Positions 1 to 42,013 of a DNA stretch of 42,013 nucleotides are shown here, one piece after another (position 1 is the first letter of the stretch; every line of letters begins with the position of its first letter). The notes below the pieces were generated by a model. That model was not told where the DNA came from and made no database searches. It worked only from the letters and a program-made list of their open reading frames with translations. The position numbers and the translations under genes were made by a program. Source of the DNA: Opitutaceae bacterium (GTDB lineage: Bacteria > Verrucomicrobiota > Verrucomicrobiia > Opitutales > Opitutaceae); contig JAIXQE010000017.1 in NCBI GenBank assembly GCA_027485815.1, positions 1 to 42,013 of the forward strand, in the 5' to 3' direction.

Positions 1-177
1 CCATTTGCCCGTCAGCGGGAGCGGAAGTCAAGGCGGCCTTATACCCTGAATTCGGGGTAATCAGGGTGTTTGCCACCGGAACCAATCCAGCCCGATCCTT
101 GGTACCTAGCACAGCTAGGTTCGACTGAAATTAGCGCCCGGCGCCTTTCTCAATTTACAATAAACGGCATTCATTAA
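1..177. promoter_or_regulatory. AT-richer leader with two inverted repeats upstream of the histidine kinase
   Basis: No gene is visible here. Two dyad symmetries stand out. Positions 42-59 (TACCCTGAATTCGGGGTA) are an 18-base palindrome with one mismatched pair (47/54). Positions 104-120 have perfect 7-base arms (ACCTAGC and GCTAGGT) around ACA. A TACAAT hexamer at 156-161 resembles a -10 element, but I see no good -35 at the usual spacing. The dyads could be operators or small hairpins of an upstream transcript. The assignment is inference. Confidence 0.35.
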
Positions 178-2220
178 ATGACAACGCTAGTCATACTATC
201 GGCCGTTTTGATTTTCGGTCTCGGAATTGCCCTTTATCTAGGAAATCCCAATCGAAATTCCTATAAGGCATTCTGCCTTCTATGCACCATTCTAGGACTA
301 TGGCTGGTTTGCGTATTCGGGGCAATGATCAGCGGGCAACAATCAAACCCCAATCGGCTTTATGCAATAGCGTTCTGGCTAAAAGCAAATGCATTCATAT
401 CATCTTTCTTACCTTGGGGGCAATGGGTCCTTCGAGAATCAATCGAAAGCCAGCGGCGAAACCTACTCGGAATAGTTGCCGACACTTTTATATTCTTAGT
501 AATATCCCTCGCCCTAAGCTTAGCCTCATTAAGTGATGGATTCACTAAAGTTATCGATAGCAGCTCGATTTACAGAGGCAATGTCTACTACATACACAAC
601 ACCCTTATAGTCTCCCTTTTCATCGCCGCATCGATAAAGACTGCGATGAGCATTAGGCGCACGAAGGGAATCCTCAAGATCGAGCTTCAGTATCTAGTAA
701 TCGTAACCAGTCTGGGCGGACTACTGATGGCCATATTAAACGGCATCGGGAATCTCACCGGCATCCGTTCAATCAATAGAGCTAGCGTTGTTGTTGTATT
801 CCTAACTTATGTATTCATGGCATGGGCGCTTGCCAGCACGCATATATTCAATGCCCGCCATGTCCTAATTCATGTTAGCCAAAGAGTCCTAACGTTACTA
901 CTCATCGGCGTCATCATCTACAGTCTATCTACAACTCTTTCCCCCACCCTCCCTCCCCACGTCGCCTGGCCGTTGAGCATGTTCCTCTGCGGATCCGCGA
1001 TCTTCTGGCTCGATGCCCGGATGCGGGGGTGGTTCGGGCTGGATGACTCCTCCCGAATCCGCGCCCTGCGCACCGAAGTGCTCGAGGTGGCGATGAAGGG
1101 CGGGGACACGACCCGGCTCGCGGCGGAGTTCGAGACCCTGCTCGCCGCCCGGCACGACGCCCCCGCCGCGGTGATCCTCACCCGCAGCGGCGAAGCCTAC
1201 ACGGGCGGCGGCCACACGATTCGCCACGACCGGGCGGCGATCACTGCCCTCCGCGAGGAGGGGTGGAGCACCCCGGAGAGCCTCCAGCGCCGCCGCCCCA
1301 CCCCGCCGCTGGAGGATCTCGCCGCCGTCCTGCGCGAACTCGGCGCCGGGGCCCTCGTCGCGGTGCCGCGCGAGAGCCCCGTCCCAAACCTCCTCGTCGC
1401 CGTCGGCGTCCGCCGCAACGAGTGGCCCTTCACCTATCCCGATGTCGTGCGCCTGCTGCACACCGCCGAACTGATCGACAACATCCTCACCCGTTCCCGG
1501 CTGACGGACCAGCTCGCCTTGCGGGCGCGGATGGAATACCTGGCGATGATGTCCCGCGGACTGGCCCACGACTTGAAGAACCTGATCACGCCCGTCTCCT
1601 CCTACCTGGTGCACACCGAGGGGCGGGCGCCGGCGGGCAGCGCGGAGGAGGAGGTGCACGGCGCCGCCATCCGCTCGATCGGGGTGATGACGACGTACCT
1701 GCGCGAGGCGCTCTTCTTCTCGGACCAGCTGACGCCGCGCTTCTCCTCGATCGAGCCCGCGGGGCTGCTGGAGGGCGCGCGCAACCTGGCGGTGGAGCGC
1801 GCATCCCGCCGCGGGATCCGGCTCACGGCGCGCAGCTCCTGCGCCGGGACACTGCAGGCGGACGCGGTGCTGCTGCAGCGGCTGCTGGTGAACCTGCTGA
1901 ACAACGCGATCGACGCCTCCGCGCGTGGCGGGGAGGTATGGCTGACCGCGGAGGGGCCGGTGGCGGGGATGATCACGCTCCGGGTCATCGACCAGGGGTG
2001 CGGGATGGATGAGGCGACGCGGGCGCGGATCTTCGACCCCTACTTCACCACCAAGGAGTTCGGCGAGGAGGTGCGCGGGTTCGGCCTCGGGCTGACCATC
2101 TCGCAGCGCATCGTGCACTTGCATCACGGCTGCATCACGGTCGAGAGCCGGCCGGGCGCCGGGACCACCCTGAGCGTCGACCTGCCGGTGGATCCCGCGG
2201 CGGTCGCCGTCGTCACCTGA
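178..2220 (+). CDS. membrane-bound sensor histidine kinase, compositionally chimeric
   Basis: Predicted 680-residue inner-membrane sensor kinase that would autophosphorylate on His and pass phosphate to a response regulator, probably its neighbour. The N-terminal ~285 residues form a multi-pass membrane domain (about eight or nine helices). A GAF-like linker follows to ~residue 440. The kinase core has the H-box HDLKN near residue 464, N-box LLNNAIDA near 574, G1 DQGCGM, F-box FDPYFTT and G2 GFGLGLTIS near 634, all intact. An in-frame TAA lies immediately before the ATG, so the gene cannot start further upstream; no clear Shine-Dalgarno is seen. The layout recalls PrsK-type 7TM kinases of PEP-CTERM/exosortase systems, but no PEP-CTERM genes are visible. 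The first ~256 codons are AT-rich and use codons such as ATA, CTA and TTA that are rare in the rest of the window. Confidence 0.88.
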   Translation: MTTLVILSAVLIFGLGIALYLGNPNRNSYKAFCLLCTILGLWLVCVFGAMISGQQSNPNRLYAIAFWLKANAFISSFLPWGQWVLRESIESQRRNLLGIVADTFIFLVISLALSLASLSDGFTKVIDSSSIYRGNVYYIHNTLIVSLFIAASIKTAMSIRRTKGILKIELQYLVIVTSLGGLLMAILNGIGNLTGIRSINRASVVVVFLTYVFMAWALASTHIFNARHVLIHVSQRVLTLLLIGVIIYSLSTTLSPTLPPHVAWPLSMFLCGSAIFWLDARMRGWFGLDDSSRIRALRTEVLEVAMKGGDTTRLAAEFETLLAARHDAPAAVILTRSGEAYTGGGHTIRHDRAAITALREEGWSTPESLQRRRPTPPLEDLAAVLRELGAGALVAVPRESPVPNLLVAVGVRRNEWPFTYPDVVRLLHTAELIDNILTRSRLTDQLALRARMEYLAMMSRGLAHDLKNLITPVSSYLVHTEGRAPAGSAEEEVHGAAIRSIGVMTTYLREALFFSDQLTPRFSSIEPAGLLEGARNLAVERASRRGIRLTARSSCAGTLQADAVLLQRLLVNLLNNAIDASARGGEVWLTAEGPVAGMITLRVIDQGCGMDEATRARIFDPYFTTKEFGEEVRGFGLGLTISQRIVHLHHGCITVESRPGAGTTLSVDLPVDPAAVAVVT

Positions 2221-2229
2221 TCCGTACCC

Positions 2230-3450
2230 GTGGCCACCGCCTCCAGCGCCATCTTGCCCTCCCGGATCCTCGTGGTGGACGACGAGCGGCAGATCCACGC
2301 CTCGCTGCGGCTGCGGCTGGGCGGGGCGCACGAACTCGAGTTCGCCTTCGACGCCGCCGGGGGGCTCGAGCGCCTGCGGCAGACCCGGTTCGACCTGTGC
2401 CTCGCGGACCTGCACATGCCGCGGATGGACGGCTTCGCGTTCATCGAGGCGGCGCGGGCGGTGGATCCGGCGCTCGGCTTCGTGGTGTTGAGCGCGTTCG
2501 ATTCGGCGGAGAACCTCCGGCGCACCATTCCCCTGCAGGTCTACGACTTCCTGTCGAAGCCGCTGCCGGGCAAGGCGGACTTCGAGGCACGGATCCCCGA
2601 GTGGATCGAGCGGACCCGCCAGCGGCGCGTGGACCAGGAGCTCGCCCGCTCCGCGGGGGTGGTGGCGGGGGAACGGGAGGCGGCGCGGCTGGAGCGGGAC
2701 GTCGAGCTGGTGGCCTCCGAGACGGCGCGTGACGCCCTGCGGCAGACGGCCGGGCTGCTCACCACGGTGCACGCGCAGCTGCTCGCCTCACAGGCGCTGC
2801 TGGGGACGCCGGGGCGGACGGATCCGCGGGCGGCGCAGTTCACCCGGCGGCTGGAGGAGGCCCGGCGCACGGCGGAGGCCGCGATGGCGGTCACGGAGGC
2901 ATTCTTCGACACCGGCTACGGCAGCCGCGACACGTCGCCGGCCGTGGTGGACGAGGGCATCCGCCACGCGGGCGGGATCGCCCTGCGGATGTGCCGGGGG
3001 GAGGAGGAGGGCAAGGCGGTGGAGTTCACCCCCGGGGCCGCGGGCCTGCCGGTGCGGGGGTTATCGGGCATCGACTTCCTGCTTTTGATGACCCCGGCGC
3101 TGGGCGCGGCCCTCACGGGCGCGCCGCGCCGGACAACGGTGGGGGTGCGAGCGGAGCCGCTGGGCCGGCTCGAGGAGGCCTACCGCGACCCGGCGCTCCG
3201 CAACTTCGTATGGTACAACCGCCGCAACGCCCCGACCGGCCAAGCGGCGGTGCTGATCACCGTGACCGGCGCGGGCCCGGCCCTGACCCCGGCGGCGCTG
3301 GAGGCGTGGCTGCAGGACCGGTACGATCCGCTGGCGACCATCACGGCCCGCGGCCTCGTCGCCGGCGTGCGGCGCTGCCACGGCGTCATCGGCGCGGCGG
3401 TGTCCCCGCAATCCGGCCGCTTCAGCCTCGCGCTGGCGCTGCCCGTGTGA
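2230..3450 (+). CDS. response regulator fused to a degenerate histidine-kinase-like module
   Basis: 406 residues starting at GTG, 9 bases after the kinase stop, so probably co-transcribed. Residues 12-130 are a canonical receiver: acidic pair D17/D18, phospho-acceptor D60 in LADLHMP, S88 and K110 in LSKPL. It is therefore the best phosphate acceptor for the upstream kinase. Residues ~140-406 have no DNA-binding domain. They follow the layout of a DHp plus HATPase core (long helices, then LLLMTPALGAAL where the N-box should be, VTGAGPALT for G1, and a C-terminal ITARGLVAGVRRCHGVIGA stretch for G2/G3). The N-box Asn and most ATP-binding glycines are absent, so catalysis looks unlikely. My inference is a pseudokinase output domain that may bind the upstream kinase or the two downstream regulators. 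The alternative is an unrelated alpha/beta domain. Confidence 0.75.
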   Translation: MATASSAILPSRILVVDDERQIHASLRLRLGGAHELEFAFDAAGGLERLRQTRFDLCLADLHMPRMDGFAFIEAARAVDPALGFVVLSAFDSAENLRRTIPLQVYDFLSKPLPGKADFEARIPEWIERTRQRRVDQELARSAGVVAGEREAARLERDVELVASETARDALRQTAGLLTTVHAQLLASQALLGTPGRTDPRAAQFTRRLEEARRTAEAAMAVTEAFFDTGYGSRDTSPAVVDEGIRHAGGIALRMCRGEEEGKAVEFTPGAAGLPVRGLSGIDFLLLMTPALGAALTGAPRRTTVGVRAEPLGRLEEAYRDPALRNFVWYNRRNAPTGQAAVLITVTGAGPALTPAALEAWLQDRYDPLATITARGLVAGVRRCHGVIGAAVSPQSGRFSLALALPV

Positions 3451-3457
3451 CCCGGCA

Positions 3458-4147
3458 ATGATCCTGCTCGTCGACAGCGCGGAGCGCGAGGGGTCCGTCC
3501 TGGCGGAGCTCTGCGCCGGGCGGGGCTGGGTGACCGGGACCTGCGCGACGGTCGCCGAGGCCCGGCGGCGGATCCCACGGCTGCGGCCGCGCGTGGCCGT
3601 CATCCGACGCACCCTGCGGGACGGCCTCGCCGAGGAGGTGCTCGGGGCGCTGGCGGACGCGCGCTGCCGGCGGCTGGTGCTGGTGCCGGCGGGGACCAGC
3701 GGGGCGGTGGAAGCCCGGCTGGTGGCGCTGGGCGCGGACTGCGTCCTGCGGGAGCCCGTGCGCATCGAGGTGCTGCTGGCGTACCTGGAGCGTTTCCGGC
3801 GCGAGCCGGGAACGGCGCCGCCGCCCCGCCCGGCCCGGCTGGCGTTCGCGGGCGGGCAGCTCGATCCCGCGGACCGAACCCTGCGCCGCGGTGCCCGGGC
3901 GACCACCCTCGCGCCGCGGCAGGTGCAGTTGGCGGAGCTGCTGGCGCGGTCCCCCGGGGAGGTGGTCGCCTACGAGGCCCTCTACGCCGAGATCCTGGGC
4001 CGGCCCTTCCGCGGGGACACCGGCAACCTGCGGGTCCTGCTCGGCAAGCTCTGCGCCGCGGCGGCCCGTGCCGGCGTCGACGCGCGCGCCTGGATCGAGG
4101 TGATCCCGAAATCCGGCTACCGGTTGCGGCGGGCCGCCGGGCGGTAA
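3458..4147 (+). CDS. OmpR-type winged-helix regulator with degenerate receiver domain
   Basis: 229-residue predicted DNA-binding regulator, 7 bases after the preceding gene. Residues 1-112 have the receiver fold pattern (MILLVD, then RVAVIRRTLRDG). The phospho-acceptor position holds R50 instead of Asp, and the conserved Lys-Pro near residue 100 reads E99-P100. Only the first acidic residue (D6) remains. Residues ~128-229 are a winged-helix trans_reg_C domain ending in IEVIPKSGYRLRR, which matches the conserved wing 'GYRL' of OmpR/PhoB proteins. Activity is thus probably not controlled by Asp phosphorylation, but by protein contacts, ligand or abundance (inference). A small inverted repeat GTAAC-N6-GTTAC (4144-4159) spans the stop codon. 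Confidence 0.82.
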   Translation: MILLVDSAEREGSVLAELCAGRGWVTGTCATVAEARRRIPRLRPRVAVIRRTLRDGLAEEVLGALADARCRRLVLVPAGTSGAVEARLVALGADCVLREPVRIEVLLAYLERFRREPGTAPPPRPARLAFAGGQLDPADRTLRRGARATTLAPRQVQLAELLARSPGEVVAYEALYAEILGRPFRGDTGNLRVLLGKLCAAAARAGVDARAWIEVIPKSGYRLRRAAGR

Positions 4148-4204
4148 CGGAAAAGTTACGGCGGACCCGTTCCGGAGCGGGCCGGGGCCGGACACGGTGC
4201 GGCC

Positions 4205-4948
4205 ATGGAAACGCACCCCACCGTCGTGATCCTCAAGGCCGACCAGCTCTACGCCGCCACCCTGCGCGCGCACGTGGACGCCGTGCTGCCGGGGGCGCGG
4301 ATCACGGTGGCGCCGACCGTCGCGGCGGCCCGGACCCTGCTGGAGCGGGCGCCGGTGGACCTGCTGCTGGGCAGCCTGGGGGAGGGCCCCGAGGGGGACG
4401 CGCTCGACCTGCTGGCCCAGTCCACCCGGGCGCCGCGGCGCGCCCGGCGGGTGATGGTGGTGGCGCTGCGCTGCACCTACCGGACCCTCTCGGCCCTGCG
4501 GACCCTGGCGGTCGAGGGGGTTTTCGATGCCGTCACGGAGGAATCGGAAGCGTTCCGGCCGGCGCTGGAGCGGGTGCTCGCGGGGCAGCGTTCGTGGAGC
4601 GCTTCGGTGCAGGGGGAGCTGCGGCAGATCTCCGCGGCGCCGACGGCGCTGTTCCGGCTGCTGACGGACTTCGAGCAGCTGGTCCTGAGCGTGATCGGGG
4701 CGGGCTGCGACGACGACGAGGCGGGGGAACTGCTGCGGCTGAGCCCGGCGACCATTTCCTCGGTGCGGCGGGACCTGCACCGGAAGCTCGGGGTGCAGCA
4801 CCGCGGCGCGCTGATCCGGATGGCGGCGCAGAAGGGATACGTGCGGTTCACGCCGGATGGGGTGGAGCGGCCGGGCTTCGCGCTGTTCGCGGCCGCCTAC
4901 CGGCCGCGACAGCCGCGGCGGGGGAAGGACGAGCCGGTGGCGGCCTGA
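4205..4948 (+). CDS. LuxR/NarL-type regulator with degenerate receiver domain
   Basis: 247-residue predicted transcription factor, 57 bases after the OmpR-type gene. Residues 5-125 look like a receiver with the catalytic residues lost: the acceptor site VDLLLGSL has S57 where Asp is expected, and no conserved Lys is found in GVFDAVTEES. Residues ~153-213 are a LuxR-type helix-turn-helix (LTDFEQLVLSVIGAG...SPATISSVRRDLHRKLGVQHRGAL pattern), close to the NarL/FixJ consensus although the usual EIA is EAG. A basic tail follows. It is the last of four signalling genes in one direction and lies upstream of the moxR-bat operon, a plausible but untested target. The receiver assignment rests on fold pattern, not on catalytic residues. 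Confidence 0.78.
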   Translation: METHPTVVILKADQLYAATLRAHVDAVLPGARITVAPTVAAARTLLERAPVDLLLGSLGEGPEGDALDLLAQSTRAPRRARRVMVVALRCTYRTLSALRTLAVEGVFDAVTEESEAFRPALERVLAGQRSWSASVQGELRQISAAPTALFRLLTDFEQLVLSVIGAGCDDDEAGELLRLSPATISSVRRDLHRKLGVQHRGALIRMAAQKGYVRFTPDGVERPGFALFAAAYRPRQPRRGKDEPVAA

Positions 4949-5032
4949 GCCGGGCCCGGCCGGGGGGAGCGAAGGGGCGACGTGCGGGTTGCCAAAGGCG
5001 CGCGATCCCGCTCACCTTCCCGCCCTTAACGC

Positions 5033-5995
5033 ATGTCGCCCACCGGTCCCGCCTGGTCCCAGAAACTCCGCGCTGAAATCGGCAAGGCCGTCGTCGGCCA
5101 GGACGCCGTCGTCGAACGCCTGCTGGTGGCCCTGCTGGCCAACGGCCACGTGCTGCTCGAGGGGATGCCCGGGCTCGCGAAGACCCTGCTGGTCAAGTCG
5201 CTGGGTACGGCCCTCGGGGTGCAGTTCGAACGGATCCAGTTCACGCCGGACCTGCTGCCGAGCGACGTCGTGGGCACGATGATCTTCCAGCCAAAGACGG
5301 GGGAGTTCACCGCCCACCGCGGTCCGATCTTCGCCAACCTGGTGTTGGCGGATGAGATCAACCGGGCGCCGGCCAAGGTGCAGAGCGCCCTGCTCGAGGG
5401 GATGCAGGAGCGGCAGGTGACCCTCGGCGGTCAGACGCACGCGCTGCCCCGGCCGTTCTTCGTGATGGCGACCCAGAATCCGGTGGAGCAGGAGGGCACC
5501 TATCCGCTGCCGGAGGCGCAGACCGACCGCTTCCTGTTCAAGCTGCTCGTCGACTACCCGAGCGCGGCCGAGGAGGCGGCGATGCTGCAGCGCTGGGGCC
5601 AGGTCACCCGCCAGCCGGCGCTCGCGGCCGTGTCCGGCGGGGAGGAGCTGCTCGCGCTGCGGGCGGAGGTCGACGCGATCCATCTCTCGCCGGCGGTGCA
5701 GGGCTACATCCTCGCGCTGGTCCGCGGCACGCGGGCACTGGCGGACGCGGCGGCGCCGCGGCGGCACCTGTCGTTCGGGGCGTCGCCCCGGGCCTCGCTC
5801 GCCCTTTACCAGGCGGGGCGCGCCCTGGCGTGGCTGCGGGGCGAGGACCACGTTTCCCCCGGCCTGATCCAGGAGCTGGCGCCGGACATCCTGCGGCACC
5901 GGATCGGCCTGACCTACGAGGCCGAGGCCGAGGAGATCACGGCGGACAAGCTGGTGGCGGAGGTGATCACCCGCACCGCGGTGCCGGCCGTCTAG
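5033..5995 (+). CDS. moxR: MoxR family AAA+ ATPase
   Basis: 320-residue cytoplasmic AAA+ ATPase of the MoxR type, a chaperone-like family usually encoded with vWA-domain proteins. Walker A is GMPGLAKT (residues 44-51), Walker B LVLADE (103-108), and the sensor region MATQNPVEQEGTYPLPEAQTDRF is typical. The C-terminal lid contains the family's SFGASPRASLAL pattern. Length is normal. The start at 5033 follows a gap of 84 bases from the regulator gene, which includes a GC-rich palindrome (4949-4960); a promoter may lie here but I cannot identify one. It is the first gene of a five-gene run continuing into DUF58 and Bat genes. Confidence 0.95.
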   Translation: MSPTGPAWSQKLRAEIGKAVVGQDAVVERLLVALLANGHVLLEGMPGLAKTLLVKSLGTALGVQFERIQFTPDLLPSDVVGTMIFQPKTGEFTAHRGPIFANLVLADEINRAPAKVQSALLEGMQERQVTLGGQTHALPRPFFVMATQNPVEQEGTYPLPEAQTDRFLFKLLVDYPSAAEEAAMLQRWGQVTRQPALAAVSGGEELLALRAEVDAIHLSPAVQGYILALVRGTRALADAAAPRRHLSFGASPRASLALYQAGRALAWLRGEDHVSPGLIQELAPDILRHRIGLTYEAEAEEITADKLVAEVITRTAVPAV

Positions 5996-6005
5996 GCGCC
6001 CGCCG

Positions 6006-6938
6006 ATGCCCGCCGCCGCCCCCGTCCTCCCGCCCGCCCCGGTGGCCGCCGCGCCGCTGGCGGCATTGCGCCGGCTGGAATGGCGGGTGCGCCACGCGGT
6101 GGAGGCGATGCTGAGCGGCGAGTACCGTTCCGCGTTCCGGGGGCGGGGAATGGAGTTCGACCAGGTGGTGAAGTACGAGTTCGGGGACGACGTGCGCGAC
6201 ATCGACTGGAACGTGACCGCGCGCCTCGGGGAGCCGTACCGCAAGAAGTTCGTCGAGGAGCGGGAGGTCACCGTCCTGCTGGTGCTGGAGGATTCCCCCT
6301 CGCTCGGCTTCGGGTCCGGGGCGCAGTCGCGGCGGGAGGCGCTGCTGGAGTTGGCGGGCCTGGTGATGCTGCTCGGGGCGGTGAACCGGGACCGGGTGGG
6401 TTTCGTGCATGCGGCGCCCGGGGGCAACGTCGTGCGGGAGCCCGTGCGGGGCCGCGGCCGGATCCTGCAGCTGGCGGCTTCCCTGCTCGCGGCGCCGGCG
6501 CCCGCGCCCGATGCCGCGGCGCCCACGCCGCCGTGGCGCTTCCTCGCCCGGGCGGCGCCGAAGCACAGCATCCTCATCTGGCTGGGAGACTTTCCGCCGG
6601 TCGCGCGGTCGGGCGGCGATGATCCGCGGCCCGAGGGCTGGAGCGTCCTGCAGCGGCGCTACCAGACGATGGGGTTCCGGGTGGACGACCCGTGGGACCG
6701 CGCGCTGCCGGCGGGCGAGCCGTTCGCGGCTTACGACGCGGTGGCCGGGCGGCTGGTGACGATCGACGGGGGCGCGGCGGAGCAGGCCGCCCACGCCGCG
6801 TGGGTGACCGCGCGGGAGCGCGCCTGGCAGACCCTGTTCCCCGACCCGCTCACGCGCCTGGCAGTCGGCACCGGCGAGAACCGGCTCGACGCGCTGGTGC
6901 GCTTCTTCCACGCCCGGATGAACCCGGGGCGGCGCTGA
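6006..6938 (+). CDS. DUF58 domain protein of the MoxR/Bat operon
   Basis: 310 residues, starting 10 bases after moxR. It carries the DUF58 hallmark YEFGDDVRDIDWNVTAR (residues 57-73), preceded by the GRGMEFDQV stretch, then a vWA-like fold beginning VTVLLVLEDSPSLGFG where a metal-dependent adhesion site would sit. No signal peptide or clear membrane helix is seen, so it is probably cytoplasmic. In MoxR operons the DUF58 protein is generally thought to partner with the ATPase; its exact activity is unknown. A Pro/Ala-rich N-terminus of ~20 residues precedes the conserved region. Confidence 0.92.
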   Translation: MPAAAPVLPPAPVAAAPLAALRRLEWRVRHAVEAMLSGEYRSAFRGRGMEFDQVVKYEFGDDVRDIDWNVTARLGEPYRKKFVEEREVTVLLVLEDSPSLGFGSGAQSRREALLELAGLVMLLGAVNRDRVGFVHAAPGGNVVREPVRGRGRILQLAASLLAAPAPAPDAAAPTPPWRFLARAAPKHSILIWLGDFPPVARSGGDDPRPEGWSVLQRRYQTMGFRVDDPWDRALPAGEPFAAYDAVAGRLVTIDGGAAEQAAHAAWVTARERAWQTLFPDPLTRLAVGTGENRLDALVRFFHARMNPGRR

Positions 6939-6942
6939 CCCG

Positions 6943-7962
6943 ATGGGCCGCCTCACCCTCCAGGACCCGCTCTGGCTGCTGGCGCTGCTCGCGCTACCGC
7001 TGGTCGCCTGGCTGCGCGGCCGCCGGCGCGTGCCCGTGCTCCTTGTGCCCTTCGCGGCGGCATGGCACCGGCCCTCCCTCGCCGCCCCCGGGCGGTGGCC
7101 CGCGGTGCTGATGTTCGCCGGCCTGGCGCTGCTGGTCGTCGCCCTCGCCCGGCCCCAGCGCGTGGAGGACCGCCGCGAGGTCCGCTCGGAGGGCTACGAC
7201 ATCGTCCTCGCGATCGACCTCTCGACGTCGATGCGGGCCGAGGACTTCGAGAAGGACGGCGAGCGCATCAACCGCCTGCAGGCGATCAAGCCGGTCATCC
7301 AGGCCTTCATCGAGCGGCGGCCGACCGACCGCATCGGGATCGTCCTCTTTTCCGGCCGCGCCTACACCATGGCGCCGCTCACCTTCGACCACGACTGGCT
7401 CGCGCGGCAGCTCGCCCGCGTCCGCATCGGAATGATCGAGGACGGCACCGCGATCGGGGACGGCCTCGGCGTGGCCCTCACCCGGCTGGAGCAGGCGCGC
7501 CGGGACGCCGCGGGCCGGCGCATCGGGGCCTTCGTGGTCCTGATGACGGACGGGGCCAACAACCGCGGCGCGCTGCAGCCGCTCCAGGCCGCCGAGATCG
7601 CCAAGTCGCGCGGGGTGCCGATCTACACCATCGGTTCCGGCAAGGAGGGCTACGTGCCCGTGCCGATCTACGATGATCAGGGCCGCAAGGTGACGTACCG
7701 CCGGATGCTGTCGGACCTCGACGAGGGCACCCTGCGCGAGATTGCGAACCAGACGGGCGGCAAGTTCTTCCGGGCGGCGGACACGGGCACGATCGAGGCG
7801 GCGTTCCGCGCCATCGACCGCGCGCAGAAGATCGAATTCCAGGCCAAGAGCTACCTGGTGACGACGGAACTCTTCGCGTGGGCCGCGTGGCCGGGTCTCG
7901 GCCTGCTCGCGCTCGGGGCCGCGGCGGCGCGCCCGCCCTTCCGCCGGGAGGTGGCCGCATGA
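6943..7962 (+). CDS. batA: BatA-type von Willebrand factor A membrane protein
   Basis: 339 residues, 4 bases after the DUF58 gene. It has the standard BatA layout: two N-terminal membrane helices (about residues 9-24 and 52-70), a vWA domain with an intact metal-site motif DLSTSM (92-97) and a second conserved segment MTDGANNRG, and a C-terminal membrane helix (LFAWAAWPGLGLLALGA). Bat proteins were named for aerotolerance in Bacteroides and are linked to envelope stress resistance. The last bases overlap the next start codon in an ATGA arrangement (7959-7962), which indicates translational coupling. Confidence 0.93.
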   Translation: MGRLTLQDPLWLLALLALPLVAWLRGRRRVPVLLVPFAAAWHRPSLAAPGRWPAVLMFAGLALLVVALARPQRVEDRREVRSEGYDIVLAIDLSTSMRAEDFEKDGERINRLQAIKPVIQAFIERRPTDRIGIVLFSGRAYTMAPLTFDHDWLARQLARVRIGMIEDGTAIGDGLGVALTRLEQARRDAAGRRIGAFVVLMTDGANNRGALQPLQAAEIAKSRGVPIYTIGSGKEGYVPVPIYDDQGRKVTYRRMLSDLDEGTLREIANQTGGKFFRAADTGTIEAAFRAIDRAQKIEFQAKSYLVTTELFAWAAWPGLGLLALGAAAARPPFRREVAA

Positions 7963-9869
7963 CCTTCGCCCTCCCCCACCTCCTCTGGCTGCTGGCCCTT
8001 CCAGTGCTCCTGCTGGTCCTGGACCGGCGCGCGCGCGCGGCCGCGGGCGTTGCCCGACCGCGCATCCTTCGGGCGGAGGCGGGCGCCGGCGGGCTGCGCC
8101 TCGCGCCAGCGGACGCCCCGCCGCCGACCGGACGCCGCCCGCGCTGGTGGCTCGCCGCGGGGCTCACCCTCGCCGTCCTCGCCCTCGCCCGCCCGCAATG
8201 GGGCAAGCTCGAGGAGCCCGTCTTCGACCAGGCCCGCGAGATCCTCCTCGCGGTCGACCTCTCCCGCTCGATGCTCACCCCCGACGTGAAGCCCTCGCGG
8301 CTCGAGCGCGCCAAGCTGCTGATCCAGTCCCTCCTGGAGAAGCTGGCGGGCGAACGGGTGGGTCTGGTCGTGTTCGCGGGGACCGCGTTTTTGCAGGCCC
8401 CGCTCAGCGCGGATTACGAGATTCTGCGGGAGTTCCTGCCCGCGCTGAGCCCGGACTTCCTGCCCCAGGGCGGGAGCAACTACGGAGCGCTCCTCGAAGC
8501 CTCGCTGCAGGCCTTCGGCGCCACCGCCGCGGCCGACCGCTTCCTGGTAGTGCTCAGCGATGGCGAGGCGACGGATGAACGCTGGAAGGAACGCGCCGCC
8601 GAACTGGCGAAGAAGGAAATCCGCGTGCTTTCCCTCGGCATCGGCACCGCGGCCGGCGGGATGATCCCCGACGGCGCGGGCGGGCTGGTGAAGGATGAGC
8701 GCGGCGCCGTCGTGATGTCCCGCCTCGAACCCTCCACCCTGCAGGAACTGGCGCGCGTCACCGGTGGGACCTACCGGGACGCGAGCGCGTGGCTGGACCT
8801 CTCGGCGCTGCTGCGGGAGACGGTGGAGCGCGGCCAGCGCGGACGCTTCGCGGAGCGCAAGACCGTGCGCCAGGTCGAGCGTTACCAGTGGCCCCTCGCG
8901 CTCGCGTTGTGGTGCCTGCTGGTCAGCTTCTTCACCGAGTTCCCCGTGCGCCCGAAACCCCGCGCCCTCCCCCTGCGGCCCCCGGCCCCGCGGTCCGCCG
9001 CGACCCTCGCGCTCCTGCTCGCCCTGCTCGCCGCCCCGGCGCCCGCCCCGGCCGCGGCCCGCCGCGAGGATCCGGCCCCGCCCCCGCCGACGCCCGCCGC
9101 CTCCCCCGCCGCCCCCAGCCCGGTCCCCGCTCCCGCGGCGGAGGCGCCGCCGCCCTCGCCACTGTCCCGGATGGTCGGCCGCCTCGCGGCCACGACGGAG
9201 CACCGCGCGCGCGACTGGGCGGAACTCGGGCGCGAAACCGTCACCTGGGGCTCGCAACTCAAGTCCGGCGGCCAACCGGTGCCGGAAGGCCCGGTGCGGG
9301 ACGCGCTCGAGGCGGTCGCCCTCGGGCAGAAGCTGGAGGCCGGGGCCGCGGACTGGTCCAAACTGCGCGCGGAGCTCGAGGAGTTGTTGCAGACGCCGCC
9401 GGAGAAGCCGCCGGAGGAGAAGCCCGACCAGCCCCCGCCGCAGCAGGACAAGGACAAGAACCAGAAGCAGGATTCCCCCCAGCAGCAACCGCAGTCCTCC
9501 CCCGGCGAGCCGCGGCCGGGCGAACCGCCGCCCGAGGGCGAGCAGGGGCAGCCGCCGCCGGACCAGCAGTCGAAGCAGGAGAAGACGCCGGGCCAGGACT
9601 CGCCGCCCGGCGAGGCGCCGCCGGACCAGGATCCCGCGCTCGGGGATCTCAACCGCGAGGAGCCGCCTTCCCCGCCCCCCGAAGCCACCCAGAAGGTCGG
9701 CGGCCAACCGGAGCGCAAGGAGGGCCCGCCCCCCGAGGCCGCCAACCCGGCCCTCGCCCTGCCGCTGCAGAAGCTCGACCAGCTCCGGGCGCAGGATTCC
9801 CCGGCGCAGCTGTTTCAATTGATGGAAGGCGAACGCAAACCCGCCCGGAAGACGGGCAAGGACTGGTGA
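7959..9869 (+). CDS. batB: BatB-type vWA membrane protein with long Pro/Gln-rich BatC-like tail
   Basis: 636 residues. I chose ATG 7959, which overlaps the batA stop (ATGA) and places the first membrane helix at the N-terminus; an upstream in-frame start at 7878 would lie inside batA. Two N-terminal helices, a vWA domain with DLSRSM (100-105) and VVLSDGEATDE, and a helix at ~311-328 make a complete BatB. A second hydrophobic segment with signal-peptide character follows (~345-369), then a 267-residue tail: Pro/Ala-rich linker, a helical part, a Pro/Gln/Lys-rich low-complexity stretch (~480-600) and a conserved-looking end (LPLQKLDQLRAQDSPAQLFQLM). The tail's position and internal signal-like segment suggest a fused BatC-type protein, though I see no convincing TPR in it. 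Confidence 0.9.
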   Translation: MTFALPHLLWLLALPVLLLVLDRRARAAAGVARPRILRAEAGAGGLRLAPADAPPPTGRRPRWWLAAGLTLAVLALARPQWGKLEEPVFDQAREILLAVDLSRSMLTPDVKPSRLERAKLLIQSLLEKLAGERVGLVVFAGTAFLQAPLSADYEILREFLPALSPDFLPQGGSNYGALLEASLQAFGATAAADRFLVVLSDGEATDERWKERAAELAKKEIRVLSLGIGTAAGGMIPDGAGGLVKDERGAVVMSRLEPSTLQELARVTGGTYRDASAWLDLSALLRETVERGQRGRFAERKTVRQVERYQWPLALALWCLLVSFFTEFPVRPKPRALPLRPPAPRSAATLALLLALLAAPAPAPAAARREDPAPPPPTPAASPAAPSPVPAPAAEAPPPSPLSRMVGRLAATTEHRARDWAELGRETVTWGSQLKSGGQPVPEGPVRDALEAVALGQKLEAGAADWSKLRAELEELLQTPPEKPPEEKPDQPPPQQDKDKNQKQDSPQQQPQSSPGEPRPGEPPPEGEQGQPPPDQQSKQEKTPGQDSPPGEAPPDQDPALGDLNREEPPSPPPEATQKVGGQPERKEGPPPEAANPALALPLQKLDQLRAQDSPAQLFQLMEGERKPARKTGKDW

Positions 9870-9873
9870 ACCG

Positions 9874-12408
9874 ATGAGACCCCTCCCGCCCCTCCGGACC
9901 GGCCCCGGCCGCCGGCTGCTCTGGATGCTCCTGGCCTTCGCCGGGGCGGCACTCGCCCTGCCCGCGCAGTCCGTGCGCTGGGAGGCCGGGGACTCCGGCC
10001 TCGGCAACTCCCTGCTGCTGATTTTCGAGAACTGCGAGCCCGAGGGCCAGCCCGCCCTGCCCGCCATCTCGGGTGTCACCTTCACCCCCGCCGGCCGCTC
10101 GGAAAGCACCAACATCGTCAATTTCTCGGTCTCGCGGACCATCGCCCTCTCCTACGTCGTGCGGGGCCCGCAGAACCCGCCCCTCCAGATCCCCGCGTTC
10201 ACCGTGCGGACCTCGAAGGGGGACCTGCCCGTCGCGGCGTTCAACGTCGCCGCGCCCGCCGCGCCGCTGGATTCGCTGGCCCGCGCGCGGCTGCTGCCGG
10301 CCCGGCCGACCGTGTGGGCCGGCGAGGTGTTCGGCCTGACCTACGAACTCTCCGCCGCCCGGCGCACCAATCCGCAGATCTCGCCGACCTTCGACTGGAA
10401 CCCCGCGCCGCTCGCGGCCGAGGACTGGTCCAAGCCGGAGGTCACCGAGGCGGTGGCGAACGGCGACCGCCGGGTGAACGTGACGTTCCGGACGCGGGCC
10501 ATCGCGAAGGTCCCGAACCGGCTCAAGCTCGAGGCGGCCAGCCACCTGATCAGCATCCAGACGGGCACGATCGGCTTCGGGATCATCTCCCAGCCGCGGA
10601 TGGAGCAGGTCGCGGTGCCCTCCGATCAACCGGTGCTCGAGGTGCGGCCCCTGCCGTCCGGGGCGCCGGCGGGGTTCGGGGGCGCGGTGGGGCAATTCAA
10701 GCTCGTTTCCCGCGTGGTGCCGGAGCGGGCGGCGGTGGGCGAGCCGGTGACGTGGACGCTCGAGTTGACGGGCACCGGCAACTGGCCGGACCTCGGCGGG
10801 TTGCCGGCGCGCACGGTCTCGCAGGATTTCCAGGTCGTGCAGCCCAAGGCGAAGCGGGTGAACGTGGAGGGCAAACTGTTCGACGCCACCCTGACGGAGG
10901 ACGTGGTGCTGGTGCCGACCAAGTCGGGCGAGTACGCGCTGGGGCCGGTGAGTTTCAGCTACTTTGACCCGCAGGCGGGGGCGTACCGCACGATCACCGC
11001 GCCGCGGACGACCCTGACCATCGCGGGGGCGCCGGTGCCGCGGTTCAACGTCACCCCGCCGGACCCGGCGAACGACCCGGCCTCGCCAGCGGTTGCCGCG
11101 CCGCCCGCGCGGGAGGTCACGCCGGCGGCCGCGCCCGCGGGCATTCCGCGCGATCCGCTCGCCGGCGAGGCGCGCGCGACGATGCCCTTCACCGCCCGCA
11201 GCCTCGGCTGGTCGCTCGCGGCGCCGGGGCTGGCCGTGTTCGCCTGGTGGCTCGCCCTCGCTTACGGGCGCGCCCGGGCCAGCGATCCGCTCCGCCCCCG
11301 CCGCGAGGCGCGGGCCCGGCTCGCCGGACACCTCGCGGCGCTCGCGCGGGCTGGTTCCGGGGAACGGCGCGGGCCCCTCCTCGCATGGCAACAGGACACC
11401 GCGCGCCTCTGGGGCCTCGAGCACGCCGCCCCGTCCAGCCGCGCGCTGGCCGCGGCCGCGGCACCCGGCGACGGCGGGGCCGAGGCCTGGCTGCGGCTCT
11501 GGCAGGAGGCGGACCAAGCCCTGTACGGCCCGCGCCCGGAACTGCCCGGGGACTGGCTCGATCGCGCACAGACGGCCCTGGCCGCGCGCCGCGTGCCCGG
11601 TTTCCGGCCGTGGACCCTCCTGCGGCCGCGCAACCTGATGCCGTTCGCGGCCGGCCTCGTCGTTTGGGCAGGCCTCGCCGGCTCGGCGCTGGAGGCCGCA
11701 GCGACGGCCGCCGCCGACCCCGCGGGGCTCTACCGCCGGGGGGATTTCGCGGGGGCAGAGAAGGCGTGGCGGCGGGGGGTCGAGCAGGCTCCCGGCAACT
11801 GGATCGCGCGCCACAACCTCTCGCTCGCGCTGGAGCAGCTGGACCGGAACCCGGAGGCGGCCGCGCACGCCGCGGCGGCGTTCGTCCAGCAACCCGGGCA
11901 CGAGGCGGTGCGGTGGCACTTCGCGCACACCGCGGGCCGCGGCGGGACGGCTCCCGCGGAACTCGTTCCCTTCCTCCAGCCCGACCTCTGGCGCGGCTGG
12001 GCCCGGCACGCCCCGCCGGCGGTCTGGGAATGGGCCGCGGTGGTCGCCGCGTGGCTCGCCGCCGGCGGCCTCGCCGGGGTCCTGACCCTCGCCTACCGCG
12101 GCGGCGGACCGCTCGGCCGCCGGCTGGCCTGGGCCGGCGTCGCGCTGGGGCTGGTCAGCACGGGCTTCGCGCTGGCCGGCAGCCTCGCGTACGGCCCGGC
12201 CGCGCATCCCGCCGCCGCGATTGTGGCCCGCGCGACCGTGCTCCGCTCGATCCCCACCGAGGCGGACACCACCCAGAAGACGACATCGCTCACCGCGGGC
12301 GGACTCGCCCGGGTCGAAGGCAACTTCCTCGGCTGGCGGCGGATCGCCTTCCCGAACGGGCAGACCGGCTGGGTGCGCCGCGAGGACCTGGTCCCGATCT
12401 GGCGCTGA
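9874..12408 (+). CDS. batD: BatD-type protein fused to TPR and SH3 domains (BatD-BatE-like)
   Basis: 844 residues, 4 bases after batB. A signal peptide (residues 1-~31, ending LALPAQ) is followed by a periplasmic BatD region of beta-sandwich character to ~residue 400 (VPERAAVGEPVTWTLELTGTGNWPDLGG is typical). A membrane helix lies at ~445-465, then a cytoplasmic helical part and a further helix at ~589-605. TPR-like repeats follow (LYRRGDFAGAEKAWRRG...NWIARHNLSLALEQLDRNPEAAAHA), then two helices at ~710-770, and finally a bacterial SH3-type domain (785-844, WRRIAFPNGQTGWVRREDL). In Bacteroidota the TPR plus SH3 combination belongs to a separate protein, BatE. This gene ends the operon and is followed by a hairpin at 12418-12442. 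Confidence 0.88.
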   Translation: MRPLPPLRTGPGRRLLWMLLAFAGAALALPAQSVRWEAGDSGLGNSLLLIFENCEPEGQPALPAISGVTFTPAGRSESTNIVNFSVSRTIALSYVVRGPQNPPLQIPAFTVRTSKGDLPVAAFNVAAPAAPLDSLARARLLPARPTVWAGEVFGLTYELSAARRTNPQISPTFDWNPAPLAAEDWSKPEVTEAVANGDRRVNVTFRTRAIAKVPNRLKLEAASHLISIQTGTIGFGIISQPRMEQVAVPSDQPVLEVRPLPSGAPAGFGGAVGQFKLVSRVVPERAAVGEPVTWTLELTGTGNWPDLGGLPARTVSQDFQVVQPKAKRVNVEGKLFDATLTEDVVLVPTKSGEYALGPVSFSYFDPQAGAYRTITAPRTTLTIAGAPVPRFNVTPPDPANDPASPAVAAPPAREVTPAAAPAGIPRDPLAGEARATMPFTARSLGWSLAAPGLAVFAWWLALAYGRARASDPLRPRREARARLAGHLAALARAGSGERRGPLLAWQQDTARLWGLEHAAPSSRALAAAAAPGDGGAEAWLRLWQEADQALYGPRPELPGDWLDRAQTALAARRVPGFRPWTLLRPRNLMPFAAGLVVWAGLAGSALEAAATAAADPAGLYRRGDFAGAEKAWRRGVEQAPGNWIARHNLSLALEQLDRNPEAAAHAAAAFVQQPGHEAVRWHFAHTAGRGGTAPAELVPFLQPDLWRGWARHAPPAVWEWAAVVAAWLAAGGLAGVLTLAYRGGGPLGRRLAWAGVALGLVSTGFALAGSLAYGPAAHPAAAIVARATVLRSIPTEADTTQKTTSLTAGGLARVEGNFLGWRRIAFPNGQTGWVRREDLVPIWR

Positions 12409-12417
12409 CGTCCGGAT

Positions 12418-12442
12418 CCGCTCCCCTGCTCAGCGGGAGCGG
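12418..12442. terminator. hairpin between convergent batD and DUF1592 genes
   Basis: Perfect 8-base arms CCGCTCCC (12418-12425) and GGGAGCGG (12435-12442) enclose a 9-base loop that itself holds GCT-C-AGC. It starts 9 bases after the batD stop and covers the last codons of the convergent gene. No T-tract follows on either strand, so it is only a candidate bidirectional terminator or mRNA-end stabiliser. Confidence 0.45.
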
Positions 12443-14910
12443 AACACCTCGCTGGCGACGGCCGTGAGGACCAGCGTGCGCAGGCCGTAACGGTCCCGGC
12501 GGACCGCCTCGAGGATTTGTTCCACCACCGGCTCGTCCACGGGCTCGAGGTGACGGCCGGTGCCGTAGCTGAGGAACTGGCGGATGAGGTGGCGCGTGAA
12601 GACGTCGCGCCGGTCGCGGGCCAGCAGGGCACGGAATTCCGGGAAGCCGGCGTAGGTCTCGCCGGAGCTGAGCTCGCCGCTGGCGTCGACCGGCGGCGCC
12701 GGGGCGTTGGCCTTCGGTTTCGGGTAGGCGACACGCCAGCGGCCGATGGGGTCGAAGCTCTCCAGCGCGAAACCCAGCGGGTCGATCTTGCGGTGGCATT
12801 CGGCGCAGGCCGCGTCCGCCCGGTGGCGGGCCAGCCGTTCGCGCAGGGTCGTGGTGCCGTTCACGTCGGGCTCGATCGCCGGCACCACGTCGGGCGGGGG
12901 CGGCGGGCGGATCCCGAGGATGTTCTCGGAAACCCAGACGCCGCGCGTGACCGGGGAGGTCTCGACGCCGTTGGCGCTCACCGTGAGGACGCCGGCCATC
13001 CCGAGCAGGCCGCCGCGCTGCGCGTTGCCGGCGAGGCTCACGCGCCGGAACCCGTCGGCGAGGCGGAGCGTGTTGCGCTCGGGCAACTGGTAGAGGCGGG
13101 CGAGGCGTTTGTCCGCGAAGGTGTAATCGGCCTCGAGAAAGTCGGCCACCGGCCCGTTGCCGCGGAGCAGGTGGAGGAAGAAGAGGCGCGCCTCGGTCTT
13201 CATCGCCTCGGGCAGGTTCTCGGCGTAATACGCGCGGGCCGTCTCGCGCGGCGGGGGCATCCCGCCGAGGTCGCGCAGGTGGAGCCAGCCGTCGAGGAAG
13301 CCCGCGGCGAACGCATCGGCCGCCGGGGAGGTGAGCAACCGGGTCGCCTGGCGGGCGAGTTCCGCGTCGTCGGCGAGGCGGCCGGAGTCGGCGGCGGCGC
13401 GGAGCTCCGCATCGGGCAGCGTGGCGGTCAGCGCGTACGCGAGGCGGGTGGCGAGGGCGGGGGTTCCGAGGCGGCGGCCGGCGGCGCCGGTCTCCTCGTC
13501 AAGGTAGAGGAACGAGGGGGAGCAAAGGATGAACTTGACCGTGTCGAGCGCGGCGGCGCGGGCGGTAGCGCCTTCGCGGAGGCGGCCGGCGTACACGTTC
13601 GCGAGGGCGGCGCGGTCCTCCGCGGTGAGCGGCCGGCGGTAGGCGCGGGCGGCGAAGGCTTCCAGTTGCGCCGCGGCCTGGTCGGCCTGGAACCCGTCCG
13701 GGCCGAACACCGCGACCTCCTCGGCTCCGCCCCCCGGCTCGGGCAGCGGCCCCTCGATCGTGATCTCGCTGATGCGGATGTGCGGCAGCTTGCCCTCGCG
13801 CAGCAGGTGCGTGCGGCTCACGCCGGCCTTCGCGAAGCGGCCCTGGAAGTCATCCGCATAGCGCCGGTTGATCTGGAGCACGGAGGCGCGGGACTCGTGC
13901 GGACCGTTGGGGAAGATGAAGCGCGGGGTCTGGCCCTGTTCCAGCCAGACGCGGAACCGCAGCCAGCGCGGCTCGTCGTCGGGCACCACCGCCTGGCCGA
14001 GCAGCGGCTCGATCGTCTGCGGGTAATGGATGTGGTTGCGCGAGGCGTCCCCCGGCACCACGCCGAGGAGGAACGGCTCCGTGAGATCGATGCCGAAAAT
14101 CGCCGGGTCGTAGTGCGTGTCACGGTGGAGCGCCTGCGCGAGGACCGCGATGTCGTAGAGCCCCGAGGAAGGCACGCCCTGCAGGAAGTCCTCGATGTGG
14201 CCGTAACCGCCCTGGCGGGTGTCGGTGTTCGGCTGCTCGTACAGGCAGAGGTAGCGGAAGTTGAACGCGGCCTTGTGCGGCCCCTGCAGCTCCTCGTACT
14301 GGACAAAGTTGCCCGCGAAGCGCCAGGTGCGCGGGATCGGCTCCGGCCGGCCCAGCCGCCGCTCCACGAGCAGGTGCGCCGCCTGGAAGTACTGGTCGAG
14401 CAGGAAGCCGGAGGTGACGAGCGAGCGGCCGATGGTGTCAAGGCGCTCGCTGGCCTTCTCCTTGGGGAATTCGGCGGTGAGGCCGAGCGTGTCGACCCGG
14501 CGGCCGAACAGGGTGGCAAGGGTGTGCTCGTATTCCCGGTTGGACAGGCGGCGGAGGACGGTGCGGGCGCCCGCGGCCGCGCCGCCGTCACGGGCGTCAG
14601 CGATCCCGGCGCGCAGGGCGCGGATGACCGCGAGGCGCTCGGCGTCGGAAGGCTGGGGCTCCTCGCGGGGCGGCATTTCCCCGAGGGTAAGCTGGTCGAT
14701 GATGTCCTTGGCCTCGATGAGCGCCGCGGCTCCCGTGAGGGGCAGGCGGAAGGCGCGGAAGTCGTGGTCCGCCTTCTGCTTTTCCGCGCCGTGGCAGCGC
14801 AGGCAGTGGCGGCCGAGGAAGTCGGTGACCTCCGGGGATGCCCCCGCCGGCCCCGCCGCGAGGGCCCACCCGAGGATCCACGCCCGCCATCCGCCGCCGC
14901 GCCACCGCAT
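12430..14910 (-). CDS. DUF1592-family (planctomycete-type cytochrome) secreted protein
   Basis: 826 residues from ATG 14910. An in-frame TTG at 14931 would overlap the upstream gene, but the ATG gives a cleaner signal peptide (MRWRGGGWRAWILGWALAAG). After the signal comes a cytochrome-c-like segment with heme motif CLRCH (residues 36-40), then the usual chain DUF1587-DUF1595-DUF1592-DUF1588-DUF1585, recognised by stretches such as RLSNREYEHTLATLFG, AYRRPLTAEDRAALANVY, GLLGMAGVLTVSANG and KIDPLGFALESFDPIGRWR. A second motif CAECH lies near residue 701. The family is abundant in Planctomycetes and Verrucomicrobia; its function is not established, though an extracytoplasmic redox role is likely. 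It is paired with the DUF1552 gene 13 bases upstream, a standard arrangement. Confidence 0.92.
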   Translation of the reverse strand: MRWRGGGWRAWILGWALAAGPAGASPEVTDFLGRHCLRCHGAEKQKADHDFRAFRLPLTGAAALIEAKDIIDQLTLGEMPPREEPQPSDAERLAVIRALRAGIADARDGGAAAGARTVLRRLSNREYEHTLATLFGRRVDTLGLTAEFPKEKASERLDTIGRSLVTSGFLLDQYFQAAHLLVERRLGRPEPIPRTWRFAGNFVQYEELQGPHKAAFNFRYLCLYEQPNTDTRQGGYGHIEDFLQGVPSSGLYDIAVLAQALHRDTHYDPAIFGIDLTEPFLLGVVPGDASRNHIHYPQTIEPLLGQAVVPDDEPRWLRFRVWLEQGQTPRFIFPNGPHESRASVLQINRRYADDFQGRFAKAGVSRTHLLREGKLPHIRISEITIEGPLPEPGGGAEEVAVFGPDGFQADQAAAQLEAFAARAYRRPLTAEDRAALANVYAGRLREGATARAAALDTVKFILCSPSFLYLDEETGAAGRRLGTPALATRLAYALTATLPDAELRAAADSGRLADDAELARQATRLLTSPAADAFAAGFLDGWLHLRDLGGMPPPRETARAYYAENLPEAMKTEARLFFLHLLRGNGPVADFLEADYTFADKRLARLYQLPERNTLRLADGFRRVSLAGNAQRGGLLGMAGVLTVSANGVETSPVTRGVWVSENILGIRPPPPPDVVPAIEPDVNGTTTLRERLARHRADAACAECHRKIDPLGFALESFDPIGRWRVAYPKPKANAPAPPVDASGELSSGETYAGFPEFRALLARDRRDVFTRHLIRQFLSYGTGRHLEPVDEPVVEQILEAVRRDRYGLRTLVLTAVASEVFRSR

Positions 14911-14923
14911 CGGAGTCAGCGTT

Positions 14924-16195
14924 TCAGGCAAAGCGTCCGGTGCTGGTGCCGAAGGCGCCGGTCTCCAGCCCCATCCGCTGCGCGATGTCGACGAACAGGT
15001 TGCAGAGCGGCACCTTGCCGGGGCCGCTGGCGGGCAGGCGCTTGAACTCGCCGTGCCGGTAGCCGCCGCCGGCGAGGATCACGGGCAGGTCGGAATTCTT
15101 GTGGGTGTTCGCATCGCCGATGCCGCTGCCGAAGAGGACCGTCGTGGCGTCGAGCAGGGAGCCGCCGCCGTCGCGCAGGCCTGCGAGGCGGGTGAGGAAG
15201 CGGTTGAACTGGAGGATCTGGTAGGTCTCCAGCGTGAGCAGGTGCTGGATCGCGGACTCGTCGTTCCCGTGGTGGGAAAGGCCGTGGTAGGACTTGTCGA
15301 TGCCGAGGTTCTGCGGGAGGAAGTCGCCGCCGATCTCGAGCGTCGCGATGCGCGTGGAATCGGTGTGCAGGGCGAGGGCGATGAGCTCGTACAGGAGCGG
15401 GAGGTCCTCGACCTTGTTGCGGTTGACGGGCCGATCCAGGGGCGCCGCAGGCTTGGGCTGGCTGGCCCAGCGCTGCCGCAGCTGCAGCCGCTGCTCCACC
15501 TCGCGCACGGAGGTGAAGTACTCGTCCAGCTTCGCGCGGTCCTCGCGGTCGACCCGGCGCGCGAGGCGGCCGGCGTCCTCGCGGACGGCATCAAGGATCG
15601 AGGCCTGGAGGCGGTGCTCACCCTGGCGGCGCGAGCGGCGGTCGGGGGCATCCTCGACGAAGAGGCGGTCGAACAGCTCGGCCGGGCCGGAGATCGGCGG
15701 CACGCGCACGCCGGCCTTGGTCCACGAGAGCTGGCAGCCGCCGTGGATGCCACCCTCCGAGCCGACGGTCAGCGAGGCGAACCGCGTCTCGGGGCCGATC
15801 TCGTCGGCCATGAACTGGTCGAGCGTGACGTTGCCGGAGGGGCGGTTCTGGGCCTCGGAGTTGAGGACGCCGGAGAGAAAGGAATGGACCGCGAAGTGGC
15901 CGCCCTTCACGCCGTGGTCGAGGCCGCGGTAGAGGGTGAGATGGCGGCGGTTCTCCGCGAGCGGCGCGAGCAGGCGGGTCGATTCGTACGCGGCGCCCGT
16001 GGTGGCGGGGAACAGGTGCTTGGTCTGGAAGCCGAGCAGGTTCCCGATCGCGACGAACCGGCGGGCGCCGGTCCCCGCGCCCTTCGCCGCGCGCAGGGCG
16101 GAGCCGCCGTCCGCGGCGCGGGCGACGAGGGAGGGCAGCGCGGGCAAGGCAAGCGAGGCCCCGAGAGATTGGAGCAGGAAGCGGCGGCGGTTCAT
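14924..16195 (-). CDS. DUF1552 domain protein with twin-arginine signal
   Basis: 423 residues from ATG 16195; the reading frame stays open upstream but the extra residues do not look like coding sequence and would displace the signal. The N-terminus MNRRRFLLQSLGASLALPAL is a typical twin-arginine export signal, implying export of a folded, possibly cofactor-bearing protein. The body has DUF1552 features: GLDHGVKGGHFAVHSFLSG, SLDQ-type FMADEIG, and a C-terminal TTVLFGSGIGDANTHKNSDLPVILAGG resembling the DUF1501/sulfatase-like alkaline-phosphatase fold end. It is almost always encoded with DUF1592 proteins, as here. Biochemical role unknown. Confidence 0.93.
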   Translation of the reverse strand: MNRRRFLLQSLGASLALPALPSLVARAADGGSALRAAKGAGTGARRFVAIGNLLGFQTKHLFPATTGAAYESTRLLAPLAENRRHLTLYRGLDHGVKGGHFAVHSFLSGVLNSEAQNRPSGNVTLDQFMADEIGPETRFASLTVGSEGGIHGGCQLSWTKAGVRVPPISGPAELFDRLFVEDAPDRRSRRQGEHRLQASILDAVREDAGRLARRVDREDRAKLDEYFTSVREVEQRLQLRQRWASQPKPAAPLDRPVNRNKVEDLPLLYELIALALHTDSTRIATLEIGGDFLPQNLGIDKSYHGLSHHGNDESAIQHLLTLETYQILQFNRFLTRLAGLRDGGGSLLDATTVLFGSGIGDANTHKNSDLPVILAGGGYRHGEFKRLPASGPGKVPLCNLFVDIAQRMGLETGAFGTSTGRFA

Positions 16196-16266
16196 CGTGG
16201 GGCGGACCAAGGCCTTGGGGGTGACGGGGCCCTGCCAGCACACCGCGCGGCGACGCTGGCGGCGAG

Positions 16267-16301
16267 GAAAAAACCCGGCCGCTCAGCCCGCGGCGGGCCG
16301 G
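16267..16301 (-). terminator. intrinsic terminator after the DASS symporter gene
   Basis: Read on the minus strand, CCCGGCC (16301-16295) and GGCCGGG (16279-16273) form a 7-base perfect stem. The 15-base loop includes the gene's stop codon, and six T residues follow directly (16272-16267). This is a good Rho-independent terminator for the symporter gene and it isolates it from the DUF1552 gene downstream. Confidence 0.78.
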
Positions 16302-17812
16302 GCCCACGCGGGCACGACCCCGAGTTCCACGTCGAAGACAAGGCGCCCGAGCAGCAGGACGAGGCCGACCAAAATGGGCACCAGCAGGACGTTGAGCCAC
16401 ATCCCGGCGCCTGCCATCTGCGGCAGGGTGACGTGGCCGCTGCCGAACACGATGGCATTGGGCGGGGTGCCCACCGGCAGCATATAGGAACAGTTGGCCG
16501 CGAGGGCGGTGGGGATGAGGAACAGCAGCGGGTTCTCACCGACGCTCACGGCCAGGGCCGCCGCGATCGGCAGGAACGTCGCGGCCGTGGCCGTGTTGCT
16601 CGTGAGCTCCGTCAGCATCAGGATGCCAAAGCAGACGACGCAGACGAGGGCCACCGTGGGGATGCCGCCGAGGCCCGCGCAGAGGTCGCCCAGGTAGCGC
16701 GAGAGGCCGTGCTTCTCGATGTTGCCCGCCAAGCTCAGGCCGCCGCCGAACAGCAGCAGCACGTCCCACGGCAGGCCCTTGGTCGACTCCCAGTTCATCA
16801 GGAACTCACCGCGCCGCGGATGGACCGGAATGAAGAAGAGGGCCAAACCGCCCGCGATGGCAATCGTGGTGTCCGTCAGCAGCGGCAGCGCGCGGGCCAG
16901 CAGCGGCTGGAAGATCCACGCGAGCGCCGTGAGCACGAACACCCAGAGCACCCCGATCTCGCCGCGGGACCAGGGCCCCAGTTCCGCGCGCGCGGCCCGC
17001 AGGTGCGCCGCCAGCCCCGGAATCTCCCCGCGCTCGAGCCGGAAACTGACCCGGGTGAGAATCAGGTACACCACCGGCAACGTCACCAGCATCACCGGCA
17101 CGCCCAGCAGCATCCACTGGCCGAAGCCGATCGTGATCCCGTAGGACTTGGCCACGTAGGCCGCGAGCAGGGCATTCGGCGGCGTGCCGATCAGGGTCGC
17201 CATGCCGCCCGTCGTGGCGCCATAGGCCACCGAAAGCAGCAGGGCGGTGGCGAAGGCCCGGTGACCGCCCGAAGCATCGCTTTCCCCGGGTGGCAGCAGC
17301 TGCACGATCGAGATCGCGATCGGCAGCATCATCAGCGCGGTGGCCGTGTTGCTGACCCACATGCTGACCGCGGCCGAGGCCAGCAGGAAACCGCCGACGA
17401 GGCGGTCCGGCCGCGTGCCGAGCACCCCGATCAGGTTGATCGCCACCCGGCGGTGGAGGTTCCAGCGCTGCATCGCCAGCGCGATCAGGAATCCGCCGAG
17501 GAAAAGGTAGATCACCGGATTGGCGAACGGTGCCGCCGTCTCCCGGATGTCCCCCAGACCAAGCGCGGGGAACAGGATCAGCGGGAGCAAGGCGGTGACC
17601 GGGATCGGCACGGATTCGCAGATCCAGAAGATCGCCATCAGCAGGGCGGCACCGGCCGTCCGCCAGCCCTCCGGGCTGAGGCCCGGCGGCGGGGGCAACA
17701 CGAGCGTCAGGATCAGGGCGCCGGGGCCGAGGATCCAACCAGAGAGCTGGCGCAGGCCGAGGGCGGACGGGTGTTCCAAAGCGTCGCGCACCGGGGAAGG
17801 GGTCGAACTCAA
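16283..17812 (-). CDS. DASS/SLC13 family sodium:anion symporter
   Basis: 509-residue inner-membrane transporter of the divalent anion:sodium symporter family, which moves dicarboxylates, sulfate or related anions with Na+. About eleven to thirteen hydrophobic segments are visible. Both inverted halves carry the SNT signature: VSNTATALMMLPI near residue 153 and TSNTATAATFLPI near 405. The conserved IFWICESVPIPVTALLPL stretch near the N-terminus is also present. The substrate cannot be read from the sequence. The start is unusual: an in-frame TAA lies five codons upstream and no ATG precedes the first helix, so translation begins at TTG 17812 or GTG 17791. It sits 64 bases downstream of the IscA-type gene on the same strand; co-transcription is possible. 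Confidence 0.93.
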   Translation of the reverse strand: MSSTPSPVRDALEHPSALGLRQLSGWILGPGALILTLVLPPPPGLSPEGWRTAGAALLMAIFWICESVPIPVTALLPLILFPALGLGDIRETAAPFANPVIYLFLGGFLIALAMQRWNLHRRVAINLIGVLGTRPDRLVGGFLLASAAVSMWVSNTATALMMLPIAISIVQLLPPGESDASGGHRAFATALLLSVAYGATTGGMATLIGTPPNALLAAYVAKSYGITIGFGQWMLLGVPVMLVTLPVVYLILTRVSFRLERGEIPGLAAHLRAARAELGPWSRGEIGVLWVFVLTALAWIFQPLLARALPLLTDTTIAIAGGLALFFIPVHPRRGEFLMNWESTKGLPWDVLLLFGGGLSLAGNIEKHGLSRYLGDLCAGLGGIPTVALVCVVCFGILMLTELTSNTATAATFLPIAAALAVSVGENPLLFLIPTALAANCSYMLPVGTPPNAIVFGSGHVTLPQMAGAGMWLNVLLVPILVGLVLLLGRLVFDVELGVVPAWARPAAG

Positions 17813-17876
17813 GCGTGGGCGGGATTACAGGGTTTCGGGGTGAAGCGGTTACGCGGGGCGAGACCCGCTGAACCCG

Positions 17877-18194
17877 TCAGGCAAACGATTTCCCGCACCC
17901 GCAGGTGCTCTGCGCGTTGGGGTTGCGGATATCGAAGCCCTTCCCATGCAGCCCATCGTCGAAATCGATGGTCGAACCCGAGAGGTAGGCGAGGCTGGTG
18001 GGGTCGATCAGCACCGCCACACCCTCGCTCTCCAGGCGGGCGTCATCGGCCTTCGGCTCGTCGAATGACATCCCGTACTGGAACCCGGAGCAGCCCCCGG
18101 TCTCGACCAGGACCCGCAGCTGCTTGGCCGGGTCGTTCAGCTCCGCCTGCATCGTCCGCACCTGCCGGGCCGCGCGGGTCGTCAACGTGATCAT
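17877..18194 (-). CDS. A-type iron-sulfur cluster carrier (IscA/ErpA/SufA family)
   Basis: 105 residues, the normal length for A-type Fe-S carriers, which deliver clusters to apo-proteins. The three ligand cysteines are all present: C35 in GGCSGFQY, and C98 and C100 in STCGCGKSF at the C-terminus. No isc or suf genes flank it, so which sub-family it belongs to (ErpA, IscA, SufA) cannot be settled here. It diverges from the protein kinase gene across 126 bases. Confidence 0.95.
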   Translation of the reverse strand: MITLTTRAARQVRTMQAELNDPAKQLRVLVETGGCSGFQYGMSFDEPKADDARLESEGVAVLIDPTSLAYLSGSTIDFDDGLHGKGFDIRNPNAQSTCGCGKSFA

Positions 18195-18320
18195 GATCCG
18201 ACCGTGGGCCCGCGCGCGGCGCTGTCAAACCCCCGCCCCGCTGTTTCGTGCAGCAGTTTTCAGGCCGGTTTCGCGTCTCGACTCTTGCCACGGTTTTGCA
18301 CGGGGCGTTGACTCCGGGGG

Positions 18321-19301
18321 ATGGCGGATCTCACGCACCTCTTCGACCACCTGCGCTACGAGCTCACGCGCAAGATCGCCGAGGGCGGGATGGGGGTCGT
18401 CTACGAGGCGCGGCAACTGGGCGCCGGGCATTTCCGCAAGGTCGTCGCGATCAAGGTGATCCGGGAGGAGTATTCGGCGCTCGAGGACTTCCAGAACAAC
18501 TTCATCGGCGAGGCGCGGCTGGTGGCGGACCTCATCCACCCGAACATCGTCCAGACCTACCACCTCGGCCGCGCCGGGGGGCAGTACTTCATGGTGATGG
18601 AATTCGTGCGCGGGCTGAGCCTCGAGCAGTTCCTCGAGCGCCACCGGGAGCAGGGGCGGCCGGTGCCGGTGGACCTCGCCGCGTTCATCATCTCCCGCGT
18701 CGCCAGCGGCCTCGCCTACGCGCACGCCCAGCGCGACGCGGAGGGCCGCCACCTGAACCTCGTGCACCGCGACATCGGTCCGAAGAACGTGCTGCTCTCC
18801 TTCGAGGGTGACGTGAAGCTGACCGACTTCGGCATCGCGAAGGCCCTGAACCTGATGTACAACGAGGAGGGCCGGGTGATCGCGGGCAAGGACGAGTACC
18901 TCTCCCCCGAGCAGGCCAGCTACGCCGTCACCGACGCCCGCGCCGACCTGTTCCCCTTGGGCATCGTGCTCACCGAACTGCTGCTGGGGCGAAACCTGTT
19001 CCGCTCCGCGGACCGCGCGCAGTCGCGGCGCAACATCCTCACCCTGCCCATCCCGCGCTTCGGCAGCCTGCGAGCGGACATCGCCGCCCCGCTCGAGGCG
19101 ATCCTCCAGCGGATGCTCACCCGGGACCGCGACCGGCGCTACCAGGCGGCCGGGGAGATCGTCCGCGACCTCGAGGAACACCTTTACGGCGGGCGCTTCG
19201 GCCCGACGACCCGGACGCTGTCCGACTACGTAAAAGTCCTCTGGGGCGTAAGTGAATCCGGCGCCGCTCCGGTGGTGCCCGTGGCGGCCCGCGCCCGATG
19301 A
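18321..19301 (+). CDS. soluble Ser/Thr protein kinase
   Basis: 326-residue Hanks-type kinase without sensor domain or membrane helix, hence cytoplasmic. Motifs: glycine loop AEGGMGVV (20-27), VAIK Lys45, alpha-C Glu64, HRD (149-151), DFG (169-171), SPEQA (195-199). The catalytic loop reads HRDIGPKN, so the Lys two residues after the catalytic Asp of Ser/Thr kinases (HRDxKPxN) is Gly153, while Asp151 and Asn156 remain. The activation segment KDEYLSPEQ also departs from the usual GTxxYMSPEQ. Some bacterial kinases tolerate such changes (HRDVSPQN types), so activity is plausible but not assured. rpoN starts 21 bases downstream, which suggests one transcript and a possible link to sigma-54 control (inference). 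Confidence 0.93.
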   Translation: MADLTHLFDHLRYELTRKIAEGGMGVVYEARQLGAGHFRKVVAIKVIREEYSALEDFQNNFIGEARLVADLIHPNIVQTYHLGRAGGQYFMVMEFVRGLSLEQFLERHREQGRPVPVDLAAFIISRVASGLAYAHAQRDAEGRHLNLVHRDIGPKNVLLSFEGDVKLTDFGIAKALNLMYNEEGRVIAGKDEYLSPEQASYAVTDARADLFPLGIVLTELLLGRNLFRSADRAQSRRNILTLPIPRFGSLRADIAAPLEAILQRMLTRDRDRRYQAAGEIVRDLEEHLYGGRFGPTTRTLSDYVKVLWGVSESGAAPVVPVAARAR

Positions 19302-19322
19302 TCCCGGCTTCGTCCTAACCAC

Positions 19323-20819
19323 ATGAGTGGAGCCGCCTTCAGCAACGATCTGCGCCAGCGCCAGACCCAGACCCAGGTCCTGGCGCCGCAGCTGCGCCAC
19401 TCGCTGAAGATCCTGCAGGTGGCCGCCCTCGACCTGCGGACGGTGATCCAGGAGGAGTTGCAGGCGAACCCCACCCTCGAGGAACTGCCGCTCGACGGCG
19501 TGAGCCTCGACGCGCCCGCCGACGCCCCCGAGGGCGGGGGCGAGGACGGCGCGGCGGAGCGCCCTGCCGACGCCGGCGAGGGCGAACCGCGGCGCGACGA
19601 AATGGATTTCTCCCGCGACCGGGAGTTCGAGATCCTCGGCAAGCTCGACGAGGACTGGCGGGACCACATGGCGAGCATCGGCGGCGCCCAGCCAGCGACC
19701 GCCGAGGACGCGGAGCGGCGCCAGCACCTGTTCGACTCGCTGGTCAGCGAAACCTCCCTCCAGGAGCACCTGCTGCGCCAGGCGGAGCTCGCGGACCTCG
19801 CCCCCCAGGAAATGGCGGCGATGCGGCATCTGGTGGGCTGCCTCGATGACGCCGGTTTCCTCACCCAGTCGCCCTCGGACGTGGCCCTCCAGGCCGGGCT
19901 GCCGCTCAGCGCGGTGCAGGAGGCCGTGGCGTGCCTGCGGACCTTCGACCCCCCCGGCATCGGCGCGCAGGACCTCGCCGGCTGCCTCATCCACCAGCTG
20001 GCCGCCAAGGGCCGCTCCGGCAGCCTCGCGCACCGCATCCTCGCCGAGCAGTTCGAACTCCTCACCCGCCGGCGCATCCCGGACCTCGCGCGGCGCCTCG
20101 ACGCGGACCCGGAGGATGTGCAGGAGGCGATCGAGGAGATCGGCAAGCTCGACCCGGCCCCGGGCCGCCGCTTCGCCGACGACAGCAACCGCGCGGTCGT
20201 CCCGGACGTGATCATCGAGCGCGACGGGGACGACTGGAAGATCACCCTCAACAGCGACTACATCCCCCGCCTGCGCATCTCGGGCGCCTACCGCGAAATG
20301 ATCGCGCGCGGGACCCTGTCCAAGGACGAGCGCGAGTACCTCCGCGAGCGCATCCGCTCCGGCAAGTTCCTCATCGACTCCATCGAGCAGCGCCAGCGCA
20401 CGATTGAGCGCATCACCCGCGAGATCATCAACGTGCAGCGCGATTTCTTCGAGCGGGGTGTCTCGGCCCTGAAGCCGCTGACGATGACCCAGGTCGCGTC
20501 CGTCGTGGGCGTCCACGAGACCACCGTGAGCCGGGCGATCGCCAACAAGTATGCCCAGACCCCGCACGGGGTCTTCGAGCTCAAGTACTTCTTCACGCCC
20601 GGCTACCAGGCCGAGAGCGGGGCGGCGGTCTCCAACACCAGCGTGAAGGAGATGATCGCGGACCTGATCAACGTGGAGGACGTCTCGAGCCCCCTCAGCG
20701 ACCAGGACCTGGTGGGCAAGCTGCAGGAGCGGGGCATCACCATCGCCCGGCGGACGGTGGCGAAGTACCGCGAGGAACTCGGCCTGCTGCCGAGCAACCT
20801 GCGGCGGCAGTACCGCTGA
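19323..20819 (+). CDS. rpoN: RNA polymerase sigma-54 factor RpoN
   Basis: 498 residues, normal for RpoN. Region I is Gln/Leu-rich ([25 protein letters not shown]), region II is an acidic linker (~residues 60-110), then come the core-binding domain and the DNA-binding part with its HTH ([23 protein letters not shown]). The diagnostic RpoN box [10 protein letters not shown] is at 475-484, followed by the typical [11 protein letters not shown] end. It directs core polymerase to -24/-12 promoters that need AAA+ activators; none of the regulators in this window has such an activator domain. The usual rpoN neighbours (hpf, ptsN, lptB) are absent; a protein kinase gene precedes it instead. Confidence 0.97.
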
Positions 20820-20854
20820 GCCGGCGGGCCCGGCGGCGACGGCGGGCGTTCCGC

Positions 20855-20879
20855 GGGCTTGCCTCGCCCGGGCAAGCCC
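20855..20879 (+). terminator. hairpin between rpoN and ilvB
   Basis: Perfect 9-base arms GGGCTTGCC (20855-20863) and GGCAAGCCC (20871-20879) with a 7-base loop, 36 bases after the rpoN stop and 38 before ilvB. A pyrimidine-rich but not T-rich run (CTTCTCCTCG) follows. It probably ends the rpoN transcript. A leader or attenuator role for ilvB is less likely because no leader peptide is seen. Confidence 0.5.
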
Positions 20880-20916
20880 CTTCTCCTCGCCGTTTCGATC
20901 CGGACCCGTACCCGCC

Positions 20917-22695
20917 ATGAAAAAAGAAACCACCTCCCCCGCCGCGTTCCCCCAGGCCGAAGTCGGCCGCGAAATGAAGGGATCCGACTGCGTCGTCGAG
21001 TGCCTGATCCGCGAGGGGGTCGACGTGATCTTCGCCTACCCGGGCGGCGCCTCCCAGGAGCTCCACCAGTCACTCGCCCGCACCGACAAGGTCCGCGTGA
21101 TTTTGCCCCGCCACGAACAGGGCGGCTCCTTCGCCGCCGAGGGCTACGCCCGCGCCACCGGCAAGGTCGGCGTCTGCATGGCCACCTCCGGCCCGGGCGC
21201 CACCAACCTGGTGTCCGCCATCGCCGACGCGTTCATGGATTCCATCCCGATGGTGGCCATCACCGGCCAGGTGTACTCGAAGTACATCGGCAAGATGGCG
21301 TTCCAGGAGACGGATTTCTACGGGATGACGCTCCCGATCGTGAAGCACTCCTACCTGGTGCTGAACGTCCACGACCTGCCCCGGATCTTCAAGGAGGCCT
21401 TCCACCTCGCCCGCAGCGGCCGCCCGGGCCCCGTCATCATCGACATCCCGAAGGACATCCAGCAAGCGAAGTTCCAGCCGGTGTTCCCGCCCGCGGTGGA
21501 GTTCCGCAGCCCCTACGCCAGCGCGACGCCCCGGGCCAACGACGCGACCCTGCAGCAGGTCCTCGCGCTCATCGCCGAGGCGAAGCGACCGATCCTCTAC
21601 GCGGGCGGCGGCATCATCTCCGCCGAGGCCCACACCGAGCTGAAGGCCTTCGCGGAAAAGACCAACATCCAGGTCGCCACCACCCTGATGGGCGTCGGCG
21701 GCTTCCCCGAGTCCCACCCGCTCTCGCTGCAATGGTTCGGGATGCACGGAGCCGCCTACGGCAACTGGGCGGTCGACCAGTGCGACCTCCTCCTCTGCGT
21801 GGGCGCCCGGTTCGATGACCGCATCACCGGCGACACGCGGCACTTCGCCACCCAGGCGAAGATCGTCCACATCGACATCGACGCCTCCGAGCACCACAAG
21901 AACAAGCGCGCCCACCTCGCGGTGGTGAGCGACGTGAAGCACGCCCTCGGGCGGCTCGTCGAACTCGCCACCGCCGCCCGCTTCACGCCGCCCGACACCT
22001 CCGCGTGGCTCACGCAGGTCGCCGCGTGGAAACGGGACCACCCCTTCGCCTACGAGGACAGCCGCCACATCGTGCCCCAGGAGGCCGTGCAGGTCCTCTT
22101 CGAGCTCACCAAGGGCGACGCCATCATCACCACCGGCGTCGGCCAGCACCAGATGTGGGCGGCGCAGTTCTACCGGTTCAACGAGCCCCGCCGCTACCTC
22201 AGCTCCCTCGGCCTCGGCGCGATGGGCTTCGGCTACCCCGCCGCGATGGGCGCGAAGGTCGCCTGCCCCGACAAGCAGGTGATCGACATCGACGGCGACG
22301 GCTCGTTCGTGATGAACGTCCAGGAACTCGCCACCTGCAAGATCGAGGGCATCGCCGCCAAGGCGATGATCCTCAACAACCAGCACCTCGGGATGGTCGT
22401 GCAATGGGAGGATCGCTTCTACGGAAGCGTCCGCGGCAACACGGTCCTTGGCGACGAATCCAATGTCGGCAGCCCCGACAACCCCGCCGCCCTCTACCCG
22501 GACTTCGTCAAGATCGCCGAAGGCTTCGGGGTCAAGGGCCGCCGCGTGATCCGCAAGAGCGAGCTCCGCGCCGCCATCCAGGAGATGCTCGACCACGACG
22601 GCCCCTACGTCCTCGACATCATCGTCCCCTACACCGAGCACGTGCTGCCGATGATCCCCGCCGGCAAGACAGTGAAGGACATGCTGCTGAAGTGA
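20917..22695 (+). CDS. ilvB: acetolactate synthase, large (catalytic) subunit
   Basis: 592 residues. This ThDP enzyme condenses two pyruvates, or pyruvate with 2-oxobutyrate, in branched-chain amino acid synthesis. The catalytic Glu67 lies in [17 protein letters not shown], followed by the GPGATN segment. The ThDP/Mg motif is [30 protein letters not shown] beginning near residue 460, and [14 protein letters not shown] is characteristic of the biosynthetic type. Start ATG 20917 adds ~19 residues before the conserved [11 protein letters not shown]; the second Met (residue 20) is an alternative. The regulatory subunit gene ilvN and the next-step gene ilvC, commonly adjacent, are not here. The stop overlaps the next gene's GTG by 4 bases. 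Confidence 0.95.
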
Positions 22696-23705
22696 GCGCG
22701 GCCCCCCAGCCCCCGGCCCTCCGGCACGCCTTCGTCACCGGTGCCGCCGGCTTCATCGGCTCCACCCTCGTCGACCGCCTGCTGGCCGACGGGGTCCGGG
22801 TCACCGGCTGGGACAACCTCTCGACCGGCCAACGCCGCTTCCTTGAGGGCGCCACGCGCCACCCCGGATTCCGCCTGCTCGAGGGCGACAACCTCGACCT
22901 CCCCGCCCTCCGCGCCGCGATGGCCGGGTCGGACTTCGTGTTCCACCTCGCCGCCAACGCCGACATCAAGGACGGCTGGTCGCACCCGGAGAAGGACCTC
23001 CACCAGAACACCATCGCGACGTTCAACGTCCTCGAGGCGATGCGCGCCAACGGCGTGCGCCGCATCGCCTTCTCCTCCACCGGCTCGGTCTACGGGGAGG
23101 CCCTCGTCACGCCCGACCGCCCGACGCCCGAGGACGACGCCTTCCCGGTGCAGACCTCGCTCTACGGCGCCTCCAAGGCGGCCGGCGAGGGCCTGATCGC
23201 CGCCTACGCCGAGGGCGGCCAGCTCGACGAGGCCTACCTCTTCCGCTTCGTCTCGATCCTCGGCGAGCGCTACACGCACGGGCACGTCTTCGACTTCTAC
23301 CGGCAACTGCTCGACCACCCCGACCACCTGCGGGTGCTCGGCGACGGTTCCCAGCGCAAGAGCTACCTCTACGTTCAGGACTGCATCGCGGCCATCCTCC
23401 ACGTCGCCCGCCTCGGCACCGCCCGCGGCGCCCGCCACCGCACCCAGGTCTACAACCTCGGCACGCCGGAATTCGTCCAGGTGAAGGACAGCATCCGCTT
23501 CATCTGCGGCGCGCTCGGCCTCAACCCGCGGCTCGACTTCACCGGCGGCGACCGAGGCTGGATCGGCGACAACCCGTTCATCTTCCTCGACACCCGCCGC
23601 ATCCAAGCCACCGGCTGGAAGCCCCGCCTGACGATCGAGCAGGGCGTCGTCCAGACCCTCCGCTGGCTCGAGGCCAACCGCTGGGTCTACGAGAGCCGGC
23701 GCTGA
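22692..23705 (+). CDS. NAD-dependent epimerase/dehydratase (GalE-like extended SDR)
   Basis: 337 residues from GTG 22692, which overlaps the ilvB stop as GTGA; the frame is open further upstream but that part is inside ilvB. The Rossmann motif TGAAGFIGS (residues 16-24) and catalytic Y158-x3-K162 in [10 protein letters not shown] are present, with the Ser/Thr pair in [20 protein letters not shown] and a [26 protein letters not shown] end match UDP-sugar 4-epimerase relatives, so it probably acts on a nucleotide sugar. The exact substrate is unknown. Tight coupling to ilvB is odd for a sugar enzyme. Confidence 0.9.
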
Positions 23706-23718
23706 CCGGCCTTCCCCG

Positions 23719-24522
23719 ATGCGCGTCCTGGTCACCGGCTCCAGCACGGGCATCGGCCGGGCGCTCACCCTCCGGCTGCTCGACGCGGGCCACGCGGTCT
23801 GGGGCTGGGCGCGCTCCGACCAGGCGGACCTCGCCGCGGCGCGGCCGACGTTCCGCGCCACCCGCGCCGACGTGGCCGACTGGCCGGCCGTGCAGGCCGC
23901 CGCGGCGGAACTCGCGGCCGCATGGGGCGGACTCGACGCCCTCGTCACCTGCGCCGGCGTCCAAGGCGAGATCGGCCGCGCCCTCGCCGCCGATCCCCTC
24001 CGGTGGAGCGAGACCATCCGCGCCAACCTCGACGGCACGTACTTCACCCTGCGCGCCTGCGCCCCACTGCTCGCCCGCGCGGAACGGCGGGCCAAGGTGG
24101 TGTGCTTCTCCGGCGGAGGCGCGACCAAGCCGCGACCCCACTTCTCCGCCTACGGCGCCGCCAAGACGGCCGTCGTGCGCCTCGTCGAGACCATCGCCAC
24201 GGAGGAATCCGGCCGGCCATTCGACATCAATGCCCTCGCCCCCGGCGCGATCCATACCCGGCTGACGGAGGAGGTGCTCGCCCTCGGCCCCGCCGTCGCG
24301 GGAGCCGCGGAATTCGCGGCCGCCCAGCGCCAGCGCGCCGATGATCCCGCCCCGCTCGCCCGCGCGCTCGACTGTGTCGAATGGCTGCTTTCGCCGCGGA
24401 GCGACGGGATCAGCGGCCGGCTCCTCGCCGCCCCCTGGGACCCGTGGCCCACCTTGGCCGCCGCGGACCTGGCGGGCGGGGAAACCTACACCCTGCGCCG
24501 GGTCGTCCCGCCGGGCGCCTGA
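23719..24522 (+). CDS. short-chain dehydrogenase/reductase
   Basis: 267-residue classical SDR oxidoreductase, 13 bases after the epimerase gene. The cofactor motif TGSSTGIG is at residues 6-13 and the active-site Y145-x3-K149 is in SAYGAAK; a Ser lies in VVCFSGGGA. The usual NNAG motif reads TCAG, with Cys replacing the conserved Asn. ALAPGAIHTRLTEEVL is the typical segment after the active site. Context (GalE-like neighbour) suggests it may act on a sugar or nucleotide-sugar, but the substrate is not readable. It ends 15 bases from the convergent flavoprotein gene. Confidence 0.9.
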   Translation: MRVLVTGSSTGIGRALTLRLLDAGHAVWGWARSDQADLAAARPTFRATRADVADWPAVQAAAAELAAAWGGLDALVTCAGVQGEIGRALAADPLRWSETIRANLDGTYFTLRACAPLLARAERRAKVVCFSGGGATKPRPHFSAYGAAKTAVVRLVETIATEESGRPFDINALAPGAIHTRLTEEVLALGPAVAGAAEFAAAQRQRADDPAPLARALDCVEWLLSPRSDGISGRLLAAPWDPWPTLAAADLAGGETYTLRRVVPPGA

Positions 24523-24537
24523 GGCACCCGTCCCCGC

Positions 24538-25980
24538 TCACGCGCGCACGAACGGCAGGTACCGCGGCCGCAGCACGGGATGCGCCGGCCGGCCGCGCAG
24601 CGCGAGCAACCCGTTCGCCACCTCCTTGCCCGAGCGCACCGCGGACTCCATTCCATAGTGGTAGGGCCCGGTCGTGTAATCGCCCGCCAGCCACAGTCCC
24701 GGGATTCCCGTCGCCGCGGTCCGGGGCACGCGCGACCAGTAGCCCGGACGCGTGCCGCAATAGGTCCCGGTCAACCGCAGCACGGTGGCGTCGATCGGCC
24801 GGACCCCGCGGCAACCAGGGAAGAACCGATCCAGGTCGGCGACCGCCCGCGCGACGAGCGCCTCGTCCGCCAAGCCCGCCACATCGTCCGCCGCATCGAT
24901 GAGCACCTGCACGATGCTGCCGGAGGCGGCGAGGCCCGGCCAGTCCCGCCAATGGTCCGCCTTGTCGGCGACGGCGTCGAAGACCGGCCCGTGCCGGCGG
25001 TCGCGGTTCGAGATGTAGACGTTCCCATCCGGCAACACCCGGCGGTCATACCACAACGTGAGCGTCACGATCGGCGTCTCGTGCAGGCCACGCAGGCCGG
25101 CGAACGGCGGCTGCTCCCGCCAGGCCGGCGGCAGCAGCGTCGGCAGCGCGTGGCCGGGCACCGCGGCGACGACGTGGTCGAAGCGGCGCACCGTCCCGTC
25201 CGGCAGGCGCACGCCGGGACCCTCGGGCTCCGCCTCGATGCCGGCGATGGCAGACCCGAGCTGGAGCCGGCCGCCGCGCGCGCGGATGAAGGCCGCGAGC
25301 GGCTCGATCAGGGCATCCCCGAGGGGCGCGCCGAAAAACGCGGTGTCGAAGCGGCCGGTGCTGCCGTACATCGTGCGCAGGAACTTCAGGAAGGAGGTCG
25401 CCCCCGCCTCCTCCGGCCGCAGGCCCTGGATGGTGACGGCCGCGAGCGCCAACTGCCGCGCGAGCGCGGGCGTGGCGCCCTGCGCCGCAAGGAACTCGGC
25501 GACCGTCTGGCCATCGTGGGCCTCCGCGGCCGCGTCATCCATCCGCAGGATGCGCCCGATGAGCCGCGCCAACTGCCAGCGCTCCCCCGGGGTGAGCCCG
25601 GGAAAGGTGGCGAGGCCCCCGAGGGTCTTCAGCACCGACTTGCCGGCGAGGAGGGTATCGACGCGGCCGGTCGCGCCGTTGCAGACGTAGTAGTTGCCAT
25701 CGGTCTCCCGCAGCGGGAGCGGCCGGCCGATCGCCGCCGCGAGCGCCGCGAGGTTGTGGTACCAGGGAAACGCGAGGTGGATCCCGGTCTCGAGGGTCCG
25801 CCCGCGGTCGTCCCGCCAGGAGGCGCATTGGCCCCCGGGGAAGGGCGCGGCCTCGAGGATCTCGACGGTGAAATCGTCCGGCGCCGCCAGCAGGAGGTGA
25901 GCGGCGGTGGAGAGGCCCGCCAGGCCGCCACCGATGATGCCGACGCGCAGGGGCGGGGGGACGCTCGAAGGGGAAGTCAT
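24538..25980 (-). CDS. FAD-dependent oxidoreductase, phytoene desaturase/HpnE-like
   Basis: 480 residues from ATG 25980 (a GTG at 25992 is possible but adds only four residues). The N-terminal dinucleotide-binding motif is IIGGGLAGLSTA, with Glu43 and the PGGQCAS segment as in amine-oxidase and carotenoid-desaturase flavoproteins. The C-terminus has the second FAD motif GIPGLWLAGDYTTGPYHYGMESAVRSG. The pattern is closest to plant-type phytoene/zeta-carotene desaturases and hydroxysqualene dehydroxylase HpnE, so a role in isoprenoid (hopanoid or carotenoid) metabolism is likely. No hpn or crt neighbours are present to confirm it. Confidence 0.82.
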   Translation of the reverse strand: MTSPSSVPPPLRVGIIGGGLAGLSTAAHLLLAAPDDFTVEILEAAPFPGGQCASWRDDRGRTLETGIHLAFPWYHNLAALAAAIGRPLPLRETDGNYYVCNGATGRVDTLLAGKSVLKTLGGLATFPGLTPGERWQLARLIGRILRMDDAAAEAHDGQTVAEFLAAQGATPALARQLALAAVTIQGLRPEEAGATSFLKFLRTMYGSTGRFDTAFFGAPLGDALIEPLAAFIRARGGRLQLGSAIAGIEAEPEGPGVRLPDGTVRRFDHVVAAVPGHALPTLLPPAWREQPPFAGLRGLHETPIVTLTLWYDRRVLPDGNVYISNRDRRHGPVFDAVADKADHWRDWPGLAASGSIVQVLIDAADDVAGLADEALVARAVADLDRFFPGCRGVRPIDATVLRLTGTYCGTRPGYWSRVPRTAATGIPGLWLAGDYTTGPYHYGMESAVRSGKEVANGLLALRGRPAHPVLRPRYLPFVRA

Positions 25981-26059
25981 CGCGACGGCCACGGTGGCCG
26001 ACGTTCCCCGCGTCGTCGAGCGGCGACGCGGCCCGGGGCCGGGCCGGCGGAGGCAGGGC

Positions 26060-28753
26060 TCACGGCACCTCGTAGACCTCGACGAGCACGGAACCGGTCG
26101 CGTTGGGCGGAACGAAGTTCGCCGGCGGCTGGACCGGCAGCGGCGCAGCGCCCGCCTGCAGCGTGTAGCTGCCGGGGGCGAGCGCGCTGAGCAGCGCCGC
26201 GTCGCTGGCCGCCCGGAGCGGGAAGGCCCCGACCGCCGGGAACGCGGCGGTCAGGGCGGCCCCGTTCACCTGCGCCCAGTTGTTGCTCACGTCGACCGTC
26301 TCGCTTCCCGCCAGCACGGAGACCCGCGCGTCCCCGAGCACCGCGTCCTCGGGCAGGCCGAAGTCGCGCAACCCCTGCGCGACCGCGCGGATCAGGAGGG
26401 CGCGGGGGCTGTTGCCGGCGATGACGATGCCCGGAATCAGCAGGTCACCCGGGGCGTTGATCCGCGCGAGGGTCGAGAGGTTCGTCAGCCGCGTGGCGTT
26501 GCGGCTGACATCGTAGATCTCCGCCAGGACGTCGCCGGTCGCGCCGCCCACGCCGCGGATGGTCGCGGTGTAGGTGCCCGGATCGAGCGTGATCAGGAGG
26601 GCCGCATCGCGCGCGCCCGGCTCGAGCGGGAATGCGCCCACCGAAGCCGCGGCCGCGGCGATCTCCGCGGCGGAGGCGGCCCCGCCCAGGCGATCCCAGC
26701 CCTCGTTGGCTTGGAGGACCGTCTGCCCGCGGTTGAGCTCCAGTCGGGCCGCCGGCAAGGCGCCCGCCAGCCCGAACTTGGCCAGCGCGGGTCCGATGCC
26801 GCGGACGAGCAGCGTCGCCCGCGCCGTGCCCGAGACGTTGAAGCCCAGTGCGAGGGAATCATCGAGGGAGACGAGCGCGGACCGGGTGGACAGGTTAACG
26901 AGCCGTCCCGGGGGCGCGACGGGCGTGTCGGCCGCGCGCGCATTGAGGAATGACACGACGCGCGGGTTGGCCTCGCTGAAGAATTCCCGCTCGGCCGCGG
27001 CCACCGCGATTTCCGCGGCGAGGTCCGCCGTCCGGGAGCGCAGCGCCTCGGGCAACGCGGCGCTGAGCGCCGCCCGGGTGGGCAAGGTGCGCACGTAGCT
27101 GTTTTCATCGACCCAGCCCGCCCCCCGCAACGCGGTCCACGCGGCCTGGGCGTCGGCGGCGGTGAAGGCGGTACCGTTGACGGCGAGCGCGCGCAGCCGC
27201 GCCGGGTAGAGCGGGGTCACGGGTAGCGCCACCGCGGCGGAGGCGATGCCGCGGCCGAGGAGCAACTCACTGCGGTCGCGGGCCTCGGCCACGCCGGCGG
27301 CCCCCTCGACGTCGTCGTTGGCCGCAAGGGCGAAGAATTGCGGCACGCGCGAGGTGACGCCGAGCGCCTCGAGGCCGGGGTTAAGGTAGGACACGGCGCC
27401 CTTCACCGGACGCGCCGGCGTGGCCGTCGCGAGGAAGTCGGCGTAGCGGATCGCCGCCCCGCCGCCGTTGCCGCGCCCGAGGAGAAACACCGGGCGGCCG
27501 GCGGCGATCGCCCCGTCGGCGACCAGCCGCGCGTGGGCGGCGGCGTGGTTCAGCGCGTCCAGGTTCGCCGCCAGCGTCGCCTGCGCGGCCCAGACGCCCG
27601 CGTTGCGGTTGAGGCTGTTCAGGGCAACGACCCCGTAGCCGGCCGCAACGAGGTCGCGCGCGAGCAGCAGCGGCTGCGGCCGTTCGAACCAGTCGGCGCC
27701 GGAGCCGCCCGCGTCGTGCAGGAGAAACACCAGGCCGGCGGCATTCGCCGGCACGAAGTGGCGGACGGTGGTCGCGACCGTCGTGGTCGTGTTGTTGGGA
27801 CCAGCCTGCGGCTGCGGATTGAAGTTCTCGATCACGCGCGGCGTCCACGTGGCCGCGGCGCGGTAGGTGGCGGTCAGCGTGGCCGCGCCGGCGGGGACGG
27901 TGATCGTCGCGCGGGGCAGGGAGACCGCGAGGGGGGCATTGCCGAGCAGGGCCACGTCGCCGGTCCAGCGGTCAAACACCTGCCCGGGCGCGGGCGGGTC
28001 GGCGATGACCTCGACCCGGGAGCCGCCGGGGTACGTGCCGCCGCCGGAGCCCGCGTTGACCGTCAGCGCCACCGGGGCGCCAGTGCCGGCGGCGACGAGG
28101 TAGGCGCGCAGCGGGACGTTGACGAGGTTCCGCAGGTTTACCGTGCAGGTGACCACCTTGAGCCCGGCGGCGCCGGCGCGGAACGTGATCGTGTTGGTGC
28201 CCTGGCCGCTGAGCAGCGTAGCGCCGCCGCCCAAGGTCCAGCGGAAGGTGCGATCACCATTCTCGGCGGGCGGGACCGAGGCCGTGACCGGCGCGTCGCC
28301 GGCGGGCGCGGTCGCGGGGACGGTGATCGCCCCGGCCGCGGCGCCGGCCACCGCGGTGACCTCGAGCGTGGGGTTCACCGTGTTGCCACCCACGGTGACC
28401 ACCACGGCCAGGACCACCGGCCCCGGGGCCTCGGCGACGAACTGGGCCCCCGCCGCCCGGGCATCACTCAGCAGGCGCGCCCCGGTGACGCTCCACTGGT
28501 AGGTCGCGTTGGCGCCGGCCTGTCCACCCCCGGCCTGCCCTAGGTTGACGGTGGCTCCGACCGGCACCCCCACGAGCACCCCGGAGGGCGCGATGATCGC
28601 GGGCTGGGCCGGGACGCCCACGCCCCCACCTCCGCCGCCACCACCTCCCCCGCCACCAGGAGGCCGGACCTGGGCGTGCGCGGCCAAGGCGAGCAGCATC
28701 AGGGAGCCGAGGAGCCACGGCGCGCGGCGGAGGCGGAAGGAGAGCGAGTTCAT
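26060..28753 (-). CDS. large secreted protein: poly-Gly, PKD-like, pseudo-hydrolase and two C-terminal beta domains
   Basis: 897 residues from ATG 28753; an in-frame TTG at 28771 is a weaker choice. A signal peptide ends in LALAAHAQ. Then come a run of 12 Gly, PKD/Ig-like beta domains (ATYQWSVTGARLLS, RTFRWTLGGGATLLSG), and a segment like InlB B-repeats or bacterial 'divergent InlB' domains (YPGGSRVEVIADPPAPGQVFDRWTGD). An alpha/beta-hydrolase-like domain follows (~residues 330-600, VFLLHDAGGSGADWF, LLGRGNGGGAAIRYAD). The nucleophile elbow reads GRGNG, with Gly where Ser is expected near residue 425. Two related C-terminal domains finish the protein. It is probably a cell-surface or extracellular protein that binds or once hydrolysed esters. 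I do not recognise a named family for the whole. Confidence 0.82.
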   Translation of the reverse strand: MNSLSFRLRRAPWLLGSLMLLALAAHAQVRPPGGGGGGGGGGGGVGVPAQPAIIAPSGVLVGVPVGATVNLGQAGGGQAGANATYQWSVTGARLLSDARAAGAQFVAEAPGPVVLAVVVTVGGNTVNPTLEVTAVAGAAAGAITVPATAPAGDAPVTASVPPAENGDRTFRWTLGGGATLLSGQGTNTITFRAGAAGLKVVTCTVNLRNLVNVPLRAYLVAAGTGAPVALTVNAGSGGGTYPGGSRVEVIADPPAPGQVFDRWTGDVALLGNAPLAVSLPRATITVPAGAATLTATYRAAATWTPRVIENFNPQPQAGPNNTTTTVATTVRHFVPANAAGLVFLLHDAGGSGADWFERPQPLLLARDLVAAGYGVVALNSLNRNAGVWAAQATLAANLDALNHAAAHARLVADGAIAAGRPVFLLGRGNGGGAAIRYADFLATATPARPVKGAVSYLNPGLEALGVTSRVPQFFALAANDDVEGAAGVAEARDRSELLLGRGIASAAVALPVTPLYPARLRALAVNGTAFTAADAQAAWTALRGAGWVDENSYVRTLPTRAALSAALPEALRSRTADLAAEIAVAAAEREFFSEANPRVVSFLNARAADTPVAPPGRLVNLSTRSALVSLDDSLALGFNVSGTARATLLVRGIGPALAKFGLAGALPAARLELNRGQTVLQANEGWDRLGGAASAAEIAAAAASVGAFPLEPGARDAALLITLDPGTYTATIRGVGGATGDVLAEIYDVSRNATRLTNLSTLARINAPGDLLIPGIVIAGNSPRALLIRAVAQGLRDFGLPEDAVLGDARVSVLAGSETVDVSNNWAQVNGAALTAAFPAVGAFPLRAASDAALLSALAPGSYTLQAGAAPLPVQPPANFVPPNATGSVLVEVYEVP
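26063..26491 (-). repeat. C-terminal beta domain, copy 2, of the secreted protein
   Basis: Encodes ~143 residues from RLTNLSTLARI to VEVYEVP. It shares with copy 1 the order LxNLST, LLIRAVAQGL, DFGLPEDAVLGDARVSVL, GAFPL, ALAPGSYT, and a final VEVY. These domains recur at the C-terminus of verrucomicrobial secreted proteins; their function is unknown. Confidence 0.75.
26517..26905 (-). repeat. C-terminal beta domain, copy 1, of the secreted protein
   Basis: Encodes ~130 residues from RLVNLSTRSAL to LAEIYDV. It aligns by eye with copy 2: LLVRGIGPALAKFGL, LELNRG, GAFPLEPG, LDPGTYTATIRG and a terminal EIYDV. The two copies are divergent, which indicates an old duplication. Confidence 0.75.
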
Positions 28754-28836
28754 CAGGGGGAATGGGGCCAAGGAGGGACGCGCCAGCCAGGCCGGAGGTT
28801 AAGGAAATTCGCGCGGCCAAAGGGCCGGCGCTGAGT

Positions 28837-29721
28837 TCACGACCGGGGGGCGGGCGCGATGCCGGCGCGGGCGAGGAATTCCCGCACGAGGGCAAGCCGT
28901 GTCTCGTCGTAGAATTCCCGGCCCCCGTGCTTTGCCCCGTGCAGGGGGACGAAGCGGACCGTCAGGCCCGCGTGCTCGTAAGCCCCCAGCAGCTCGAGCG
29001 ACTGCGCCACCGGCATCTGCGGATCCTGGTCCCCGTGCAGCAACAACAGCGGCGGGTCCCCCAGCCCGACATGCGCAACCGGGCTGGCCAGCCGCGCCAG
29101 GGCGGGCTGATCCGCGGGCTGGCCGCGCAGGAGCAGTTGCAGCGCGGGGATGCGGACCCCCAGGCCATACGGCGTCGACTGGGCGAGGATGGTCTCAAGG
29201 TTCGAGGCCCCGTAGAAGCTGACGATCGCCTGCACCGCGCTCGACTGGTCGCGGTGCTCCCCCACCTCGCCCTCGAGCTCCCGATGCCCGTTGGTGACGC
29301 CGACGAGGGCCGCCAGGTGCGCGCCGGCGGAGGCTCCGGCGATCGCGATGCGTTCCGGCGCAAGGCCGTGCTCCGCGTGTCGGGCGCGCAGGAAACGCAC
29401 CGCGGCCTTGAGGTCGTGGACGTTCGCCGGGAAGGGTGCAACGGGGGTGAGGCGATAGTCGACGCTGGCAACCGCCCAACCCCGGGCGACCAGCGGGGCC
29501 AAGGGGTGCTCGCTCCGCGAGCCGCGACTCCATGCCCCGCCGTGTACCCAGACGATCAGGGGCGCAGGGTTGCCATTCGTGGCGGGCAGGTGCAGGTCGA
29601 GCCGCAGCACTTGTTCGCCCACCCGCGCGTACTCCAACTCGCGCCGCGTCGCCGCCGTCGCCGCGGGCAGGACCCAGGCGAGGGCAAGCAGGAGCAGGAA
29701 GGCGGGGCGACCGCGGGGCAT
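28837..29721 (-). CDS. secreted alpha/beta hydrolase (esterase/lipase, BD-FAE-like)
   Basis: 294 residues with a signal peptide (to about ATAA, residue 24). The oxyanion-hole motif HGGAW is at 60-64, nucleophile S131 in GASAG, acid D233 in HGDQDP, and H265 in GAKHGG; the triad is complete. This is the pattern of carboxylesterases of the BD-FAE/acetyl-esterase type, often involved in removing acyl groups from polysaccharides. It is followed on the same strand by the large secreted protein after 83 bases and preceded by another hydrolase gene. Confidence 0.9.
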   Translation of the reverse strand: MPRGRPAFLLLLALAWVLPAATAATRRELEYARVGEQVLRLDLHLPATNGNPAPLIVWVHGGAWSRGSRSEHPLAPLVARGWAVASVDYRLTPVAPFPANVHDLKAAVRFLRARHAEHGLAPERIAIAGASAGAHLAALVGVTNGHRELEGEVGEHRDQSSAVQAIVSFYGASNLETILAQSTPYGLGVRIPALQLLLRGQPADQPALARLASPVAHVGLGDPPLLLLHGDQDPQMPVAQSLELLGAYEHAGLTVRFVPLHGAKHGGREFYDETRLALVREFLARAGIAPAPRS

Positions 29722-29792
29722 AGGGCCAACATCCCCGGGGAAACTCCGGCAAGTCCAGCGCGGAACGCGTCGCCGCGGTCGACGGAGCAGGG

Positions 29793-29807
29793 CTCAGGGG
29801 CCCTGAG
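29793..29807. repeat. palindrome CTCAGGG-G-CCCTGAG over the depolymerase stop codon
   Basis: Perfect 7-base arms around one central base, covering the stop codon of the gene at 29794-30621. It could form a tight hairpin at the mRNA end, but no T-tract follows on the minus strand, so terminator function is uncertain. Confidence 0.35.
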
Positions 29808-30621
29808 GCCGCGGATGCTCGCGCAGGAAGCGCGCGATCAGCGCCGGTGCCGCCGCCGGGAGCGCGTGGCCACCCTCGTGCACGAACGCGACCACCGGCG
29901 CACCCACGGGCGACGGATGATAGGTGCCTCCCGGTGGCCACGGCTCGCCAGGACCCGCCCGGTTGACCTCCCGCACCCGCGCGATCGTCCGCTCCTGCGC
30001 CGCGAACGACACGAGGGCATCCGCCCGCCCCGCGACGTGCAGCACCGGCCGGGGCTCAAGGCGATCACGCGCGGCGGGGAGCGCCGCCCCACCCGCGGCG
30101 GACGGCGCGAACGACGCGAAGACCGCGCCCCGCTGCGCCCAGAGCAGGTAAGTGAACCCGCCGCCATTGGAGTGTCCGGTCGCGTGGATGCGGCGCTCAT
30201 CGATCCGCCGCTCCCGCCGCAGGCGCGCGAGGATCTCGTCCACCAGCTTCAGATCCCGGTCCCCCTGCTCACCCGCCGCGTGCTGCCAGCCCGGGCGCCG
30301 GCCCTCGGGGTCCGTCAGCCGACCAGGCGTGTTCAGGCCCTGCGGGTAGACGATGATCGCGTCGGGCCAGTGCCGGTGCAGCGCGAAGGAGCGGGCCGCG
30401 TTCCGCGCGGTGCCGCCGTGGCCGTGGAACACGAGCACCACGGGCGCCCCGGTGGAGGGCGGGTTCTCGGGGAGCACCTGGAGCCCCTCGCGGGCCACGC
30501 CGTCGACGGTCCACGTCACCGGCGCGGGCTCCGGCACGGCGGCGACCCGCGGACCGACCCAGCCGGCGGCAAGGATCAGCGGGAGGCGGAGCCAGAGGAC
30601 GGGGCGAAGCAGCGCGACCAC
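29794..30621 (-). CDS. secreted PHB-depolymerase/feruloyl-esterase-like hydrolase (LpqC family)
   Basis: 275 residues. The frame's only sensible start is GTG 30621; a nearby ATG (30635) is out of frame. A signal peptide runs to about VAAVP. The oxyanion motif FHGHGG is at 65-70, nucleophile S151 in GHSNGG, acid D201 in AGRADALV, and H252 in HEGGHALP. This is the poly(3-hydroxybutyrate) depolymerase/LpqC group, whose secreted members often cleave feruloyl or acetyl esters on plant polysaccharides. It lies between two other degradative genes on the same strand, which favours polymer de-esterification over storage-polymer turnover (inference). Confidence 0.88.
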   Translation of the reverse strand: MVALLRPVLWLRLPLILAAGWVGPRVAAVPEPAPVTWTVDGVAREGLQVLPENPPSTGAPVVLVFHGHGGTARNAARSFALHRHWPDAIIVYPQGLNTPGRLTDPEGRRPGWQHAAGEQGDRDLKLVDEILARLRRERRIDERRIHATGHSNGGGFTYLLWAQRGAVFASFAPSAAGGAALPAARDRLEPRPVLHVAGRADALVSFAAQERTIARVREVNRAGPGEPWPPGGTYHPSPVGAPVVAFVHEGGHALPAAAPALIARFLREHPRPQGP

Positions 30622-30663
30622 GCCCTACGCTGCATCGCCCAAGGCTCGACGGCAAGACGACCT

Positions 30664-30682
30664 CGGCGCGCTCCCCGCGCCG
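30664..30682 (-). terminator. hairpin downstream of the first sulfatase
   Basis: 7-base arms CGGCGCG (30664-30670) and CGCGCCG (30676-30682) with a 5-base loop, 5 bases past the sulfatase stop on the minus strand. No T-run follows, so it is a weak candidate. Confidence 0.35.
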
Positions 30683-30687
30683 CCGCC

Positions 30688-32190
30688 TCAATGGTTCCAA
30701 GGCTGCTTCACCCGCGACTCCGTGAAGCGCCGGCTGGCGTCCGCGTGCGGATTCGCACCGGGAATCTCGGCGGGGATCGCGCGGATCCACGCGTGGAGTT
30801 GCGCGCTCATCCGCGCGGCCCGCGCGGGCTCCGCGGCGGCCCGGTCCTCGGTCTCCCCCACGTCCGAGGCGAGGTGGTATAACTCCAGCCGACGCCCCGG
30901 GCGGTAACTCAGGTCGGACGCAAACGAGTCGCCGAAGTGCTCGATCAACTTCCAGTCGCCCTCCCGCACCACCGCGCAGGGCGTCGCGGCCCAGCGCAGG
31001 TCATACAAGGGCAGGTACCAGTGGAGGGCGCGCGCCGGCAGCGTGCCCCCCGTGAGCGCCGGCCGCAGGTCGATGCCGTCCACCACGTGGCCTGCGGGCG
31101 CGCGGGTCCCGGCGGCGGCCAGCAGCGTGGGCAGCCAGTCGATGACGTGGATGGGCTCGCTGCTGACGTGGCCCGCGCGGGCGACGCCCGGCCAGCGCAC
31201 CAGGCAGGGCACGCGGATGCCTCCCTCGTAGGGCGTGCCCTTGCCGGAACGCAGCGGGGCCTGATCGTACTCCTCGAGGCGGACCCGGAGCGGGACCGAG
31301 CCATCGGCGGGATCCCCACTCATCGCGGGCGGCCCCCAGCTGGTGTCGACGCCGCCGTTGTCGCTGGTGAACACCACCATCGTTTGCTCCCGCTGGCCCA
31401 GCGCGTCGAGGCCGGCCAGCAGGCGGCCGACCGAGGCGTCGAGATGCTCGAGGGCCGCGAGGTAGGTCGCATGGTGGAAACCGGCCTCCGGCGCCCCGGC
31501 CGCGCGGTGCTTCGCGACCAAGTCGGCCGGGGCCGAGACCTTGCCGTGGAGGGTGTGGTGCGCGAGATAAGCGAACCACGGGCGATCGCGATGGCGCGCG
31601 ATGAAGCCCAGCGTCTGGTCCGTGAGATGATCCACCCACTTGTCGCCCTCGTTCTGCGTGCCGGGCCCGCGCGGCGCCACGAAGTCGAAGCCGTAGGCGG
31701 GACCCGCTTCGGGCCGGAGTGACGTGTAGTCTCCGTCAGCCCCGGTCGTGAGATGCCACTTGCCCGCAATGGCCGTGGCGTAGCCGGCCGCCCGCAGGCC
31801 CTTGGCGAGGTTGAAGCCTTCGCGCGGAAACTGCTCGCGAAACGCCGGCTCCCGGACCGGCGCCCACGGCGAGCCATACCAAGGGATCACGTGCCACATC
31901 CCGTTGCGCGCACTGTGCTGCCCGCTCAGCAGCGCCGCCCGCGTGGGCGTGCACTGCGGCATCACGTAGGCGTCGGTGAAACGCACGCCGTCGCGCGCAA
32001 GCGTGTCGAGGTGCGGCGTCAGGACGCGCCGGCCGCCGTAACACGAGAGCGACGCCCAGCCCTGGTCATCGGTGAGGATGAAGAGGATGTTGGGCGGGCG
32101 CGGCGCCGGGGTCGGAGTCGGGGCAGCGGGCGCCGGCAGGGCCGGCAGCGCCACGAGGAGGAGTCGCAGGGGAAGGGATAACCGGCGCAT
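30688..32190 (-). CDS. secreted sulfatase (arylsulfatase type)
   Basis: 500 residues from ATG 32190, giving a clean signal peptide (MRRLSLPLRLLLVALPALPA); a GTG at 32205 is the alternative. NILFILTDDQGW places the metal ligands D41/D42. The formylglycine site is C80 in QCTPTRAALLSG (CxPxR signature). GKWHL and VVFTSDNGG give further active-site residues. The enzyme would hydrolyse sulfate esters, probably on a polysaccharide or glycan. It needs conversion of C80 to formylglycine; no FGE or anSME gene lies in the window. Confidence 0.95.
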   Translation of the reverse strand: MRRLSLPLRLLLVALPALPAPAAPTPTPAPRPPNILFILTDDQGWASLSCYGGRRVLTPHLDTLARDGVRFTDAYVMPQCTPTRAALLSGQHSARNGMWHVIPWYGSPWAPVREPAFREQFPREGFNLAKGLRAAGYATAIAGKWHLTTGADGDYTSLRPEAGPAYGFDFVAPRGPGTQNEGDKWVDHLTDQTLGFIARHRDRPWFAYLAHHTLHGKVSAPADLVAKHRAAGAPEAGFHHATYLAALEHLDASVGRLLAGLDALGQREQTMVVFTSDNGGVDTSWGPPAMSGDPADGSVPLRVRLEEYDQAPLRSGKGTPYEGGIRVPCLVRWPGVARAGHVSSEPIHVIDWLPTLLAAAGTRAPAGHVVDGIDLRPALTGGTLPARALHWYLPLYDLRWAATPCAVVREGDWKLIEHFGDSFASDLSYRPGRRLELYHLASDVGETEDRAAAEPARAARMSAQLHAWIRAIPAEIPGANPHADASRRFTESRVKQPWNH

Positions 32191-32232
32191 GCCCCATGCT
32201 GCCACCCCCCGGCCCGGGTTGTCACGCCCGGC

Positions 32233-32679
32233 TCAGCCGCCGCGCTCGGGCTCCGTGAGCAGCGCCAGCAAATCCAGCGACTGCCGCCAGCCGAGTTGAC
32301 AGGCCGCGAGGGGAATGACCTCCGGGATCCCCTCCTGAACCGCCCGCAGTTCCGTCCCGCTCGCCACGGGCCGCAGCGTGAGGGTGGTCTGCATCTCCTC
32401 CGGCAGTGCCGGATCGTCGAAGCGGGCGGAATACCGCAGGCGTTCCCCGGGAACGAGCTCGAGGTATTCCCCGCCGAAGGAATGCGCGTCCCCCGTGGCG
32501 AGGTGGACGAACGTCATCCGGTAGCGGCCGCCCACCCGCACCTCCATCTCCTCGACCCGCGCCGCGAACCCGTGGGGCGGCAGCCACTTGGCCCACGCCT
32601 CCGGCAGCACGAACGCGCGATAAACGCCCTCGGGCGTGGCGCGGATCATCCGGTGAACGACCAAGGTTTGGGTGGGCAT
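32233..32679 (-). CDS. SRPBCC/AHSA1 domain protein
   Basis: 148 residues from ATG 32679, with AGGA about 7 bases upstream on the minus strand; the longer open frame upstream runs into the methyltransferase gene and lacks coding character. The pattern RMIRATPEGVYRAFVLPEAWAKWLPP, then GGRYRMTFVHLATGDAHSFGGEYLELVPGERLRYSARF, is the activator-of-Hsp90-homologue-1/START-like fold, a hydrophobic-ligand-binding domain. Specific function unknown. Confidence 0.88.
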   Translation of the reverse strand: MPTQTLVVHRMIRATPEGVYRAFVLPEAWAKWLPPHGFAARVEEMEVRVGGRYRMTFVHLATGDAHSFGGEYLELVPGERLRYSARFDDPALPEEMQTTLTLRPVASGTELRAVQEGIPEVIPLAACQLGWRQSLDLLALLTEPERGG

Positions 32680-32755
32680 CGGCGGGTCCTGAGACCCTCC
32701 CGCGTCCAGCCCGGAGCGTCGACTGGATTCCGGCGGCGCACGCTCGGGGAGCTCG

Positions 32756-33445
32756 TTAGCCGCGCTCCGCCCCATCTCCCGGCTCCGGCCGCACCACGAT
32801 CCCCCGCGCTTGCTCCGCCCGCTTCCGGTGTTTCTCCACGCCCAGGGCGTCGAGACCGTGCGCGTTGGCCACCGCCAGCACCGTGCCCACGCCGCAAAAG
32901 GGATCGACCACCACGGGCGCCCGCCCCAACGCCGGCGCCACCACGTCCCGCGCAAACCGCACCGCGTGCCCCGCCGCCCGCACCCCCATCGCCCGCACCC
33001 AGAGCTGCTCGCCGGGATCCACGATCACGTCGGGAATCGGCAACACGTCCGGACATTGCAGCGCGCGCGACACGGCCAGGAAGTGCGTGAAGCCCGGCCG
33101 GCCCGCCGTGAGCGCCCCCGGGGGCCGCCGGCAGACGATCTTGTGGAACAACAGGGTTGCCCCCGCCGCCTCGGCCGCGCGCAGCACCAACGCCGCCTTG
33201 TCGATCCACGCGCCGTCGCGCTTGATGTCCGATTGGAAGAAGAGTGCCGCCCCCTCGGCCGGCGCCGCCTCCACTGCCAGCCGGGCCGCCTCCACGAACC
33301 ACGTCCGCCAGGCCGGCAAGGCGAGGCCGACCTCCGAGACGTCCGGCAACGAGGTGATCACACAGGCGCCGGGGATCGTCCCCCGCTCCCGCAGCCACGG
33401 GATCGCATCCGCGCACACCACCTCCCGCTTCGGTCCATCGGTCAT
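32756..33445 (-). CDS. SAM-dependent methyltransferase with DNA-methylase-like motif order
   Basis: 229 residues from ATG 33445. The motif order is permuted as in beta-class amino-methyltransferases: the catalytic segment ITSLPDVSE (SLPD at 32-35) comes first, and the SAM-binding segment DPFCGVGTVLAVA (181 on) is near the C-terminus, ending with GLDALGVEKHRKRAEQAR. The catalytic tetrapeptide is SLPD, not the (D/N/S)PP(Y/F/W) of DNA N4/N6 methyltransferases, so the substrate may not be a DNA amino group. No restriction gene is nearby. Predicted cytoplasmic. Confidence 0.82.
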   Translation of the reverse strand: MTDGPKREVVCADAIPWLRERGTIPGACVITSLPDVSEVGLALPAWRTWFVEAARLAVEAAPAEGAALFFQSDIKRDGAWIDKAALVLRAAEAAGATLLFHKIVCRRPPGALTAGRPGFTHFLAVSRALQCPDVLPIPDVIVDPGEQLWVRAMGVRAAGHAVRFARDVVAPALGRAPVVVDPFCGVGTVLAVANAHGLDALGVEKHRKRAEQARGIVVRPEPGDGAERG

Positions 33446-33529
33446 CCCGGCAGTGCACGTTTCGGGGCGCACCGAGGCAAAGCTATCCGTGGACCCGCGG
33501 GAACTCAGCCCCCGCATCGTCCGGGAAGT

Positions 33530-33547
33530 GCAACCGCGCGCGGTTGC
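33530..33547. repeat. 18-base perfect palindrome between sulfatase 2 and the methyltransferase
   Basis: GCAACCGCGCGCGGTTGC is self-complementary over its full length. It lies 70 bases past the stop of the upstream sulfatase and 85 before the methyltransferase start (minus strand). It could be an operator for the methyltransferase gene or an mRNA-end structure; there is no T-tract. Confidence 0.5.
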
Positions 33548-33616
33548 CGCCGCGTAAGCGGGAGCGGCATCCGCACGCCTGCGCGATCCAGCGCGAACCC
33601 GATCCTCCCGCCGGAA

Positions 33617-35194
33617 CTACGGGGCCTCGACCTTCTTCTTCCGCCCCGCCCGGCCCGCCGCCTTGGCGGCCTGGCCCACGCTCGCGTCGACGACCGGAAC
33701 CTTGGCGGCCATCGCCTGCTGGACCGCCCGCACCTCGGGCCGACCCGCCAGATTGGTCCACTCGTGGGGGTCGTTCACCGCATCGTAGAGCTCCTCCTGG
33801 CCATCCGCATAACGGAGATAGCGCCAACGCGCGCCGGTGATGGCATAGTTGCCCGCATCAAAGGTGGTGACCACGTGGCGCTCGGACGCGGCGGCCGGAT
33901 TCCGCAGCAGCGGCCCCAGCGATTCGCCCGCCAACCCCGGGCGCGCCGCCACCCCGCACAGGTCGATCAGGGTCGGGTAAAGGTCGATCAGGCTGACCGG
34001 GGCGGCGCAGACCACCCCGCGCGGCAAGGCCGCAGTCGCACCCTCCTGCGGCGGCGCCACGATCAACGGCACGCGGGTGGAACGCTGCCAGCCGGTCCAC
34101 TTGCCCCAGTGCTCCTTCTCGCCGAGGTGCCAGCCGTGATCCCCCCACAGGACGATCACCGTATTACCGGCGGCCGGGCCCTCGTCGATCGCCGCCAGCA
34201 GCTTGCCCACCTGGGCGTCGATGAAGGAGACGCAGGCGAGATAGGCGGTCACGGCGGCCTTCCACTGGCCGTGCTTCACGACGGAGGCGTGGGAGCCCGC
34301 GGTGACGGGATCGCGGGCCCAGCGGCGACCCGTGTCACTCAGGTCATCCAGATCGTCGGCCCGGACCGCGGGCAGCTGGATGTCGAGGCCGGCATAGAGA
34401 TCGAAATACTTCCGCGGGGCGAAGAGCGGGATGTGGGGACGGTAGAAACCCACGGCGAGGAACCACGGCTGCGTGGGCGTCTGCGCCTGCTCGCGGATCC
34501 GCTGCACGGCCCAGTCGGCGATCTGGCCGTCGCCCATGTCGGCATCGTCGACGTCGAGCGGTCCCCAATCGAAGGATTCCCCGTTGGGCGAGTCCGCGGC
34601 GCGGTCGCTCGGCATCCGGTTGAGCGGGAGCACGACGGGGCGGCCCTTGAGGACGGTGTGGTGCTGCGGATTGGCTGAACCCTTGGAGGGCAATTCCGCG
34701 GCCGTGTAGGTGGTCGCCTCGGGGGCGAAGGGGCTCCAGCGCTGCTCCGGGTAGAACTCCGTCTCATACGAGCCCGTGCCCTTCTGGTGGAGGAGTTTTC
34801 CGGTGCCGAAGGTGCGGTAGCCGGCCTGCTGAAAATGCTGGGGCAGCAGCACCAGATCGGGCCGCGCCGTGCGGATGGCCGCCCCGTCGTTGGCGAGCAC
34901 GCCGGTCTGGAAGGGCTGGAGGCCGCTGAACACCGCGGCCCGCGAGGGATTGCAGAGCGGGGCGGCGCAGTGGGCGTTGGCGAAGGTGACCCCACGCCGG
35001 GCGAGGCGGTCGAGGTGCGGCGTCTTCACCTGCGGATGGCCCCGCAGCGGCCCGATCCAGTCATTGAGGTCGTCGACCGCGATGAAGAGGACGTTGGGGG
35101 GCGCGGACCGGCCGGGCGCGGCGGCGCGGGCATCACCGACGACGGCCAGCAGGAGCAAGGCGGAGGCGGCGCGCCGCCAGACGGGGAGGTTCAT
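33617..35194 (-). CDS. secreted sulfatase (iduronate-2-sulfatase-like)
   Basis: 525 residues from ATG 35194; the longer upstream frame lies in the divergent control region and would bury the signal peptide. Signal peptide ~1-24, then NVLFIAVDDLNDW with metal ligands D41/D42. The formylglycine site is C81 in LCNPSRAAVFSG (CxPSR). VDDLNDWIGPLRGHPQVKTPHLDRLA and WGDHGWHLGEKEHWGK are typical of the iduronate-2-sulfatase/choline-sulfatase-like group. The C-terminus is Lys/Arg-rich (AGRAGRKKK). It diverges from the FG-GAP gene across 220 bases, which may hold shared control. Confidence 0.95.
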   Translation of the reverse strand: MNLPVWRRAASALLLLAVVGDARAAAPGRSAPPNVLFIAVDDLNDWIGPLRGHPQVKTPHLDRLARRGVTFANAHCAAPLCNPSRAAVFSGLQPFQTGVLANDGAAIRTARPDLVLLPQHFQQAGYRTFGTGKLLHQKGTGSYETEFYPEQRWSPFAPEATTYTAAELPSKGSANPQHHTVLKGRPVVLPLNRMPSDRAADSPNGESFDWGPLDVDDADMGDGQIADWAVQRIREQAQTPTQPWFLAVGFYRPHIPLFAPRKYFDLYAGLDIQLPAVRADDLDDLSDTGRRWARDPVTAGSHASVVKHGQWKAAVTAYLACVSFIDAQVGKLLAAIDEGPAAGNTVIVLWGDHGWHLGEKEHWGKWTGWQRSTRVPLIVAPPQEGATAALPRGVVCAAPVSLIDLYPTLIDLCGVAARPGLAGESLGPLLRNPAAASERHVVTTFDAGNYAITGARWRYLRYADGQEELYDAVNDPHEWTNLAGRPEVRAVQQAMAAKVPVVDASVGQAAKAAGRAGRKKKVEAP

Positions 35195-35304
35195 GGGGAA
35201 GGAGCGCGATGAAACGCCTCCCGGCGCAACCTGCAATGGCAGAGGCCCCCTCCCTACCGCCTCCTCTGGGTACTCCGGAAAATCGAAGCCATGGGCGCTA
35301 CGCC

Positions 35305-35322
35305 GCCGGGCCGCGGCCCGGC
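35305..35322. promoter_or_regulatory. 18-base palindrome in the divergent sulfatase/FG-GAP control region
   Basis: GCCGGGCCGCGGCCCGGC is a perfect palindrome, 111 bases from the sulfatase start and 93 from the FG-GAP start, so nearly central in the 35195-35414 divergent region. It is a candidate operator for a dimeric regulator. In GC-rich DNA such a sequence can arise by chance, so confidence is limited. Confidence 0.4.
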
Positions 35323-35414
35323 CGGCGCGGAGCTTTACGAACCGACCGCGAATCCCCATCAACAGGGCAACCTCGACGCCGACCCGCGCTCCGCGGCGGC
35401 GGCGATCCCCCCGC

Positions 35415-36623
35415 ATGACCCCCACCCTGCCCCGCTTCGCCGCCCTCCTCGCCGCCTGCGCCGTCACGGTCGCCGCCGCCGATCTCGCCCCTTACCGCAA
35501 GCTCCAGCTCAGCGACCAGTTCCTCGCCGAAGGCGCCACCTTCGGCGACTTCAACCGCGACGGCACGATGGATGTCGTCGCGGGCCCCTACTGGTACGCG
35601 GGACCCGACTTCCGGCAGCGCCACGAATTCTACCCGGCCGCGCCGTTCGATCCGCTCCGGTACTCGGACAACTTCTTCGCCTTCACCCACGACTTCAACG
35701 CGGACGGCTGGGCCGACATCCTGGTGCTCGGCTTCCCCGGCGTCGACGCGTCGTGGTACGAGAACCCCGGGGCCAAGGGCGGCGCCTGGCGCCGGCGGGT
35801 CGTCTACCTGCCGGTCGACAACGAATCGCCGACCTTCGGTGACCTGCTCGGCACCGGCCGGCCCGTGCTCATCTGCTCCAGCCTGATGCGCCTCGGCTAC
35901 GCCACGCCCGACCCGAAGGACCCGACGCGCCCGTGGACCTTCCATCCGATCTCGCCCCCCGGCCAGTGGCAGCGCTTCACCCACGGCCTCGGCTTCGGCG
36001 ACCTCAACGGGGACGGCCGCCCCGACCTGCTCGAGAAGGACGCCTGGTGGGAACAACCCGCCTCCCTCGCCGGCGACCCGGTCTGGAAACGGCATCCGTT
36101 CCCCTTCGCGCCCGGCCGCGGCAGCTCGCAGATGCTCGTCACCGACGTGAACGGCGACGGCCTGCCGGACGTAGTCTCGGCCAAGGACGCCCACGGCTAC
36201 GGCCTCTCGTGGTTCGAACAGGTGCGTGCGGCCGACGGCGCGATCACCTTCCGGGAACATCCGATCACCTCGACCAAGGCGGACGAGAAGCTCGGCGGCG
36301 TGCAGTTCTCGCAATTGCACGCGGTGACCCTCGCGGACCTCGACCGCGACGGCCTACCCGACCTTGTCACCGGCAAGCGCTGGTGGGCGCACGGCCCGAA
36401 GGGCGATGCGGAGCCGAACGCCGACCCGGTGATCCACGCCTTCCTGCTGCGCCGCGAGGGCGGGCGGGTCCGCTTCGAACCGCGGCAGATCGACGCCGCC
36501 TCGGGCATCGGCGTGCAGCTCGTCGCGGCCGACGCCGACGGCGACGGCATCCCCGACCTCGTGAGCGCGAACAAGCGCGGCACGTTCGTCTTTCTCTCCG
36601 GTCCGCCCAAGGCCGCCCGCTGA
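35415..36623 (+). CDS. secreted FG-GAP/VCBS repeat protein
   Basis: 402 residues from ATG 35415, which opens a signal peptide (MTPTLPRFAALLAACAVTVAAA). At least six FG-GAP/VCBS-type calcium-loop motifs are spread over the protein: GDFNRDGTMDVV, HDFNADGWADIL, GDLNGDGRPDLL, TDVNGDGLPDVV, ADLDRDGLPDLV and ADADGDGIPDLV. This predicts a seven-bladed beta-propeller with bound Ca2+, probably at the cell surface or in the periplasm. Proteins like this are common in Planctomycetes and Verrucomicrobia, often near sulfatases, as here. No catalytic residues are recognisable. Confidence 0.9.
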   Translation: MTPTLPRFAALLAACAVTVAAADLAPYRKLQLSDQFLAEGATFGDFNRDGTMDVVAGPYWYAGPDFRQRHEFYPAAPFDPLRYSDNFFAFTHDFNADGWADILVLGFPGVDASWYENPGAKGGAWRRRVVYLPVDNESPTFGDLLGTGRPVLICSSLMRLGYATPDPKDPTRPWTFHPISPPGQWQRFTHGLGFGDLNGDGRPDLLEKDAWWEQPASLAGDPVWKRHPFPFAPGRGSSQMLVTDVNGDGLPDVVSAKDAHGYGLSWFEQVRAADGAITFREHPITSTKADEKLGGVQFSQLHAVTLADLDRDGLPDLVTGKRWWAHGPKGDAEPNADPVIHAFLLRREGGRVRFEPRQIDAASGIGVQLVAADADGDGIPDLVSANKRGTFVFLSGPPKAAR

Positions 36624-36828
36624 GGCGTCCCCGCACGGCTTCCAGGACTCCGGACCCAACGCCCCCGCGCCCGACGCCGGGGTGCCCGCCGGACCGTCCG
36701 ACGAAATAGTCCCGTGCCGCGGGGCCCAATCGTTGACCCACATCCCCAACGTCGATTCCCCTCCCCTCGCATCCCGCGTGCGGCAACCCCTGCCCCGCCC
36801 CCTGAACCGCCCTGCCCCGCCATCCTCC

Positions 36829-39800
36829 ATGCCTCCAACGACCGCCCCCACCCGGCTCCCGCTCACCCTGCTCGCCGCGACCGCGCTGACTTCGCTCCTG
36901 CCGGCCCAAGTGGCGCCCGCGCCCACCCGGACGGAAGCCGGCAGCGCCACCCCGCCCGTGGTCGCCAGCACAGGCGCATCCCGGACCGGCGGCGACATCG
37001 TCGAGCTCAGCCCGTTCACCGTCGTCTCGGAGGCCCGGGGCTACTTCCAGTCCAACACGATGTCCGGCACCCGCCTGAATTCGAAGATCGAGGACCTGGG
37101 TCAGTCCATCACGGTGATGACCAAGGAGCAGATGCAGGACTTCGCGATGCTCGATATCAACGACGTGTTCGACTACCTCGCGAGCACCGAGGGCACCAAC
37201 TCGTACTCCCAGTTCGACACCGACCGCACCGGCGCCGTGGTCGACCAGGTGAGCCTGAATCCGAACAACGCGAACCGCGTCCGCGGCATCGGCAACGCCA
37301 ACATCGCCTTCAACAACATCCAGACCTCCGGGCGCGTGCCGGTGGACCCGCTCTGGATGGATTCGCTGGAACTCAGCCGCGGCCCGAACGCCAACATCTT
37401 CGGCCTCGGCAACGCCTCCGGCACGGTCAATCAGGTTCCTGCAACCGCCAACCTCTCCCGCGCCTTCACGCGGCTGGAATTCCGCGCCGACAGCTACGGC
37501 GGTTGGCGCACCGCCCTCGACCTGAACCGGCAGCTGCTCAACGGCAAACTCGCCGTCCGCGCCAGCTACGCCAACCAGCACACCGCCTTCCAGCGCAAGC
37601 CGTCCGGCGAGGACGCTCGCCGCCTCAGCTTCCAAGTGAAGGCGCAGCCGTTCCGCAACACCACCTTGGCCGCCTCCTGGTACAATTACCGCAACGCCTC
37701 GAACCGACCGAACTTCACCACCCCCCGCGACTATTACACGGACTGGCTCCGCGCCGGAAAGCCCGCCTGGAACCCCGTCACCCGCCTCGTCACCCTCGCC
37801 AACGGCACCGTCCTGGGCAACGGCAACGTCCCCGGCAGCACCACGCCCTACACCGCCAATCCGAGCTTCTTCACCGGGGGCGCGGAGAGCCGCTCCCCCT
37901 TCCTCATCGGCGCCCCGGGCGAGGCCCCCTATTGGACGATGGCGCGCTACACCGCCAACCCCGCCACCCCGGTGGGCAACACGTTCTCGGTGACCGATCC
38001 CTTCGCCGCCTCGGCCGCGGGCATCGGCCTGCTCACGATGGGCCCGGCGGAAACCTACACCGCTGCGCAGCAGCCGCTGTACAACGCGGTCGCCCGCCCG
38101 ATCAACGACCGGTCGATCTATGACTGGACGGACATCAACCTCGCGGGCAACGGCAAGGCCTGGGACGACGTGGACACCTTCATGGTCCAGCTCGACCAGA
38201 TGGTCCTGACCACGCCCAAGCACACCCTCGCGGCGCAAGTCACCTTCATGCGTGAGCAGGCGAAGCGGCTGGAAAACCAGCCGATGGGGCCCGCCAGCGT
38301 GAACAGCAACGTCGGCCAGCTGCAGGTCGACGTGAACCAGGTTTTCCTCGACGGCACGCCCAACCCGTACTTCGGCCGGCCCTACCTGCGGAGCAGCGAG
38401 CCCTTCCTGCGCAGCAAGCCCCTGGAGTGGGACACCGCGCGCGCCCAGACCGTCTACCGGCTCGACTTCTCCCAGGACAAGGGCTGGAGCAAGTGGCTCG
38501 GGACCCAGCAGCTCCTCGGGTACTATGAATACAAGGACCAGAAGAACTACAACTGGACCTACCGGCACACCGCCCTGGGCACGGACAAGGGCTGGCAGCA
38601 GAAGTACGCCGGCACGCCGCTCGCCCTGCAGACCGTGACCAACACCGATCCCCGCTACCTGATCAACGGGACCGCGATCGTGCCCGGCAATTACGGCCGG
38701 CTCAATGAGCAGTACTACGTCGGCAGCACGCCGGGGGGCGGCATCCAGTACGCCCCCAGCCTGTTCCCGGAGGGGGTCAGCCTCCCGTTCGTCTGGGGCC
38801 CGGCGTCGAACGCGATGCTCAAGGACGTGTCCGCCGTCGGCTTCACACCCGGCCAGGGCGGCGGCCTCAACAACCTCAACTCGGTGGTGAAGACCTCCGG
38901 CGGCGTGCTGCAGAGCACCTTCCTCACCGGCAAGCTGGTCGGCACCTTCGGCCTGCGCGAGGATCAGGTGAGCGTCCGCAATTCCCCGCTCGCCCTGCTG
39001 ACCCCGAACCTCCGGGAGTACGACTTCGCAGCCTCCAGCGGCTGGGTCGGCCCGTGGCGCGTGGCGGAGGGGAAGACCCAGACGGCGTCGGTCGTGGCCC
39101 GGCCGTTCCGCGACCTCGCGGCCTTCCGGACCGAGGGCCGCACCGGCGTGGGCCGGTTCCTCGCCGAGGCCGTCAGCGGCCTCAGCCTCACCTACAACCT
39201 CTCGGACAACTTCATCGCGCAGGGGCCCGCGTACGACCTGTTCCTCAAGCCGCTGCCCAACCAGAGCGGCAAGAGCAAGGACGTCGGCTTCTGGCTGACC
39301 CTGCTGGAAGGCCGGCTGTCGATCCGCTACACGCGCTTCGACACCAAGCAGCTCGACCTCCGCAACGGCGACATCTCCACCATGGCCCAGCGCATCCTGC
39401 GCTACGAGGGCTTCGTCGCGAACGATTCCTACAACCTGCGCAGCCAGACCACCGCCTGGCTGAGCGGCCTCGGCACCGGCGGCACCGCCACCAACGCGCA
39501 GGTCGCCCGGGCGATCCAGATGCCGGTCGAGCAGTACGAAGGGCTCCAGGCGATCGCCACCGCCGCCACCTACGCCGCCGTCAATGACGCGCGCTCCAAG
39601 GGCCACGAGGTGGAGGTCAACTACAACGCGAGCCGGTTCTGGACGATCAGCGGATCGGTCACCCAGACGGAATCGATCAACACGGCGGCCGGCGCCGCGG
39701 TGGACCAGTACATCGCGGCGCGGATACCGTTGTGGACCTCGCTCGAGGATCCCCGGTTCACCCGCACGACCCAGACGATCGGCGGCGTCACCACGCCCTA

Positions 39801-40410
39801 CGCGACCGGCCCGGTGAATCTCCCCGTCGGCCCGACCGGGCACCTGCTCTGGTGGCACATCAAGGGTGCGCCCTTCAACACGGTGGCCGGCTACAACGCC
39901 ACCCAGTCGGCCGCCGACAACTTCGCGGTGAACGTCGACGCGCCGATGGCCGTGTTCCGCGCCCTGATCGGCCGGCCCCGGCCCCAGATCCGCAAGTACT
40001 CCGCGAAGTTCAACACGCGCTACCAGCTCGCCGGCCTCACCGAGCACCGCATCCTGCGGAACCTGAGCGTGGGCGGCTCGCTCCGCTACGAGAGCAAGGG
40101 CTCGATCGGCTTTTACGGCCTCGGCTACACGCCGGGCCTCGATCTCACCCTCCCGCAGAACAAGATCCTGCAGCTCGATCCGAACCGGCCGATCTACTCG
40201 GCGGAGCAGGTCTACGTCGACCTGTTCGCCAGCTACCGGCTGCGGCTGCTCCGCGACCGGGTCCGGGCGAACGTCCAGTTCAACGTGAAGAACGCGCAGG
40301 AAAGCGGGGGCGGACTCCAGAAGACGCAGGCCTTCTTCGACGGCCGGGCCGCGACCTACCGCATCATGGACCCGCGCCAGTTCATCCTGAGCGTCGCCTT
40401 CGAACTGTAG
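36829..40410 (+). CDS. TonB-dependent outer-membrane receptor
   Basis: 1193 residues from ATG 36829; the frame is open upstream, but this ATG opens the signal peptide (RLPLTLLAATALTSLLPAQ). IVELSPFTVV (57-66) sits where a TonB box is expected. The plug domain starts GTRLNSKIEDLGQSITVMTKEQMQDF, and the rest is a long beta-barrel ending in QFILSVAFEL, with a terminal aromatic/hydrophobic strand. The length and the SPFTV...SNTMSGTRLNSK signature match the expanded receptor family of Opitutaceae. The substrate is unknown; the sulfatase and esterase neighbours suggest a carbohydrate. The 205-base upstream gap is pyrimidine-rich, with a possible TTGACC at 36733 but no convincing -10. Confidence 0.95.
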   Translation: MPPTTAPTRLPLTLLAATALTSLLPAQVAPAPTRTEAGSATPPVVASTGASRTGGDIVELSPFTVVSEARGYFQSNTMSGTRLNSKIEDLGQSITVMTKEQMQDFAMLDINDVFDYLASTEGTNSYSQFDTDRTGAVVDQVSLNPNNANRVRGIGNANIAFNNIQTSGRVPVDPLWMDSLELSRGPNANIFGLGNASGTVNQVPATANLSRAFTRLEFRADSYGGWRTALDLNRQLLNGKLAVRASYANQHTAFQRKPSGEDARRLSFQVKAQPFRNTTLAASWYNYRNASNRPNFTTPRDYYTDWLRAGKPAWNPVTRLVTLANGTVLGNGNVPGSTTPYTANPSFFTGGAESRSPFLIGAPGEAPYWTMARYTANPATPVGNTFSVTDPFAASAAGIGLLTMGPAETYTAAQQPLYNAVARPINDRSIYDWTDINLAGNGKAWDDVDTFMVQLDQMVLTTPKHTLAAQVTFMREQAKRLENQPMGPASVNSNVGQLQVDVNQVFLDGTPNPYFGRPYLRSSEPFLRSKPLEWDTARAQTVYRLDFSQDKGWSKWLGTQQLLGYYEYKDQKNYNWTYRHTALGTDKGWQQKYAGTPLALQTVTNTDPRYLINGTAIVPGNYGRLNEQYYVGSTPGGGIQYAPSLFPEGVSLPFVWGPASNAMLKDVSAVGFTPGQGGGLNNLNSVVKTSGGVLQSTFLTGKLVGTFGLREDQVSVRNSPLALLTPNLREYDFAASSGWVGPWRVAEGKTQTASVVARPFRDLAAFRTEGRTGVGRFLAEAVSGLSLTYNLSDNFIAQGPAYDLFLKPLPNQSGKSKDVGFWLTLLEGRLSIRYTRFDTKQLDLRNGDISTMAQRILRYEGFVANDSYNLRSQTTAWLSGLGTGGTATNAQVARAIQMPVEQYEGLQAIATAATYAAVNDARSKGHEVEVNYNASRFWTISGSVTQTESINTAAGAAVDQYIAARIPLWTSLEDPRFTRTTQTIGGVTTPYATGPVNLPVGPTGHLLWWHIKGAPFNTVAGYNATQSAADNFAVNVDAPMAVFRALIGRPRPQIRKYSAKFNTRYQLAGLTEHRILRNLSVGGSLRYESKGSIGFYGLGYTPGLDLTLPQNKILQLDPNRPIYSAEQVYVDLFASYRLRLLRDRVRANVQFNVKNAQESGGGLQKTQAFFDGRAATYRIMDPRQFILSVAFEL

Positions 40411-40434
40411 CCGCGGGCCCGCGCCCGGGGATCG

Positions 40435-40470
40435 AACGGCCGACACCCCCGGGTGCCGGCCGTTTTGCTT
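40435..40470 (+). terminator. intrinsic terminator after the TonB-dependent receptor
   Basis: A 13-pair stem with one internal mismatch: AACGGCCG-a-CACCC (40435-40448) pairs with GGGTG-c-CGGCCGTT (40451-40464) and is followed by TTTTGCTT (40463-40470). It begins 24 bases after the receptor stop codon. This is the strongest terminator in the window. Confidence 0.88.
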
Positions 40471-40543
40471 GGCCGCGGTGGCAGCGGCCTCACCCATCCG
40501 TCTTGCCGCCGGTTCGCCGCCGTCGTTGCCTCAGCTCGCCCCC

Positions 40544-42013
40544 ATGCCCGCGCCGGCCCGCCCCGCTCCGCCCGCCTCCCGCCGTTCCGGCGTGGAAACG
40601 CCGCGGGACGCCTCGGGGGCGCTCTTCTGGCTGCTGCTGGCGGCGACGCTCCTCGCCTACGCGCCCAGCCTGCCGGGCGGATTCCTCTGGGACGACGCCG
40701 GCCACGTGACCAGTCCCGCGCTGCAATCCTGGGCGGGGCTGGCGCGGATCTGGACGGAGCCGGGCGCCACGCAGCAGTACTACCCGCTGCTGCATTCCGC
40801 GTTCTGGCTGGAGCATCAGCTCTGGGGCGATGCGCCGCTCGGTTACCGCCTGATCAATGTGCTGTGGCACACGCTGTCGGCATGGCTGCTGATCCGGCTG
40901 CTGCGCCGGCTGGCGGTGCCCGGAGCCGCCTTGGCTGGCTTCCTTTTCGCGCTCCACCCGGTGGCCGTGGAATCGGTCGCGTGGATCGCCGAGCAGAAGA
41001 ACACCCTCTCCACGCTCTGCTCCCTCGCGGCGGCCCTCGCGTGGCTGAGGTATGAGGAAGACCGCCGTCCCGCGCGCTACGCCGCGGCGAGCGCGTGGTT
41101 CCTCGCGGCGCTGCTCACCAAGACCGTGACGGCGACGCTGCCCGCGGCCCTGCTCGTGATCGCCTGGTGGCGGCGCGGCCGGCTCACGTGGCGCGACGAC
41201 GTCCGGCCCCTCCTGCCCTGGCTGGTGGCGGGCGTGGCGGCCGGGCTGTTCACCGTCTGGTTCGAGCGGAACGGCATCGGCGCCCAGGGCGCGGGGTTTG
41301 AGCAGGGGTTGCTGGCGCGGACGCTGCTCGCCGGGCGCAACCTTTGGTTCTACCTCGGCACGCTGCTCTGGCCCGCGAACCTCGCGTTCCACTATCCGCC
41401 GTGGTCGGCTGACCCCTCCCGGGCCGCGCACTACCTGCCGGCCGGCGCGGCACTCCTGCTGCTGGCCGGGCTGGCCTGGCACGCCCGGCGGCAACGCGGA
41501 CCGCTCGCGGCGGCCCTGCTTTTCGGCGGCCTGCTGTTCCCGGCGCTGGGGTTCTTCAACGTCTACCCGTTCCTCTTCTCGCCGGTGGCGGACCACTTCC
41601 AATACCTCGCCAGCCTCGCCGCCTTCGCGCTCCTTGCCGCCGGCCTGACGCGGGCCGTCCACGGAGGGATCCGCACCTGGAGCCGTCCCCAGGTCCTGAC
41701 CGCGGGCACGGTGCTCGTCGCGGGGCTCGGAACCCTGACCTGGGTGCAGAGCCGCCACTACGCGGATTCCGTCGCACTTTACCGCGCGACCCTGGAGCGC
41801 TCCCCCGACAGCTGGATCGCGCAACACAATCTGGCCGTCGAACTCGCCGCCCGGGGTGACCCCGGCGCGGCGTTGCCGCACGCGCGGCGCGCCGTCGAGC
41901 TGAAGCCCGACTTCCCCGCTGCCCTGAATAACCTTGCCGACAACCTGGCGCGGACCGGCCAGCCGGCCGCGGCGTTGCCCCTGGTGGAACGCGCCCTCCA
42001 GCTGCAACCGAAG
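40544..42013 (+). CDS. membrane GT-C-like protein with C-terminal TPRs (TMTC-like), 3' truncated by window
   Basis: 490 residues are visible and the frame has no stop before the window ends. After a Pro/Arg-rich start there are about ten membrane helices. An early extracytoplasmic loop carries the acidic pair FLWDDAGHV, as in GT-C glycosyltransferases that use lipid-linked donors. ALHPVAVESVAWIAEQKNTLSTL is the strongly conserved signature of TMTC-like proteins. From ~residue 420 TPR repeats begin (SWIAQHNLAVELAARGDPGAALPHARRAVELKP, FPAALNNLADNLARTGQPAAAL) and continue past the edge. The likely role is protein or polymer glycosylation at the membrane, but bacterial members are largely uncharacterised. 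Confidence 0.85.
   Translation, partial: MPAPARPAPPASRRSGVETPRDASGALFWLLLAATLLAYAPSLPGGFLWDDAGHVTSPALQSWAGLARIWTEPGATQQYYPLLHSAFWLEHQLWGDAPLGYRLINVLWHTLSAWLLIRLLRRLAVPGAALAGFLFALHPVAVESVAWIAEQKNTLSTLCSLAAALAWLRYEEDRRPARYAAASAWFLAALLTKTVTATLPAALLVIAWWRRGRLTWRDDVRPLLPWLVAGVAAGLFTVWFERNGIGAQGAGFEQGLLARTLLAGRNLWFYLGTLLWPANLAFHYPPWSADPSRAAHYLPAGAALLLLAGLAWHARRQRGPLAAALLFGGLLFPALGFFNVYPFLFSPVADHFQYLASLAAFALLAAGLTRAVHGGIRTWSRPQVLTAGTVLVAGLGTLTWVQSRHYADSVALYRATLERSPDSWIAQHNLAVELAARGDPGAALPHARRAVELKPDFPAALNNLADNLARTGQPAAALPLVERALQLQPK

Follow-up and report, generated by a model that had tools for sequence, protein, structure and literature searches.

Four consecutive signalling genes of an Opitutaceae bacterium form a conserved set in which the signal seems to pass by touch and by gene control, without phosphate transfer below the second protein. 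The genes follow one another in the same orientation, separated by 9, 7 and 57 bases, in the contig analysed here (the window: 42,013 nucleotides, contig C189 of a genome of 4.08 Mb), and encode a sensor kinase, a receiver-pseudokinase that is referred to as RR2 (encoded at 2230-3450), an OmpR-like factor and a LuxR-like factor. Whether this conserved module works in series, in that order, we consider an evenly balanced question. The new element is a direct repeat located before LuxR-like genes, pseudo-receivers and receiver-controlled kinases being already known. The features concerned are the following:

42-59, no strand assigned: near-perfect palindrome TACCCTGAATTCGGGGTA, candidate second operator at the operon head (genome scan)
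178-2220, + strand: membrane sensor histidine kinase, 680 aa, catalytic residues intact (His464, N-, G1- and G2-box) (ORF, HATPase_c, 12 orthologs)
2230-3450, + strand: RR2, complete receiver, long helix and DHp/CA-like pseudokinase, 406 aa (PF00072, 23 orthologs, AlphaFold, Foldseek)
3458-4147, + strand: OmpR-type transcription factor with pseudo-receiver (Asp to Arg50, Lys to Glu99), 229 aa (ORF, profile alignment)
3605-3607, + strand: Arg50 codon cga, phospho-acceptor position (alignment, orthologs)
4145-4161, + strand: candidate direct-repeat operator TAACGG-AAAAG-TTACGG (ortholog upstream scan)
4205-4948, + strand: LuxR/NarL-type transcription factor with pseudo-receiver (Asp to Ser57, no Lys), 247 aa (ORF, profile alignment)
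4373-4375, + strand: Ser57 codon agc, phospho-acceptor position (alignment, orthologs)

The four proteins and their phosphorylation sites

A preliminary description of this DNA had placed a kinase at the head of four signalling genes with a single normal Asp acceptor among them, and this picture stands. The kinase matches HATPase_c at 90.8 bits, and its phosphorylatable His464 and the N-, G1- and G2-box residues (N572, N576, D605, G607, G609, G636, G638) are invariant in 12 orthologs; the one normal acceptor is Asp60 of RR2, invariant in 23 orthologs. The open reading frames at 3458-4147 and 4205-4948 are likewise present and conserved. Assignment of the kinase as PrsK of the PrsK/PrsR system was rejected, its score against the PrsK model being 90.8 bits and the cut-off 300.

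Within the kinase gene, GC3 rises abruptly near position 950, from 0.49 in the sensor half (178-950) to 0.95 in the catalytic half. Sensor-half GC3 lies between 0.44 and 0.62 in all 12 full-length orthologs (G004 has 0.45 in both halves) and between 0.40 and 0.60 in eight of nine paralogous kinases with the same sensor type, the ninth having 0.80. Identity between the kinases of the window and of G009 is 34% in the sensor half and 88% in the catalytic half. Exchange of the sensor, or a codon constraint, is a possible source of these differences.

The receiver of RR2, which matches PF00072 at 57.2 bits, retains Asp17, Asp18, Asp60 and Lys110 in 23/23 orthologs and in all three held-out loci (L099, L102 and L115, taken from the RR2 scan described below and lying outside the genomes searched). 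Past the receiver, the AlphaFold model (pLDDT 80.6, pTM 0.55) displays a helical hairpin, made of one long helix and a second one, together with an alpha/beta domain. The best PDB match of this model in Foldseek is LvrB of Leptospira (E 2.7e-15, about 415 columns, ranks 1-6), and matches to kinase cores include DivL (4q20, E 7.5e-8) and 4gcz (E 8.9e-8), which we take to be YF1. The predicted structure has the Rec-helix-DHp-CA layout of the LvrB class, with moderate confidence for the DHp and CA portions.

The residues on which catalysis by such a core depends are not conserved in RR2. No His is invariant among the 23 orthologs: the best hairpin column, 181, is His in 16/23, and His246, found in 19/23, is positioned after the hairpin. 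Arg167, by contrast, is invariant and falls, when placed by eye, at the DHp His position; E159 and S163 are also among the invariant residues of the core. A weak profile alignment places P289 and A293 at the N-box positions and G347 at the G1 Asp, columns that contain no Asn or Asp in the family except for one Asn at 347, and N330 is the sole conserved Asn after the receiver. The preliminary reading of RR2 as a receiver-pseudokinase therefore holds, with an intact receiver, no invariant His and no ATP-site Asn: on the evidence of the model, RR2 is a receiver joined to a predicted pseudokinase that has neither a phospho-His nor ATP-site motifs. This reading is structure-based because sequence profiles align the core weakly or not at all. 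Against the kinase core they yield 49 weak columns (E 0.084), against a neighbouring canonical receiver-kinase they align the receiver and not the core, and VIA-align returns mainly receiver matches. No DNA-binding domain was detected in RR2. Since the core is strongly conserved although catalytically empty, it probably binds something. The RR2 gene is under purifying selection (dN/dS 0.09-0.15 against four near relatives).

Six loci with the module (L078, L079, L082, L090, L092 and L093) also encode a canonical receiver-kinase with an intact VELVHDLNNPL motif; RR2 may be a degenerate relative of this receiver-kinase. Receiver-kinase arrays were inspected at L078:14399-18001, L092:14134-18001 and L167:5260-11364, where the companions are a ketoacyl-synthase-like gene and a sensor kinase whose membrane part is of the same type; the L167 array, from a genome without the module, also contains a 592-aa GAF protein.

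In the two transcription factors, only the DNA-binding domains pass Pfam cut-offs, and the receiver model finds no match in either at E <= 1. The winged helix of the OmpR-like factor (Trans_reg_C) scores 31.9 bits against a cut-off of 26.2, and the full-length model matches MtrA, PrrA, VanR and KdpE. Profile alignment to solved regulators places Arg50 on the phospho-Asp of KdpE and residue 99 on its conserved Lys. In receivers, these two residues sit at the ends of strands 3 and 5, and in the AlphaFold model of the OmpR-like factor (pLDDT 90.6) strand 3 ends at residue 50 and strand 5 at residue 99. Residue 50 is Arg and residue 99 is Glu or Asp in all 26 orthologs (23 plus the three held-out loci); residue 98 is Arg in 23/23, and an Arg-Asp-Pro motif is present in the three held-out loci. 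Of the acidic pair, Asp survives at the first position in 5/23 and at the second in none. The acceptor Asp, Lys and acidic pair that mark phosphorylatable receivers of OmpR/PhoB regulators are consequently not those of this protein, whereas its model and fold matches are those of a pseudo-receiver, that is, a receiver fold without the acceptor Asp. Judged from its sequence, the pocket looks charge-swapped, with Arg50 facing Glu/Asp99, and we would guess that this swap locks the pseudo-receiver fold.

A similar comparison can be made for the LuxR-like factor, for which the pseudo-receiver assignment comes from profile alignment to RcsB alone. Residue 57, which falls on the RcsB phospho-Asp, is Gly in 16/21 orthologs and Ser in 5/21, Ser occurring in the five closest genomes alone; with one held-out locus (Gly57), Ser or Gly is found in 22/22. 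There is no Lys at positions 109-111 in any of the 21. Lys11 (20/21) and Asp108 (21/21) give this pocket, too, an apparently charge-swapped character, with the same conjectured effect on the fold. The acceptor substitutions and loss of Lys first noted in the window are thereby borne out in both factors, and none of the orthologs examined, of either factor, has the acceptor Asp. With dN/dS of 0.14-0.26 for the OmpR-like and 0.09-0.12 for the LuxR-like gene against four near relatives, the two factors are under purifying selection and so not decayed.

Co-occurrence and gene order of the set

The distribution of the four genes was followed in 95 genomes (the source genome, 26 of the same genus, 34 of the family and 34 of the order), with up to 15-30 first-look candidates scored per genome. 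As raw counts that ignore kinship, RR2 orthologs are present in 23/95 genomes (E <= 1.7e-190; next match 3.6e-23). OmpR-like orthologs occur in the same 23 (E <= 2.2e-43; next 7e-10), as does the kinase, at E <= 1.1e-57 in 22 and as two pieces beside RR2 in G005. Outside these genomes, the best kinase match is in G083 (E 3.8e-48 over 264 residues). Because a match to the sensor half alone (E 2.7e-29) lies at a contig end in G014, a genome without RR2 or OmpR-like ortholog, the kinase may not be strictly tied to the set. Five genomes from the genus (G001, G014, G017, G019 and G020) yielded no ortholog of either RR2 or the OmpR-like factor.

The LuxR-like factor is present in 21 of the 23 module genomes (E <= 1.6e-55; next 6.7e-38); no ortholog was found in G015 and G040, or in two of the three held-out genomes. 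The four genes are contiguous in 15/23 genomes (some cut by contig ends), with the kinase broken in G005 and missing its sensor part in G007. Elsewhere, single pieces are displaced or lost: kinase, RR2 and OmpR-like genes occur without the LuxR-like gene in G015 and G040; the last three genes stand together, apart from the kinase, in G012, G026 and G018 (at less than 4 kb in G018); and RR2 and OmpR-like genes are adjacent, with the other two elsewhere, in G002 and G022. In G003, whose contamination is 6%, kinase, RR2 and LuxR-like genes are together and the OmpR-like gene is on another contig; its sequence groups apart from the RR2 and LuxR-like sequences of that genome. Gene trees of the three families agree in the better supported groups and contain many weak forks. 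The constancy of RR2, OmpR-like factor and kinase, even where unlinked, confirms that the set is conserved; as to whether its members occur independently, these three share the same 23 genomes, while the LuxR-like factor is separable.

A scan of contigs with the RR2 alignment, using two peptide patterns, recovered 27 loci, of which 24 are RR2 relatives and three are receiver-only matches in other bacteria. All 24 derive from metagenome-assembled genomes (MAGs) titled Opitutaceae, Opitutae, Opitutia, Opitutus, Verrucomicrobia, Verrucomicrobiota or Verrucomicrobiia and, once, Pedosphaera. The module has so far been seen in Verrucomicrobiota MAGs alone, mostly titled Opitutaceae or Opitutae, in a group of bacteria few of which are cultured.

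Directly downstream of the LuxR-like gene in the window, at 5033-9869, are four MoxR/DUF58/BatA/BatB-like genes, which also follow it in the four nearest relatives. The first two we take to be MoxR- and DUF58-like; the last two have the BatA and BatB models as their best matches, at scores under the cut-off. In six further genomes (G006, G008, G012, G022, G023 and G026) the distance between the LuxR-like gene and a MoxR homolog is 1.4-7.3 kb.

The direct repeat upstream of LuxR-like genes

Upstream of all 21 LuxR-like genes is a direct repeat with the consensus TTACGG-N5-TTACGG and a period of 11, matching at 14-17 of 17 positions and residing 42-110 nt before the assigned start codons. An invariant T, often in a CTTGG context, follows 25 nt past the first base of the repeat. 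Among 4,200 shuffled upstream regions the best score was 13/17, and six distant LuxR-like genes outside the 21 (in G017, G020, G029 and G051, and two in G032), from genomes without the OmpR-like factor, reach 9-10. The copy in the window starts at the stop codon of the OmpR-like gene, 43 nt before the LuxR-like start codon; the window contains no other match, with 0.05 expected, and the genome no other strict one. Where the OmpR-like gene is not adjacent (G002, G022 and G003), the repeat travels with the LuxR-like gene.

The strict pattern has 27 matches in the 95 genomes, 16 of them upstream of LuxR-like genes, versus 21 for a reversed control, and 19 versus 1 in the 23 module genomes. It misses five of the 21 LuxR-like sites (G002, G004, G005, G008 and G022), which were recovered by position-by-position scanning.

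The held-out loci extend this pattern to other neighbours. In L099 the repeat (16/17) stands before the LuxR-like gene. In L115 it is perfect (17/17) and lies 170 bases after the OmpR-like gene, and in L102 it matches at 14/17 positions, 2.2 kb after the OmpR-like gene and beyond a gene on the opposite strand; in both, it precedes an HlyD-family gene that is followed by a gene for a peptidase-type (peptide cleavage/export) ABC exporter (L115:3313-9172 and L102:12186-16623). A second 14/17 site follows the exporter gene in L102. Shuffling these regions (30 times each) gave at most one site at 14/17, in L115, and none at 16. The best LuxR-like matches in the corresponding genomes have E-values of 8.9e-4 (L115, G096) and 1.5e-8 (L102, G095). 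The LuxR-like factor is accordingly disfavoured as the binder of the repeat, although completeness is not stated for these two MAGs and absence there is not proof. Since the repeat lies downstream of the OmpR-like gene in genomes where no LuxR-like ortholog was found, the OmpR-like factor is favoured instead, and we think it likely, from sequence comparison, that the repeat is its binding site. Tandem repeats about 11 bp apart are the expected targets of OmpR/PhoB-type factors, and one is present in the upstream region of the presumed target, the LuxR-like gene; the core of the ArcA box is likewise an 11-bp spaced direct repeat, with spacing identical to that of PhoB boxes (PMC3798270). The OmpR-like factor thus probably controls the LuxR-like gene through this putative operator, in a series cascade.

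A larger regulon was considered and rejected for the source genome, where three other sites at <=3 mismatches compare with one in the reversed control. One of these has 2 mismatches, as does the window site, but is altered at a column invariant in 21/21; beyond the one clear site, no regulon is visible in that genome. The exporter was similarly discarded as a fixed target: an HlyD homolog in G040 has no repeat nearby (best 11/17), and HlyD homologs of five genomes without the OmpR-like factor score at best 10-12 of 17. No site at <=2 mismatches was found in G015, which has the OmpR-like factor.

In G040, where the OmpR-like factor is present and no LuxR-like ortholog was found, a repeat-like site with one mismatch (L151:4784, G040:C31:22783) lies some 300-400 bp upstream of a gene that we take, from its sequence, to be dnaA-like; this could be chance. 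A repeat-like TAACGGAAAAATAACGG at L154:14395 and L155:13840, at least some 220 bp upstream of similar small membrane-protein genes, belongs to G017 and G020, which do not have the module.

At the head of the operon, 118 nt upstream of the kinase gene, is the palindrome at 42-59, the single site in the genome at <=3 mismatches to TACCCTGAATTCAGGGTA. It is perfect in G010 and has a symmetrically changed core, AAATTT, in G009 and G007. Its presumed resemblance to NarL-type TACCC/GGGTA sites makes the LuxR-like factor a candidate binder. No motif common to the genus upstream of the kinase rose above shuffles, the palindrome alone being shared, in four close genomes. Promoter and terminator scans gave nothing useful.

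Proposed routes of signal transfer and known relatives

In the proposed series, the kinase would autophosphorylate at His464 and phosphorylate Asp60 of RR2, as the intact residues and gene linkage suggest; both residues are invariant, as in a canonical kinase and receiver pair. Phosphorylation might then reshape the RR2 receiver dimer and, through the long helix, the pseudokinase core, a movement modelled on that of LvrB. Given its residue losses, the core would be unable to pass the phosphate on, and could instead offer a docking surface on which the OmpR-like pseudo-receiver is retained or set free by contact. The OmpR-like factor would bind the TTACGG-N5-TTACGG site observed before the LuxR-like gene and control that gene, and the LuxR-like factor, itself not phosphorylatable, would regulate targets of its own. 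Conservation of the set, the invariant acceptor losses, the fold matches to LvrB and DivL and the repeat that accompanies the LuxR-like gene favour this model. Against it, the LuxR-like factor is dispensable, the predicted pseudokinase is read from a modelled structure and Foldseek, G003 keeps the repeat though its OmpR-like gene is on another contig and groups elsewhere, the kinase is perhaps not strictly tied to the set (G014), and no regulon extends beyond one clear site. A further-reaching version, which is possible rather than probable, is that the lower half of a phosphorelay has been replaced by dead domains: RR2 would turn phosphate into a contact signal for the charge-swapped OmpR-like factor, which would drive a plug-in output promoter, placed before the LuxR-like gene in most genomes and before the HlyD/peptidase-ABC exporter in two.

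The main rival, which we regard as rather unlikely, is that the pseudo-receiver factors are constitutively active and controlled by dose, with kinase and RR2 not touching them and RR2 acting elsewhere. It agrees with a general model for pseudo-receivers in two-component operons (PMC12632262), and control of the LuxR-like gene through the operator needs no contact step; it fits less well with a catalytically empty but conserved RR2 core that probably binds something, and with the presence of OmpR-like factor and kinase beside RR2 in 23/23 genomes. The operator also bears on the preliminary proposal that the two factors read one signal in parallel, which is probably not so. Independent docking of both factors on RR2 would be compatible with two dead receivers and with the order kinase-RR2-OmpR-LuxR in 15/23 genomes, but is an unlikely arrangement where the LuxR-like factor was not found in 2/23 and in 2/3 held-out genomes and has an upstream repeat that fits an OmpR-type factor. 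The accompanying statement that protein contact must carry the signal to DNA went further than the data and is not supported in that form.

Conceivably, each pseudo-receiver responds on its own to a small molecule or to some other modification, a mode put forward for certain receivers without the aspartate; other modifications of the acceptor are discussed in PMC4395418, and the charge-swapped-looking pockets could bind a ligand or lock the fold. This we hold to be quite unlikely, as it leaves the constant co-occurrence of the OmpR-like factor with a live kinase and RR2 unexplained. Ordinary decay into regulators without function, to which the loss of catalytic residues might point, is highly improbable, being contradicted by dN/dS of 0.09-0.26, invariant substituted residues, conserved DNA-binding helices and the upstream repeat.

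Several of its parts have relatives among known systems. RR2 shares with the Rec-HK proteins LvrB of Leptospira and PhcR of Ralstonia the order receiver, long helix, DHp and CA, and a position downstream of a distinct sensor kinase. The His161 of LvrB is active and LvrC is its phosphorylation target, and phosphorylation of the LvrB receiver is reported to drive coiled-coil formation and free the catalytic domain (PMC13269768). In RR2, by contrast, neither an invariant His nor an ATP-site Asn or Asp is present, and the proteins presumed to be its partners are without an acceptor Asp. A histidine-kinase core that binds a regulator at a docking interface without kinase or phosphatase activity is described for DivL of Caulobacter (PMC4211667); as presented there, DivL has PAS domains and reads a phosphorylated regulator, whereas the input of RR2 is a receiver and its presumed partners are unphosphorylatable.

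Like the ALR/PsR regulators, the OmpR-like and LuxR-like factors have lost three receiver residues: the acceptor Asp, the conserved Lys and the second member of the acidic pair. Arg at the acceptor position is rare, being reported for 63 ALR sequences, with basic residues together making up 4% of substitutions (PMC4395418). In the OmpR-like factor Arg is invariant and has an acidic partner at the Lys position, and a pair of pseudo-receiver factors apparently acts in series. The operon of the CmrRST system of Clostridioides difficile similarly brings together a single live kinase, a single normal receiver and a pseudo-receiver factor (PMC12548384, PMC12632262). In those accounts the normal receiver is on a DNA-binding OmpR-type factor, whereas here it is on the pseudokinase RR2, and the module here has two pseudo-receiver factors, from two families. 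The suggestion of an undescribed relay architecture is thus sustained in part: a pseudo-receiver behind a live kinase is known, and the new element is the repeat, with the probable series cascade that it suggests. No description of the module was found in titles and abstract openings of the open-access literature on pseudo-receivers and on Opitutaceae/Verrucomicrobiota signalling.

A 2025 review describes as a mystery how bacterial pseudo-receivers and pseudo-kinases switch (PMC12632262). With one live kinase, one live receiver and two dead ones of different families, the module is a compact natural test of pseudo-receiver switching; its dedicated DNA site could serve as a readout, and variants with individual pieces moved or lost exist in nature.
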